From positions 1-64,000 of the forward strand of contig JAMXLJ010000172.1 of NCBI GenBank assembly GCA_024281095.1: a DNA stretch of 64,000 nucleotides. Direction: 5' to 3'. How positions within the stretch are numbered: position 1 is the first letter of the stretch; each line of letters opens with the position of its first letter. A program made the translations under genes and the position numbers. Below the pieces are notes generated by a model, which had not been told where the DNA came from, did not search any database, and saw nothing but the letters and a program-made list of their open reading frames with translations. This DNA comes from Acidimicrobiia bacterium (GTDB taxonomy: Bacteria; Actinomycetota; Acidimicrobiia; IMCC26256; JAMXLJ01). Shown piece after piece: positions 1 to 64,000 of this stretch.

Positions 1-2
1 TC

Positions 3-440
3 ACGGGCGGCGCAACGATGTTCGCGATCAGCGCGGAGCAGGGCTCGGTGCCCGACGAGGTCATCGGGCAACTGATGGGCGGCGACAACATCGGTGACGA
101 CCCGCAGGCTGCATGGGCCAAGGCCGCGGACCGGGCGATGGCCGCGTTCAGGACGCCGGGCGTGCTCGACAAGATGGTGAAACTGCCGTTTGGTGAGATG
201 CCCGCAGGCATCGCGCTCAACATCGCGATCTTCGACGTCTTGACCCACGCAGTCGACATCGCCCGCTCGACCGGCCAGACCGTCGACGAGACCGAGCTCG
301 TCGAGACCGCCCTCGGGCTCGGCCGGCAGATGGTGGGGCCCGAACTGCGCCAGCCGGGGGTCTTCGACGCCGAGCAGCCCGTCGCCGACGATGCGCCGCC
401 GGTCGACCGCCTGCTCGCGTTCGCCGGACGCCGCGTCTGA
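3..440 (+). CDS. TIGR03086 / mycothiol-dependent maleylpyruvate isomerase-like family protein, 5' truncated by window edge
   Basis: Frame open to window start; FDVLTHAVDIARSTGQ and C-terminal DRLLAFAGR motif resemble the family; paralogue at 1313..1903. Confidence 0.75.
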   Translation, partial: TGGATMFAISAEQGSVPDEVIGQLMGGDNIGDDPQAAWAKAADRAMAAFRTPGVLDKMVKLPFGEMPAGIALNIAIFDVLTHAVDIARSTGQTVDETELVETALGLGRQMVGPELRQPGVFDAEQPVADDAPPVDRLLAFAGRRV

Positions 441-582
441 GCGTGTGGCATCGCTGACGCCGCGTCAGGGCGTCGTTCTGGCGCGCGGTGGCAAGGACGG
501 AACAAGCTCACCGCATGAGCACTGTGCGGACGAAGCGGAGCTCCGCTCGGCGTAGCCCGCGGCAGTGGGAGCGGAGGGAGCC

Positions 583-1308
583 ATGACGTCGTCGAAGCCG
601 GCCGCGCACCTTGCCTTCCTCTGCCCGATGCCGATGGAGCTGCGCCCCGTCGTCAAGAAGCTGTCCCTGCAGAAGACGACGGTGGGCGACGTGACGGTCT
701 GGCGAGGGACGCTCGACGGCCGCGATGTCGTCGCGATCCAGACCGGCATGGGCACGCCACTCGCGCGCGCGGCAATCGAACGTCTCCTCGACGAGATGGA
801 CGTCGAGCGGGTCGTCGTCGTGGGGATCACCGGCGCGGTCGAGAACGTGACGCCGATCGGCACGATCGTGATCCCCGAGATCGTCGTGAACTCGAACACG
901 AGCGTCGAGTACCGACACGACCCGCTCGGGGACCACGAGCCACGGGGCGTGATGTGGACGACCGACGAGCTCATCACCGATCTCGAGCGCATCGCCGGGC
1001 TGCGCGAACGCGGGGTCATCTCGCTCGACATGGAGACCGCCGCGATCGCCGAGGTGTGCGAACGCGAAGGCATTCCGTGGTCGGTGTTCCGCGTGATCAG
1101 CGACCGCGCCACCGACGGAAGCGTCGACGAAGAGGTCTTCCGCATGAGCAACCAGGACGGGTCACCGAACCCGCGCGCGGTAGCCCGCTACTTCCTGACC
1201 CATCCCGGCCGGATCCCGCAGATGATGCGGCTCGCACGCGGCGCGAAGCTCGCGACCGAACGGGCCGCCGACGTCGCGATCGACGCGGCCCGTCAAGTGC
1301 CCGCCTGA
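583..1308 (+). CDS. Nucleoside phosphorylase-like / MTA-SAH nucleosidase family protein
   Basis: GMGTPLARAAIERLL, GITGAV, SLDMETAAIAEVCE and FRVISDRA motifs; start chosen at MTSSKP. Confidence 0.7.
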   Translation: MTSSKPAAHLAFLCPMPMELRPVVKKLSLQKTTVGDVTVWRGTLDGRDVVAIQTGMGTPLARAAIERLLDEMDVERVVVVGITGAVENVTPIGTIVIPEIVVNSNTSVEYRHDPLGDHEPRGVMWTTDELITDLERIAGLRERGVISLDMETAAIAEVCEREGIPWSVFRVISDRATDGSVDEEVFRMSNQDGSPNPRAVARYFLTHPGRIPQMMRLARGAKLATERAADVAIDAARQVPA

Positions 1309-1312
1309 GCTG

Positions 1313-1903
1313 TCAACGAGCCGGCGGCGACCAGGCCGGGTCGCGGCCGGCGAGTGCGACGACCCGATCGATCAGCGGCGCGTCGTCGGCGACCTCGACC
1401 GGCGGTCCGAACGGTCCGTTCGGCTGCGTCGCGCCGGACGCGGTGAACCGGGTCAAGAAGCCGTGTACGGCCTCCAACGACTCGGCGTCGCACGTGTACG
1501 GCTGCCCCGTCGCGCGAGCCACGTCCCAACCGTGGACCACCAGCTCGTCGAGCGCGACGAGACCCGCGGTCTCGCCGGGCAGCTCGACGCCGCCGGCCTG
1601 CGTCATACCGGTCCACGCCTGCGGGTCGCGCCACGCTTCGGCGAGGTCGGTGAGATGCCGCATGGTCTTCGAGCGGAACCGCCCGTCGAGGCGCGATGCA
1701 TCACCGGATGGCGCACCGGCAGTCGCGCCGCCCAGCTCCTTACGTGCCGCCGCGGTCAGCCCGAGGCTCAGCCCGTCGACGTGGTCGACGAGGTCGCCGA
1801 GCGTGTAGGCGCGGCACGGCGTGGGCGCCTGCAGCTGGTCGTCGGCCACGCCGGTGAGCAGCTCGGCCATCCGGCGGGCCGCCGGGGTCAGGTCGACGGT
1901 CAT
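1313..1903 (-). CDS. TIGR03086 family (DinB/MDMPI-like) protein
   Basis: MTVDLTPAARRMAELLTGVADDQLQAPTPCRAYTLGDLVDHVDG and VVHGWDVARATGQ motifs. Confidence 0.8.
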   Translation of the reverse strand: MTVDLTPAARRMAELLTGVADDQLQAPTPCRAYTLGDLVDHVDGLSLGLTAAARKELGGATAGAPSGDASRLDGRFRSKTMRHLTDLAEAWRDPQAWTGMTQAGGVELPGETAGLVALDELVVHGWDVARATGQPYTCDAESLEAVHGFLTRFTASGATQPNGPFGPPVEVADDAPLIDRVVALAGRDPAWSPPAR

Positions 1904-2027
1904 TCGGGACGCTCCTCGGCGCGGGACATGTCACCGATGAAGACCGGCGTTGGGGTCGGGATTCATCGGTTCCTGCACGGTGGGACACGTTTCACCAGGG
2001 TGCCAAAGGGTGAGACCCGCAATCGAG

Positions 2028-2675
2028 ATGAGGACCACCCGCCTGGAAGCATTCAGCGACGCCGTCTTCGCGATCGCAACGACGTTGCTCGTGCTCGACC
2101 TGCACGTGCCCCGGGGCGCCAAGGACCTCGGCTCGGCCCTTGGTGAGCAGTGGCCCGTCTACGCCGCGTACGCCCTCAGCTTCCTCACGATCGGCATCGT
2201 CTGGATCAATCACCACGCGATCTTCGACCACGTCAAGGCGGTGGACCGGCTCACCCTTGCGCTCAACCTCGTGTTCCTGTTGGTCATCGCGCTGATCCCC
2301 TTCCCAACCGCGCTGCTCGCCGAGTACCTGCAGGCGCCGGGCTGGTCGGGCCACCTGGCGGCGCTCGTGTTCGCGGGCCTCATGACGGCCATGGCGGTGC
2401 TCTTCTGCGCCGTGTGGTGGCACATCTCACGCGCCGAGCATCTCGGCTGCGATCTCGAGCGACCTCTGGTGCGCACCATGACACGCCAGTACCTCGCCGG
2501 TACCGCCGTGTACGCCGTGGCCTTGCCGGTCGCGTTCGTCAGCACCCTCGCGACGCTCGTGCTCTACGCGGGGGTGCTGATGTTCTACGTCAGTGAACCG
2601 GTCGAGCTCGCCCGTGCGCACCGCAGGCAGCCCACGATTCCCGGCGGATCGCTCACGGACCGGGTTGCGCCGTGA
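2028..2675 (+). CDS. TMEM175 / DUF1211 family potassium channel-like membrane protein
   Basis: RLEAFSDAVFAIATTLLVLDL signature; several TM segments; start moved to MRTTRLEAF. Confidence 0.85.
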   Translation: MRTTRLEAFSDAVFAIATTLLVLDLHVPRGAKDLGSALGEQWPVYAAYALSFLTIGIVWINHHAIFDHVKAVDRLTLALNLVFLLVIALIPFPTALLAEYLQAPGWSGHLAALVFAGLMTAMAVLFCAVWWHISRAEHLGCDLERPLVRTMTRQYLAGTAVYAVALPVAFVSTLATLVLYAGVLMFYVSEPVELARAHRRQPTIPGGSLTDRVAP

Positions 2676-4041
2676 CGGTGAGCGGGTTCGTGGCCTGCGA
2701 GGCGTGCAGCGCAGCGTCGGCGGCGCTGCGACCCGGCGACTCGTAGAACATCGAATCAGTAGCGCTGAGCGACGCCGCCGTACCGAGGTGCGGGTCGGTG
2801 CTCGGGATACTGCTCGTGATGCGCAGCCCGCTCGCACCGAGGGCGACGGCGTCGCCGGTGCACTGCGTCGTGGGATTGGTGTCGTTGTCCTCGTACCAGT
2901 TCGTGATCGTGATCGGCGACACCGTCGTTTCCAGCGTGTGCACATGCGTCAGCGCGCCTTGGGGACCGTCGACCTTGTCCCACTGCTGACGGCCCGCGGT
3001 GAGCGTGTCGGGCTTGCCGTCGATCGTGACACCCGTGGTGTTGAGGCTGTTCGAGTACGTCATCCCGCGCGCCGCGTTGCTGTAGTCGAAGAAGTTCATG
3101 ACACCCGGTATCTGGTGCACGCGCAGGTTCGTCACGACGTCCTCACGCTGCGCATAGAAGATGTGGGTGCGCTCGGTGTACGGGCCACTGTTCGCGCCGA
3201 TGAAGCTGCGGATCGCACGGACAGGTCCCGAGATGTTCGCCAGGAACGCGCCTTCGCCCGCGTCGAACGTGTCCTCACTACGCACGCACTGGCCCGGAGC
3301 GAACAACTCCTTCTGCCGGTCGAGGATGTCGACACCGGACGCACCGGGAGCATTCACGGTGAGACCGTCGTCGAGCCACCGGTCGTGGAACGCACGCGTG
3401 TAGAAGTTGGTCTGCACCGACGAGGTCTCGGGGTTCGGGCCCGCCGAGAGCTTGTACGTGGTCTTGTAGGCACCGGACGTCAACTGGAACGAGTAGATCA
3501 CGTAATGCCGGCCCGCGTCGGGTGACAGCGAGTTCGACGAGCGGCGGAACAGGTACGTCGACGACTGGTGCCCGTCGCGCGGATCGCCGACCGTCAGGTG
3601 CACACCGCTGCCGTGCACGACACCGGGCGGCTCAGTCGCCGGTGCCACGTCGCCCGTGTCGGCGGCCATGAAGGCGATCTCGTCGAGGTCGCCGAGCACA
3701 CCGCTGCCGCCGCCGACGAACGTGTTCGGGTCCGCGTAGACCGTCACCATGACCGGGTTGGTCGTGTTGGCCGGCTGGTTGTACGCGGTGTTCAACTCGA
3801 TCGTCTTGCGTTGGTCGACCTGGACGGGCACCTGCGTCCACGCGCCGTTCCGCCACGAGAACGCGACGATGTCGCCGACGGCCGCTCCTTCGAGCGCGGC
3901 CACCTGCGCGCCCGTGACCACGACCGGGTCGGCTTGCCGGTCGGCCAGCGATGCCGGCGCGGCCGGTGGTGCGGTAGTGCACGCGCCGAGGAACAGGAGG
4001 ACGGCGGACGCGGTGGTGACCGCGCGAAGCGCTCGATTCAC
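2653..4041 (-). CDS. Secreted lipoprotein of unknown function
   Basis: Lipobox-like signal VLLFLGAC; 462 aa; no recognised family. Confidence 0.7.
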   Translation of the reverse strand: MNRALRAVTTASAVLLFLGACTTAPPAAPASLADRQADPVVVTGAQVAALEGAAVGDIVAFSWRNGAWTQVPVQVDQRKTIELNTAYNQPANTTNPVMVTVYADPNTFVGGGSGVLGDLDEIAFMAADTGDVAPATEPPGVVHGSGVHLTVGDPRDGHQSSTYLFRRSSNSLSPDAGRHYVIYSFQLTSGAYKTTYKLSAGPNPETSSVQTNFYTRAFHDRWLDDGLTVNAPGASGVDILDRQKELFAPGQCVRSEDTFDAGEGAFLANISGPVRAIRSFIGANSGPYTERTHIFYAQREDVVTNLRVHQIPGVMNFFDYSNAARGMTYSNSLNTTGVTIDGKPDTLTAGRQQWDKVDGPQGALTHVHTLETTVSPITITNWYEDNDTNPTTQCTGDAVALGASGLRITSSIPSTDPHLGTAASLSATDSMFYESPGRSAADAALHASQATNPLTVTAQPGP

Positions 4042-4112
4042 GAGTCGTCAACGTAGCGGGCACATGCCGCGTCCGCCATGGAGGGCGCCGAACGACCGGT
4101 AACCTCGGCCCT

Positions 4113-4874
4113 GTGGCCGCGAACGTCGATCTCGACATTGTCGCGGGGTGGTTGCGAGACGCCCGCAACGTCGTGGTGCTGACCGGCGCCGGCATCTCCA
4201 CGGAGTCAGGCATCCCCGACTTCCGCGGCCCCGACGGCGTGTGGACGAAGAATCCCGCCGCGGAGAAGACCGCGACATTGTCGCACTACGTCGCCGATCC
4301 CGAGGTCCGGCGCCTGTCGTGGCGCAACCGCGTCGAGAGCCCGATGTGGCGGGCGGAGCCGAACGCCGCGCACCGCGCGCTCGCCCACCTCGAGCGCAAG
4401 GGACGGCTCGACACGCTCGTCACGCAGAACGTCGACGGCCTGCACCAGAAGGCCGGCACGTCACCGGAGATCGTGGTCGAGATCCACGGCAACGTGCACG
4501 AGGTGGTGTGCCTCGCCTGCGAGTGGCGGGGCCCGATGGAGGAGACACTCGACCGGGTGCGCGCCGGTGAGGACGACCCCGCGTGCGTGTCGTGCGGTGG
4601 GATGTTGAAGTCGGCGACGATCTCGTTCGGACAGAACCTCGTCCCGGAGGATCTCGCGCGAGCACAGCGCGCAGCCGCACGTTGCGACCTGTTCCTCGCG
4701 CTCGGCACGTCGCTCGGGGTCTATCCCGCGGCCGCCCTCCCCGACGTCGCGCTCACCAACGGCGCCCGGCTCGTCATCATGAACGCGCAGGAGACGCCCT
4801 TCGACCCCGTCGCCGATGCCGTGTCACGCGACCAGCTCGGCACGGTGCTCCCCGACCTCGTCGCCCGCGTCTGA
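4113..4874 (+). CDS. cobB: NAD-dependent protein deacylase, Sir2 family
   Basis: VVLTGAGISTESGIPDFRG, TQNVDGLHQKAG, CxxC pairs, LALGTSLGVYPAA. Confidence 0.93.
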   Translation: MAANVDLDIVAGWLRDARNVVVLTGAGISTESGIPDFRGPDGVWTKNPAAEKTATLSHYVADPEVRRLSWRNRVESPMWRAEPNAAHRALAHLERKGRLDTLVTQNVDGLHQKAGTSPEIVVEIHGNVHEVVCLACEWRGPMEETLDRVRAGEDDPACVSCGGMLKSATISFGQNLVPEDLARAQRAAARCDLFLALGTSLGVYPAAALPDVALTNGARLVIMNAQETPFDPVADAVSRDQLGTVLPDLVARV

Positions 4875-4976
4875 TCGCGGACCCCTTCGGGAATAGCCGA
4901 CCGGTGAGGTAGGGTTTCAATTGCCTGGTGCGCCCGACACCGCGCGCCACGAAGTCGTCGATCGGGAGATCCGTCA

Positions 4977-6161
4977 ATGCCGAGCTTCCGTGAGCTCCTC
5001 GCCAAGACCAAGGCCAACATCCGCGAGATCGACCCGGCCGAGGCCGAGCAGCGCTTGGGTGACGCGACCTTCCTCGACGTCCGCGAGCTCGACGAGTGGG
5101 AGCAGGGCATGGTGCCCGGCGCGGTGTTCATCCCCCGCGGCCACCTCGAGAGCCAGGTCGAGAGCCGGATCACCGACCGGGACGCGCCGGTCGTCGTCTA
5201 CTGCGCGGGCGGCACGCGCTCCGCGTTCGCGGCCGAGACCCTGCAGAGCCTCGGCTACCACGACGTCGTGTCGATGGCCGGCGGCTTCGGCCGGTGGAAG
5301 AACGAGGGCCGGCCGTGGATCACACCCGCAGTGCTCACCCCCGAGCAGCGCAACCGCTACCACCGCCACATCCTGCTGCCCGAGGTGGGCGAGGCGGGCC
5401 AGCAGAAGCTCCTGCAGAGCAAGGTGCTGCTGCTCGGCGCGGGCGGCCTCGGATCGCCGGCGGCGCTGTACCTCGCCGCGGCCGGCGTCGGCACGATCGG
5501 CATCGTCGACATGGACGTCGTCGACGCGTCGAACCTGCAGCGCCAGATCCTGCACAACGTCGATCGCATCGGCGAGCGCAAGGTCGACTCGGCCAAGAAG
5601 ACGCTCACGCAGCTGAACCCCGACGTCGACGTCGTCACCTACGACGTTCGCCTCGGCGCCGACAACGTGCTCGACATCATCGACGGCTACGACGTGATCG
5701 TCGACGGCGCCGACAACTTCCCCGTGCGGTACCTGCTCAACGACGCATCGTTGCTGAAGCGGATCCCGGTCGTGCACGGCTCGATCTTCCGGTTCGAGGG
5801 CCAGGTCACCGTGTTCGACCCCTACAACGGCCCGTGCTACCGCTGCCTGCTTCCCGAGCCGCCGCCGCCGGAGCTCGCGCCGAGCTGCGCCGAGGCCGGT
5901 GTGCTCGGCGTGCTGCCGGGGATCGTCGGGTCGGTGCAGGCGCTCGAGGCCATCAAGCTGATTCTCGACCTCGGCGACCCGTTGCGGGGCCGGCTCCTCG
6001 CCTATGACGCGCTCGAACAGAGCTTCCGCACCTTCAAGGTGCGCCGCGACCCGAAGTGCCCGGCCTGTGGCGAGGACGCCGCGCCGATCGTCATCGCCGA
6101 GTACGACGAACACTGCCTCCCCCACGCGGTGCTCGCCGACGGAGCGACCGTCGGACACTGA
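4977..6161 (+). CDS. Rhodanese-MoeB/ThiF fusion (adenylyltransferase/sulfurtransferase, MoeZ-like but rhodanese at N-terminus)
   Basis: N-term VVVYCAGGTRSAFAAETLQSLGY rhodanese loop; then LLGAGGLGSPAALYLAAAGVGTIGIVDMDVVDASNLQRQ; CYRC and CPAC zinc motifs. Confidence 0.9.
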   Translation: MPSFRELLAKTKANIREIDPAEAEQRLGDATFLDVRELDEWEQGMVPGAVFIPRGHLESQVESRITDRDAPVVVYCAGGTRSAFAAETLQSLGYHDVVSMAGGFGRWKNEGRPWITPAVLTPEQRNRYHRHILLPEVGEAGQQKLLQSKVLLLGAGGLGSPAALYLAAAGVGTIGIVDMDVVDASNLQRQILHNVDRIGERKVDSAKKTLTQLNPDVDVVTYDVRLGADNVLDIIDGYDVIVDGADNFPVRYLLNDASLLKRIPVVHGSIFRFEGQVTVFDPYNGPCYRCLLPEPPPPELAPSCAEAGVLGVLPGIVGSVQALEAIKLILDLGDPLRGRLLAYDALEQSFRTFKVRRDPKCPACGEDAAPIVIAEYDEHCLPHAVLADGATVGH

Positions 6162-6220
6162 GCGAACCGCAAGCTGAGACGCCCTGGCGCCGACGGCGAC
6201 ACGGGGCGACAATCACGCGC

Positions 6221-6673
6221 ATGTACACGACCATCGTGGTGGGCACCGACGGGTCGGAGCGGGCGGGCGTCGCGGTGCGTCAGGCGACGGAGCTCGCGGG
6301 ATTGACGGGAGCAGCGTTGCACGTGGTTCACGCGTATCAACCGGTGAACGTGAGCCAGGTTGCGATGGCCGCGGCTTCGGGGGCGCAGACCGTCGACATG
6401 GAAGCGACGAACGCCGGCCTCGCGCTCGACAGCGAGCGCATCGTCGACAACGGCGCCACGAACTGCCGACGACAAGGTATCGACGTGAAGACGCACTCCC
6501 GAGCGGGTGACCCGGCGGAGGTGCTGCTCGACGTGGCGACCGAACTCCGTGCCGATCTGATCGTGATCGGCAACCGCGGCATGACCGGTGTGCGGCGGTT
6601 CGTGTTGGGCAGTGTCCCGAACAAGATCTCGCATCACTGCCCCTGCAGCCTCCTCGTCGTCGATACGAGTTGA
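6221..6673 (+). CDS. Universal stress protein family
   Basis: MYTTIVVGTDGSERAGVAVRQA and DLIVIGNRGMTGVRRFVLGSVPNKISHHCPCSLLVV. Confidence 0.93.
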   Translation: MYTTIVVGTDGSERAGVAVRQATELAGLTGAALHVVHAYQPVNVSQVAMAAASGAQTVDMEATNAGLALDSERIVDNGATNCRRQGIDVKTHSRAGDPAEVLLDVATELRADLIVIGNRGMTGVRRFVLGSVPNKISHHCPCSLLVVDTS

Positions 6674-6688
6674 CTGGTCGCACTCGCT

Positions 6689-6711
6689 GCGGGCCGGGAT
6701 ACCCGGCCCGC
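6689..6711. terminator. Bidirectional terminator-like hairpin between convergent USP and PepA genes
   Basis: GCGGGCCGGG-ATA-CCCGGCCCGC, perfect 10-bp stem. Confidence 0.55.
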
Positions 6712-6789
6712 GGACGCTCGCCGCTCCTGCGCCAACAGAGGCGCACGCCGGGGGATGGCACCTCCTACGTCGCGTGGCGCGAGCGCGAC

Positions 6790-8283
6790 CTATGAAGACG
6801 GCTTGCTGAAGGTGGTGACGAGCTCGATGAGCGTGCGCACACCGAAGCCGGTGCCGCCCTTCACCACGTAGCCGTCGTCGCTGCTCGCCCGCGCCGGGCC
6901 CGCGATGTCGAGATGGGCCCACGGCACGCCGTTCGTGAACTCCTTGAGGAACAAGCCGGCGGTGAGCGCGCCGCCGTATCCGCCGCCGCTGACGTTCTTC
7001 ACGTCGGCGACCTCGGAGTCGAGCAGCTTTCGGTATTCCTGCGGCAGCGGCAGCGGCCAGACCGACTCGCCGACACGGTCGGCCGCGCCGCGCACCTGCG
7101 TGATCCACTCGTCGTTGTTGCCCATGAGGCCGGCGACCTTCTCGCCCAACGCGACGACGCAGGCGCCCGTGAGGGTGGCGAGGTCGATGATGGCGTCGGG
7201 CTTGGCCTCGTATGCGAGCGACAACGCGTCCGCGAGGATGAGGCGGCCTTCGGCGTCGGTGTTGAGCACCTCGACCGTCTTGCCGTTGCGAATCGTCAAC
7301 ACGTCGCCCGGACGGATCGCGTGGCCGCTCGGCATGTTCTCCACCAACGGCAGGTACGCGACGACCTTGTTCTTGACGCCGAGATCCGACAGCACCGACA
7401 TCGCGGCCGCGACCGCCGCTGCGCCCGACATGTCGGTCTTCATCGTCTCCATGCCGCCGGCCGTCTTGATCGAGAGCCCGCCGGAGTCGAAGACGACGCC
7501 CTTGCCCACGAGCGCGATCGAGCCCCGCGCCCCGGCCGGCGCATACGTCACCTGCACGAACCGGGGCTCCTGGTCGGACCCCTGGGCCACGCCGGCGACG
7601 CCGCCCATGCGCTCGCGGAGGATCTGCGTGCGGTCGAGCACCTTCACGGTGACGCCCTTGCCCCGCAGCAACTTACGGATCGCGTCCGCGAGTGCGGCCG
7701 GCGACTTCGCCGCGCTGGGCTCGTTCACCGCGTCGCGCGCCCAGGTCACCGCGTCGGAGACGCGCGCGCCGCGGTCGAGGCCGGCCTGCACGGACGCGCC
7801 GCCCTGCGTGATCACGGTCACCCGCGCCAGCTTCGACGCCTTGGCGTCGCCCTTGTACTTGAGGAACTGGTACGACCCGAGCGCGACGCCTTCGGCAAGC
7901 GCCTGCGCGACCGCGGCACGGTCGAGGCTGTCCGGAAGCGCGTCGACGAGCGTGGTCGCGGCCGATTGCACCTTCGATGCGCGTCGCGCCAGCGTCGCAC
8001 CCGCGTTGCGCACACCGTCGAGGCCGACCTGGTCGCGCTCACCCATCCCGAGGAGCACGACGGCCTTCGCACCGAGCCGGCCACCCGCCGGTACGGCGAG
8101 GGCTTCGCCGGGCGAGCCGTCGAAGCCGACCTCCTCCATGAACCCGGCGAGCGTTCCGCCGAGCGCCTCGTCGACCGCGGCGGCGCCGGCGCCGAGGGCG
8201 CGACCCGAGAACACGGGAACCGCGAGCAGGTCGGCCTTCACGCGACCGGCGTCGGTCTTGGTGGCTCGGAATGTGATCGACAA
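6790..8283 (-). CDS. pepA: Leucyl aminopeptidase (M17)
   Basis: VGKGVVFDSGGLSIKTAGGMETMKTDMSGAAAV and NTDAEGRLILADAL motifs; TTG start inferred at LSITFRATK. Confidence 0.93.
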   Translation of the reverse strand: MSITFRATKTDAGRVKADLLAVPVFSGRALGAGAAAVDEALGGTLAGFMEEVGFDGSPGEALAVPAGGRLGAKAVVLLGMGERDQVGLDGVRNAGATLARRASKVQSAATTLVDALPDSLDRAAVAQALAEGVALGSYQFLKYKGDAKASKLARVTVITQGGASVQAGLDRGARVSDAVTWARDAVNEPSAAKSPAALADAIRKLLRGKGVTVKVLDRTQILRERMGGVAGVAQGSDQEPRFVQVTYAPAGARGSIALVGKGVVFDSGGLSIKTAGGMETMKTDMSGAAAVAAAMSVLSDLGVKNKVVAYLPLVENMPSGHAIRPGDVLTIRNGKTVEVLNTDAEGRLILADALSLAYEAKPDAIIDLATLTGACVVALGEKVAGLMGNNDEWITQVRGAADRVGESVWPLPLPQEYRKLLDSEVADVKNVSGGGYGGALTAGLFLKEFTNGVPWAHLDIAGPARASSDDGYVVKGGTGFGVRTLIELVTTFSKPSS

Positions 8284-8323
8284 CGGGGCCTCCGGTGGGG
8301 TGAGGTCGGTGGAGTGGTTGACG

Positions 8324-8890
8324 TCAGTGCGACTGGTGACGGTCGGGACGCGACGGCAGGAACTCACCTTCCTGCCAGCGCGCCAGCGTCCACACCAGGT
8401 CGGCCAGACGATTGAGGTAGGGCACGACGTGGCTCTCCGGCTCGAGCCACCCCGCGCGGGTGGCCGCCACGCTCTCACGTTCCGCCCGCCGCACGATCGC
8501 GCGTGCGAGATCGAGCGCGGCCGACACCCGGTTCGCTCCGGGCAACACGAACTCGCGCGGCGGCTCGAACCGCGCCGTCACGTCGTCGATGACGGGCTCG
8601 AGGGTGCTGACCATCTCGGCGGTCACGAGCGACACACCGGGCGCCAACTTCGCCCGGTTCGCCCTTTCGGTCGCGAGCTCCGCGCCCACGACGAACAACT
8701 CGCGCTGCAACCGCACGAGGAGGTCGAACAACTCGGTGCCGGGGTCGCACTCGGCCCGCGCCAGACCGAGTGCGGCGACGGCCTCGTCGACCTCACCGTA
8801 CGCGGCAGGACCGATGCCGTCCTTGGTGACGCGGCCGCCGTAGAGGAGCCCGGTCGTGCCGTCGTCGCCGGTGCGCGTGTACACCTTCAT
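8324..8890 (-). CDS. Cob(I)yrinic acid a,c-diamide adenosyltransferase (PduO/MMAB type)
   Basis: MKVYTRTGDDGTTGLLYGGRVTKD, FVLPGANRVSAALDLARAIVRRAER. Confidence 0.93.
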   Translation of the reverse strand: MKVYTRTGDDGTTGLLYGGRVTKDGIGPAAYGEVDEAVAALGLARAECDPGTELFDLLVRLQRELFVVGAELATERANRAKLAPGVSLVTAEMVSTLEPVIDDVTARFEPPREFVLPGANRVSAALDLARAIVRRAERESVAATRAGWLEPESHVVPYLNRLADLVWTLARWQEGEFLPSRPDRHQSH

Positions 8891-8980
8891 CGCCGCCGAG
8901 TGTAGGAGCCCCGCCGTGGAAGGCCCTCGGGCCGAAACGGATCCGGGGGCCCGCGGGCGCTCCATTAGCCTGGTTGGACC

Positions 8981-12457
<3,477 letters not shown>

Positions 12458-12539
12458 CGGGCCGCGGGGTACGCGCGCACCGACGCTGCGCCGGCGCGAG
12501 CGCATCGCGACCTTCAGCCGTTCGTTCGAACGCGGCGCG

Positions 12540-13436
12540 ATGTCGTTGCGCGAATGGAGCAGCCGCCATGTGCGCGTGCTCGCAGCGTTCGCAGCCGCCG
12601 CGTTCGTCGTCTTGTCCGTCATCGGCTTCCGCGAGTACTCGCGCCTGGACCTTCACCCGAAGCTGTGGCTGGTCGCGCCGGCCGCAGTCGTGGGGACGTT
12701 GCTGCTGACGCTGCTCAATGCGGGCGAGTACACCTGCGGCGCAGTACTCGCGCGCCACAACCCGGACTTTGCCGAGGCGATGACGGTGAGCGTCGCCGGC
12801 GGCGCGGCGAACCTCCTGCCGCTTCCCGGCGGCTTCCTGGTGCGCAACTACGCGATCGTGTCGGCCGGAGCCACGTTCGCCGGCGCAATGGGCGGGACCG
12901 TCATCACTGGTGTCGCGTGGATCGCGACGACCGCGGTGATCGTCGGCGCGATCGTCGCGGGCTCGGACGCCGCTCTCGGTGTGCCGGTCGTCGTCGTGGG
13001 CGCAGCACTGCTCGTCGCGAGCGCCGTGGTGATCCTGCGGCGGGTACCGGGCCGGCGGGGCAGGCTGTTGCTGCTGTCGCTCGTAGGCGTCGAGGTGCTG
13101 ACCGTCGCCGTGGAGGTCGGGCGATACTGGCTCGTGCTCGCCGCGCTCGGCGCCCATCCCAACCTCCTGCGCACCATGCCGTTCGTCTCCGCGAGCGTGA
13201 TCGCAACCGCGAGCCTGGTGTTCCCCGGCGGGCTGGGTGTGCGCGAAGCCCTTGCCGGCGGGTTCTCCGCCGCCGCGGGCCTCCCCGGCGCGGTGGGCAT
13301 CGCCGCGTCCGCACTCGATCGCGTCGTGGTCACGGTCATGTTCGCTCTCGACGCGGCTCTGCTCGCGCTCTGGCGCCGGTTCCGGCGGAGTGCGGCACCG
13401 CCAACTGCGATGGCAGGCAACGAGGGCGGGCGGTGA
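12540..13436 (+). CDS. Lysylphosphatidylglycerol synthase TM region-like (UPF0104) membrane protein
   Basis: Polytopic; NLLPLPGGFLVRNYAIV and FPGGLGVREALAGGF motifs; an upstream TTG start at 12450 overlapping the metH stop is also possible. Confidence 0.7.
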   Translation: MSLREWSSRHVRVLAAFAAAAFVVLSVIGFREYSRLDLHPKLWLVAPAAVVGTLLLTLLNAGEYTCGAVLARHNPDFAEAMTVSVAGGAANLLPLPGGFLVRNYAIVSAGATFAGAMGGTVITGVAWIATTAVIVGAIVAGSDAALGVPVVVVGAALLVASAVVILRRVPGRRGRLLLLSLVGVEVLTVAVEVGRYWLVLAALGAHPNLLRTMPFVSASVIATASLVFPGGLGVREALAGGFSAAAGLPGAVGIAASALDRVVVTVMFALDAALLALWRRFRRSAAPPTAMAGNEGGR

Positions 13437-14623
13437 CTTCGCGGCCGCGCGTTCTCGTGTTGACGACGACGTTCCCAACCGTCGCCGGTGACGCGACACC
13501 GGGTTTCGTGCTCGACCTCACCGACGCGATGACCGACGAGTACGAGTTCACGGTACTCACGCCGCGCGTGCCGGGTTCCGTGCCGCGATCGCGGATCGGT
13601 CCGATCGAGGTCGTGCGCTTCCCCTACTTCCCGCGGCGCTGGGAGGGTGTCGCGGATGGCGCGACATTGCCGAACCTCCACGCCGAGCCGCGGCGCGTCG
13701 TGGAGATCCCGTCGTTGATGACGCTCTTCATGGTCCACGCGTGGCGCCTCCACCGCGCCCTACATCCTGACCTCGTGCACGCGCACTGGCTCCTGCCGTG
13801 CGGGATGTTCGGCGCCGCGCTGTGCGAGCATTCCGGTGTTCCGCTCATCGGCACCGCGCACGGCGTCGACGTGTTCGCCTGGCGCCGGCAGCCGTTCACC
13901 GCGATGCGACGCGCGGTCGTGCGGCGCGCGCACGCGATCGGCGTCGGCACCGAGGAGATGTACGACGAGATCGCGGCGCTCGGCGGGCGGCCATGGCTGG
14001 CACCAATGGGCGTCGACGTGGCGCGTGTGCGGCGCGACGTCGGGGAACGCAACAGCACCAAGGGACAGTTCTTGTTCGTCGGCCGGCTGGCCGAGAAGAA
14101 GGGCGCGGCAGTGCTCGTTCGCGCGCTCGCGGCGGTGCCGGGCGCCACGCTCGTCGTCGTGGGCGACGGGCCCGACCGCGCGATGCTCGCTGCGTTGACC
14201 CGCGAGCTCCGGCTCGACGACCGGGTCCGGTTCCTCGGCGCCCAGGGTCGTGTCGAGGTCGCGCGCCAGCTGCGCGAGGCGTACGCGCTGGTGGTGCCGT
14301 CACTCGTCGCGGCCGACGGTGACGCCGAGGGAACGTCGGTCGCGCTGTCGGAAGGCGTCGCGGCCGGTGTGCCCGTCATCGCATCGCGCACGGGCGGACC
14401 GGGCGAACGGATCACCGACCGCGTGAACGGCCTGCTGGTCGAGCCCGATGATCCGCAGTCGCTCGCCGAGGCGCTGCGGTGGAGCCTCGACCACCCCGAC
14501 GAGCTGACGCGCTTCGCACAGGAGGCACCGGCCGCGCTGCTGCACGGCTGCACGGTCGACGACACCGCAGCCGCATACAGCGAGATGTACCGGACTGCAC
14601 TGGCGGACCGCCGCAGTGGCTGA
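13433..14623 (+). CDS. Family 4-type glycosyltransferase
   Basis: GTAHGVDVF, FVGRLAEKKGAAVLVRAL, EGTSVALSEGVAAGVPVIASRTGG. Confidence 0.9.
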   Translation: MTSRPRVLVLTTTFPTVAGDATPGFVLDLTDAMTDEYEFTVLTPRVPGSVPRSRIGPIEVVRFPYFPRRWEGVADGATLPNLHAEPRRVVEIPSLMTLFMVHAWRLHRALHPDLVHAHWLLPCGMFGAALCEHSGVPLIGTAHGVDVFAWRRQPFTAMRRAVVRRAHAIGVGTEEMYDEIAALGGRPWLAPMGVDVARVRRDVGERNSTKGQFLFVGRLAEKKGAAVLVRALAAVPGATLVVVGDGPDRAMLAALTRELRLDDRVRFLGAQGRVEVARQLREAYALVVPSLVAADGDAEGTSVALSEGVAAGVPVIASRTGGPGERITDRVNGLLVEPDDPQSLAEALRWSLDHPDELTRFAQEAPAALLHGCTVDDTAAAYSEMYRTALADRRSG

Positions 14624-15272
14624 CGAGCCCGGCCCGCGACTGGGCACCGTCTACCGGGTGGAGCTCTTGCGTCGCCTCGGCGTCGATGGCGCGACCGGCA
14701 CCGTCGTCGACGTCGGTGGCCGTGACGGCCGCTGGCTCGCGCGTATGGGCGGCACGCTCGTCGTCGTGGACCCCGAGCCAGTGCGGGCCGCGGACGCGGT
14801 GTCGTACGTGAACGGTTCGGCCGACGCGCTCCCGTTGCGCGACCACACCGCAGACGTCGTGTACTCGTTGGACGTGATCGAGCACACACCCGACGAGCAC
14901 GCCGCGTTGCGGGAGATGGTGCGCGTGATGCGCCCCGGTGGGCGACTCGTGATCACGACGCCGAGCGACGGCATGCGCGTGTTCCCGGGCCTCTCGCAGT
15001 CGTGGCTCGACGGAAAGTGGGGTCACGACCGCGTGCGCGGCTTTTCCCGCACGCACCTCGAGTCGCTCCTGCGCGCGGAGGGTCTGGACGTCGACGTCCG
15101 TCCGCTCGCGTTTCGGGTATTCCGCACGCTGTACTTCCCACTGCGCGCGCTGTGGGGGATCTCGCATCAGGCGGGCACCGCCGTCGTACGCGCCGTCGCT
15201 GCCGTCGACGCGCGCTTCCCGTGGGGACCCCACGGCGCCCTGCTGGTCGAGGCGCAGTCCCGCCGCCGCTAA
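14616..15272 (+). CDS. SAM-dependent methyltransferase
   Basis: TVVDVGGRDGRWLARMGG, DVVYSLDVIEHTPDEHAALREMVRVMRPGGRL. Confidence 0.88.
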   Translation: MADEPGPRLGTVYRVELLRRLGVDGATGTVVDVGGRDGRWLARMGGTLVVVDPEPVRAADAVSYVNGSADALPLRDHTADVVYSLDVIEHTPDEHAALREMVRVMRPGGRLVITTPSDGMRVFPGLSQSWLDGKWGHDRVRGFSRTHLESLLRAEGLDVDVRPLAFRVFRTLYFPLRALWGISHQAGTAVVRAVAAVDARFPWGPHGALLVEAQSRRR

Positions 15273-15991
15273 TCGACCGCGCGGCGCGCGAACACGAGGA
15301 GCTTCGCGAGCACCGGTGTGCCGTCGTCCTGCAGCCTGTGCGGGCTCTCGACCACGGCAGTTCGCTCGAAGTCGCCGCGATTGACCGCGACCCACGCCGA
15401 CACGTCGCGGTGACGCACGTGTGGCCCGAGGCCTGGGCCGTCGAAGTCGCTCGAATGGATCGCGACGAAACGGCGGCCGGAGTTGAACAGGTGGTGCATG
15501 TGCAGCGCGAAGCGGCGGTCCTCTACGAGATGGAACACCACGTCGAGTGACAGCGCGAGGTCCGCGGTGAAGATACCGGTGCGGTCGACGAAGCACTCCG
15601 GGTCGTACAGGAAGAAGCTCTTCGTGGCGTCACAGCTGAATCGCGCGATGCACCGCTCGATCGCTCCCCGGGCGACGTCGAGGCCCACGTAGCAGGGGTA
15701 CCGGCTCCGCGCGAGCTGACGACCGTCGCCGCAGCCGAACTCGACCACCGACGCAATGCGTTCACGCGCCACGAAGTCGTTGAGGAAGTCGGCCTTGAAC
15801 GACGCCTCCGCCCCTTCGGATCCCGCACCCGACGTGCCGCCCGACGCATACCGGCGCTCCCAGTACGCGCGCGAACCGGGGAAGCGCCGACCCTTGACGG
15901 CCCGGTTCAATCGCCCCGCGAGCGGGGCCAGGGTTCGTGACCTCTCGAGATAGGCCTTGAGGTGCTCGCCCGGTCTGCCCCTAGAGCTCAT
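15269..15991 (-). CDS. Class I SAM-dependent methyltransferase
   Basis: AYWERRYASGGTS, SVVEFGCGDGRQLA, LALSLDVVFHLVED. Confidence 0.82.
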   Translation of the reverse strand: MSSRGRPGEHLKAYLERSRTLAPLAGRLNRAVKGRRFPGSRAYWERRYASGGTSGAGSEGAEASFKADFLNDFVARERIASVVEFGCGDGRQLARSRYPCYVGLDVARGAIERCIARFSCDATKSFFLYDPECFVDRTGIFTADLALSLDVVFHLVEDRRFALHMHHLFNSGRRFVAIHSSDFDGPGLGPHVRHRDVSAWVAVNRGDFERTAVVESPHRLQDDGTPVLAKLLVFARRAVD

Positions 15992-16910
15992 CGGCGAGGG
16001 CAGACGGGCTCCGGGCCGTGTTGCGGAAGTGAACGATCAGCTCCGCGAGCAGTCCGACGCACAGCAGCTGCACGCCCACGAGCACGAGCAGCACACCGGC
16101 GAAGAGGGCGGGGCGGGCGGAGATGCCGTGACCGGACACCTGCGTGTAGAGCAGCCAGCCCAGGATGCCGCTCCCGACGGCGGCAAGCGAGAACCCGACG
16201 CCGCCGAAGAGGTGGAACGGCCGGGCGTTGTACGTGGTGAGGAACTTCACGGTCACGAGGTCGAAGAAGCCGCGCCAGAACCGGGCGGTGCGGAACTTGG
16301 ACTCGCCGTTCAGGCGGGCCCGGTGGTGCACGTCGATCTCGCCGACACGGAAGCCGTTCCAGACCGCGAGCACAGGGATGTAGCGGTGCAACTCGCCGTA
16401 CAGGTCGAGCGAGTCGACCACTTCTCGCGTCATGGCCTTGAGCCCGCTGTTGAAGTCGCGGCCCGGGACGCCGGTCACGCGGGCGGTCATGGCGTTGTAA
16501 AGCCTCGACGTGCTGCGCTTGACCACGCGGTCGTGCCGGTCGGCGCGCCGACCCGTGACGAGGTCGAGACCGCCGTCGAGCGCCTCGAGGAGAGCCGGGA
16601 TCGCGGCCGGGTCGTCCTGCCCGTCGGCGTCCATCATGACAATGCGATCACCACCGGCCTCGCGGAGACCCACTTGGAGCGCGGCCGACTTGCCGACGTG
16701 ACGCCGGATCCGAAGGGCCCGAACGCACTCCGTGTCGGCCGCGAGCCGGGTCGCGACCGAGCGCGTCCCGTCGGTACTGCCGTCGTCGACGATGAGCACT
16801 TCGAACTTGAGCGCGCTCGGAGTGAGACAGTCGATGACCTCGGCCACGACGGCCGGGAGATTGTCAGCCTCGTTGTGAGCCGGGAGGACGACCGACAGGT
16901 CGGGATGCAC
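15981..16910 (-). CDS. Glycosyltransferase family 2 (polyprenyl-phosphate glycosyltransferase-like)
   Basis: LSVVLPAHNEADNLPAVV, VDDGSTDGT, DADGQDDPAAIP, two C-terminal TM segments. Confidence 0.9.
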   Translation of the reverse strand: MHPDLSVVLPAHNEADNLPAVVAEVIDCLTPSALKFEVLIVDDGSTDGTRSVATRLAADTECVRALRIRRHVGKSAALQVGLREAGGDRIVMMDADGQDDPAAIPALLEALDGGLDLVTGRRADRHDRVVKRSTSRLYNAMTARVTGVPGRDFNSGLKAMTREVVDSLDLYGELHRYIPVLAVWNGFRVGEIDVHHRARLNGESKFRTARFWRGFFDLVTVKFLTTYNARPFHLFGGVGFSLAAVGSGILGWLLYTQVSGHGISARPALFAGVLLVLVGVQLLCVGLLAELIVHFRNTARSPSALADEL

Positions 16911-16985
16911 GGCGCGAGCGTACCGGCCGGCCCCTGCAGGTCGTGGACATCACCTACCGGCGTGACCGTGCGCTGCGCGCGCGCC

Positions 16986-19454
16986 TCAGCCCGACGTGCA
17001 GTCGGCCGGCCGCGCCGGCCCGGTCTCGACCCGGCACATCGCGTCGTGCAACGCGGGTGCGCGCACCGTGAGGTTGACGACCTGGATCACGAGGTGGCGC
17101 GGGTCGGTCGGCACCAGCGTGCGCGGAACGCTGGAATCGAACCGCACGGTGGTCCGACCGGGACGAAGTCGCAGCACGGTCTGCCAGGCGGTTCCGCCGG
17201 GTTGCACAGGCAGGGTCTGCGCATAGCCGGGCCCGGCGACGTGGACGGTCCCGGTCTGGCCCATGAGCGTCGCACCGATCGCGACCTGTTGGTCGCGGTC
17301 GGACGGATTGTCCAGCTCGAGCTGCGCACGGTCGGCCGCCCAGCGCCAACGGTTCGTGCCGTCCTGCTCCGCGTACGAGAAACCGTCGCCGTATTGCGGC
17401 GTGACGGGGTTGAGCGCGGCGTCGCGCAGCGCAGCGCGATCACCTGCGGTGAAGCGCGCCTGTTCGAGGTCGCGCAACGGTTGCAGGTCGTAGTAGACGA
17501 GCCGGCCGTCGCTGCTCGTCAGCATGGGCTGCCCGAGTACCGCGCTGACCGCCTGCTCGAAGGGGGACACGACCGTGACGGCCCCCGGAACCGCGTACGC
17601 GTCGCGGTTGATGTACACGCCGTGGAAACCGATCGCGGTGAGGCTCGCGAGCGCGGTGTCGGGCGGCAGTTGGTCGAGCGCAAGCTGCCAGTCAGCTTCG
17701 TCGCGTCCCTTCATTGCGCCGTAGCTCCAGCGCAGATGCGTCGTATGGAGGTAGCCGATGAACTGCTCGTAATCCTGCAGCTTCCCGACCGGCGGCGACT
17801 CGGGAAAACGAACGACCGGGTACTCGAACACCATCGCACCGCGCGGCAACCGCTGTTCGAGCGTGCGGAAGAAGGACTCGTCGATGTTGTAACGCTGCGC
17901 AATGGCCTTGTAGTTCGGAGCATCCTTGCTCGTGGTCTGGTCGAACACACCGACGGCGAGCACCGCGACGACGATCGCGACGATGACACCCGTTGCAACG
18001 CCGCGCGCACGAAGGCGGCGGAAGAGCAGGTCGAGGAGGAGCGCCGTGGTGACGAGGCCGAAGAACGCGATGAACAGAACGATGCGGTTCCACGTGCGCA
18101 GGGTCGTGAGCCCTGCCAGTGCCATGAGGTACGACACGCCGCCCGCGACCGCGAAGACGATCGCGACGATGCTCAGCACGCCGAACCGGGCGATCAACGG
18201 TTCGATGCGGCCCCAGCCTCCACTGGTCGGCGAGCGGTCGCGGACGCTGCTGCGCCGGCGCAAACCGGCCCAGAGAAGGGCACCGACGCCGACGACGAGG
18301 CCGACGGCCGCGACCGCTCCGAGGGCCTCGCCGTTCTCGCCGCCCATGAGGCTCTGGGTGCGGGCGGTCGACCGCAGGTGGGCGAGCGCCGGAATCCGGT
18401 GGTTCTCCGTCGGCAGGACGAGCTGACTGATGGAGAGGGCATACGTGTCGACACCCTGGAGGCTGCGCTGGAGCGCATCAGGGTTCCCCCCGTGCTTGTA
18501 CCGGTAGTAGAGGTACGGCGCGTTGTTGGCGACGAGCGACAACCCGACCGTGCCCACGAGCGCCCCCGCGACGAAGAGCGCGCGCCGGTCACGGTTGCCG
18601 ACGGCGAGCACCACGCCCACAGCCGCGATGAGACAGCACGCGAAGATGCTGTTCTGCGTGTCGCTCGCGCCGAGCAGCACGCACACCCCGAACGCGAACA
18701 TCCACCGCCATCGCCGTACGGAACGCGCGCTGCGGTGGCCTTCGACCTTGAAGAACCGGGTTCGATAGTCGATGGTCCAGAGGATCACGAGCACGACCAG
18801 CGGAACGATGTAATACCCGGACCGCGAAAGGTGTTGGATGCCGTGCGCGGCGTGATACGGAAGGAAGGAGTACAGAACCCCTACGACCAACGCGGGGCCG
18901 CGTCCGAGCTTGAGGTGACGCGCGACGTAGTAGGCGCTCACGCCGACGAGCAGATACGTGAGCAGGAACGTGATGTTCTGTGCGGCCCCGTACGTCGACG
19001 TGAAGAAGCTGACGAGCTTCAGCAGTGCGAAGTGAATGTTCTCGCCGCCGGCCGGATAGTCGTACAGGGTCCCCGAGAACGGCGCGCCGGTGCGGGGGTT
19101 GTGCAGCAGCCACCCGTTGTCGCGGATGCTCTTCGCGATGACGTCGCTGAAGAGACCGTCGCCGGAGTAGGCGCCGGGAATGTTCAGGTGCATGTGCCAG
19201 AGCCGGTACACGATGGCGACGGCGGTGGCGATGACGGCCACGACGACGATCGTCTCCAGGACGGGCCGGACGTCGCGGGGAAATCCGTAGACGTCAGCGC
19301 CGGGGGCCTCCGAGAGAGAGTCGTGGGGATCGGGCCGGGCGGCGAACGGCCCGAAACGGCGGTGGCCGCCGTTGGAACGCGCCGCTGCGGGACGCGGTGC
19401 GCGAGTCAGTGGAGGCACGGGTGCCCCTGGTCCGTGCTCGCCGGGCATCGTCAC
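16986..19454 (-). CDS. Large integral membrane protein, GT-C/YfhO-like
   Basis: 822 aa, many TM segments, large C-terminal soluble domain; lies among glycosyltransferases. Confidence 0.7.
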   Translation of the reverse strand: MTMPGEHGPGAPVPPLTRAPRPAAARSNGGHRRFGPFAARPDPHDSLSEAPGADVYGFPRDVRPVLETIVVVAVIATAVAIVYRLWHMHLNIPGAYSGDGLFSDVIAKSIRDNGWLLHNPRTGAPFSGTLYDYPAGGENIHFALLKLVSFFTSTYGAAQNITFLLTYLLVGVSAYYVARHLKLGRGPALVVGVLYSFLPYHAAHGIQHLSRSGYYIVPLVVLVILWTIDYRTRFFKVEGHRSARSVRRWRWMFAFGVCVLLGASDTQNSIFACCLIAAVGVVLAVGNRDRRALFVAGALVGTVGLSLVANNAPYLYYRYKHGGNPDALQRSLQGVDTYALSISQLVLPTENHRIPALAHLRSTARTQSLMGGENGEALGAVAAVGLVVGVGALLWAGLRRRSSVRDRSPTSGGWGRIEPLIARFGVLSIVAIVFAVAGGVSYLMALAGLTTLRTWNRIVLFIAFFGLVTTALLLDLLFRRLRARGVATGVIVAIVVAVLAVGVFDQTTSKDAPNYKAIAQRYNIDESFFRTLEQRLPRGAMVFEYPVVRFPESPPVGKLQDYEQFIGYLHTTHLRWSYGAMKGRDEADWQLALDQLPPDTALASLTAIGFHGVYINRDAYAVPGAVTVVSPFEQAVSAVLGQPMLTSSDGRLVYYDLQPLRDLEQARFTAGDRAALRDAALNPVTPQYGDGFSYAEQDGTNRWRWAADRAQLELDNPSDRDQQVAIGATLMGQTGTVHVAGPGYAQTLPVQPGGTAWQTVLRLRPGRTTVRFDSSVPRTLVPTDPRHLVIQVVNLTVRAPALHDAMCRVETGPARPADCTSG

Positions 19455-19488
19455 GTCAGACTACCGGCTGGTCCGGCGTGCCCTGTGG

Positions 19489-20361
19489 TCAAGGATTGAG
19501 CACCGCGCGCGCGACGAGGTCGGTGCCGAACCCGGTGAGGATCGCGAGATACAGCAGCCCGGTCGCGGCCATCACCGCGGAGTACGAGCGTTCCCGCAGT
19601 GCCAGCCACGTCACTGCGAGCAGCGCGATGGTCGAGATCGCGCACACGACCCAGATCCAGCCGAGAAGGCCGCCGTACCCGTCGTCGATCACGCCTGTGA
19701 AGACCTGCGTCATGCCGTGCGGCCACACGTAGAGCAGGACTTCGAACGGCCAGACGCAGGCCGCGAGTCGGACGAGCTCCTTGATCGGCTCACGCGACAG
19801 GCCGGGCTGCACGAGATACCAATGGCCGAGGAGCATGGCGTCGCTGATCACACCGAGGAAGGCGGCGCCCACGACGAGGCGCGCCAGCGTGAGCCCGTAG
19901 GGGCCACCGTCCGCGGCCGCGGCCCCCACGAGCGCGGCGAAGCCCACGACCGCGGCGGCGAGGTCGAGCGCGGGCGGGAACTCCTTGACCGCCTCTGGCG
20001 CGCGGGACGGCGGCGGCGCGCCGCCGCCGCGTCCTGTCATCGCCGCGACACGCGCGACGCGGCGTTCGCGAAGCGCGCGCTGCCCGCTGACGCCGGCCCG
20101 ACGGCGAACCACCGAGACCGCGAGCGCGACCGCGGCGCAGAGGACGAGGACGGCGGCTCCCGCGTTCTCGACGACCGCACCAGCGCCGTGACGGTGTGCC
20201 GCGATACCGGCAGCCACCGAGCCCGCGCCGATCACGCCGTAGGTGATGCGCAACAACCACCCGTACCCGAGCCCGACGACACGGCCGCGCGTCGTCACCC
20301 AGAGGAAGAAGAGGCCTCCGGCCGCCCACTGCAACAGGAACGTCGAGACTTCGAGGTGCAC
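19489..20361 (-). CDS. Polytopic membrane protein of unknown function
   Basis: GTG start VHLEVSTFLLQWAAGG; several hydrophobic segments. Confidence 0.7.
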   Translation of the reverse strand: MHLEVSTFLLQWAAGGLFFLWVTTRGRVVGLGYGWLLRITYGVIGAGSVAAGIAAHRHGAGAVVENAGAAVLVLCAAVALAVSVVRRRAGVSGQRALRERRVARVAAMTGRGGGAPPPSRAPEAVKEFPPALDLAAAVVGFAALVGAAAADGGPYGLTLARLVVGAAFLGVISDAMLLGHWYLVQPGLSREPIKELVRLAACVWPFEVLLYVWPHGMTQVFTGVIDDGYGGLLGWIWVVCAISTIALLAVTWLALRERSYSAVMAATGLLYLAILTGFGTDLVARAVLNP

Positions 20362-20369
20362 GGATGGGC

Positions 20370-21455
20370 TCAGCCGACCACCGCGAGATCGCGGGGAGCG
20401 TGGTTCAAGCGCTCGGGGCCGTCGGCGGTGGCGACCACGATGTCCTCGAGGCGGAGCCCGAATCGATTCGGCAGGTAGATGCCGGGCTCGACGCTGAACG
20501 CGTGACCGGGCTGCAGCGGGAGATCGTTGCCGGCTACGAGATACGGGTCTTCGTGCGCGTCGACACCGATGCCGTGACCGGTGCGGTGGATGAACCGGTC
20601 GCCGAAACCGGCCGCGGCGATGACGGACCGCGCGACGCGATCCACCTCGGCGCACGCGACACCGACCTGCGCCGCCTGCACCGCGCGCTCCTGTGCCTCC
20701 ATGAGCACCGCGTACGTGTCGCGCACTTCGCCGACCGGCTCGCCGACGGCGTACATGCGTGTGATGTCGGAGCAGTACCCGGCCATCGTGCCGCCGAAGT
20801 CGCACAGCACGACGTCACCCTCGGCAATGCGGCGATCACCCGCGTCGTGGTGAGGTGACGCGCCGTTGGGGCCCGCCGCGACGATCGCGAAGTTGGCCCG
20901 CTCGTGGCCGAGAGCGAGCATGCGCTCGATGATCTCTCGTGACACCTCGGCCTCCGTTCGGCCCGCGAACGGACGCTCGCGCATCGCGACCGCGACCTCG
21001 TCGACCGCGTGGGCCGCACTCGCGAGCGCGTCGATCTCGGCGGCGTCCTTCACCATCCGCAACGGCGCCGTGATTTCCGCGCCGCGGTGCCACTGGAGCG
21101 CGGGCCGCTCGCGCTGCAGCTCCAACACGAACCGGGCCCAGGTCTGGTCGCCCACGGCGACCGTGCGCGCGCTCGACGGGATCAGCCCGGCGACGATCCC
21201 TACCGGATCCTCCGTCTCCTCCCACGCACGCAGCGAGAACACCTCGGGCTCCTCGCGGACCCGTGGGGCCTCGAGGCGCGCTACGACGAGGGTTGCAGTT
21301 GCTTCGCGCGGCACGACGAGCATCGTGAGGCGCTCGAGCGGCATCGCCTCGTAGCCCGTGAGCCACGGGAGGTCTGCACCGACCGACAGCAACAACGTGT
21401 CGACGTGCAGCTCGTCCATCCGTGCCCGGACCCGCGCAAGGCGTTCACCATGCAT
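20370..21455 (-). CDS. Xaa-Pro aminopeptidase / M24 metallopeptidase
   Basis: VVLCDFGGTMAGYCSDITRM, HRTGHGIGVDAHEDPY, FSVEPGIYLP metal-site motifs. Confidence 0.93.
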   Translation of the reverse strand: MHGERLARVRARMDELHVDTLLLSVGADLPWLTGYEAMPLERLTMLVVPREATATLVVARLEAPRVREEPEVFSLRAWEETEDPVGIVAGLIPSSARTVAVGDQTWARFVLELQRERPALQWHRGAEITAPLRMVKDAAEIDALASAAHAVDEVAVAMRERPFAGRTEAEVSREIIERMLALGHERANFAIVAAGPNGASPHHDAGDRRIAEGDVVLCDFGGTMAGYCSDITRMYAVGEPVGEVRDTYAVLMEAQERAVQAAQVGVACAEVDRVARSVIAAAGFGDRFIHRTGHGIGVDAHEDPYLVAGNDLPLQPGHAFSVEPGIYLPNRFGLRLEDIVVATADGPERLNHAPRDLAVVG

Positions 21456-21506
21456 GCAATGCAGCGTAGAACCCGCGCCCGCCGGGGCCGTCACGGATCC
21501 CGCTCG

Positions 21507-22046
21507 TCAGAGGAGCCCGGGGAGCCCGTCGATGCTCTCGGCGTTCTTCTCCGCGTGGTACGCGGCCACGCCGGCCGGGCCCTTCCGGTCCGCCCACTCG
21601 ACGAGGGTCGGGCGCTCGCCGCGATAGTCCATCAACGGCACTGCGTAACCGCACGACGTCGAGATCCGCTCGACCGCCACGCGGATCACCGAGCGCGAGC
21701 CCGGATACGCCGGCACCTCCTCGAGGACCGCCGCGGCGCGTGGATCGTCGAGCGCGAGGACATCGCCGTGTCCGTGCACGCGCACGATCCGTGGCGGGCC
21801 CTCGAACGCGCAGAACATCACGACGACGCGGCCGTTCTCGCGCAGGTGCGACACCGTCTCGATGCCGCTGCCGGTGAGGTCGAGCCACGCGACGGTGTGA
21901 TCATCGATCACGCGGAAGGTGTCGAGACCCTTGGGCGAGACGTTGACATGACCGTCGGCGCCCGACGGTGCGGTGCCGACGAAGAACACGTGTTGCCGCG
22001 CGATGAACGACGCGAGCTCGCCGGTGATCAGGTCATGGGTGCGCGC
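21507..22046 (-). CDS. Pyridoxamine 5'-phosphate oxidase family protein
   Basis: HVNVSPKGLDTFRVIDDHTVAWLDLTGSGIET and NGRVVVMFCAFEGPPRIVRVHGHG. Confidence 0.88.
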   Translation of the reverse strand, partial: ARTHDLITGELASFIARQHVFFVGTAPSGADGHVNVSPKGLDTFRVIDDHTVAWLDLTGSGIETVSHLRENGRVVVMFCAFEGPPRIVRVHGHGDVLALDDPRAAAVLEEVPAYPGSRSVIRVAVERISTSCGYAVPLMDYRGERPTLVEWADRKGPAGVAAYHAEKNAESIDGLPGLL

Positions 22047-22100
22047 CATCGGGCAAGCGTATGAGACGGTCCCGGGCAACCGGGCTCGAATATCGAGCGC

Positions 22101-23831
22101 TCAGGTGGCCGAGGCACATGCGGGGTCGGACGAGTGCTCCGCGGCCGCGCGCGCGTGATAGCTCGAACGGACGAGCGGGCCCGCTTCCACGTGAGCGAAC
22201 CCGAGCCCCATGGCATACGACCGGAGCTGCGCGAACTCGTCGGGTGACCACCAGCGCACAACGGGGAGATGCCGCGGCGACGGTCGGAGGTACTGACCGA
22301 GCGTGAGGATGTCGACGCCGACGCCGCGCAGGTCGCCGATCGCGGCGCGCACCTCTTCCTCGCTCTCCCCCATTCCGAGGATGATCCCCGACTTCGCCGT
22401 GAGCCCGGCATCCTTCGCCCGCGCGAGCACGGACAGCGATCGGGCGTACGCCGCCGACGGGCGCGCCGCACGCTGCAGGCGCGCCACTGTCTCGAGGTTG
22501 TGATTCAACACGTCGGGGCGAGCATCGAAGATCGTGGCCAGCGCGCCGGCATCGCCCCTGCAGTCCGGGATCAGGACCTCCACGCGGGCGGTGGGAACGC
22601 GGGTCCGAATCGCCCGGATCGTCGCCGCGAACGCGGCTGCCCCGCCATCGGCAACGTCGTCACGCGCGACGCTCGTCACGACGACGTGCGCGAGGCCCAG
22701 CGTCGCTACCGCGTCGGCGACGCGCGCCGGCTCGTCGGGGTCAAGCGGCAGTGGGCGGCGCGTGTCGACGAGGCAGAACCCGCACGCCCGGGTACAGCGG
22801 TCGCCCAGGATCATGAATGTCGCGGTGCGGTCGGCCCAGCACTCGTAGATGTTCGGGCAGCCGGCCTCTTCGCACACGGTGTGCAGTGAGAGCGAGCGCA
22901 TCAGGCGCTTCGTCTCGCGATAGCCGGGGCCCAAGTCGGCGCGGACCCTCATCCACGGCGGCCGCCGGAACGTCGGATCCTCTTCCGGCGCGGCAACGCC
23001 GGCTTGGGCCAGGCGGCCCAGGAGACGCACCGGGGCGGCGGCCGGTGCTGCCCCACGCGCGTCACCCGCAGTTGGGACGCTGTTCCGGTCATGGGACACG
23101 AAATCGTCCCAACTCGGGGGTGAGGATGCTCGGGATTCTCGGGTGAAGGGGGAGAGGTCTTCCGGGCGGTCGCGCCACACGATGTCCTGGCGGCTGACTT
23201 CGGCGTAGCCGAATGCTTTCGTGAACTCGTCGATGACAAGGTCGACAACGTGCTTCGTGTCGGGCGCGGCGCCCAGTTGCTCGCGCAGTGAGGTGACGGG
23301 GCGGTCCGGGATTCCGCATGGGACGATGTGGCCGAACATGGCGAGATCGGGGTCGACGTTCAGCGCGAAGCCGTGGCGGGTTCGACCGCGTGCCACCTTC
23401 ACGCCGATCGCCGCCACCTTCGCGCCCTCGACCCACACGCCCGTGTAGCCGGCCTCGGTACCGGCCGCGATACCGAGGCGCGCGAGCGCCGCGACGAGCA
23501 CCGCTTCGAGGCGACGCACATAGGCCACCACGTCGGTCTGGTGCTCGCGCCATCCCGGCAGCGTGACGATCGGGTAGCCGACGAGCTGGCCGGGCCCGTG
23601 GTAGGTGACGTCGCCGCCCCGGTCGGCCCGGACGAGCTGCGCGCCGACCGACTCGGGAGGGACGAGCACGTGTTCCATATCGGCGCGGGAGCCGAGCGTG
23701 TACACGTGGGGGTGCTCGAGCAGGAGCAGGTAATCGTCGTCGCTGCGCTCGTGGAGCGCGCGCTGCAGGACGTCGGCGTCGGCGTACGCAACGCGGCCGA
23801 GCCAACGGGCCTGCAGCACTTCCGGACTCAC
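22101..23831 (-). CDS. lipB/lipA: LipB-LipA fusion: octanoyl-[carrier]:protein transferase (N) plus lipoyl synthase (C)
   Basis: Single uninterrupted ORF. LipB part: RGGDVTYHGPGQLVGYPI, GAKVAAIGVKVARGRTRHGFALNV, FGHIVPCGI. LipA part: CEEAGCPNIYEC, ILGDRCTRACGFC, SGIILGMGE, RSSYHA. GTG start overlaps E2 stop by 4 nt. Confidence 0.93.
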   Translation of the reverse strand: MSPEVLQARWLGRVAYADADVLQRALHERSDDDYLLLLEHPHVYTLGSRADMEHVLVPPESVGAQLVRADRGGDVTYHGPGQLVGYPIVTLPGWREHQTDVVAYVRRLEAVLVAALARLGIAAGTEAGYTGVWVEGAKVAAIGVKVARGRTRHGFALNVDPDLAMFGHIVPCGIPDRPVTSLREQLGAAPDTKHVVDLVIDEFTKAFGYAEVSRQDIVWRDRPEDLSPFTRESRASSPPSWDDFVSHDRNSVPTAGDARGAAPAAAPVRLLGRLAQAGVAAPEEDPTFRRPPWMRVRADLGPGYRETKRLMRSLSLHTVCEEAGCPNIYECWADRTATFMILGDRCTRACGFCLVDTRRPLPLDPDEPARVADAVATLGLAHVVVTSVARDDVADGGAAAFAATIRAIRTRVPTARVEVLIPDCRGDAGALATIFDARPDVLNHNLETVARLQRAARPSAAYARSLSVLARAKDAGLTAKSGIILGMGESEEEVRAAIGDLRGVGVDILTLGQYLRPSPRHLPVVRWWSPDEFAQLRSYAMGLGFAHVEAGPLVRSSYHARAAAEHSSDPACASAT

Positions 23832-25282
23832 GTGAGCTCCGCCTCCCAGTCGCGTGACTCGAGGATCTCCTTCATCCGGCGCAGGAACGCCGCGGCGTAC
23901 GCGCCGTCGAAGGCCCGGTGGTCCCACGCGAGCGCGAGCACGCCGATCGGCCGGATGGCGATCGCATCCTCACCGTCAGGGCCCTCCACCACGACGGGCC
24001 GCTTGTGCACGCCGTCCGTGGACAGGATCCCCACCTGGGGTTGATTGATGATCGGCAGCGTGATGAACGTGCCGTACCCACCCGCGTTGGTGATCGTGAA
24101 CGTGCCGCCGAGCACCTCGTCGGGCGACAACTGCTTGCTGCGCGCGCGCTCGGCGAGGTCGCGCATCTCGCGTGCGAGCAGCCGGAGGCGCTTGCCGTCG
24201 GCGTTGCGGACCACCGGCGCGATCAACCCGGCGAACGACAGATCGACTGCGACGCCGAGATGGACGTCGTGGTGCACGATCAGGCGGTCGGCGTCGACGC
24301 TCGCGTTCACGTTCGGGAACTCGACGACCGCGTCGCAGAACGCGCGAGCGATGAACGGAAGGTACGTCAGCGAGAACCCTTCGCGCCGCTTCCATTCGTC
24401 GCGGTGCGCACGCCGCGCCCGCTCGACCCGTTCGTAGTCGACCTCGATCGAGGTGTACACGTGCGCGCTCGTGGCCTTCGAGCGCACCATGTGCTCCGCG
24501 GTGCGACGCCGAATGTTGTCGAACGGAACAACTTCGTCGCCTCGGCTGACCGGTGCTTGCTGGGGTGGGGCGGGGGCGGTGGTAGGGCCCACCGCTTGTT
24601 GCACGTCCGGCGACGCCGGTTCTGCGCGCGGGGCACTCGTGAGCGCGCTGGACGTGGAACTCGTGCCGGGGCTCGCAGCCAATACGTCGCGGCGGGTGAT
24701 TCGGCCGCCTTCGCCGGTGCCTTTGATCTGGTTGGGGTCGAGGCCTCGTTCGGTGATGAGGCGGCGGACCACGGGGGACATCACCAGGGTGTTGCCGTCC
24801 GTGTTGGGTGCCGCGGGAGTCGACGCGGCTGCGGGCGCGGCGTCGCGCGGGGCCGCGGGCGCGGGTGGCGGCCCCGATGCCGGTGCGGGCTCGGCGGGAG
24901 CAGCCGGGGGCGCCGCTGCGGAACGTTCACCGGAAGCACCCGCAGCAGCGTCGGTGCCCACCGCCGCTCCCTGCGCCGTCTCGGGCACTTCCGGAGCGGC
25001 CGCGGGGGCCTCCTCGGCGGGCGCCGCCGCGGGCGTGGATGCGCCGGCGGCGGAGTCGCTCACGACGGCGAGACGGGTGCCGACGTCGACGGTCTCGCCC
25101 TCGGGAACGAGGATCTCGGCCAGCACGCCCGCCGTCGGTGCGGGCACCTCCGAGTCGACCTTGTCCGTGGAGACCTCGAACAGCGGCTCGTCGGCTTCCA
25201 CACGATCCCCGACCTGTTTGAACCAACGGGTGATCGTTCCCTCGGTCACCGTCTCGCCGAGCTGCGGCATCGTGATGTCCAC
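23828..25282 (-). CDS. sucB: 2-oxoacid dehydrogenase E2 component (dihydrolipoamide acyltransferase, SucB-like)
   Basis: Lipoyl domain FEVSTDKVDSEVPAP, Ala/Pro-rich linker, E3-binding domain SPVVRRLITERGLDPNQIKGTGEGGRITRRDVL, DHRAFDGAYAA. Confidence 0.92.
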   Translation of the reverse strand: MDITMPQLGETVTEGTITRWFKQVGDRVEADEPLFEVSTDKVDSEVPAPTAGVLAEILVPEGETVDVGTRLAVVSDSAAGASTPAAAPAEEAPAAAPEVPETAQGAAVGTDAAAGASGERSAAAPPAAPAEPAPASGPPPAPAAPRDAAPAAASTPAAPNTDGNTLVMSPVVRRLITERGLDPNQIKGTGEGGRITRRDVLAASPGTSSTSSALTSAPRAEPASPDVQQAVGPTTAPAPPQQAPVSRGDEVVPFDNIRRRTAEHMVRSKATSAHVYTSIEVDYERVERARRAHRDEWKRREGFSLTYLPFIARAFCDAVVEFPNVNASVDADRLIVHHDVHLGVAVDLSFAGLIAPVVRNADGKRLRLLAREMRDLAERARSKQLSPDEVLGGTFTITNAGGYGTFITLPIINQPQVGILSTDGVHKRPVVVEGPDGEDAIAIRPIGVLALAWDHRAFDGAYAAAFLRRMKEILESRDWEAELT

Positions 25283-25318
25283 GCCGTCCTCCGTTCGGGG
25301 CGCAAGTGTGCGGGCGGT

Positions 25319-26707
25319 TCAGCCGTGCAGGAACCGTCCGGTGAGCGCGATGGCGGACTCGCCGAACAGCTCGCTCAGGGTCGGGTGCGGGTGCACGAGC
25401 ATCTCGAGATCCTTGGCCGTGGCTTCCCAGTTGACCGCGAGGTAGCCCTCGGCGAGCAGCTCCGTGGCCCATGGGCCGACGATGTGCACGCCCAGCAGCG
25501 GCCCGTCGCGCTCGGCCACGATCTTCACGAGCCCGTCGGGCTCGCCGATGATGAGCGCGCGGCCATTGCCCGCAAAACGGTGCACGGATGTGACGACATC
25601 GTGCCCCCGGTCGCGGGCAGCCTGCTCGGTGAGCCCGCTGAACGCGACCTCGGGGTGGCTGTAGATGCCCCACGGGACCTTGTCGTACTCGATCGGCGAC
25701 ACGGGCTCACCGAGGATCGTCTTGATCGTGACGATCGCCTCTGCGAACGCGACGTGGGCCAGTTGCGGCCCGGGCACGACGTCGCCCACTGCGTACACGC
25801 CGGGCACCGTCGTGCGCATCAACCCGTCGACCTGGATGAATCCGCGTTCGTCGACCTTGACGCCGGAACCGTCGAGCTCGATGCCGTCGGAGAGCGGCCT
25901 GCGCCCGACGCTCAGGATCACTTTGTCGACCGGAAGCTCCTTCAGCGAGTCGCCGTTGCGGTACTTGACGACGACCTCCGACCCGTTGCGATCGACACCT
26001 TCGACCGCGACACCGGTCTCGACCTTGACGCCCCGCTTCTTGAACGCGCGCACGACGACGTCCGCGGCGTCGCGGTCGACGCCGGCAAGGATCTGCGGGA
26101 GCACTTCGAGGATCGTGACGTCGCTTCCGAGATCGGCGAGCAGTGACGCGAACTCGCATCCGATGGCGCCGCCTCCGATGATGACGACGCGGCCCGGCAC
26201 GTCTCGCAGTTGCAGGACGTGGTCGGACGACAGGATCTGCTCGCCGTCGAAGTCGAGACCCGGCAACGCACGCGGCCGCGAACCGGTCGCGAGGATGAGC
26301 GCGTCGCCCTTGAGCTCCGTGCCGTCGGACACCCGGACGTGACGCGCGGCGCCGTCGACGAGCGTGCCGCGACCCGGCACGACGGTGACCTTCCGCTGCT
26401 TCAGGAGCGCCTCGAGCCCGCGCGTGAGGCGGTCGATCACCTGTTGCTTGCGCTTCTGGCTCGTGCCGAGGTCGAGCGACGGCTGCCCGGCGTCGACACC
26501 GAACTCCTTCGCTCCCGCGACCGTGCGCAGCACCTCGGCGGTCTGCAGGAGCTCCTTCGCCGGGATGCAGCCCTGGTGGAGGCATGTGCCACCGACGCGC
26601 TGCTCCTCGACCATCGCGATGCGCAGACCCGCGGAGCCGCCGTAGAGCGCGGCTGCATAGCCACCCGGGCCACCGCCCAGGATCACGACGTCGAACTGCT
26701 CGGCCAC
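25319..26707 (-). CDS. lpdA: Dihydrolipoyl dehydrogenase (E3)
   Basis: VVILGGGPGGYAAALYG, GGTCLHQGCIPAKELLQ, YAVGDVVPGPQLAHVA, VHPHPTLSE. Confidence 0.94.
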   Translation of the reverse strand: MAEQFDVVILGGGPGGYAAALYGGSAGLRIAMVEEQRVGGTCLHQGCIPAKELLQTAEVLRTVAGAKEFGVDAGQPSLDLGTSQKRKQQVIDRLTRGLEALLKQRKVTVVPGRGTLVDGAARHVRVSDGTELKGDALILATGSRPRALPGLDFDGEQILSSDHVLQLRDVPGRVVIIGGGAIGCEFASLLADLGSDVTILEVLPQILAGVDRDAADVVVRAFKKRGVKVETGVAVEGVDRNGSEVVVKYRNGDSLKELPVDKVILSVGRRPLSDGIELDGSGVKVDERGFIQVDGLMRTTVPGVYAVGDVVPGPQLAHVAFAEAIVTIKTILGEPVSPIEYDKVPWGIYSHPEVAFSGLTEQAARDRGHDVVTSVHRFAGNGRALIIGEPDGLVKIVAERDGPLLGVHIVGPWATELLAEGYLAVNWEATAKDLEMLVHPHPTLSELFGESAIALTGRFLHG

Positions 26708-26806
26708 CTCGCACCTCTTTCCCTCGCAGAGCCATTGTCCCCCGCGAACGCGTCCCACCCTCGCCGACCGAGCTTCCCTCCTCGCCCGGCGGACGGGGCG
26801 GGAGGA

Positions 26807-26905
26807 TCAGTGCCCGCCCCGACCGAGGACGATCTGCGTGATGCCGGCGGCGAGGATCGCCGCCCCCGTGAGGATCGCGGCGATGATGAGCGTCCGGGTC
26901 TTCAC
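26807..26905 (-). CDS. Putative 32-aa single-TM micropeptide
   Basis: GTG start; VKTRTLIIAAILTGAAILAAGITQIVLGRGGH; charged N-terminus then one hydrophobic helix; weak RBS. Confidence 0.3.
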   Translation of the reverse strand: MKTRTLIIAAILTGAAILAAGITQIVLGRGGH

Positions 26906-27169
26906 CCGGGACCGCCTGCAGGGCGCGCGGGCCGTCGCCACACCTGCGCAAACGGCACGGGATGGAACACGGTCCCATTGTCGCGGCTCGACGACGCTTT
27001 CGAGAAACCTCGCGTTCCGGCGGGAGCACGGACGCCCGTGGCCGTTAAGCTTGCCGTCCTCGGTGGCGAGGTGCGACCAGGGCGGGCGTCGCAAGCCGAT
27101 CAATGCCGAGCGACCGGCGCGTTGACCCGAGCCGCAGAGGGCCACGACCGCAAAGGGACGGAACCCGGC

Positions 27170-28504
27170 GTGCAGCAAAGTGCCAGGAAGATCATCGATC
27201 GGGCCCGTGAAGCCGTTCCCGAGGGGACCTTCGCAGTCGGGGCCGGGCTGCTGATCGCCGCGATCACGTCGTACGTCTTCGTCATCATCGCCCTACGAGG
27301 GCTGAACAACCACAGCGGTGCCGCGTTCTCCACGTTCTGGGCGCTGATCTACGTCGCCGGCCCGGGGTTCTTCCTCCCGCTCGAGCAGGAGGTGGGGCGG
27401 GCGCTCGCCCACCGCCACGCGCGAGGCATCGGTGGCGGCCCGCTCGTCGGTCGGGCCGCGCGGCTCGGCGGGATCCTCACCGCGCTCCTCGTGGTGATCA
27501 CCGTGGGCCTCATGGGCCCGCTTTCGCACGGACTGTTCAAGGGTGAAGGGCTGATCGTGGTCGGCCTCGCGGTCGGCCTCGTCGGCTTCTACGGGATGCA
27601 TCTCACGCGCGGCGTGCTCTCGGGAAACGGCCGGTTTCGCCCGTACGGCGAGATGCTCGGATCGGAGGGCGTGTTCCGACTCGTCGGGGCAATCATCCTC
27701 GCGGTCGCGGGCGTGAACAACGCCGGTGCCTACGCGCTCTGTCTCGGTCTCGCTCCGTTCGCCGCGGTCGCGTTCTCGCTGCGGCGCCAGCGCCACCTCG
27801 TCACGCCCGGCCCGCCGGCGCCGTACTCCGAGCTGTCCGAGAACCTCGGCTGGCTGCTCGGCGGATCCGTGCTGATGCAGGGCCTCGCGTACGCGTCGCT
27901 TCTCGGGGTCGGCATCCTCGAGAAGCACGGCGACAAGGCCCGCGTCGCGTCGTTCGCCCGCGCGTTCTTCATCGCCCGCATCCCCGTGCTGATGTTCCTC
28001 GCGGTGCAGGCCGCGTTGCTGCCGAAGCTGGCCTCGCTCGCGGGCGAAGGTCGCCACGACGACTTCCGCACCGGCATGCGCCGGCTGCTCGCGGTGGTGA
28101 CCGGCATCGCGGTGATCGGCACGATCGCCGCGGCCACGATCGGCCCCTTCGCCGGCAAGATCCTGTTCGGCAGCGACAAGTTCACCATCGGCAACGTCGA
28201 CTTGGGGCTGCTCGCCGCCGGCAGCGGTGTCTACATCATCGCCCTGACGCTCGCGCAGGCAGTGATCGCGTTGAACGGGCACGCGAAGGCCACGGTCGCG
28301 TGGATCATCGGTGTCGCGGTGTTCCTCGGGGTCGTGGTCGCGGTCTCCGACCTGTTCCTGCGGGTCGAGCTCGGATTCCTCATCGGCTCGGCCGCGAGCG
28401 CGGCGGTGATGGCGATCTTCCTCGTCCAACTGCTCCGTCACGGCGCCACCGCGACGCTCGAGCCGCTGATCGAGGCGATCGAACAGGAACCGCTCGAGAT
28501 CTGA
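27170..28504 (+). CDS. Polysaccharide flippase-like polytopic membrane protein (MOP superfamily)
   Basis: About 12 hydrophobic segments; GTG start VQQSARKIIDRA; glycan locus context. Confidence 0.75.
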   Translation: MQQSARKIIDRAREAVPEGTFAVGAGLLIAAITSYVFVIIALRGLNNHSGAAFSTFWALIYVAGPGFFLPLEQEVGRALAHRHARGIGGGPLVGRAARLGGILTALLVVITVGLMGPLSHGLFKGEGLIVVGLAVGLVGFYGMHLTRGVLSGNGRFRPYGEMLGSEGVFRLVGAIILAVAGVNNAGAYALCLGLAPFAAVAFSLRRQRHLVTPGPPAPYSELSENLGWLLGGSVLMQGLAYASLLGVGILEKHGDKARVASFARAFFIARIPVLMFLAVQAALLPKLASLAGEGRHDDFRTGMRRLLAVVTGIAVIGTIAAATIGPFAGKILFGSDKFTIGNVDLGLLAAGSGVYIIALTLAQAVIALNGHAKATVAWIIGVAVFLGVVVAVSDLFLRVELGFLIGSAASAAVMAIFLVQLLRHGATATLEPLIEAIEQEPLEI

Positions 28505-28526
28505 CGTCGTATCGGCCAGTCGGCGG

Positions 28527-30038
28527 TCAGTCGGCGGGGCGCTCCCCGACGCACAACAGTGAGTGACCGAAGCGGGTGGTGCGGTCGGCCTCGAAGCGAC
28601 GGGTCACGGGGATCGCGACCTCGTCGAGCACGCGCCCCGACCATCTCGGGGCGGGGATCCAGCCCAGCTGACGCGCGAAGAGCCACCACGCGACGGCTCC
28701 GAGCGTGTTGAAGTACTGGGCCTGCACGACGTGCAGCCCGGCCCGGTCGAGCTTCGGTGCGAGCTCCGAGATGCGGTACCGGCGGCGATGCCCGGCGCGA
28801 ACATCGATGTCGCTCGACAACGAGCCGAACGCGGGCACGATCAGCACCAAGCGCCCTCCCGGGCGGAGTTGCGCCGCCAGCCGGGCGATGGCGTCGTCGT
28901 CGCCGTCGAGGTGTTCGAGGACATTGACGGCCACCACGGAGTCGAACCTCGCGCCGGGTCCGGGAGGCACGAGGTCGGCGTGCTGCACCTCGATCTGCGG
29001 ATCGGACGCGAACCGCTCCCGCATCGCGGCCACGCACGCGGGGTCACCGTCGACCGCGACCACCTGACGCCCGTCGCGGCGCAGGCGGTCCGTGAGCTCA
29101 CCCCGGCCCGCGTCGACTTCGAGAACGGAGCCGCCGAGATACGGCTCGATCATCTCGACGATCCACTCGGCGTAGTTGCCGGCCTCGCGACGCGTGTCGA
29201 ACACGACTTCTTCGGGAACCGCCTCCCGAGGCGCGCCGCCGTCATCAGCTCGGCTGGGCGTGCGCGCGAGGCGCTCCCCCAGCTGCGAATAGCGCATGAT
29301 CCCGTAGAGGGCCCGGAACCCGTCCTTCCAGCCGATCTTCTTGCCCTCGGCGTACGTACGGCCGGAATACGAGATACCGACCTCGTAGATCCGCCAGCCC
29401 GCGCGTGCGACCTTCGCCGTGATCTCCGGCTCGAAGCCGAACCGGTCCTCGTGCAGATCGACGCTCTGGATCACCTCACGACGGAACGCCTTGTAACAGG
29501 TCTCCATGTCGGTGAGGTTCACGTTGGTGAACATGTTCGACAATGTGGTGAGCAGCCCGTTGCCCACCGAGTGCCAGTAATACAGCACGCGGTGCTGATG
29601 GCCCCCGAGAAAGCGCGATCCGTATACGACGTCGGCCGAGCCGTCGAGCAGCGGCGCGAGCACCTGCGCGTAATCGGTCGGGTCGTACTCGAGGTCGGCG
29701 TCCTGCACGATCACGAACGGCGCCGTCGCCTCACGGAAGCCGCGTCGCAGCGCGGCACCTTTGCCCATGTTGATCGGCTGGAGGAAGACGCGCACACGCG
29801 GGTCGCTGAGACTGTGCAGGATCTCGACGGTGCCGTCGGTGGAACCGTCGTCGACGACGATGAGCTCGCGGACGTACGGCGACTCCAGCACCCGGTCGAC
29901 GACGACCTTCACGGTCGCAGCCTCGTTGTAACAGGGCATCACGACCGAGAGGCACTCGACGTGCGGTGCAGCCGAGCGGTGCGGCGGCGGTTGCGGCACG
30001 GCCGAAAGGTTACCGGCCACTACGGGGCCGCTCGCCAT
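28527..30038 (-). CDS. Bifunctional GT2 glycosyltransferase / class I methyltransferase
   Basis: N-term SVVMPCYNEAATV, VDDGSTDGT, QDADLEYDPTDY; C-term GSVLEVDAGRGELTDRL, VAVNVLEHLDGDDDAIARLAAQLRPGGRLVL. Confidence 0.9.
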   Translation of the reverse strand: MASGPVVAGNLSAVPQPPPHRSAAPHVECLSVVMPCYNEAATVKVVVDRVLESPYVRELIVVDDGSTDGTVEILHSLSDPRVRVFLQPINMGKGAALRRGFREATAPFVIVQDADLEYDPTDYAQVLAPLLDGSADVVYGSRFLGGHQHRVLYYWHSVGNGLLTTLSNMFTNVNLTDMETCYKAFRREVIQSVDLHEDRFGFEPEITAKVARAGWRIYEVGISYSGRTYAEGKKIGWKDGFRALYGIMRYSQLGERLARTPSRADDGGAPREAVPEEVVFDTRREAGNYAEWIVEMIEPYLGGSVLEVDAGRGELTDRLRRDGRQVVAVDGDPACVAAMRERFASDPQIEVQHADLVPPGPGARFDSVVAVNVLEHLDGDDDAIARLAAQLRPGGRLVLIVPAFGSLSSDIDVRAGHRRRYRISELAPKLDRAGLHVVQAQYFNTLGAVAWWLFARQLGWIPAPRWSGRVLDEVAIPVTRRFEADRTTRFGHSLLCVGERPAD

Positions 30039-30050
30039 ACGGGGCGGTCA

Positions 30051-30794
30051 TCAAGGCGCAAGAGCCAACTGGCGGATGAACGGCGGCGAGACGACACCGA
30101 TCCCCTGCGCGACGGGCGAGGCTCCGCCGAAGGGCACGAACGATCCGCTCGCCGTGGCGACGTAGCCCCCCGTCGACAGCAGCACGAGCCCGCGGGCGAC
30201 GTCGCGCCCGAAATAGGGCCCCGCGAGAGCGGGTGCGTTGCCGAGCGGCCAGACACCGCCGAGGCCGTCGAGCACGTACAGGTTGCTCGTGCCGGGACGC
30301 AACGCGATCTCGCGTGCGATGTCCCAGCCCGGCCAGTAGCCCCCGGTCGTGATCTGTGGCGCCCCGCCGAACGGGTGCACGCCGCCGAACCCGTCGAGCA
30401 CGTAGCCCGCATTCCCCGACGGCAAAAGCACGAGACGTCGGGCGATGTCCCAGCCGCGCCAGTAGCCGGTCACCGCCACCGGTGGTGCGTTGCCAAAGGG
30501 GTGCAGGCCGCCCCAGGCGTCGAGCACGTACCCGCCGTTCCCCGACGGCAGCAGCGCCATGTCGCGGGCGATGTCCCAGCCGGGCCAGTACTCGCGCACG
30601 GCTGCTGCGGGAGCGAGGCCGAACGCGTGAATCCCTCCAAAGCCGTCGAGGACGTAGCCACCCTGGTTGCCCGGGAGCGTCTTCACCGACCGCACGATCT
30701 GCCAGCCCGGCCACCAGCCCGGCGGCTTGAACGCGGCCGCGCCTCCCGCGGGGTACAGGTCGCCGTACGCGCTCACCGCGACCAACTTGGGCGC
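30051..30794 (-). repeat. Six-unit protein repeat (~40-42 aa) in amidase C-terminus
   Basis: Units IAR..ALLPSGN.GYVLDGxGGxHPFGxAP....YWPGWD with spacing 42,42,42,40,40 aa; first unit lacks its first strand, supplied by terminal FIRQLALAP. Confidence 0.88.
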
Positions 30795-31907
30795 GCTGGA
30801 CTGCGGCTGCCAACTCGGGAACGTGTCCATCGGTTGTTGCTCGATACGCCGTGCAACGTTCTCTCGGATGTCGGGCAACAACGCGTAGAGCATGTTGCCG
30901 GGGCAGTCCGTGAACCATGTGTCGCGGTGTCCGATGATCGTCGGGATCGTGAGATGCGTACCGGCAGGGAACTTGTCGTTGCCACTCGTGACGTAGTCGA
31001 CCGGCGCGCGCGGGTCGATGCCGCTGACCGCGAACTTCCATGCCAGGAAGCGCTCGATCGCGTCGATGGTCGCGGGCGACGGCGACACCGCCGTGTGGTC
31101 GCCGATCACCGACACGCCGACGCTGTCGGTGTTGAACCCGATCGCATGGGCTCCGAGCACCGGCTTGTCCGCGCCGCCGTACCGGCCTTCGAAGATCTGA
31201 CCGTACTTGTCGACCAGGAAGTTGTACATCATGTCGCAGTAGCCCAGGCTCTCCACCGAGTACGCGTAGATCGAACGAACGATGGCCGGGCTGTCGCTCG
31301 GCGAGTAGTCGTTCGAGGTGGCGGTGTGATGGATCACGGCGAAGCGCACACCAGACGTGTAGGTCGGCCCCGAGCAGTTCTTGAAGCGGAGGCTCTCGTC
31401 GGCGCCCCATCCCGACCGCATGATCACGTTCGGCCATTCGACCCACGCACCCGCGCTGCTCGCCGGGAACTGCGGCGCCGGCGCGTTGATTGCGTGCATC
31501 TCCACGTTGCCCGCGTTGCCCGACGTCAGCGTGACCCGGATCGCGGTCGCGCCGCGTACCCACATCGGTTCGGTCGCGAGCCTGGTGGCGTGCACCGCGT
31601 CGGCCGAGCCGCGATCAGGGAGTGCGTCGACGGATCCGAGCGGCGTGGGGGAAGACCAATGACCGCGAGCGTCGCGCGTCGACACGGCGAACTGCGCGTT
31701 CGGATCGCCGCTCCACTTGACGCCGACCAAGTCGGTCGACACCGATGCATCGGCCCGCCAGCCCTGGGCCACCATCTGACCGCTGAGCGCGAGGCGCCGG
31801 AGGGTCGTGCCGGGCGACGGCGTGCCCGAGGAAGCGACCGGTACCACGACGGCAGCCAACGCACCCACGACGGCGAGGGCCGTGCACGACAGGAGACGAC
31901 GCATCAT
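30051..31907 (-). CDS. Secreted PGRP-family N-acetylmuramoyl-L-alanine amidase with C-terminal ~42-aa repeat domain
   Basis: Signal peptide; FAVIHHTATSNDYS, NFLVDKYGQIFEGRYGG, IIGHRDTWFTDCPGN zinc ligands; GYVLDGFGGVHPFGGAP/YWPGWDIAR repeats. Confidence 0.9.
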   Translation of the reverse strand: MMRRLLSCTALAVVGALAAVVVPVASSGTPSPGTTLRRLALSGQMVAQGWRADASVSTDLVGVKWSGDPNAQFAVSTRDARGHWSSPTPLGSVDALPDRGSADAVHATRLATEPMWVRGATAIRVTLTSGNAGNVEMHAINAPAPQFPASSAGAWVEWPNVIMRSGWGADESLRFKNCSGPTYTSGVRFAVIHHTATSNDYSPSDSPAIVRSIYAYSVESLGYCDMMYNFLVDKYGQIFEGRYGGADKPVLGAHAIGFNTDSVGVSVIGDHTAVSPSPATIDAIERFLAWKFAVSGIDPRAPVDYVTSGNDKFPAGTHLTIPTIIGHRDTWFTDCPGNMLYALLPDIRENVARRIEQQPMDTFPSWQPQSSAPKLVAVSAYGDLYPAGGAAAFKPPGWWPGWQIVRSVKTLPGNQGGYVLDGFGGIHAFGLAPAAAVREYWPGWDIARDMALLPSGNGGYVLDAWGGLHPFGNAPPVAVTGYWRGWDIARRLVLLPSGNAGYVLDGFGGVHPFGGAPQITTGGYWPGWDIAREIALRPGTSNLYVLDGLGGVWPLGNAPALAGPYFGRDVARGLVLLSTGGYVATASGSFVPFGGASPVAQGIGVVSPPFIRQLALAP

Positions 31908-31965
31908 TCAGATCCTTACTCTGTCGATGATGTGCCACCGCCGCGCGGCACGAGAAGCACTGGTC

Positions 31966-33180
31966 TCAGAAGGCCGCTTCAGCGCCGTGTGACGTCGTGA
32001 TCTCCACGTGCAGCGGGAAATGCACGAGGCCGACCGTCTTCGACGGATTCAGCACTTCGAGGAAATCACGCTGGTCGCGATGGTCGTATTCGATGCCACT
32101 GTCGTGGCTGTGGACCCCGAGGCTCACGAGGTAGACACCGTCGAGGAGCGGCACCCGGTCGAGGGCGAACGTCACTTCGCCGCTTCCCCGCACGGTGCCG
32201 ACGTCGATGCCGAGGATGTCGGTGTTGGTACCGAGCAGGAGATTGCCGGCCTGGTCGTGGATGTTGATCGCGAACACCACGTCGACGACAGGCCGGGGCG
32301 CTTCGTACTGCAACCGGATGGTCACGGGCTCGCTCGGGAACAGGTGCTTGCGGGCGGGGTCGGGATACACGATCGCCGCGTCGACGATGCGAACTTGCTT
32401 CGTGGTCGCGGCGCCGGGCCCGACGCCTTCGGCGACCGGATCGAGCCCTCGCTTGAGCAGCGTGTCGCGGAAGGACAGCACCGCCTCACCCGGCGCGCCC
32501 ACCGTCACGAGGTTTCCACGGTCGAGCACCGCAGCGCGGTCGCAGATCTGGCGCACCATGTCGGCCTGGTGGGTGACGAGCAGGATCGTGCGGCCCTCGC
32601 GCTGGAACTGCTTGATGCGTTCGATGCACTTCCGGGCGAACGATTCGTCGCCGACCGCCAGCACCTCGTCGATCACGAGGATCTCGGGATCGACGTTGAC
32701 GGCGACCGCGAACGCAAGCCGCGCGTACATGCCCGACGAGTAGTGCTTGACCTGGTTGTCGATGAACGTCTCGATCTCCGAGAACGCGACGATGTCGTCG
32801 AAGATCGTGTCGATGTGTGCTCTCGAGAAACCGAGCAGCGCGCCGTTCATGTAGATGTTCTCGCGGCCGGTGAGCTCCGGGTGCATGCCCGAACCGAGCT
32901 CGAGCAGCGCCGCGATGCGGCCTGCCTTCGCGATCCTTCCCGACGTCGGCAGGAGAATCCCGGTGACGCACTTGAGCAGCGTCGACTTGCCCGAGCCGTT
33001 GTGCCCCAGCAGTCCGACCGTCTCGCCCTGCGCGACCTCGAGGTCGATGTCGCGCAGGGCCCAGAACTCCTCGTACGGCAGGCGACCGAGCTTGATCACC
33101 CGCTCCTTGAGCGAGTGTGCCTTCTCCTTGTAGAGGCGGAACCGCTTGCTGACACCCTCGATCTCGATGACCGCGCCCAC
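31966..33180 (-). CDS. wzt: Polysaccharide ABC exporter ATP-binding protein with Wzt-like C-terminal domain
   Basis: GLLGHNGSGKSTLLKCVTGILLPTSG, YSSGMYARLAFAVAVNVDPEILVIDEVLAVGD; ~150-aa C-terminal beta-rich extension. Confidence 0.92.
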   Translation of the reverse strand: MGAVIEIEGVSKRFRLYKEKAHSLKERVIKLGRLPYEEFWALRDIDLEVAQGETVGLLGHNGSGKSTLLKCVTGILLPTSGRIAKAGRIAALLELGSGMHPELTGRENIYMNGALLGFSRAHIDTIFDDIVAFSEIETFIDNQVKHYSSGMYARLAFAVAVNVDPEILVIDEVLAVGDESFARKCIERIKQFQREGRTILLVTHQADMVRQICDRAAVLDRGNLVTVGAPGEAVLSFRDTLLKRGLDPVAEGVGPGAATTKQVRIVDAAIVYPDPARKHLFPSEPVTIRLQYEAPRPVVDVVFAINIHDQAGNLLLGTNTDILGIDVGTVRGSGEVTFALDRVPLLDGVYLVSLGVHSHDSGIEYDHRDQRDFLEVLNPSKTVGLVHFPLHVEITTSHGAEAAF

Positions 33181-33181
33181 G

Positions 33182-34102
33182 TCAGATCTCCTCGGCGAAG
33201 TTGTCTTCGAGGCGGCCGAAGATCGCGAGCGCGCCGAGGAGCATCAGCGACGAGATGACGATGACGATGCCGAGATTGCGGGTGTACCAGAGCCAATCCG
33301 CGTGGGGAGGAAGCACGTGGATCACCGACGGCGGGCCCCCGCCCTTCGGGCGGGACACGACATCCGTCTTGTTGTAGATGGCCCGCTGGAACGTGATCAC
33401 GATCGGCGTGAGCGGGTTGAGGAGGAACAACGAGCCGACGCGGTCGGCGACCTGCCGGTAGGGATACACGATCGGCGTCATCCAGAACCACGCGAGGAGC
33501 GCCAGCTCGAGCAGGTGTTGCGTGTCGCGCGCGTAGACGTTGATCGCCGCGAGACCGACCGAGAACGCCGCAAGCAGGAGGACCAGTGTGAACAGCGCGA
33601 GCGGAATGAGAGGGAGATAGCTCCACGCAGGCGGGTATCGGAACAGGAGGAGTGCTGCGAAGAGCACCAGGGTCTGCAACGCGAAGTGCACGAGCCCTGC
33701 GCCGATCGCCGCGAGGGGAAGGATCTCGCGCGGGAACCACACTTTCGTGACCAGCGACGCGTTACTGGTAATCGAGGCGGTGGCGGCACCGAGCGCGACG
33801 CCGTAGAGGTTCCACGGCAGCAGTCCGGCGAGCAGGAAGATCGCGAAGTACGGGATGCCGTTCTTGAGGAAAACTTGGAAGACGATGTAGAAGACGACGA
33901 GGTACAGCGCGGGGTTGAGGAGCGACCACACGAAGCCCAGGGCGCTGTTCTTGTATTTGATCTTGAGCTCTTTGCGCACGAGGCTCACGAGCAGCTCGCG
34001 GTAGCGCCACACCAGGGCCGCCCGCTGCAGCGGGTTCGGGCGCGTGGAAACCTCGGAGAGGGGACGCTGCGGCGTATCGATCGATCCGGAGATGCTGGCC
34101 AT
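33182..34102 (-). CDS. wzm: Polysaccharide ABC exporter permease (ABC-2 type, Wzm/TagG)
   Basis: RRELLVSLVRKELKIKYKNSALGFVWSLLNPALYLVVFYIVF, DTQHLLELALLAWFWMTPIVYP (as read). Confidence 0.92.
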   Translation of the reverse strand: MASISGSIDTPQRPLSEVSTRPNPLQRAALVWRYRELLVSLVRKELKIKYKNSALGFVWSLLNPALYLVVFYIVFQVFLKNGIPYFAIFLLAGLLPWNLYGVALGAATASITSNASLVTKVWFPREILPLAAIGAGLVHFALQTLVLFAALLLFRYPPAWSYLPLIPLALFTLVLLLAAFSVGLAAINVYARDTQHLLELALLAWFWMTPIVYPYRQVADRVGSLFLLNPLTPIVITFQRAIYNKTDVVSRPKGGGPPSVIHVLPPHADWLWYTRNLGIVIVISSLMLLGALAIFGRLEDNFAEEI

Positions 34103-34177
34103 GGAGCGCACGGGTGCCCGATCGGGCTCCGCGACGGTACTACGACCGACCGCTGACGAACGGATCATCCCGATCTG

Positions 34178-34936
34178 TCAGGGCGCAATGGCGACGCCCT
34201 TGGCCACGTCACGACCCCAATACGTGCTCGGGACCGCGGGTGCCGCGCCGAACGGATGGACCGCGCCGAAGCCGTCGAGCACGTAGCCGGCGGGCGCGCC
34301 GCCCTGGTGGTGGATCGACGCGACCGCGCGCGTGATGTCCCATCCGGTCCAGTAGCCGCTGACCGGCACGTTCGGCGCCCCGCCGAAGGGATGCAGGCCG
34401 CCCCACGCGTCCAGCACATAGCCGGCGTGGGCCGCGTCGGGGTCGACCGTGATGCCGCGCGCGACGGGCCAACCGGGCCAGTACGCGGTCTGCGCCACCG
34501 CGGGCGCGGCACCGAAGGGGTGCACGCCTCCCCATGCGTCCATCGTGTAGCCGGCCGGTGCGGTCTTGGTCGAAGAAGGCAGGAGGACGATGCCGCGCGC
34601 GACATCCCAGCCGGCCCAATACGAGTGCGTCGACACGGCCGCGGCGCCGCCGAACGGGTGCATGCCTCCCCAACCGTCGAGCACGTATCCACTGTTGCTG
34701 CTGTCGGGGTTCAACGCGATACCGCGGACGATGTCCCACCCCGGCCAGTAACCGGTCGTCGACACGGCCGCGGCGGCACCGAACGGGTGCACACCGCCCC
34801 ACGCATCACCGACGTACCCGCCCGAACCGTCGGCGAGGACCGCGACGCCGCGACTGAGGTTGCCGCCGAATGCGAAGCCCGGCAGCGCCGCGCTCGCGAC
34901 CGTGCCCACACTTCCGTCCGCCGCGGTCGAGTAGCC
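34178..34936 (-). repeat. Second copy of the six-unit ~42-46-aa repeat domain
   Basis: Five full units plus N-terminal partial GYSTAADGSVG and closing VAKGVAIAP. Confidence 0.85.
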
Positions 34937-36838
34937 GGCCTGGAAGTGCTGGGTCTGCGTCGCGCCTGTCGTGAAGCCGACGTTGACGGACGTCGACGTC
35001 GCGCCGGCATTCCCGGCGCCGTCGATCGCGGTCGCCCGTATCAGGTACGTGTGGCTGGGCAGACCGTAGAACGGCGCGCCTCCGGTCGCGCTCGCGCCGC
35101 TGCGTGAGCTCGGTGCCGCGCCGGTGAGCCAGCGCGTCCACACACCCCCACCCGCGCTGACATCGACGTCGAAGGCCTGCACACCGGTTGCGAACGGCCC
35201 GTTGTCGGAGGCGGTCCAGGTCACGTTGGCGGGAATCGACGCCTGCGCGCCCGACGGCGACAGCGTGACCGTCGCCTGGGTGGGTGGCGTCGTGTCGAGG
35301 AACGTGCCGGAGCGCTGCATGTTCTGTCGGAACGTCGGCCAGTCCGCAAAGCCGAGCGCGGTATGTGTGCCGAACTCGAAGACGCGCATCGAGTCCCCTG
35401 CATCACGGCGTCCGTCGCCGTTGTTGTCGAAGATGACCGACACGAGGATGCGCGTCTCGCCCGCTTCCTGCACGATCGTCGGCGTCGACCCCGGCGCGAA
35501 GTTCATCCCACCGAGAATGGGCTGGCCGTTGGCCGCGTCGAACGTGATCTGCGTCTGGGCCTCGACGGCTCCCGTGGCGAGGTCGAACACCGTGATGTGC
35601 TTGTCGAGTGCGGCGACCACGTCGGGCCGGCCGTCGTTGTTGATGTCGGCGATGGACACGCCGCCGTGGGTGGGTAACGGCCCCGGCGCATTCGGGTCCG
35701 AGCACGGACCGGTCGCGGCGCACCCCGTCCAGAGCTTGGTGCCGTTCGCCGCGATCGCGGTCACCCATCCCCCTTCGGTCGCGACTGCAACCGCCTTGCC
35801 GCCACCGGGCAGGTTGCCGATCGCGGGCGACGCCATGACGGCGCCGTTCACCGGTACCGGCCACCCCGGGAGGTTGTTGCCGGCGGCGTCGAGCGCGTTC
35901 ACGAAGCGGCCCCGCGGCCACGGGAAGTTCAATCCCGTCCCCACCACGATCGCCGTCTGCCCGTTCCCGAGGAGGTCGACCGCGGCCGGCGACGACCAGA
36001 TCGTCTGGTCCGAGATCGATCGCGGCCAGCCCGGCTGCACGGACCCGTCGCGACGGAACACCCACACGAGACCGCCCGGCGGATACGGCGCGCCCGGATA
36101 GGCGTCCATGTCGGCGCCGAACACGATCTCCGGGAAGCCGTCGTGGTCGATGTCGGACAGCACGGGGCTCGACCAGATCGTGTCGTACACCCAGTGCGGG
36201 AAGCCCGGCAGCACCGCGCCGGTCGAGAAGTCCCAGGCCCACACCTGCTGGTCGAAGCCGGTCGCCACGATGTCGAGACGGCCGTTGCGGTTCAGATCGC
36301 CGACGGCGGGCGTGCCGAACACGCCGGGAAGGTGCTGCGGTCCTCCGTTCGTGACGACGTGGAACATGACCGCGAAGTCGCCGCCATGGAAGACCCAGAT
36401 GTCACCGGTGCCCGCGTTCGCGACGAGGATGTCGGCCTTGCCGTCGTGATCGAAGTCGTACAGCACCGGCGACGCCTCGACCGGCCCGTTGCCGGTCCAC
36501 AGGGTCTTCAGCAGGCCCCCGGCCATGTCGAACACGCGCACGACGCCGTCCATCCCGCCGACGACGACCCACTGCTGCGTTCCACCCAGCACGTTGCCGA
36601 CCGCGGGCGTCGAGAACGACTCGTTCGTGCCCGCCCAGTACAGGCTCCCCATTGCGCCGCCGTCCATCACCGCCGCAGGCGTGAGCGACACGGACGCCGA
36701 CGCCGAACGCGGCGTCGTCGCGGCCCCCGCGTACGACGTGGCCGCGGCGGCCGATGACACCAGCAGCGCCAGCACCACCAGGACGGCATCGGTGCGGCGC
36801 AGCGGTCGACGGGCGGGCCGGGCCGAGCGATCAGTCAC
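34178..36838 (-). CDS. Secreted FG-GAP/VCBS-repeat protein with Ig/FN3-like region and C-terminal ~42-aa repeat domain
   Basis: Signal peptide; repeated DFDHDGKADILVAN / DLNRNGRLDIVATG / DIDHDGFPEIVFGAD; C-terminal GYVLDGWGGMHPFGGA/YWPGWD repeats. Confidence 0.88.
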   Translation of the reverse strand: MTDRSARPARRPLRRTDAVLVVLALLVSSAAAATSYAGAATTPRSASASVSLTPAAVMDGGAMGSLYWAGTNESFSTPAVGNVLGGTQQWVVVGGMDGVVRVFDMAGGLLKTLWTGNGPVEASPVLYDFDHDGKADILVANAGTGDIWVFHGGDFAVMFHVVTNGGPQHLPGVFGTPAVGDLNRNGRLDIVATGFDQQVWAWDFSTGAVLPGFPHWVYDTIWSSPVLSDIDHDGFPEIVFGADMDAYPGAPYPPGGLVWVFRRDGSVQPGWPRSISDQTIWSSPAAVDLLGNGQTAIVVGTGLNFPWPRGRFVNALDAAGNNLPGWPVPVNGAVMASPAIGNLPGGGKAVAVATEGGWVTAIAANGTKLWTGCAATGPCSDPNAPGPLPTHGGVSIADINNDGRPDVVAALDKHITVFDLATGAVEAQTQITFDAANGQPILGGMNFAPGSTPTIVQEAGETRILVSVIFDNNGDGRRDAGDSMRVFEFGTHTALGFADWPTFRQNMQRSGTFLDTTPPTQATVTLSPSGAQASIPANVTWTASDNGPFATGVQAFDVDVSAGGGVWTRWLTGAAPSSRSGASATGGAPFYGLPSHTYLIRATAIDGAGNAGATSTSVNVGFTTGATQTQHFQAGYSTAADGSVGTVASAALPGFAFGGNLSRGVAVLADGSGGYVGDAWGGVHPFGAAAAVSTTGYWPGWDIVRGIALNPDSSNSGYVLDGWGGMHPFGGAAAVSTHSYWAGWDVARGIVLLPSSTKTAPAGYTMDAWGGVHPFGAAPAVAQTAYWPGWPVARGITVDPDAAHAGYVLDAWGGLHPFGGAPNVPVSGYWTGWDITRAVASIHHQGGAPAGYVLDGFGAVHPFGAAPAVPSTYWGRDVAKGVAIAP

Positions 36839-36934
36839 GGTGAACCCTTCTGAATGGAGCGCGGGGGGCTCCGGGATTTTCGGACGATGCGCTGAGAAGC
36901 TTGAGGGCGCGGGGCTGGTTGCCGTTCGGGCCGG

Positions 36935-38290
36935 TCAGCCCTCGCGCGACTCGGCCGACTCGATGAGCGCCTGACGGAGGCGATTCACCTGGTCGACGAC
37001 CGGATCCACCTGCCAGGCGGTCAAGCGACGGATGACGCGTTTCACGGCCGAGACGCCGGGACGGGCCGAGACCGGCGCCGGCAGGACGAGCGGCGGGACG
37101 CGGCGCAGCGCGGCACTGCGCGCGCCGGCGCGCACACCCTCGACGCCGCCGCGCGCCGCACCCGTGGCCGTGTGACGCGGCAATGCCGACCCGCGCTCCG
37201 AGCGAGCGCGCGACCGGATCTCCCCGAGCACGGCATCCCGATCGCCGTGAGGCCAGGCGATCGGAGGCGTCGTCGCGCCCGCGCCGAGACCGAGCATGCT
37301 GCGCATCGCGGCGAGGAGCTCGTCGTCGTCGTCCACGAGCAGTGTTCCGACGGTGGCCTGGTCCGCAAGACCACCGACGCGACTCGCGATCACGGGACGG
37401 TCGTAGAGATGCGCGCGTTCCACGACCCCGGACGACCAGATCACGCGGTACGGCAGTACGAGCGCGTCGGCGGCGACGAGCCACAGGTCGAACGTCTCGT
37501 CGCCGACGTAGCCCTCGTGCAGGTGAACTCCGGGCGTCTCGGCAACGAGGTCGCGCAGCTCATCGAGGTACGCGGCGTGGTTCGGATCGTCGAGCCGCAC
37601 CGAGCCGACCACGTCGAGACGCCGGGGCCGCGTGTCGTCGCCCGGGCCGAGATGGGCGAACGCCCGCACCGCGCGGTCGAATCCCTTGTGCGGCTGCAGG
37701 AAGCCGATCGAGAGGAACACGAACGTGTCGTCCGGCAGGCCGAGGCGGGCGCGCGCCTCCGCCTGCGTCGCCCGTGCCCGCCGCACGAAGCTGGCACCGT
37801 GGTCGGTGAGCGCGATCCGGTCACGCGAGAAGCCGAACGCGTGCGCGAACCGATCGCGCTCGGCCTCCGTATGCACGGAGACGCGGTCCACTCTGGCCCA
37901 CATCGCACGCGTCGCCTTCGCGAGCACGGATCGGCCCCGCCCGAGCTCGTAGTCGACCTCGTGCACCCGCACCTCCACGTCGGCTGCGATGCGGAAGGCC
38001 AAGGTCAGACCGGCGGTGATCTGGAGCCGGAGCGCGCCACCGGCGCCGATCGGAAAGAAGACGTCGGGATGGAACTGCACGATGACGCGGTCGTACGCGC
38101 CGACACGTTTGGCCAGGGCGAGCGGGCCGCGCGGGCTCGCGAGCTCGAGGTGATGATGCGCGGCCGAAGGCTCCGGTGAGAGCACCTCGACGTCGTGACC
38201 CGCGGCGCGCAGGAGCTTCACCTCCTGCACCGCGTAGTTGCCGATGCCGTCGCGCAACGGCGGGTACGGCGAGATCATCAGGATGCGCAC
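36935..38290 (-). CDS. Family 4-type glycosyltransferase
   Basis: GTG start VRILMISPYPPLRDGIGNYAVQEVKLLRAAGHDVEV, FLQPHKGFDRAVRAFAHLG. Confidence 0.88.
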   Translation of the reverse strand: MRILMISPYPPLRDGIGNYAVQEVKLLRAAGHDVEVLSPEPSAAHHHLELASPRGPLALAKRVGAYDRVIVQFHPDVFFPIGAGGALRLQITAGLTLAFRIAADVEVRVHEVDYELGRGRSVLAKATRAMWARVDRVSVHTEAERDRFAHAFGFSRDRIALTDHGASFVRRARATQAEARARLGLPDDTFVFLSIGFLQPHKGFDRAVRAFAHLGPGDDTRPRRLDVVGSVRLDDPNHAAYLDELRDLVAETPGVHLHEGYVGDETFDLWLVAADALVLPYRVIWSSGVVERAHLYDRPVIASRVGGLADQATVGTLLVDDDDELLAAMRSMLGLGAGATTPPIAWPHGDRDAVLGEIRSRARSERGSALPRHTATGAARGGVEGVRAGARSAALRRVPPLVLPAPVSARPGVSAVKRVIRRLTAWQVDPVVDQVNRLRQALIESAESREG

Positions 38291-39561
38291 GGTGCATCCG
38301 TTCGCGGAAGCCACGATTCGATCGTGGACTCGACCCGGTCGAGCACGGTGGGCCAGGTGTAGTTCTCGAGCACGTACGCACGGCCGGCCGACGCGATGGC
38401 GACGGCCGCGTCGGGCTCGTCCGCGACGAAGCGCAGGCACTGCTCGAACTCGAAGTCGTCGTCGTAGAGGATCCCCGCGCACGAGCGGTCACAATGCCAG
38501 CGCACGACCTCGCTCGCGGCGTTGCCGATGACGATGGTGCCGGCCAGCCAGGCCTCCATGATCGTGCGCGAGAAGCTCTCGTACTGTGACGGCTGCACGT
38601 AGGCGTCGGCGGCGGCGAATGCGTCGTTGCGATCCTCGTCGGAGCAGAAGCCGAGATCGATGACCCGGTCCGCGATCGCGGGCGGGGGGATGACGGGGCC
38701 GGTGCCCATCGTCACCAACGAGAACGGCAGCTTGGAACGCTCGTCGGCTCGCATGAACGCGTCGAGCAGGCGTTCCCAGTTCTTGCCCCCTTCCCTGCGA
38801 CCGGCATACAGCACGAAGCGCCCTTCGATGCCGTGACGCCGGCGGAAACCGTCGGGGTCGTACGACGTGGGCGCGGTGATACCGGAGCCGATGGTCTCGT
38901 GTGACGGCAGGGCGGGGTGGATCCGCTGCGCCAGCCGAGCCTCGGGATCGGAGAGGAACCAGAGACCCCGAGAGCCCGTGAACAAGGGCTCGAACAGCTC
39001 GAGGTACGCGGCCGGCTCGTCGTGCAGACACGGCATGAGGACCGTTCGCTCCGGTGCCACCTGCCCGCACGCGAACGTCGGCCAGAACATGTACGGCGCG
39101 AACACGAGCGCGCGGTACTCGCCGGATCGGTCGAGCAGGAAATGGAAGAGCTCGGGCACACGGATGTCGTCGTTCATCCAACGCGACTGTTCCTTGATGC
39201 TGAGCGACACACCGGCGAGGATCGACGCTCCGAGCGCGGCGCGTTCGGCCCGCGGCGTGGAGACCACCGCGGGAAAGCGGCGAACGGTGATGTCGCCGTC
39301 GCGCTCCACACCGGGCGGGTATTCGTTCGCCCACGTGAAATGGTCGCGGGCGCACGTCGTGAGAACCTCGACGTCCCACCCGCGGGCGGCGAGACCGGCC
39401 GCCATCTCGCGCATCACGGCTTCTGCCCCGCCGATCACCTCGGGGCCGTATCTCGGCGGTACGAGCCCGATCCGGCCCGTTCGGTCGACCGCTCGACGCG
39501 TGGGGTCACCGGCCGGCGACGCCATCAGCGTCTCCCGACTCGTGTGCTCGGGGCTCACCAT
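38278..39561 (-). CDS. Family 4-type glycosyltransferase
   Basis: GLVPPRYGPEVIGGAEAVMREMAAGLAARGWDVEVLTT, VLYAGRREGGKNWERLLDAF, YVQPSQYESFSRTIMEAW. Confidence 0.88.
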   Translation of the reverse strand: MVSPEHTSRETLMASPAGDPTRRAVDRTGRIGLVPPRYGPEVIGGAEAVMREMAAGLAARGWDVEVLTTCARDHFTWANEYPPGVERDGDITVRRFPAVVSTPRAERAALGASILAGVSLSIKEQSRWMNDDIRVPELFHFLLDRSGEYRALVFAPYMFWPTFACGQVAPERTVLMPCLHDEPAAYLELFEPLFTGSRGLWFLSDPEARLAQRIHPALPSHETIGSGITAPTSYDPDGFRRRHGIEGRFVLYAGRREGGKNWERLLDAFMRADERSKLPFSLVTMGTGPVIPPPAIADRVIDLGFCSDEDRNDAFAAADAYVQPSQYESFSRTIMEAWLAGTIVIGNAASEVVRWHCDRSCAGILYDDDFEFEQCLRFVADEPDAAVAIASAGRAYVLENYTWPTVLDRVESTIESWLPRTDAPCAS

Positions 39562-39642
39562 GCAACGGCGATGCTACCGAGCGAGCGAACGGTTCCCGGA
39601 TCATGAGAGACGGACGTTTCGTCCCGACGCCTGCGCGTCTTC

Positions 39643-41220
39643 GTGCCCGCCCATCGGTCCATCAATGCGGCCGACGGCACGGCTACCGTCTCCATCGGGA
39701 TGCTGTTGGACGACAGGCTGGACTGGTCTCCCGCTCCGACGGTCCGTCCACGAAGGTCGCGCACGACCACGGTCGCCCTCACGACATTCGTGTTCGCGGC
39801 GCTGGGCGTCCAACTCGTGGTGTTGCTGGCGCGCAGCCGTCACCAATGGCAGCAGTTCAACCTGTCGATCGACTTTGCGATCTTTCACCAGGCCTGGCAC
39901 CAGATCGGGCGCGGCGACCTCGACCCGCTCCTCACGACGCTCGGGTATCCGTACTGGCAGAGTCACTTCGAGCTGATCATGTGGCCGCTCGCGCTCCTCG
40001 GACGGCTGCACCGCGACGACGGGCTCAGCCTCTTGTACCTGCAGGACCTCGCGATCGTCGCGTCGGAAGCCGTCGTCGTCGCGTGGATCCGGAGCGAGAC
40101 ACGGGAGCGCGATACCCGCACACAATGGATCGCGGTATCGGCCGTGGTCGTACTGATGGTCGCAAACCCCTGGGTGTATCGCGCCGCGATGCAGGACTTC
40201 CATTTCGAGGCGCTCGGGACCTTCTTCACGTTGCTTGCGGCGTGGGACCTGTGGCGCGGCCGGCGTCGAGGTTGGATCTGGGTCGCGCTCGCGTTGTCCT
40301 GCGGTGACGTGTCGGGCACGTACATGGTCGGATTGGGGCTGTCGTTGGTGGTGGCCGGCAGGCGCACGCGGCGCGTCGGCGCCGCGTGCGGCGCGGCAGG
40401 ACTTCTCTGGGTCGTCCTCGCGGCGCTGCTGCACGCCAACCGGGGCTCGGGGATCGCCGAATACGCCTACCTGGCGTCGACCACGAAACCGGTGTCCGCA
40501 GGCATTGCCGGTGTCGGCGCGATCCTTTGGGGGGTCGTTCACCATCCGTCGCGACCGATCCAGATGCTCGGCGACCGGCTCGGAAAGATCTGGCTCAACC
40601 TCGCGCCCGTGGGCGCGGCCGGCCTCGTCGCTCCGTGGAGCTTCGGCGTCATGGTCGCGGTGCTGCTCACCAATGCGCTGAATGCGCGTCCCGGGTTCAT
40701 CGACCCGTCGTATCAGGACGTTCCCGTCGCTCTCTTCGGCGCGCTCGGAACGGTGCTGCTGGCCACCTCGCTGAGCACCCGGCCCGGGCGTGTCGGCGCG
40801 CTCGGCGTGATGGTCGTCGCCGCGCTCGCCATCTCCGCGATCGTCTTCGACGCGACGCACTTCCACCGCGTCGACGCCGCGAAGGTCTCACCGTTCGCGG
40901 CCGGCGAGCTCGCCGCGGTGCGGCGCGAGATCCCGGACGACGCGCAGGTGGTCGTCACATTCGGTGTCGCGGGCCGCTTCGCCGGACGCCGCTCGGTGCA
41001 CGTGCTCTCGTACGGCGGCCAGAGCTTCCCGGTGGAGTCGCGGACGGTCGTCTTCGTGTTCGCTCCCGCGGCCGGCAACCAGCCGGTACCGCTCACAATC
41101 GTCGGACGCGCCGAGCGCTTCGTCCGCGACACGTTGCGGGCCCGGGTGCTGCGCCGAGGTGTCGAGGTCAATGCATACGAATGGCGCCCGCACGGTCTGA
41201 GCCACGTCGAGCTCCCGTAG
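39643..41220 (+). CDS. DUF2079 family polytopic membrane protein
   Basis: FNLSIDFAIFHQAWHQIG, HFELIMWPLALL, MQDFHFEALGTFFTLLAAWDL. Confidence 0.85.
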   Translation: MPAHRSINAADGTATVSIGMLLDDRLDWSPAPTVRPRRSRTTTVALTTFVFAALGVQLVVLLARSRHQWQQFNLSIDFAIFHQAWHQIGRGDLDPLLTTLGYPYWQSHFELIMWPLALLGRLHRDDGLSLLYLQDLAIVASEAVVVAWIRSETRERDTRTQWIAVSAVVVLMVANPWVYRAAMQDFHFEALGTFFTLLAAWDLWRGRRRGWIWVALALSCGDVSGTYMVGLGLSLVVAGRRTRRVGAACGAAGLLWVVLAALLHANRGSGIAEYAYLASTTKPVSAGIAGVGAILWGVVHHPSRPIQMLGDRLGKIWLNLAPVGAAGLVAPWSFGVMVAVLLTNALNARPGFIDPSYQDVPVALFGALGTVLLATSLSTRPGRVGALGVMVVAALAISAIVFDATHFHRVDAAKVSPFAAGELAAVRREIPDDAQVVVTFGVAGRFAGRRSVHVLSYGGQSFPVESRTVVFVFAPAAGNQPVPLTIVGRAERFVRDTLRARVLRRGVEVNAYEWRPHGLSHVELP

Positions 41221-41289
41221 GAGGCGTACGGTCCGTGGCGGCCGATGACCGGGCCGCGCGTCGGAGCGACCGCTAGGCTCCAGCGCCGA

Positions 41290-42303
41290 ATGGATGTTTG
41301 CGTGTGCGGCGCGCAGGCGCCGTTCGTGCACGGCGGCGCAGAGCTCCACATGGACAACCTCGTCCGGGCGCTTCGCGATGCGGGTCACCGTGCCGAGCTC
41401 GTGCGTCTTCCGACCGCGTGGGACAAGGTTCGGGTGTTCGAGGCCGCGCTCGCGTGGCGGCTCGTGCCCATCGACGCCGACGTGGTCATCGCGACGAATT
41501 TCCCGTCGTACTTCGTTCGCCACCCGCGCAAGGTCGTGTGGCTCTTCCACCAGCACCGCATTGCGTACGACGCAGTGGACGCGCCGTGGTCGGACTTCGG
41601 CCTCGACGACGACTCGCTCGAAGCCCAACGTCTCCTCACGGAATGGGACACGCGTGCGTTGCGTGAAGCCGAGGCACTGTTCACGACGTCGGGCGTGGTT
41701 GCCGACCGCCTGGCCCGTTTCAACGGGCTCGACGGCGAACCGCTCTACCACCCGCCGCCGCTGTTCGAATCCCTGCATCCCGGTGGCACCGGTGACTATG
41801 TCTTCTGTCCGACGCGCCTCGAGGGCAACAAGCGTCCTGCCCTGCTCACGGAGGCGATGGCGTACGTACACGCGCCGACGCGTCTCGTGCTTGCAGGCCG
41901 GGGGACGCTCGAGAACGAACTGCGAGCGCGCATCGACGCGCTCGCAGTTGCGGATCGGGTCCAGCTCGCCGGCTTCGTGACCGACGAGCGTCTCGTCGAT
42001 CTCTACGCCGGCGCGCTCGCGGTCGTGTATGCGCCGTTCGACGAGGACTACGGCTACGTGACGCTCCAGGCCTTCCGCGCGGGCAAGCCGGTGATCACGA
42101 CGCACGACGCCGGCGGCGTATTGGAGTGGGTCGAGGACGGCGTCACGGGATTCGTCACCGATCCGACGCCCGAGGGGATCGGCACCGCGATCGAACGGAT
42201 GGCCGCCGATCCTGCGCTCGCTTCGCGCATGGGCGAGAAGGCACGGGCCCGTGTTGCCGACCTCAGCTGGGAGCCGGTCGTCGCCCGGTTGCTGGGCCGA
42301 TGA
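41290..42303 (+). CDS. Family 4-type glycosyltransferase
   Basis: MDVCVCGAQAPFVHGGAELHMDNLVRAL, PTRLEGNKRPALLTEAM, TLQAFRAGKPVITTHDAGG. Confidence 0.9.
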   Translation: MDVCVCGAQAPFVHGGAELHMDNLVRALRDAGHRAELVRLPTAWDKVRVFEAALAWRLVPIDADVVIATNFPSYFVRHPRKVVWLFHQHRIAYDAVDAPWSDFGLDDDSLEAQRLLTEWDTRALREAEALFTTSGVVADRLARFNGLDGEPLYHPPPLFESLHPGGTGDYVFCPTRLEGNKRPALLTEAMAYVHAPTRLVLAGRGTLENELRARIDALAVADRVQLAGFVTDERLVDLYAGALAVVYAPFDEDYGYVTLQAFRAGKPVITTHDAGGVLEWVEDGVTGFVTDPTPEGIGTAIERMAADPALASRMGEKARARVADLSWEPVVARLLGR

Positions 42304-43205
42304 CGGCCGCACGCCCGGCAGTGGAGTTGCTCGTCGGGCTGCGCCCCGTCACGGCGGTGGAGCCGGTGCTGCGAGCGCTCTCGCGTTTCGCAACGCTGCG
42401 TGCCCGCGACCCCGGCCTCCCGCCGCCGGACGCGCGCATCGCCACGTCCACCGACGCGCGCGGTCTTCGCGAGGCCCTCCACGACGACGCGGTGCCGGTG
42501 GCCGTCGCGCTGCACGACGGTGAAGAGCCGCCCGCCGAGGTCGCGGCACGCGCCGCCGCGTTCCTCGTGGCCCGGCGGCCGGAGGCGCCCGGCATCCCGT
42601 TGCTCGGAGCGCCCGTCGTGGCGTGGCCGGAACCGTCGATCGACGCGGCCGCGCACCCGCCGCTCCCCCCGCTCGTGCGCCGGCGGTGGCGGCGGCTGCT
42701 CGGCCTCCCCGACCAGTTCGTCGTCGTGCTGGGTTTCGACCCCGCCACTCCGCTCGGCGACAGGGCAGTCGCGAGCGCGCTCGCGACGTGCGAGGCCGCG
42801 GCCGTGCGTGGACGGTGGACCTTGGTCGCGCTCGCGCTCGGCACGCCCCTGGTGACGGACGCCTCGACCGCGCGGCGCCTCGGGCTGCGCGACGACTGCG
42901 AAGTGGCGGTGAGCGCGCCGGCAAGCGCGGCTGCCGCCGCGCGCGCGCTGGCTCTCGACGAGCGCCGCTCCGCGCGCCTCGGTGCCGCGGCGCGTCACGT
43001 CGTCGAACAGGTGCACGACGTCGTGCCGTCGGCTCGCGCCGTGGCGCGACGGCTCGGGATCCTGGCGCCCGAGCGACCGGGGAACGTGCTCCACGCGCGC
43101 CTGGCCGAGCTCGGCACCCCGGAAGGCGCGCCGGCCGCCATGCGCGCCGTGGCCGCGTGCGAGCCGTTCCTCTCGCTCGCCTCCGTCGCGGACACGACGC
43201 GATGA
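42300..43205 (+). CDS. Divergent GT-B-like or unknown protein in glycosyltransferase operon
   Basis: ATGA overlap with upstream GT; C-terminal ALGTPLVTDASTARRLGLRDD...RSARLGAAARHVVEQVHDV resembles a GT4 C-terminal half. Confidence 0.65.
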   Translation: MTAARPAVELLVGLRPVTAVEPVLRALSRFATLRARDPGLPPPDARIATSTDARGLREALHDDAVPVAVALHDGEEPPAEVAARAAAFLVARRPEAPGIPLLGAPVVAWPEPSIDAAAHPPLPPLVRRRWRRLLGLPDQFVVVLGFDPATPLGDRAVASALATCEAAAVRGRWTLVALALGTPLVTDASTARRLGLRDDCEVAVSAPASAAAAARALALDERRSARLGAAARHVVEQVHDVVPSARAVARRLGILAPERPGNVLHARLAELGTPEGAPAAMRAVAACEPFLSLASVADTTR

Positions 43206-44521
43206 CCCGCCACCCGGACCTCGATCCTTCGTCCGTCGACGCGCTGCGCGACAGCCTCGGCCTGCAGCCGCCCACGTCGAACGGCGAAACGCCGGTCGAC
43301 GAGCACCCCGCGGCGGTGGCGGCGGCGCCTTCGCGAACGGACCGCCTGCGTGAACGCGTGAAGGTCCGGGCCCGGCCCGCCGCGGACGCGGTGCTCGAGC
43401 GGATCGCGGCGCGCGTCCTGCAACACATCCGGGGCCCCTTGGGTGACGAGTTGCGCGCGGACGTACGACGGCTCGAGGGCGAGATCGGCAGTCTTCGCGC
43501 GCGCGTCGAGGCCTTTGCTCCGGTGATTGCGAGCCTCGACGAGATCGCCCGCGCGACGGACGCACTGCACGCGCTCAGCGCGAACCAGGAGCTCATGAAG
43601 GCCGAGCTCGGCTCGTTCCACCGGACCCTCGACGACTTCGGACGTGCCATCGCACCCGCGGCCGGCCTCGAAGGTGTGCCGGCGCGGTTCTCGGAGCTGC
43701 GCGAGCGCGTGAACGCAATCGATCGCGAGCTTCGCCGGCTGCTGACGTCGGAGGCCGCAGCGGCAACGTCTCCGGGCGCGGAACCGTCCACACCCGCAAT
43801 TGCCGAGCCCTTCCGCGCGTCGGGCTTCGACTACGTGGGCTTCGAAGGCCGGTTCCGCGGTGACCCGACCGCGGTGCTCGAGGAGCTCGGCCGCCGCTAC
43901 GCGGAGCTCCTGGCGTCGCACCAACCGGTCGTCGACATCGGGTGCGGCCGCGGCGAGCTGCTCGAGTCGCTCTCGGCGCGGGGGATCGCGGGAATCGGCG
44001 TCGAGCCCGACGTCGGCATGGCCGCCGAGGCCAGAAGCCGCGGCCTCGAGGTGCATGCGACGGGCGCGCTCGAGTTCCTCTCCGCCGCGGACCCGGGCTC
44101 CTTCGGCGCAATCACCGCGATCCACGTCGCCGAGCACCTGGACCTCGAGACGTTGGTGTCCTTCATCGAGCTTGCGGCCAGCCGGCTCCGCCCCGGTGGC
44201 GTGCTCGTGCTCGAGACGCCGAACCCCGCGTCGCTCGTCGTGCTCGGCAACTCGTACGTGATGGACCCCACGCACGTCTGGCCGCTGCACCCGGCCTTGG
44301 TCACGTTCCTCTGCGAGCGGGCCGGTTTTCGCGACGTCGAACTGCGGTTCCACTCGCCCGCCGAGGCGTACCACCTCCCGCTGCTGCGCGAAGGCCCCGA
44401 CGAACCGGAGTGGGTCGGCACCGTGAACGCGGCGTTCCGCCGTCTGAACGAGTCGTTGTACGGGCCCCAGGAGTACGCCGCGATCGCAACGACGCCGCCG
44501 GCCGACCAGACCGACCGCTGA
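43202..44521 (+). CDS. Coiled-coil plus class I methyltransferase protein
   Basis: N-terminal heptad-rich segment; YAELLASHQPVVDIGCGRGELLESL, AITAIHVAEHLDLETLVSFIELAASRLRPGGVLVLETPNP. Confidence 0.88.
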   Translation: MTRHPDLDPSSVDALRDSLGLQPPTSNGETPVDEHPAAVAAAPSRTDRLRERVKVRARPAADAVLERIAARVLQHIRGPLGDELRADVRRLEGEIGSLRARVEAFAPVIASLDEIARATDALHALSANQELMKAELGSFHRTLDDFGRAIAPAAGLEGVPARFSELRERVNAIDRELRRLLTSEAAAATSPGAEPSTPAIAEPFRASGFDYVGFEGRFRGDPTAVLEELGRRYAELLASHQPVVDIGCGRGELLESLSARGIAGIGVEPDVGMAAEARSRGLEVHATGALEFLSAADPGSFGAITAIHVAEHLDLETLVSFIELAASRLRPGGVLVLETPNPASLVVLGNSYVMDPTHVWPLHPALVTFLCERAGFRDVELRFHSPAEAYHLPLLREGPDEPEWVGTVNAAFRRLNESLYGPQEYAAIATTPPADQTDR

Positions 44522-44522
44522 C

Positions 44523-45614
44523 GTGCGGGTCGCGATCGACGGCACGCCCCTCCTCGGAGCGCGCACGGGCGTGGCCACGATGGTGGAGTCGCTCGTCGCC
44601 GGCTTCGCCGGCCGCGACGACACGGACGTGGTCGCGTACGCGGTCTCGGGTCGGATGGCGTTGAACGGCGCCGTTCCGAATGGTGTTCGCACGGCACGCT
44701 CGCGCCTGCCGGCCAAGGTTGCGTGGTGGTTCTGGGAACGGGTGGACCGTCCGCGAATCGAGCACTGGACGGGCGCTGTCGACGTCGTGCACGGCACGAA
44801 CTACGTCGGCCCGCCCTCGGCTTCTCCGGTTGTCGTCACGGTCCACGACCTGACGTTCCTGCGCTTCCCCGAGATGTGCACCGCCGACACGCTCCGGTTC
44901 CCACGGCTCATCCGGCGTGCCATCCGACGCGGCGCGCACATTCACGTGCCGAGCGACTTCGTGCGTGGCGAAGTGATCGAGGAGTTCGGCGTCGAGCCGT
45001 CGCGTGTGGTGCGGATCCACCACGGGCTCACGACGTCGACTGCCGGTGATCCGCAGCGTGGACGCGACCGCGCCGGAGCGGCGGAATACGTGCTCGCGGT
45101 CGGGACCGTCGAGCCGCGCAAGAATCTTCCGACACTTGTGCGCGCCTTCGACGCGATCGCACGCGACCGCGCCGGGCTCGTCCTCGTGATCGCGGGGCCG
45201 TCGGGTTGGGGCGCCGACGCGCTCACCGCGGCGATCCATGCCGCGCGCGCCGCGGACCGGATCCACCGGATCGGCTACGTCTCCCCGTCGGAACGAGCCG
45301 ATCTGCTCGCCGGCGCGAGGGTGTTCGCGTATCCGTCGCTGTACGAGGGGTTCGGCTTCCCGCCGCTCGAAGCGATGGCCGCCGGCGTTCCCGTGGTCGC
45401 GGGCGCCGCCGGCGCGCTCCCCGAGGTGCTCGGCGATGCCGCGCTGCTCGTCGAACCCCACGACGTCGATGCTCTCGCCGGGACGCTCGCTCAGCTGCTC
45501 GACGACCCGGCCCTGCGTGAGCAACTGGTCACACGTGGACGCAGCCGCGCCGCCGCGTACCGCTGGGACATCGCCGTGGACGGGATGCTGACGCTCTACC
45601 GTTCGCTTCGATGA
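44523..45614 (+). CDS. Family 4-type glycosyltransferase (tandem paralogue 1)
   Basis: GTVEPRKNLPTLVRAFD, YPSLYEGFGFPPLEAMAAGVPVV. Confidence 0.92.
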   Translation: MRVAIDGTPLLGARTGVATMVESLVAGFAGRDDTDVVAYAVSGRMALNGAVPNGVRTARSRLPAKVAWWFWERVDRPRIEHWTGAVDVVHGTNYVGPPSASPVVVTVHDLTFLRFPEMCTADTLRFPRLIRRAIRRGAHIHVPSDFVRGEVIEEFGVEPSRVVRIHHGLTTSTAGDPQRGRDRAGAAEYVLAVGTVEPRKNLPTLVRAFDAIARDRAGLVLVIAGPSGWGADALTAAIHAARAADRIHRIGYVSPSERADLLAGARVFAYPSLYEGFGFPPLEAMAAGVPVVAGAAGALPEVLGDAALLVEPHDVDALAGTLAQLLDDPALREQLVTRGRSRAAAYRWDIAVDGMLTLYRSLR

Positions 45615-46702
45615 AGGTCGGGATCCACGCGGGTCAGCTCCTGCAACGCGTGCCGGGAGGCATCGGCCGGTACATCGAGGCGCTGTTCCATGGGCTGCCG
45701 CCCGCCGGAGTCGACGTCGTCGCCTTCGCAGCCGGCGACCCGTCGGTGCGGCGCAGCGCGGCCTGGCCGAGCTTCGTCGCACTCGGTCACCCGTACGCTC
45801 CGTTGCGCTACGAGCTCTGGCACCGGCTCCGCCGGCCGCGCGTCCGCCTCGATGTCGACGTCGTGCACGCGCCGAGCCTCGCGATTCCTCCGGCAGGCCG
45901 CACACCGCTCGTCGTCACCGTCAACGACATCGCGTTCCGGCGTTATCCCGAGCTCTTCACCGCGCACGGTGCCCGGTTCCACGAACGGGGCCTGGCCATC
46001 ACTCGTCGCGAAGCACAGTCGGTCGTCGTTCCGTCGGAGTTCACGCGTGACGAGCTCGTGCGCGAAGGATTCGAGGCGAGCTCCCTCTTCGTGGCCCATC
46101 ACGGCGTCGAGATCCCCGAAGCGCGCGATCCCGACGCGGTGGAAGTCGCGCTCCGCCGGATCGGGGTGGAGCGGCCATTCGTGCTCACGGTGGGCACGCT
46201 CGAGCCACGGAAGAACTTCCCTATGCTCGCCCGCGCTGTGGCGCAGCTACGCGAGCATCGTGACGACGTCACGCTCGTGCGGGTCGGGCCCCCGGGTTGG
46301 GGCGAGGTCGAGGGCCTCGACGGTGCGGGCATGCGCGAGCTCGGCGCGATCGACGACGGCACGCTGGACGCCCTGTACCGTGCCGCGACGGTGTGCGCGT
46401 TGCCCTCGCGGTACGAAGGATTCGGTCTGCCGCTGCTCGAGGCGATGGCGCGCGGCTGCCCGGTGGCGGCATCCGACGTATCGAGCCTGCCCGAGGTGGT
46501 CGATGGTGCGGGCCCGCTGCTACCACCGGACGACGTCGACGCGTGGAGCGCCGCACTGCGCTCAGTGGTCGACGACCGCGAGTACCAGACGCAGTTGCGT
46601 GAGCGCAGCCTCGCCCGGGCTCGCGAGTTCACCTGGTCGCACGCCGTGCAGGCCCACGTGGCCGCCTACGAGCACGCGGTGGACGTCGCGAGCCGGGGCT
46701 GA
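45611..46702 (+). CDS. Family 4-type glycosyltransferase (tandem paralogue 2)
   Basis: VGTLEPRKNFPMLARAVA, LPSRYEGFGLPLLEAMARGCPVAASD. Confidence 0.92.
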   Translation: MKVGIHAGQLLQRVPGGIGRYIEALFHGLPPAGVDVVAFAAGDPSVRRSAAWPSFVALGHPYAPLRYELWHRLRRPRVRLDVDVVHAPSLAIPPAGRTPLVVTVNDIAFRRYPELFTAHGARFHERGLAITRREAQSVVVPSEFTRDELVREGFEASSLFVAHHGVEIPEARDPDAVEVALRRIGVERPFVLTVGTLEPRKNFPMLARAVAQLREHRDDVTLVRVGPPGWGEVEGLDGAGMRELGAIDDGTLDALYRAATVCALPSRYEGFGLPLLEAMARGCPVAASDVSSLPEVVDGAGPLLPPDDVDAWSAALRSVVDDREYQTQLRERSLARAREFTWSHAVQAHVAAYEHAVDVASRG

Positions 46703-46741
46703 GATCCCCGGGTCCCGCGGCCGAATTCATAGACTCCGCGG

Positions 46742-47908
46742 GTGCGGCTGCTGCTCGACGTCTCGGCGGTACCCTCCCGGCCGGTCGGGGCAGGCGTGTA
46801 CGCCGTGAACCTCGCAGGCGAGTTGTCGGGTGCGGACGTCGACGTGCACCTTGCCACCCGGCGCCGCGACGAACCGCGCTGGAGGGAGCTCGCTCCCGCG
46901 GCAACCGTGCACGCGGTGGCCCCTGATCGAAGGCCCGCCCGCCTCGCCTGGGAACAGATCGGCGCGCCGGCGCTGGTGCGCCGCGTGCGTCCCGACGTGT
47001 GGCACGGCATCCACTACACGATGCCGCTGCGCATCGACGTCCCGTGCGTCGTGACGGTGCACGACCTCACGTTCTTCGATCATCCGGAGTGGCATCAACG
47101 CGCGAAGGTCGCATTCTTCCGCACGATGATGCGCGCCGCCGTCGCGCGCGCGGCCGTGTTGATCGCCGTCAGCGCCTACACCGCGCAGCGTCTGGGCAGC
47201 GTGCTCTCGCCACACGCGCCGGTGCTCGTGGCCGCCCACGGCGTCGACCACGACCGGTTCCGTCCCGGGCCGGATGATGATGCCGACGACCTGGCCCGCC
47301 TCCGCGCATTGGGCGTGCGGCGGCCGTATGTCGCGTTCCAAGGGACGATCGAGCCTCGCAAGGACCTGCCGACACTGATCGCCGCGTTCGGCGACGTCGC
47401 ACGCGCCCGCCCCGGGCTGCGTCTCGTGCTCGCCGGCCGCGACGGCTGGGGTACGGACGCGGTGCGGCACGCCGTGGAACGCAGTGGCGTGGCCACACGG
47501 ATCCTGCGGCCCGGCTACATCCCCGATGCCGCGGTGCCGGCCCTGTACCGCCAGGCCGAGGTCGTGGCGTATCCATCGCTGGAGGAAGGCTTCGGCCTGC
47601 CCGCGCTCGAAGCGCTCGCCTGCGGTGCGCCATTGGTGTCGACACTCGGTTCCGCCATCGAGGAGGTGGTCGACGACGCGGCCCTGCTCGTCCCTCCCGG
47701 CGACGTTGCCGCGCTCACCGGCGCGCTCGAGGCGCTGTTGAGCGACGGCGCTCTCGCCGACGCGTTTCGCGTTGCCGGGCCGCGGCGCGCCGCGGATGCG
47801 ACCTGGCGCCGGTCGGCCGCGCAACACCTCGAGGCCTATCGGCTCGCGACATCCGGGGCCGCCCGCGCCCCGCGTGCGCGCGTCGAACGCACCGGGGCAC
47901 GCGTATGA
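46742..47908 (+). CDS. Family 4-type glycosyltransferase (tandem paralogue 3)
   Basis: GTG start VRLLLDVSAVPSRPVGAGVYAVNL; FQGTIEPRKDLPTLIAAFG, YPSLEEGFGLPALEALACGAPLV. Confidence 0.92.
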   Translation: MRLLLDVSAVPSRPVGAGVYAVNLAGELSGADVDVHLATRRRDEPRWRELAPAATVHAVAPDRRPARLAWEQIGAPALVRRVRPDVWHGIHYTMPLRIDVPCVVTVHDLTFFDHPEWHQRAKVAFFRTMMRAAVARAAVLIAVSAYTAQRLGSVLSPHAPVLVAAHGVDHDRFRPGPDDDADDLARLRALGVRRPYVAFQGTIEPRKDLPTLIAAFGDVARARPGLRLVLAGRDGWGTDAVRHAVERSGVATRILRPGYIPDAAVPALYRQAEVVAYPSLEEGFGLPALEALACGAPLVSTLGSAIEEVVDDAALLVPPGDVAALTGALEALLSDGALADAFRVAGPRRAADATWRRSAAQHLEAYRLATSGAARAPRARVERTGARV

Positions 47909-48819
47909 GAGCACTGGTCACCGGCGCGTCCGGGTTCGTCGGCCCTTATCTCGTCGCGCACTTGCGCGCGTGCGGAGACGAGGTCACTGCGGTCGACCGC
48001 CGCGGCGACCGCTCCGTGGACGTCACCGACGCCGGAGCGGTCGACGAGGTGATGCAGGAATGCGCACCCGAGGCTGTGTACCACCTCGCGGCCCTGAGCC
48101 ACGTCGGCGAGTCGTGGGACTCGGGTGCCGAGGCGTTCCGGGTCAACGCCGAAGGCACGCTGCACGTGCTCGGTGCCGCGCGTCGCCACGGAGTCGCGCG
48201 GGTGCTCGTCGTCGGCAGCGCCGAGGAGTACGGCGCGGCGACCCCGGCCGACATCCCGCTCAGCGAGGAGTCGCCGCTGCGGCCGCTCACGCCGTACGGC
48301 GTCGCGAAGGTGGCCGCCGACTTCCTCGCGCTGCAGGCGCATCTCGCGCATGGGCTCGGAACCATCCGTGCCCGGCCCTTCAACCACACGGGTACGGGCC
48401 AGTCCGACCGGTTCGTCATCCCGGCACTGGCCCGGCGAGTGGCGGAGGCGGAGCGCAATGGCGCATCCGAGCTGCGCGTGGGCTCGCTCGAACCCGTGCG
48501 CGACGTCACCGATGTGCGCGACGTCGTGCGAGCGTACCGGCTGCTCGTCGAGCACGGTGTACCCGGAGAGGCGTACAACGTGTGCTCCGGTGAGGGTGTC
48601 GCGGTGCGCGAGATCGCCCAGCGGCTGATCGGCCTGGCGCAGCGACCGCTGCAGCTCGTCGTCGATCCCGCGCTCGTGCGCCGGGTCGACGTGCCGCAAC
48701 TGGTAGGCGATGCGTCGAAGCTGCGCGTTGCAACCGGGTGGGAGCGCCAGATCGACCTCGATCAGACGCTTGCCGCGGTGCTCGACGAGGCCCGCGCCGC
48801 GGTAGCCCGGCAGGCGTAG
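47905..48819 (+). CDS. NAD-dependent epimerase/dehydratase, GDP-6-deoxy-D-lyxo-4-hexulose reductase (Rmd)-like
   Basis: ALVTGASGFVGPYLVAHL, YHLAALSHVGESW, TPYGVAKVAADFLALQ, RPFNHTGTGQSDRFVIPALARRVAE. Confidence 0.88.
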   Translation: MRALVTGASGFVGPYLVAHLRACGDEVTAVDRRGDRSVDVTDAGAVDEVMQECAPEAVYHLAALSHVGESWDSGAEAFRVNAEGTLHVLGAARRHGVARVLVVGSAEEYGAATPADIPLSEESPLRPLTPYGVAKVAADFLALQAHLAHGLGTIRARPFNHTGTGQSDRFVIPALARRVAEAERNGASELRVGSLEPVRDVTDVRDVVRAYRLLVEHGVPGEAYNVCSGEGVAVREIAQRLIGLAQRPLQLVVDPALVRRVDVPQLVGDASKLRVATGWERQIDLDQTLAAVLDEARAAVARQA

Positions 48820-48854
48820 ACCCCGCAGGCGTGACGGTAGGCAAGGGAACATCG

Positions 48855-48872
48855 CGAGCGGTCACCCGCTCG
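48855..48872. terminator. Small hairpin between convergent genes, possible bidirectional terminator
   Basis: CGAGCGG-TCAC-CCGCTCG. Confidence 0.35.
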
Positions 48873-48913
48873 GCGGATCCTGGACGCGCGTGCGACACGG
48901 CGTTGCTGAGCGG

Positions 48914-50155
48914 TCAATCCGGCGTGCGGGCCACCACCGCGTACTCCCCTTGCGTACGCAGGTCCTCGACAAGGTTCCCCGTGCCGCCCGGAAAGCGCGC
49001 GATCGCCTCGGCGTATCCCGTGAGCCGGCAGAGCGCGAGAAGTGTCTCGGGAAAGACCGGGCGCACATGGGTCGGGTCCACCCAGAATGCCTTCAGCGCA
49101 CGCGGCGAGTGCGGGTTCACGGTCTCGGCCACGAAGAGCCCGCCCGGCCGCAGCTTCTCGAGCGCGGTGCGCAACAGCGTCACGAGGTCGTCGGTCGAGA
49201 GGTGCTCGACCACCTGCGCGCTGAACACCGCGCCGAGCGAGCCGTCGGCTTGCTTGCCGAGCCACTCCACGGCGTCGCCGAGCTCGACGTCGACGCCGCG
49301 GGCGCGGGCGCGATCGACCATCGCCGGGTCGACGTCGACACCGCGAGCTTCCACACCGTCGCCGGCGAGCATCTCGAGCAGCTCACCACGACCGCAACCA
49401 AGATCCACGACCGGGCCCGAGCTCGCGAGCAGCTCCACGTAGGGCCGTTGGCGCTCGCGCACGAGCTCCGGCGATCCGCGGAACAACGCCTCGAAACCGG
49501 CGTACAGCGGCTCGGGTGCAGGCCCGTCGCGGAAGCCGAGCGCCGGCCGCCCGTCGTCGCCGGTCGTGGCGAGGATCGCCTCGTCGGCCATGAACGGTCG
49601 CGCGGTCACTTCGTCGAACACGTACTCCGCCTTGCCCGCAGCCGTGCGAAGGTCGGCGATCTCGTGCGCCAGCCGGCGAGTCGTGTCCCGAAGCTCTTCG
49701 GTGCCCCGCTCGAGCTCGGCGCGCACGGCTGCCGTGTCGGCGCGGTCAGCAACCACGGCGCCCGACACGGCGTCCATCCGCCGGTCGAGCTCTTCGGACG
49801 TCTCCTGCACATTGCGCGCGATCTCGTCGGCGAGCGCAGCAGCCACCGCCGCGCGCGCCTCGACGTCATCGAAGCGGGCGACCACCCGATCGAGGTTGTC
49901 GAAGGCCACGCGCAGCTCGGCGCGCAGCGCGTCCAGGTCGCTGCTGCGGCGCCGCTCGAGGTCGTGGATGGCCTGCAGCAGTGCAACGTCGACGTGGTAC
50001 TGACGATGACGCACCGCAAGGGTGGCCCGTTCGACGAGCCGCCGCACCACGCCGCGGGCACCCGGCCCGCTTCGCGCGCCGTGCTCGAACGTCTCCGCCA
50101 GGAGCGCGACGACCCGCGCTTCGGGCGACGCCGCCGAGTCGTCGGGTCTCGTCAC
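48914..50155 (-). CDS. Coiled-coil plus class I methyltransferase protein (paralogue of 43202..44521)
   Basis: GTG start VTRPDDSAASPEARVV; long charged helical region; YVELLASSGPVVDLGCGRGELLEML, VFSAQVVEHLSTDDLVTLLRTALEKLRPGGLFVAETVNPHS. Confidence 0.88.
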   Translation of the reverse strand: MTRPDDSAASPEARVVALLAETFEHGARSGPGARGVVRRLVERATLAVRHRQYHVDVALLQAIHDLERRRSSDLDALRAELRVAFDNLDRVVARFDDVEARAAVAAALADEIARNVQETSEELDRRMDAVSGAVVADRADTAAVRAELERGTEELRDTTRRLAHEIADLRTAAGKAEYVFDEVTARPFMADEAILATTGDDGRPALGFRDGPAPEPLYAGFEALFRGSPELVRERQRPYVELLASSGPVVDLGCGRGELLEMLAGDGVEARGVDVDPAMVDRARARGVDVELGDAVEWLGKQADGSLGAVFSAQVVEHLSTDDLVTLLRTALEKLRPGGLFVAETVNPHSPRALKAFWVDPTHVRPVFPETLLALCRLTGYAEAIARFPGGTGNLVEDLRTQGEYAVVARTPD

Positions 50156-52539
50156 CGGCCGCTGACGTCCTCGATGCGGGTGCGCAACCACTCCGCCCGC
50201 GAGGCCGGCCCATGGTTGGATTCGATGTGTTCGCGCGCCCGCCGCCCGAGCTCGCGTGCGTATGCGGTGTCCGAGGCAAGAAGGCGCAGGGCGTCGGCCG
50301 CCGCCTCGACGTCGGCCTCGGCCCACCGCGCGCTTGGCGGGTACGGCCCGCACCCGAGGGGCACGGGTACGAGCTCGTACGGCACGAGGATGCCGGTGTC
50401 GTCGGTCATGAACTCGAGATTGCCCGAATAGCCGGTCGCTATCACCGGCTTGCCGAGCGCCATGGCCTCGGCCATCGTCAGGCCGTACCCCTCCGCCCGG
50501 TGCAGCGAGATGTAGCAGTCGCACGTCTGCATGAGCTCGAGCTGAACTTCGGCGCGCGCGTAGCCGTCGATCACCGCGATGTCGGGCCGGTCCTCCGCTC
50601 GAGCCTGCAGCTGTGCCAGCTCGACAGGGAACGACGCGCCGTTCACCGTCTTGACGACGAGACGCGCGCCGTCGAGAGGACCGAATGCGCGTCGGTACGC
50701 GTCGATCACGGCGTGCGGGTTCTTGCGGGCCGAGATACTGAAGAAGTCGAAGCAGAACAGCACCAGGAAGCCGTCGCGTGACGCGAGCACACGCCGCTCG
50801 GAGGGCTGCGCCGGCGTCGGGATCGGGATCGGCGGCGGGAAGACGTGCACCGGCACGTGCACCATCGGTTCGACCGCCGCGGCCGCGTGCGCGCTGTACA
50901 CCCAGACCTCGTCGACGAGGCACTGGCTTCGGGCCATCCACGCGGGGAAGGACTCCAACTCCCACGCCCACACGCCGACCTGATACCGGGCCGCCGGCAT
51001 CACTGTTTCGAGCCGTTCCCGCAACATCGGAAGCTCGTCCGCGTTGACGCACACGACACTCACGTCGCTCACGCCGCCGGCCTCGTCGAGCGCACCGGAC
51101 AGGTCGACGGGCGCGAGCTGACGGCTCGGCGTGTGCGTGCACGGCACCGCCCGGTACGACAGGTCCGCGACGCGAAGTGTGTCGATCAAACCTCGCGCGA
51201 CCTGACCGACACCGTTCTCGGCCTGGAGGTAGCCGACGACACTCACGACGGGGCCGGCATCGGGACCCGCGACAGGCACTGCGCGCGCGGCGCCGCGGAC
51301 GCGGTCGGGATGGGCCGCCATCGGGATGAAGTACGGCGATAGCGCGGCCTGTGTACGACCGTGCTTCGCCATCCACGCGGCGAAGGAACGACCGTCGGGC
51401 CCGTCGAGGTCGCCGAAGGCAGCCCGCAGGTCGGCGCGCTCGTCGTACACCGACTTCACGTAGCGCGAGATCCCGCCCGCGCCTCCTGCAACAGGTTCCG
51501 CGAGCCACTCCATGAACCGGTCGGAGTCCGCGGGTTCGAAGGCGTCCGGCACGCCGGGCGCCCGCCCGTGTCGCTCGTCGTCGAGCAGCGCCTCGCGATA
51601 CAGCCGCCGCATGCGCGCGTCGATCGGGACGCCGGAGGAGGTGTAGCTGTAGCGATAGGGCTTTGTCGCGGTGTCGAGGTAGCCCGCGTCGATCAACTTG
51701 CGCGCGTACGCCTGGCACAAAGCGGCGACCGCGGGATGCTCTTCGAGGCGAATGCGCAGCTCACCGACCTGGTGCTTCGTGAGAATGTGCGGGCGCAGCG
51801 GATCAAAGCCGCTGAAATGGAAGAACTGGAGCGGTCGCCCGTTGACCTCGTGACCGATCAAGGAGCGCTTCACGCGCCGCGACGGCAAGTTCCAGTACGC
51901 GACGTTCACGCCCGGGTCGACGCAGATCGCGTGCTCGAAATAGCCGGGCACCAGGTCGACCCAGCGCTGATCGACGAACACGCCGTCGTGCTGCGCGTTG
52001 CGGCAGTCGCGGCGCAGCCGCTCCGACCACCAGCCGAGGAACGGCTCGGCATCGCGCGAGAGCGCAAGGAAGCCGAGGTTGTAGACGCCCGCGAGAAGGA
52101 TCTCCCGTTCGCCGGGCACGAGGCCGTCACGCGGCAACGGGCTCGTGGTGTGCGGTGTGAGCACGATGCCGGAGCGCCGGGCGAGCGCGTCGAGCTCGTC
52201 GAGCGGCTGGAACACCTCGATGTCCGGATCGAGGTAACAGACGGTGGGGTGCCGCTCGAGCAGCAGGCTCATCAACCACGGCTTCACGGCGGTCGCGAGC
52301 TCGAGCACGTCGTAGATCGCAGCCATGCGGTGGAACTCGAGGGGTTCGATGCCGAGGTCACCCGGCCGCACGACGTCGAACGGTTCGGCGCGGGAGTCGA
52401 CCGAACAATCGACGTCGTCGAGGACGAGCACCGCGAGCCGCGTGTCGGGATGCTGCTTCGTGACCGACTCCGCGAGCACGCGGGCGTACGCCAGATAATT
52501 GCGCGCCACGACGGTGCAGAACTGCATCCGCACCGACAA
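50152..52539 (-). CDS. Two-domain glycosyltransferase: N-terminal GT-A-like domain plus C-terminal GT4-like domain
   Basis: N-term VVARNYLAYARVLAESV and PTVCYLDPDIEVF (DxD); C-term FDFFSISARKNPHAVIDAYRRAFG, HRAEGYGLTMAEAMALGKPVIATGYSGN. Confidence 0.88.
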   Translation of the reverse strand: MSVRMQFCTVVARNYLAYARVLAESVTKQHPDTRLAVLVLDDVDCSVDSRAEPFDVVRPGDLGIEPLEFHRMAAIYDVLELATAVKPWLMSLLLERHPTVCYLDPDIEVFQPLDELDALARRSGIVLTPHTTSPLPRDGLVPGEREILLAGVYNLGFLALSRDAEPFLGWWSERLRRDCRNAQHDGVFVDQRWVDLVPGYFEHAICVDPGVNVAYWNLPSRRVKRSLIGHEVNGRPLQFFHFSGFDPLRPHILTKHQVGELRIRLEEHPAVAALCQAYARKLIDAGYLDTATKPYRYSYTSSGVPIDARMRRLYREALLDDERHGRAPGVPDAFEPADSDRFMEWLAEPVAGGAGGISRYVKSVYDERADLRAAFGDLDGPDGRSFAAWMAKHGRTQAALSPYFIPMAAHPDRVRGAARAVPVAGPDAGPVVSVVGYLQAENGVGQVARGLIDTLRVADLSYRAVPCTHTPSRQLAPVDLSGALDEAGGVSDVSVVCVNADELPMLRERLETVMPAARYQVGVWAWELESFPAWMARSQCLVDEVWVYSAHAAAAVEPMVHVPVHVFPPPIPIPTPAQPSERRVLASRDGFLVLFCFDFFSISARKNPHAVIDAYRRAFGPLDGARLVVKTVNGASFPVELAQLQARAEDRPDIAVIDGYARAEVQLELMQTCDCYISLHRAEGYGLTMAEAMALGKPVIATGYSGNLEFMTDDTGILVPYELVPVPLGCGPYPPSARWAEADVEAAADALRLLASDTAYARELGRRAREHIESNHGPASRAEWLRTRIEDVSGR

Positions 52540-52577
52540 TAGACCGGCCGCGCGCGCGACCGGTGCTTCCTATCGGC

Positions 52578-53315
52578 TCACTTGTTCGCGCCGAACTGCC
52601 GTACGAAGTCGTTCACCATGTAGTACGCGTCGATGGATTCGCCGGCATCGCCCCAGAACCCGTCGATGACGTCGTACTCCATCAATCCGCAACGCACGAA
52701 GTGGTTGTTGACGTCGGTGATCTCGAGCTCGCCCCGTCCGGACGGGCGCAGCGTGGGCAGCACCTCGAACACCGACGGGTCGTAGAAGTAGACGCCGGTG
52801 ACCGCGTACGCGCTCGGAGGGTCGTCGGGCTTCTCGAGGATCTCCTGCACCGTGCCGTCGACGAGCCGCGGCACACCGAGATGCCGCAGGTGGGCGGGAT
52901 CCTCGACGCCCGCGAGGAGGATCCGCGCACCTTGTTCCTGCTCGCGGAACCGCTCGACGGATGTGCGGATCGAGCGCTCGAAGACGTTGTCCGCGAGCAA
53001 CACCACGACCCGGTCGCCCTGCACGAAGCGCTCCGCGAGCGAGAGTGCGTCGGCGATGCCGCTCGGCCGGGCCTGGTACGCGTAGAGCAGGCGGTCGAGG
53101 CCCCACTCGTGTCCGTTGCCCAGTAGCCGCAGGAACTCGCCCGCGTGGGTACCGCCGGTCACGAGCATCACGTCGGTGATGCCTGCCCGGACCAGCGAGT
53201 CGATCGCGTACGACACCATCGGACGGTCGTACACGGGCAGGAGGTGTTTGTTCGTGATGCGCGTGAGTGGGTCGAGCCGGGTGCCCTGGCCTCCAGCCAG
53301 GATGACGCCCTTCAC
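52578..53315 (-). CDS. Sugar-1-phosphate nucleotidylyltransferase (RmlA-like)
   Basis: VKGVILAGGQGTRLDPLTRITNKHLLPVYDRPMVSYAI, VLLADNVFE, EKPDDPPSAYAVTGVYFYD. Confidence 0.93.
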   Translation of the reverse strand: MKGVILAGGQGTRLDPLTRITNKHLLPVYDRPMVSYAIDSLVRAGITDVMLVTGGTHAGEFLRLLGNGHEWGLDRLLYAYQARPSGIADALSLAERFVQGDRVVVLLADNVFERSIRTSVERFREQEQGARILLAGVEDPAHLRHLGVPRLVDGTVQEILEKPDDPPSAYAVTGVYFYDPSVFEVLPTLRPSGRGELEITDVNNHFVRCGLMEYDVIDGFWGDAGESIDAYYMVNDFVRQFGANK

Positions 53316-53355
53316 GGGCGGGAAGCGTAGCGGCGCCCGCTCACGAACGCGCCCG

Positions 53356-54102
53356 TCAGGGGATCTGGCGGTCGAGCCAGCCGAGCAGCGCCGCGACGGC
53401 ACGGGGATCGTGGCGCAGGCGGTGTCCGGCCGCGTGCACGACCCGCAGTTCGGAGGTCGGCGCGGCCGCTTCGGCCAGGGCGCGGGCGTCCGCGAGCGGC
53501 ACGATGTCGTCGTCGGTGCCGTGCAGGATCAGCAACGGGCGCGGCGGCAGCTTCGCCGCCGCGCGTAGCGGATCGAGGTCGGTGAAGCCGCGAGCCCACG
53601 CGTTCACGTCGACGGGGAACGCGGGGTTGCGGATGACGCCCATCGACCGCGCGTGCTCCAGGAACCGGATCGGGTCCCGCGCCCATTCACGCAGGTGCAC
53701 CGGCGCCGCGAACACGGCGACGCCACGGATGCGCTCGTCGTCGGCCGCGCTGCACAGCGCGAGCGAGCCGCCGAGGTTCGTGCCCGCGATCCATACGCCG
53801 CTGACGTCGTCCCGGCGCCACAACGCGTCCACGGCGGCACGCTGGTCGGCCCGCCATCCCGCCACCGAGAAGTCGCCTTCCGACGCGCCGGTGCCTCGGA
53901 AGTTGAACGTGAGCACGGCCCAGCCGGCCTCGCGCGCGATCCGGTCGGCCAGCTCGGGAAAGGTGGCACCCGACGTCGCTCCGCCGCGCGGACCGCTCGG
54001 AAAGCCATGGCACAGGACGAGGCCGGGCACCCGACCGCTTCCGGGCGGGCGCGCGAGATGGGCACCGAGCCGCAGCCCTGCCGAAGTGATCGAGTCGTCC
54101 AC
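53356..54102 (-). CDS. Alpha/beta hydrolase
   Basis: GLVLCHGFPSGPRGG, TFNFRGTGASEG, IAGTNLGGSLALC, ILHGTDDDIVPLADARAL. Confidence 0.88.
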   Translation of the reverse strand: MDDSITSAGLRLGAHLARPPGSGRVPGLVLCHGFPSGPRGGATSGATFPELADRIAREAGWAVLTFNFRGTGASEGDFSVAGWRADQRAAVDALWRRDDVSGVWIAGTNLGGSLALCSAADDERIRGVAVFAAPVHLREWARDPIRFLEHARSMGVIRNPAFPVDVNAWARGFTDLDPLRAAAKLPPRPLLILHGTDDDIVPLADARALAEAAAPTSELRVVHAAGHRLRHDPRAVAALLGWLDRQIP

Positions 54103-54158
54103 GCCGTCCGTCAGCCTCCCCCGGTCCCTGCCGGGCGATGGTCATTATCCTTGGCGGC

Positions 54159-54761
54159 ATGTCGCCCGCTGCGCCCGCCCCCGCGTTCAAGGAGTGGGCC
54201 GTGATCGTGGACGCGCTCCTCGAGGGCGAGCAGATCGTCGACATCCGCAAGGGCGGCATCCGCGAGGAAGGGCGGCACTTCGCGCTGCGGGCGACGCGCT
54301 GCTGGCTGTATCCGACGGTCGAGCACCAGAAGCCCGAGCTCCTCAAGGCCGCGTACCGGCACCGCGTCGACGGCACGGCCGACCCGCGCGACGGCGAGAT
54401 CCGTATCGACGGTTGGGCCGACGTCGTGGGCGTCGCCAAGATCACGGAGCCCGAGCATCTCGAGGCGCTCGACTCGAAGCTCATCTGGTCGGGCGACTAC
54501 GCGTCGTCGCGGCTGCAGTGGAAGCGACGTGACCCCTTGTGGGTGCTCGTGATGCGGGCCCACCGCCTCGTCGAGCCGCTGCGTACGCCCTTCCGTGACG
54601 AGTACGCCGGTTGCAGCTCGTGGGTCGATCTCGCCGGTCTCCCCGCCGATCCCGCGTCGCTGCCGAGCGAGCCCGCGTTGTCCGACACCGCGTTCGACGC
54701 CCGCCTGAAGGGAGTGGTCGGCGCCCTGCCGCACGGCCTGACGGAACCGATCAGTCAGTAG
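54159..54761 (+). CDS. DUF1802 family protein
   Basis: FKEWAVIVDALLEGEQIVDIRKGGIREEGRHFALRATRCWLYPTVEHQ. Confidence 0.82.
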   Translation: MSPAAPAPAFKEWAVIVDALLEGEQIVDIRKGGIREEGRHFALRATRCWLYPTVEHQKPELLKAAYRHRVDGTADPRDGEIRIDGWADVVGVAKITEPEHLEALDSKLIWSGDYASSRLQWKRRDPLWVLVMRAHRLVEPLRTPFRDEYAGCSSWVDLAGLPADPASLPSEPALSDTAFDARLKGVVGALPHGLTEPISQ

Positions 54762-54781
54762 GGGCCGGTCGGTCGGGCCGG

Positions 54782-55018
54782 TCAGTCGGTGGGGCGGTCG
54801 GCGCCGAGCTGCTCGGCGATCGCGCCGAGGCGGTGCGGCCGGTACCCGCGGTTGCGGGCTTCCGGGAGCATGTCGGGGCCGAAGCACGTGAACTGCTCCG
54901 ATGCCACGAGGTCTTCGAGTACCGCGGCGGGCGGGGGGTTCTCGAGGTCGTAGACGACCTGGGTCCGCTTGTCGCCGACGTATCGGTATCCCTCGAAGCG
55001 ATCCAGCTCGGTCATCAC
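54782..55018 (-). CDS. Conserved-looking 78-aa protein of unknown function
   Basis: MMTELDRFEGYRYVGDKRTQVVYDLENPPPAAVLEDLV; non-biased composition; sits behind the structured leader. Confidence 0.65.
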   Translation of the reverse strand: MMTELDRFEGYRYVGDKRTQVVYDLENPPPAAVLEDLVASEQFTCFGPDMLPEARNRGYRPHRLGAIAEQLGADRPTD

Positions 55019-55310
55019 ACGGCTCCCCTACGGTTTGGCCGGAGGTTACCGAACGAGCACGCGAGCGCTCCGCAACGCGAGTGGAGGGGGTGCTCGCGCA
55101 CCCCCTCCACCGAGAATGGGCTGAAAGGCATCGCCTTCCGGAACACACGGGTGGGACCAACTCCCGTCCGGCGTGGGCGACGGTGCGGCGGTTGGCTTCC
55201 GCCAGGCGGTCCAGCCATGGCACCCGTTCCCGGGTGCCGCTACGGCCTAGCGGCCGCGCACCTCCAGGGTCCCGCGTTGATCATGCATGTATGGACCACC
55301 TCCTTCCTCT
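55019..55310 (-). ncRNA. Candidate structured leader / ncRNA with three strong hairpins
   Basis: On minus strand: 55081..55110 13-bp stem with GCGA loop; 55219..55238 8-bp stem with GGAA loop; 55236..55254 7-bp stem; 55298..55303 can pair with 55041..55046. Confidence 0.5.
55247..55288 (-). CDS. Candidate 13-aa leader peptide MHDQRGTLEVRGR
   Basis: GGAGGT Shine-Dalgarno 9 nt upstream of ATG; TAG stop lies inside hairpin 55236..55254. Confidence 0.4.
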   Translation of the reverse strand: MHDQRGTLEVRGR

Positions 55311-55360
55311 GGTGAACAAATTGGTATCACGCCCGGAGGCCCCCGCGGGCGCCTTTCCCC

Positions 55361-55882
55361 TTACTGCTGGGCGTCGGGGTCGGACGGCGGCGGAGGTGCC
55401 TGCGGGCCGACAGCCCCGATGGCCCGCAGGTACGTCAGCTGGGTCTCGATGACGGCGTGGATCTGCTCCGGGAGATAGGCCTCGCCGGTGGAGGCGGCCC
55501 GTTCGAGGATGTAGTCGACCGTCTCCGAGCCACCCACCACGACGGGTCCCGGCGGATGGGGCGAGTTGCCGTTCCCGGAGACGCCGCGGCGCTGGAAGTA
55601 CTCGAGCTGGAAGTCGAGGATGCGGCGTACGTCGTCGGGCGTGAGCGTGGCTGCGACGTCGTCGGGCACGTGCTGCACCACCCACTCGAACGCCTCGTCG
55701 GGATCGAAGATCGCCGGCGGCGGCTCGGCGGACATCCGATTGGCTTCGCGGACGACCAGTGCGGCCGCGATCGCCAGCACGACGCCGAACACGAGGAAGC
55801 CGACGAAGACGATCACGGTCTGTGCCGCCGACGGAGTCGGCGCGCCGCGAACCCCGCGGGCGTCAGGGCGACGCCCTGCCAA
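55361..55882 (-). CDS. Membrane-anchored hypothetical protein
   Basis: TVIVFVGFLVFGVVLAIAAALVVREANR then soluble region. Confidence 0.6.
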   Translation of the reverse strand: MAGRRPDARGVRGAPTPSAAQTVIVFVGFLVFGVVLAIAAALVVREANRMSAEPPPAIFDPDEAFEWVVQHVPDDVAATLTPDDVRRILDFQLEYFQRRGVSGNGNSPHPPGPVVVGGSETVDYILERAASTGEAYLPEQIHAVIETQLTYLRAIGAVGPQAPPPPSDPDAQQ

Positions 55883-55933
55883 AAACGGCTCACGTCGGGG
55901 AACGCGTCTCGGTCGCGCTCGCGGGAGCTCGAG

Positions 55934-57064
55934 CTAGATCCCGATGCGCTGCGCGAGGAGCTCGCGGTGGTACGTGGCGTCACCGAGCAGGATCTCGGAG
56001 CTCTTCGCCCGCTTGAAGTAGAGGTGCGCGTCGTGCTCCCAGGTGAAGCCGATGCCTCCGTGGATCTGGATGTTCTCCGCGGCGGCGTGGAAGTAGGCGT
56101 CGGAGCAGTAGGCCTTGGCAAGGCTCGCGACGACCGGGAGCTCGTCGTTGTCTTCCGCGGCCGCCCAGGCCGCGTAGTACGCGGCCGACTTCGCCGACTC
56201 GACCTCCAGCAACATGTCGGCGCACTTGTGCTTGATCGCCTGGAACGAACCGATCGGGCGGCCGAACTGCACCCGGACCTTCGCGTATTCGACCGACATG
56301 TCGAGGACGCGCTGCGCTCCCCCGACCATCTCGTTCGATAGACCGACTGCGGCCTGGTCGAGCGTCTTCGACAACGCGGCCCAGCCCTCGCCCGGCGCGC
56401 CGAGTGGCTTCGCCTCCACGCCGGAGAACTCGAGCTTGGCCTGCTTGCGGGTCTGGTCCATCGTGGCGAGCGGCGTGCGGGTGAGGCCTCTCGCATCGCC
56501 CTCGACAGTGAAGAACGAGATGCCGTCCTCACCTGTCGTGCCGGGGGTGCGGGCGACGACGACGATGAGGTTCGCGGTGTGCCCGTCGATGACGAACATC
56601 TTCGTGCCGTCGAGCACGTAGTTGTCGCCCTGCTTGGTGGCCTCCATCGTGATGCCGGCCGCGTCCCACCGGCCGTTGGGCTCGGTGAACGCGAGCGCGG
56701 CGATCGTCTCGCCCGAGGCGATGCCCGGCAGCAACGCCGCCTGCTCCTCGTCGGTTCCCGCGTTCATGATCGCGTCGGCCGCGAGCACGACCGTCGAGAA
56801 GTACGGCGCGCACAACAGCACCCGCCCCATCTCCTCGAGCACGATGCCGAGCTCGACGAAGGTGAACCCCTGCCCGCCGTGGGCCTCCGGGAGGTGCAGG
56901 CTCTGCAGGCCGAGCTCCTGGGCCATCTGCTTCCAGACACCTTCGTCGTAGCCCTCGGTCGTCTCCATGAGGCGACGCACCTCCGACGACGGCGACTTGT
57001 CCTCGAGGAAGCGACGAACCGTCTGACGCAGCTCTTCCTGCTCCTCGGAAAAGGCGAAGTCCAC
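55934..57064 (-). CDS. Acyl-CoA dehydrogenase
   Basis: GTG start VDFAFSEEQEELRQTVRRFLED; FTEPNGRWD; IQIHGGIGFTWEHDAHLYFKRAKSSEILLG. Confidence 0.94.
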   Translation of the reverse strand: MDFAFSEEQEELRQTVRRFLEDKSPSSEVRRLMETTEGYDEGVWKQMAQELGLQSLHLPEAHGGQGFTFVELGIVLEEMGRVLLCAPYFSTVVLAADAIMNAGTDEEQAALLPGIASGETIAALAFTEPNGRWDAAGITMEATKQGDNYVLDGTKMFVIDGHTANLIVVVARTPGTTGEDGISFFTVEGDARGLTRTPLATMDQTRKQAKLEFSGVEAKPLGAPGEGWAALSKTLDQAAVGLSNEMVGGAQRVLDMSVEYAKVRVQFGRPIGSFQAIKHKCADMLLEVESAKSAAYYAAWAAAEDNDELPVVASLAKAYCSDAYFHAAAENIQIHGGIGFTWEHDAHLYFKRAKSSEILLGDATYHRELLAQRIGI

Positions 57065-57146
57065 GGGTGTCTCCTGTCTCAGTGTGGGTGGCGTCGCACG
57101 AGCGTCGCGCAGGGTACCTGCGCGGTGCATGCGGACGCCCGTCCGG

Positions 57147-58334
57147 TCAGCGGGGCTCCCTCGGCAGGCCCAGCACGCGTTCTCCGAGGATGTTCTTCTG
57201 GATCTCGCTCGCACCGGCGTAGATGGTCTCCGAGCGGCTGAACATGAAGATGCGCTGCAGCTCGTCGAGGGCGTACGGATCGCCGGCCGCACCTTCCAGG
57301 ATCTGCGAGTCGGGGCCGAGCACATCCATCGCGAGCTCGCCGAGACGACGATGCCACGTGCTCCAGTAGAGCTTGCCGATGCTCGCCTCCGGTCCGATGA
57401 CTCCGTGCCGCACGAGGCGGGACAGCATCCGCAGCCCGTTGTACTTCATGATCTGGACGCCGATCCACGCGTCGGCCAGTCGCTGGCGCGTGACCCCGTC
57501 GTCGGTGGCGCCGTGCCGGCGCGCGACCTCGATGACGTCCGTGAGCTCGCGTTGGAAGCCGAGCTGTTGGGACAGGAAGGCGGTGCCCCGCTCGAATCCG
57601 AGCGTGGCCATTGCGACCTTCCAACCGTCGTTCACGTCACCGAGGACGTTCTCGCGCTCGGTGCGGGCGTCGTCGAAGAACACCTCGTTGAACTCGGCGG
57701 TCCCGGTCATCTGCCGCAGCGGGCGCACCGTGACGCCGGGCTGATCCATCGGCACCAGCAGGTAGGAGATGCCGCGGTGGGCAGCTGCGTCCGGGTCGGT
57801 GCGCACGACCGCGAAGCACCAGTGGGCCCTGTGGGCCAAGGTCGTCCACACCTTCTGGCCGTTGACGACCCATTGGTCGCCGTCGAGCACGCCCCGGGTC
57901 TGCACATTCGAGAGATCGGAGCCGGCGTTGGGCTCGGAGGAGCCCTGGCACCAGAGCTCGTCGACGGACTGGATCTTCGGCAGGAACCGCCGCTTCTGTT
58001 CCTCGGTGCCGTACGCGATCAACGTCGGGGCGAACAGGCCCTCGCCGAAGAAGCTGACCCGTGCGGGCGCGTTCGCCTTCGCGTACTCCTCGTTGAAGAT
58101 GACCTGCTCGACGATCGAGGCGTTGCGGCCGCCGTACTCCTCGGGCCACGCCATGCCGAGCCAGCGGTCCTTGCCGAGGAGGCGCTCCCACTCGAGGCGG
58201 ACGTCCCAGGCGTCCTCGTCCGCAGGCCCGCCGCGACCGCCGATGCCGGCGAACTCGGCCGTCAGGTGCTCGGCTAGCCAGGCCCGCACCTCGTCGCGGA
58301 ACGCGGCTTCGTCCCCGGAATCACGAAAATCCAT
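57147..58334 (-). CDS. Acyl-CoA dehydrogenase
   Basis: QGSSEPNAGSDLSNVQTRGVLDGDQWVVNGQKVWTTLAHRA; FSRSETIYAGASEIQKNILGERVLGLPR. Confidence 0.94.
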   Translation of the reverse strand: MDFRDSGDEAAFRDEVRAWLAEHLTAEFAGIGGRGGPADEDAWDVRLEWERLLGKDRWLGMAWPEEYGGRNASIVEQVIFNEEYAKANAPARVSFFGEGLFAPTLIAYGTEEQKRRFLPKIQSVDELWCQGSSEPNAGSDLSNVQTRGVLDGDQWVVNGQKVWTTLAHRAHWCFAVVRTDPDAAAHRGISYLLVPMDQPGVTVRPLRQMTGTAEFNEVFFDDARTERENVLGDVNDGWKVAMATLGFERGTAFLSQQLGFQRELTDVIEVARRHGATDDGVTRQRLADAWIGVQIMKYNGLRMLSRLVRHGVIGPEASIGKLYWSTWHRRLGELAMDVLGPDSQILEGAAGDPYALDELQRIFMFSRSETIYAGASEIQKNILGERVLGLPREPR

Positions 58335-58352
58335 GGGCCGGCGACCGTACTA

Positions 58353-58364
58353 GACCGCTCGGTC
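58353..58364. promoter_or_regulatory. Palindromic TetR-type operator candidate upstream of acyl-CoA dehydrogenase gene
   Basis: GACCGctCGGTC perfect palindrome within TTGACCGAGCGGTCTAG (minus), 18 nt upstream of the ATG. Confidence 0.45.
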
Positions 58365-58428
58365 AAGTTCTAGCTCGCAGGAGCGCGATCTCGACGAGTG
58401 CGGCCGAGAAACTCGGTAGCCTCGCCGG

Positions 58429-59040
58429 ATGGCTCGGCCCGCCCACTACGAGGACACCGACGTGCGGGTCGACAAGCTGGTGGTCGGACCGTACGAGAAC
58501 AACGTGTTCGTCGTGCGCTCGAAGCACACCGGTGAGGCCGTGCTGCTCGACGCGGCGAACGAGCACGAGCTCCTGCTCGAAGTGAGCCGGGCCACTGGTG
58601 TGCGTCGGGTGCTCACGACCCACGGCCACTTCGACCACATCCAGGCCGTCACCGCCGTGCGCGACGCGGGGATCGACGTGGGCATCGCGAGCGAGGACGC
58701 GTCGATGCTGCCGTCGTACGACTTCACGATCCCGCACGACGACGTGATCGAGGTGGGCGACCTCCGGCTGCGCACGATCCACACGCCGGGACACACGCCG
58801 GGCTCGACGTGCTTCCTCCTCGAGGGCAAGCCGCTGCTGTTCAGCGGCGACACCCTCTTCCCGGGTGGCCCCGGCAACACGAGCTTCCCGAACGCGAGCT
58901 TCGATCAGATCATCCGGTCGATCGACCGCCGGCTGTTCACATTGCCCGACGACCTGCTGGTGCTTCCCGGCCACGGCCTCGACACGACGATCGGCACCGA
59001 GCGTCCGCACCTCGACGAATGGATCACCCGCGGCTACTAG
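58429..59040 (+). CDS. MBL-fold metallo-hydrolase
   Basis: TTHGHFDHIQAV, HTPGHTPGSTCFLLEGKPLLFSGDTLFPGG, LPGHGLDTTIGTE. Confidence 0.93.
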   Translation: MARPAHYEDTDVRVDKLVVGPYENNVFVVRSKHTGEAVLLDAANEHELLLEVSRATGVRRVLTTHGHFDHIQAVTAVRDAGIDVGIASEDASMLPSYDFTIPHDDVIEVGDLRLRTIHTPGHTPGSTCFLLEGKPLLFSGDTLFPGGPGNTSFPNASFDQIIRSIDRRLFTLPDDLLVLPGHGLDTTIGTERPHLDEWITRGY

Positions 59041-59122
59041 CAACGACAAGAGGTGCGGAGGCGACCGACCATATCGAGCGTCCGCACCTCGACGAATGGA
59101 TCACCCGCGGCTACGAGCAACG
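58998..59122. repeat. Direct repeat of the MBL gene 3' end (period 77 bp)
   Basis: cgagcgtccgcacctcgacgaatggatcacccgcggctac at 58998..59037 and 59075..59114; then tagcaacg versus gagcaacg. Confidence 0.95.
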
Positions 59123-59123
59123 C

Positions 59124-59157
59124 GAACGTGGGTGCCGGCGAACCGACACCCACGTTC
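59124..59157. terminator. Bidirectional terminator-like hairpin between convergent genes
   Basis: GAACGTGGGTG-N12-CACCCACGTTC, perfect 11-bp stem. Confidence 0.6.
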
Positions 59158-59174
59158 CGTCGAGCTGGTGTTCG

Positions 59175-60113
59175 TCAGGCCAGGCCCTGCTGCTTGAGGA
59201 ACGACGCCGCGACATCCTTCGGGTCGAGCTTGTCGTTCTGTACCTGCAACGCGAGCTTGTTGTATTCCTCGGTTGTGAGCGCCGCGTTCACCTTGTCGAT
59301 GATCGCGTTGATCTCGGGGGTGTCGACACTCTTGCGGACCAGTGCGATCGGGTTGTCAGCGGGCTGCAATCCCTTGTCGTCCTGCAACAGCACGTAGTTC
59401 GACTTGATCACGCTGCTGCCGGTGAACAGCAGACCGACGTCGATCGTCCCGTCGTCGAGCGCCTTCTCGGTGACGGGTCCACCCGCGTCGAGCTTCTTGA
59501 CGTCTTTGAACTGCAACCCGTAGAGCTGCTGTTCCTTGGCGCCGAGGCACAGTGGCCGGGTCGAGCACTCGGGCGGTCCGCCGAACACGAGCTGGCTCGC
59601 CACAGGCTTCAGGCTCGACAACGTCGTCAGGTGGTACTTGTCCGCGGTCGCCCTCAATACGTAGAAGCCGTTGACGTCGACGGCGGGCGCAGGAGTGGTC
59701 GCGAACAACGTCGGCGGGAGCTTCTGCTGCAACGCGGCGTAGGTCGACTGACGATCCGACGTCGGCGTGCCGTTGAGCACGCTTTCGAGCAGCGTGCCCT
59801 GGTACTCGCCGTACAAGTCGATGTCGCCGTTCGTCAGCGCCTTGTAGACGATCTCGCTCGGACCGATGTTGTCCTTGAACGTGACCTGGTAACCCTTCGC
59901 GGCGAGCGCCTGTCCGTACGCCTGGCTCAGGATCTGCGCACCGCCGAAGTTCTTCGAGCCGACGGTCAGCGCCGCCTTCTTCGCGGTCGTGGTGCTGCCC
60001 GAGGGCTTCGACTTGCTGGAGCTGCCGCACGCCGCGAGCACGACTGCGATCGCCATCGTGATCGCGACCGTCGCGATCGCCCGGCGGCTCGAGCGAAACC
60101 TCGATCTGGTCAC
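59175..60113 (-). CDS. Osmoprotectant/glycine betaine ABC transporter substrate-binding lipoprotein
   Basis: Lipobox VVLAACGSSS; LTVGSKNFGGAQILSQAYGQAL, GDIDLYGEYQGTLLESVL. Confidence 0.92.
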   Translation of the reverse strand: MTRSRFRSSRRAIATVAITMAIAVVLAACGSSSKSKPSGSTTTAKKAALTVGSKNFGGAQILSQAYGQALAAKGYQVTFKDNIGPSEIVYKALTNGDIDLYGEYQGTLLESVLNGTPTSDRQSTYAALQQKLPPTLFATTPAPAVDVNGFYVLRATADKYHLTTLSSLKPVASQLVFGGPPECSTRPLCLGAKEQQLYGLQFKDVKKLDAGGPVTEKALDDGTIDVGLLFTGSSVIKSNYVLLQDDKGLQPADNPIALVRKSVDTPEINAIIDKVNAALTTEEYNKLALQVQNDKLDPKDVAASFLKQQGLA

Positions 60114-60159
60114 AGGTACCTCCAGGGGGAATGTCGCGTGTGCGACGAAGACGTGAACG

Positions 60160-60909
60160 TTACGCCTCCGTCGGCGCCGGCTGGGGTACGACCACGGCCG
60201 CCGGTCGTTCGTGCACCTGCAGCCCAGGGGACACCACCATGCGCTGCACCGCGCCGAGCGCGAGCTCGACCACTATCGAGAGCACCGCGACGAGCAACGC
60301 GCCGGCGAACACCCGCACGTTGTCGGAAATGGCGATCCCGTCGATGATGTAGCGGCCAAGGCCGCCCCATCCCACGTATGCGGCGAGTGTGGCGGTCGCC
60401 ACGACGGCAACGGCGCTCGTCCGGACGCCCGCCATGATGAGCGGCAGGGCAACGGGCAGCTCGACGCGACGCAGCATCTGCCGGCCGTTCATGCCCATGC
60501 CGAGTGCCGCTTCGCGCAGATCGGCGTCGACGCCCGCCATACCGACGTACGTGTTCGTGAGCACCGGAGGTATCGCGAGCGCGACGAGTGCGATGAACGT
60601 CGGAATGGAACCGATGCCCACGGTCCGGAAGAGCGTGGGAGGGGAGCCCACGCCGAACGCGAGCACCGCGAGCAGCAGGATGGCGAGGCTCGGCAACGCG
60701 CGGCCGATGTTGGAGACGTTGACGGCCACGAAGCCGCCCCGTCGGAGATGGCCGAGGACGAGGCCGATCGGCAGTGCGATGAGCATCGCGCACACGAGTG
60801 AGATCGCGGAGATCTCGAGGTGCTGCGCCACCAGTCGCGGGATCCCTTCGCGACCGCGCCAGTGGTCGCCGTTGGCGAACCAATCCACGACCTGACCGAG
60901 GAAGCTCAT
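60160..60909 (-). CDS. Osmoprotectant ABC transporter permease
   Basis: AISLVCAMLIALPIGLVLGH, GIGSIPTFIALVALAIPPVLTNTYVGMAGVDADLREAALGMGM. Confidence 0.92.
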   Translation of the reverse strand: MSFLGQVVDWFANGDHWRGREGIPRLVAQHLEISAISLVCAMLIALPIGLVLGHLRRGGFVAVNVSNIGRALPSLAILLLAVLAFGVGSPPTLFRTVGIGSIPTFIALVALAIPPVLTNTYVGMAGVDADLREAALGMGMNGRQMLRRVELPVALPLIMAGVRTSAVAVVATATLAAYVGWGGLGRYIIDGIAISDNVRVFAGALLVAVLSIVVELALGAVQRMVVSPGLQVHERPAAVVVPQPAPTEA

Positions 60910-61634
60910 GCGGCGACCCTCGAGCGGCGGGCCCAGGGTGTCAGAAGCCGTTGCAGCAACAGCAGGACCGCGTCCGTCACGATGGCGAGTGCGATGACGA
61001 GGACGCCTGCGACCGTGATAGGCGTCCGGAACGCGCGTTGGAAGCCGTCGAGCATCATGGCTCCCAAACCACCCTGGCCGATGAGGGCCGCGACCGGCAC
61101 GAGCCCGATCAACGTGACCGCGGCGATGCGAATGCCGGCGATGATCGCGGGGACTGCGAGCGGCAACTCGATCTGGACGAGTTGTCGCGGTGCCGAATAA
61201 CCCATTCCGCGTGCCGCGTCGACCACCTCCGGCGGGACGCCGTCGAGGCCCGTGACGATGTTGCGCACGAGGATCAACAACGAATACGCGGTGAGCGGGA
61301 TCAGCGCGGTGTCGCGCGACAAACCCGTGAACGGCAGCAGGAACGCAAACGCAGCAAGCGAAGGGATGGTGTAGAGCGCGCCGGTGATGCCGAGAATCGG
61401 GGCGAGCAGGCGGCGCTTCCGGGACGCGAGGATGCCGAGCGGTAGTGCGATCAGCAGGCCGTACAGCAGCGCCAGCAGTGCGAGCACGACGTGCTCACGC
61501 AGGCGTGTGCTGATCTCGGTCGTGTGGTCGCTGACCCACGACCAGTCGATCCAGGCGTTGCCGCTGTAGCCGGCGGCGAGCAACGCGGTCACGCCGAACA
61601 GCCGTTTCGGCAGCCGTGCGAAGACGTACCGGAC
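60906..61634 (-). CDS. Osmoprotectant ABC transporter permease
   Basis: HVVLALLALLYGLLIALPLGILASR, LYTIPSLAAFAFLLPF, PLTAYSLLILVRNIVTGLDGVPPEVVDAARGMGYS. Confidence 0.92.
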   Translation of the reverse strand, partial: VRYVFARLPKRLFGVTALLAAGYSGNAWIDWSWVSDHTTEISTRLREHVVLALLALLYGLLIALPLGILASRKRRLLAPILGITGALYTIPSLAAFAFLLPFTGLSRDTALIPLTAYSLLILVRNIVTGLDGVPPEVVDAARGMGYSAPRQLVQIELPLAVPAIIAGIRIAAVTLIGLVPVAALIGQGGLGAMMLDGFQRAFRTPITVAGVLVIALAIVTDAVLLLLQRLLTPWARRSRVAA

Positions 61635-61766
61635 TTGCGCGAGGAACGCACGAGAGCGCCGATGGTAGCGTCGCGCCCCGTCACCGGGTAGGAGCAGGCC
61701 CGTGCCCCCGTGCCTCCCGCTCCTGCCACGCTGGGGCCGCCGCCGGCCCGCGGGAGGACCGCGAGC

Positions 61767-62897
61767 ATGATCCGTCTCGACTCGGTCACCAAGCGGTATC
61801 CCAACGGCCAACTCGCGGTGAACGGACTGTCGCTCGAGGTGGCCGACGGCGAGACGTGCATCCTGATCGGCCCGTCAGGGTGCGGCAAGACCACGACCCT
61901 GAAGATGATCAACCGGCTGATCGAGCCGACGAGCGGCCGTATCTTTCTCGACGACGAGGACGTGACCCGGGTCGATCCGATCCGCCTGCGGCGCCGTATG
62001 GGGTACGTGATCCAACAGGTGGGTCTGTTCCCGCACGAGACCATCGAGGCCAACATCGCCACCGTGCCGCGACTCCTCGGCTGGGATCGTGCCAGGGTGC
62101 GCGCCCGCGTCGGCGAGCTGTTGGAGCTCGTCGGTCTCGACGCGGAGTATCGCCGCCGCTATCCCGCGCAACTGTCCGGCGGCCAACGCCAGCGCGTCGG
62201 TGTCGCGCGCGCACTCGCCGCGGACCCGCCCGTGCTGCTCATGGACGAGCCGTTCGGCGCGATCGATCCCGTCACGCGTAGCCGGCTGCAGGACGAGTTC
62301 CTCCGGCTGCAGGGAGAGGTGCACAAGACCGTCGTCTTCGTGACCCACGACGTCGAAGAGGCGATCAAGCTCGGCACCCGCATCGCGATCCTCGAGGTGG
62401 GCGGTGTGCTGCAGCAGTACGACACGCCTGCCGAGGTGCTCGCACGTCCGGCGAATCGCATGGTCGCCGATTTCGTGGGCGCCGACAGGGCACTGAAACG
62501 GCTCAAGGTGACGCCGATCCCGCTCGACGGCGTGACCGTCCCACCGACGATCGCGCCGTCGGCAACGCTCGAAGCCGCGCGCGCGGTGATGGCACGTGAG
62601 AACACCGACTGGCTCGCGGTCGTCGACGGCGACGGCGTGCTCAGAGGCGAGATCACCGAGGACGATGCTGACGGCACCGGCATCGTGTCCGACCACGCCC
62701 GTCGCGTCGAGGCCTGGATCAGCGTCGACGACTCGCTCGAAGCGGCGCTCGCCGCGACCCTGCTGACCGAGTCGGGCCGTGTCGCAGTGATCGACGGCGA
62801 CCGGTTCCTCGGCGTGTTGACACCCACCACGATTCATCGGGCCCTGCGCAACTCGGTCGACGCCACACCCGAGCCCGCATCGCTCGAAACGCCCTGA
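61767..62897 (+). CDS. Osmoprotectant ABC transporter ATP-binding protein with C-terminal CBS-like region
   Basis: MIRLDSVTKRYPNGQLAVNGLSLEVADGETCILIGPSGCGKTTTLKMINRLIEPTSG, LSGGQRQRVGVARALAADPPVLLMDEPFGAIDP. Confidence 0.94.
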   Translation: MIRLDSVTKRYPNGQLAVNGLSLEVADGETCILIGPSGCGKTTTLKMINRLIEPTSGRIFLDDEDVTRVDPIRLRRRMGYVIQQVGLFPHETIEANIATVPRLLGWDRARVRARVGELLELVGLDAEYRRRYPAQLSGGQRQRVGVARALAADPPVLLMDEPFGAIDPVTRSRLQDEFLRLQGEVHKTVVFVTHDVEEAIKLGTRIAILEVGGVLQQYDTPAEVLARPANRMVADFVGADRALKRLKVTPIPLDGVTVPPTIAPSATLEAARAVMARENTDWLAVVDGDGVLRGEITEDDADGTGIVSDHARRVEAWISVDDSLEAALAATLLTESGRVAVIDGDRFLGVLTPTTIHRALRNSVDATPEPASLETP

Positions 62898-62963
62898 ACG
62901 AAGCGCCCTGAACGAAACGACGTCACGACCGCGCGGACGGCCGCGACGGAGAGGAGAAGCACG

Positions 62964-63044
62964 ATGAACGAAACCGAGCTGTGGGTCTGGCTCGCACCCG
63001 TGCGCAACATGACATGGGTCGCCGCGCACTTCGGGCATCGGTAA
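62964..63044 (+). CDS. Candidate 26-aa micropeptide upstream of egtA
   Basis: gagaggag RBS then ATG; MNETELWVWLAPVRNMTWVAAHFGHR; stop ends 2 nt before the egtA GTG. Confidence 0.45.
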   Translation: MNETELWVWLAPVRNMTWVAAHFGHR

Positions 63045-63046
63045 AG

Positions 63047-64000
63047 GTGCCGGCCTCCGAGGCAAGCCTGACGGCCCGCGAAGTGCGGGCCGTCACCGAC
63101 GAATGCTTCCAGCCCTCGTTCGAAGGCCGGGTCGGGGTGGAGGCCGAGTGGCTCGTCGTCGCCTCCGACGATCCCTGCCGTCCGGTGCCGTTCCCGACCG
63201 TGCAGGACGCGCTGGAGTCCGTCGAACCCGAGCTCGACGGATGCCGCCTCACGTTCGAACCGGGCGGGCAGGTCGAGCTCAGCTCGAGCGCGCGGGTCGG
63301 AATCGACGCGGCGTGTCGTTCCGTGCAGCACGACGCGTCCGTCGCCCGCGCCGCGCTCGCCCGCTACGGGCTCGATCTGGTCGGCACCGGCCTGGACCCG
63401 CTTCGGCCGTGCCGGCGCGTCGTGGACTCACCGCGTTACCGCGCCATGGAGCGCTACTTCGCGCACGAGTGGCCGGCGGGCGCGTCGATGATGTGCGGCA
63501 CCGCGTCACTCCAGGTGAATCTCGACGTCGGCCTCGCGGCGGACGTCGACCGGCGCTGGAGACTGTGCCACGCCCTCGGTCCGACTCTCGCCGCCGCGTT
63601 CGCGAACTCTCCGATCCAGGACGGCCGCCCCACGGGATGGCGTTCGACACGACTCGCGATCTGGTTCGCGCTCGACGCGAGCCGGGCTGCACCTGTCGGA
63701 TCGGGTGTTCCCGGTCCTGATGCGTGGGAGCGGTACGTGCTCGACTCACGCGTGATGCTCGTGCGGCGCGCGAGCGACTGCTACGACCCCATGACGGACG
63801 CGCTGTCGTTCCGCGACTGGATGCACGGGCACGACGACGCCGGGTATCCGACCGTCGACGACCTCCGCTACCACCTCACCACGCTCTTTCCCCCTGTGCG
63901 GCCACGCGGATGGCTCGAGCTCCGCATGATCGACGCGCTCCCCGACCCGTGGTGGCAGGTCGCGGTCGCGGTCACCACCGCGCTCGTCGACGACGACGAG
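63047..64000 (+). CDS. egtA: Glutamate-cysteine ligase EgtA (ergothioneine pathway), 3' truncated by window end; absent from supplied ORF track
   Basis: GTG start VPASEASLTAREVRAV; VGVEAEWLVVA, CRLTFEPGGQVELSSSARVG, ASMMCGTASLQVNLDVG; open to window end. Confidence 0.85.
   Translation, partial: MPASEASLTAREVRAVTDECFQPSFEGRVGVEAEWLVVASDDPCRPVPFPTVQDALESVEPELDGCRLTFEPGGQVELSSSARVGIDAACRSVQHDASVARAALARYGLDLVGTGLDPLRPCRRVVDSPRYRAMERYFAHEWPAGASMMCGTASLQVNLDVGLAADVDRRWRLCHALGPTLAAAFANSPIQDGRPTGWRSTRLAIWFALDASRAAPVGSGVPGPDAWERYVLDSRVMLVRRASDCYDPMTDALSFRDWMHGHDDAGYPTVDDLRYHLTTLFPPVRPRGWLELRMIDALPDPWWQVAVAVTTALVDDDE

Follow-up and report, generated by a model that had tools for sequence, protein, structure and literature searches.

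The gene that occupies positions 22101..23831 (minus strand) of the window, a 64,000-nucleotide stretch of contig JAMXLJ010000172.1 from an Acidimicrobiia bacterium (GCA_024281095.1), raises the question of whether the octanoyltransferase LipB and the lipoyl synthase LipA are naturally joined in one polypeptide and, if so, whether the two steps that they catalyse are coupled. The gene, lipBA, is a single frame of 576 codons plus a stop that starts with GTG, and the plus strand of the same interval is broken by stops; the original prediction had named no strand. Its product has Pfam matches to LplA-B_cat, LIAS_N and Radical_SAM. The LipB domain (23196..23822, minus strand, residues 4-212) scores above the NCBIfam equivalog cut-offs of NF010925 (191.8 versus 155 bits) and TIGR00214 (170.2 versus 83.55 bits), and the LipA radical-SAM domain (22131..22994, minus strand, residues 280-567) above that of TIGR00510 (350.5 versus 310.25 bits, residues 280-564), which bears out the original prediction of an uninterrupted reading frame in which both a LipB and a LipA domain are complete. 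Between the domains lies a linker that begins with SRQDIVW..DLSPFTR (23139..23195, minus strand, residues 213-231), continues through an in-frame copy of a dispersed palindromic repeat (23063..23124, strand not assigned) and ends with VRLLGRLAQAGV (22995..23030, minus strand, residues 268-279), a segment found ahead of the LipA domain in many fusions.

The active-site motifs quoted in the original prediction are all present, and one assignment had to be corrected: the catalytic lysine of LipB is K138 in AKVAAIG (within 23403-23423), not K145 of GVKVARGRTRHG (context GVKVARG). K138 is the same in all 76 fusions of an alignment, whereas K145 varies. Also invariant in these fusions are C172 of LipB (within 23310-23324), the six cluster cysteines of LipA, which belong to the auxiliary-cluster motif CX4CX5C (22839-22874) and the SAM-cluster motif CX3CX2C (22773-22796), and R555-S556-S557 of the RSSY motif (22158-22169), in which Y558 is nearly invariant; these motifs lie on the minus strand. 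The LipB half matches the solved LipB structure 2qhs (target TM 0.90), and the LipA half matches the solved LipA structure 5exk (target TM 0.93). AlphaFold2 modelled the window protein with a pLDDT of 90.5 and a pTM of 0.91, and an Actinomarina member that is 44-45% identical to it with a pLDDT of 89.6 and a pTM of 0.90, the two runs having used overlapping alignments. In the window protein only residues 232-235 and 240-262, which fall in the linker, have a pLDDT below 50. A pTM of about 0.9 for a protein of two large domains means that their relative placement is consistently predicted and does not imply that the arrangement exists; the models predict that LipB and LipA are packed in a fixed manner in two distant members.

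The lipBA protein was matched in 97 of 100 related genomes, mostly whole or as LipB and LipA pieces within one open frame. According to the domain positions in tblastn alignments, all 91 Acidimicrobiia loci with both halves measurable are fused in one stop-free frame, and none of 56 loci from other Actinomycetota is, the genes there being separate and mostly adjacent in the order lipB-lipA. Class membership was judged from named relatives: the fused set comprises Acidimicrobiales, Acidimicrobiaceae, Microthrix, Acidiferrimicrobium, Actinomarina and metagenome-assembled genomes placed with them, and the unfused set comprises other Actinomycetota such as Streptomyces, Rhodococcus, Dietzia and Nocardioides. 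Genes that seemed to be separate in two class members (G026, G036) are explained by contig ends, and in a third apparent exception (G053) the LipA half starts at a contig end inside LipB. Some class members carry further genes, namely an additional stand-alone LipB (L222, G053:C255; L224, G047:C15) or, on a short contig, a further lipB-lipA pair that is not fused (L228, G011:C83). The original prediction, which proposed a natural fusion and professed ignorance of its extent, thus holds as to the fusion, the same-genus relative of the window species being fused too, and is answered in part as to extent: the fusion is apparently universal in the class and was not seen elsewhere among the sampled Actinomycetota. 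That the joined frame is an artefact, with a stop or frameshift missed in the linker during sequencing or assembly, has a negligible probability: a palindrome with a stable predicted hairpin is the kind of place where assemblies can fail, but the independent genomes of relatives reject this explanation, all measured members of the class being fused, including single-contig genomes (G016, G059 and G079 among them), and the same-genus genome being fused without the repeat. The suspicion that the original prediction had placed on positions 23000-23150 is accordingly resolved as a dispersed palindromic repeat with no frameshift, and lipBA is a real, class-wide fusion of known enzymes.

In phylogenetic trees of 62 rows, one branch separates all fused LipA domains from the rest (SH-aLRT 93), and likewise for the fused LipB domains (SH-aLRT 89), which is consistent with a single old fusion. 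The simplest history is that neighbouring lipB and lipA genes fused once in the ancestor of the class and that the fusion then descended vertically. A DLxxF[ST]R segment after LipB can be recognised in 30 of the 78 fusions, and a looser DLxxF/W in the tails of 7 of 56 stand-alone LipB proteins. Creation of the fusion by a palindrome that bridged lipB and lipA was considered and ruled out, since the fusion occurs throughout the class and the relative of the same genus has it without this repeat.

The repeat copy in the linker, the palindrome of which spans 45 bp (23070-23114; about 62 bp including its outer arms), is translated as approximately residues 237-256, and has a predicted hairpin with a z of -3.7; a search of Rfam with positions 21900-25400 gave no match. 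The family to which it belongs has 61 matches in the genome of the window species, counting both strands and weak hits, and 37 distinct palindrome-like sequences were read in 39 loci of this genome; its outer arms, AGTTGGGACGAT and ATCGTCCCAACT, are conserved, its inner halves are variable and its length is nearly constant at 45 bp (loci L001-L019 and L155-L173). A strict pattern of the family finds 12 copies in this genome and none in 99 relatives, the same-genus genome included. When 35 copies were placed against genes predicted by a trained ORF caller, 24 were intergenic, 7 lay across gene ends and 4 were scored inside genes, of which 2 reached a gene end; most placed copies are located directly past the 3' ends of genes. 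The only two copies well inside genes are that of the lipBA linker and one in a CaiB-type CoA-transferase gene (G000:C62:29011-31356; positions 295-2640 of L008, with the repeat at 1502-1546), where it separates, in frame, two CaiB-family CoA-transferase domains; relatives have this protein fused as well. The linker of the same-genus lipBA has 40 residues, versus 61 in the window species over the aligned span, and is without exactly the repeat stretch. The repeat lengthened the linker of the window species by a later in-frame insertion, and was probably tolerated there because this part of the linker is predicted to be disordered. In another genus, g12, an unrelated palindrome (GAGCATGTGACGCTGGGCCACG...) is found in frame in the same linker of three species (L028/G045, L031/G012 and L032/G023); it is dispersed in the genomes of those three species, doubled in tandem in G045, and absent from a fourth species. 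Taken together, the two unrelated palindromes indicate that the joint of lipBA took in palindromic inserts in frame at least twice.

The gene order at the locus is lpd, E2, lipBA, all on the minus strand: lpd (25319..26758) encodes dihydrolipoyl dehydrogenase (E3), and the next gene (23828..25282) encodes a 2-oxoacid dehydrogenase acyltransferase (E2) with one lipoyl domain, the stop codon of which (TGA) overlaps the GTG start of lipBA. Of the fused loci whose flanks are complete, all 31 have lpd upstream of lipBA and 25 have E2 immediately upstream, a conserved position which suggests that the likely substrate of the fusion is made from the same transcript. The fusion is very probably one bifunctional polypeptide for de novo assembly of lipoate, with the LipB step followed by the LipA step and E2 as the most likely partner. 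By the known chemistry of LipB and LipA (PMC12246082), the LipB half would transfer octanoate from acyl carrier protein onto C172 with the participation of K138, and would then pass it to the lipoyl-domain lysine of its partner, most likely the E2 encoded just upstream; the LipA half would use radical-SAM chemistry to insert two sulfurs, at C6 and C8, into the octanoyl chain, at the cost of its auxiliary [4Fe-4S] cluster. The predicted fixed packing of the domains makes coupling of the two steps plausible, and would raise the chance of the same lipoyl domain passing between the two sites without a strict channel.

The same frame might nevertheless yield two products, with LipA made also or mainly by internal initiation or by proteolysis in the linker. 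The linkers are long, variable and predicted to be disordered (residues 232-262 in the window protein), and nearly all contain an in-frame GTG or ATG, some with Shine-Dalgarno-like runs; but such runs are not in excess per start codon in frame (31 of about 278) as compared with the other frames (15 of 164 and 14 of 87), which rules against a conserved internal start for LipA, and the locus carries neither a stop nor separate genes in any measured class member. Two products are therefore improbable. We infer that lipBA acts as one uncleaved polypeptide with both halves active and with E2 as the main substrate.

A search for separate lipA or lipB genes elsewhere in the genome, as the original prediction had recommended, found none that matched the whole-fusion query (4.39 Mb in 177 contigs, 98% complete). 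A Pfam search revealed one further LplA/LipB-fold protein, whose gene comes straight after gcvH and overlaps its end (L196 1061-2172, G000:C159). This acyltransferase scores weakly as LplA and resembles LipM, to which we tentatively assign it; homologues are present in 17 of the 61 genomes searched, the genome of the window species being counted. In a large survey of lipoate assembly (PMC10332631), the occurrence of LipB together with LipM is described as very rare. The genome may therefore hold two octanoyltransferases and one LipA, in which case the LipA half of lipBA may also have to thiolate octanoyl-GcvH in trans, and such activity would argue against a closed intramolecular route.

These genes bear on whether the halves of the one polypeptide are coupled at all. 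The fusion may have fixed only their stoichiometry and co-expression, each half acting on diffusing substrates, and this has an even chance of being correct: a single LipA was found together with a second octanoyltransferase-like gene beside gcvH, no sign of channelling emerged from the analysis, and the distance from the LipB cysteine to the first LipA cysteine ranges from 93 to 168 residues among fusions (149 in the window protein), but fixed packing of the domains is predicted in two distant members and the fusion has been retained throughout the class. The interpretation first offered for the fusion, that the octanoylated E2 domain is held in place for thiolation, is no more than consistent with the order lpd-E2-lipBA and the predicted packing, the natural fusion itself being the part that stands. 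It is doubtful that the class-wide fusion is a committed machine in which rigid packing of LipB and LipA lets one lipoyl domain of E2 from the same transcript be octanoylated and thiolated in one encounter, with no octanoyl-E2 released, and that its seam at the same time behaves as an old gene boundary entered in frame by palindromes of unrelated families.

On the reading of lipBA as a bifunctional polypeptide, the fusion bears on how octanoylated carriers reach lipoyl synthase, an unsettled matter. In every turnover, lipoyl synthase uses up its own auxiliary cluster. A natural fusion found throughout a class, with the gene of its likely E2 substrate next to it, offers a ready system for asking whether the transfer of octanoate is coupled to the insertion of sulfur. 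The lipBA gene is also a clean marker gene fusion at the level of a class, and its linker preserves a natural record of repeats that entered a core enzyme in frame.

The linker repeat resembles REP sequences and Rickettsia palindromic elements, which are short dispersed palindromes located mostly past gene ends and in some cases translated in frame (PMC3733652), in being short, multi-copy and mostly outside genes. It differs from REP sequences in having no unpaired GTAG/CGTC tag (as defined in PMC3733652), since both of its ends pair and CGTC is within the stem; from REP sequences of the GTAG type in that no RAYT (Y1) transposase was found in the genome, a search of which (98% complete) for PF01797 gave no match while positive controls worked; and from both kinds of element in that its family, by the strict pattern, is confined to this genome among the 100 searched. 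Searches of open-access literature did not turn up any account of LipB fused to LipA, nor is one mentioned in excerpts of the lipoate-assembly survey (PMC10332631). The nearest catalogued architecture is the NCBIfam family NF053790 (LplA_LipA_fuse, lipoate-protein ligase/lipoyl synthase), which likewise has an acyl-attaching enzyme fused ahead of lipoyl synthase, but its N-terminal part is LplA whereas that of lipBA is LipB; the window protein scores 355.9 bits against a cut-off of 800, over profile positions 327-604 (the LipA part) only, and is not a member. Sequence databases may label such proteins automatically as 'multifunctional fusion protein'. The N-terminal half of lipBA is like LipB (TIGR00214, NF010925; 1w66 of M. 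tuberculosis) in sequence, fold and Lys/Cys dyad, but runs in frame into LipA, whereas LipB stands alone elsewhere in the phylum. The C-terminal half is like LipA (TIGR00510; 5exk of M. tuberculosis) in sequence, fold, both cluster motifs and RSSY, but has LipB at its N terminus, and no stand-alone LipA was found in this genome. What is new is the in-frame palindrome in the lipBA linker; the two halves themselves are an ordinary LipB and an ordinary LipA.
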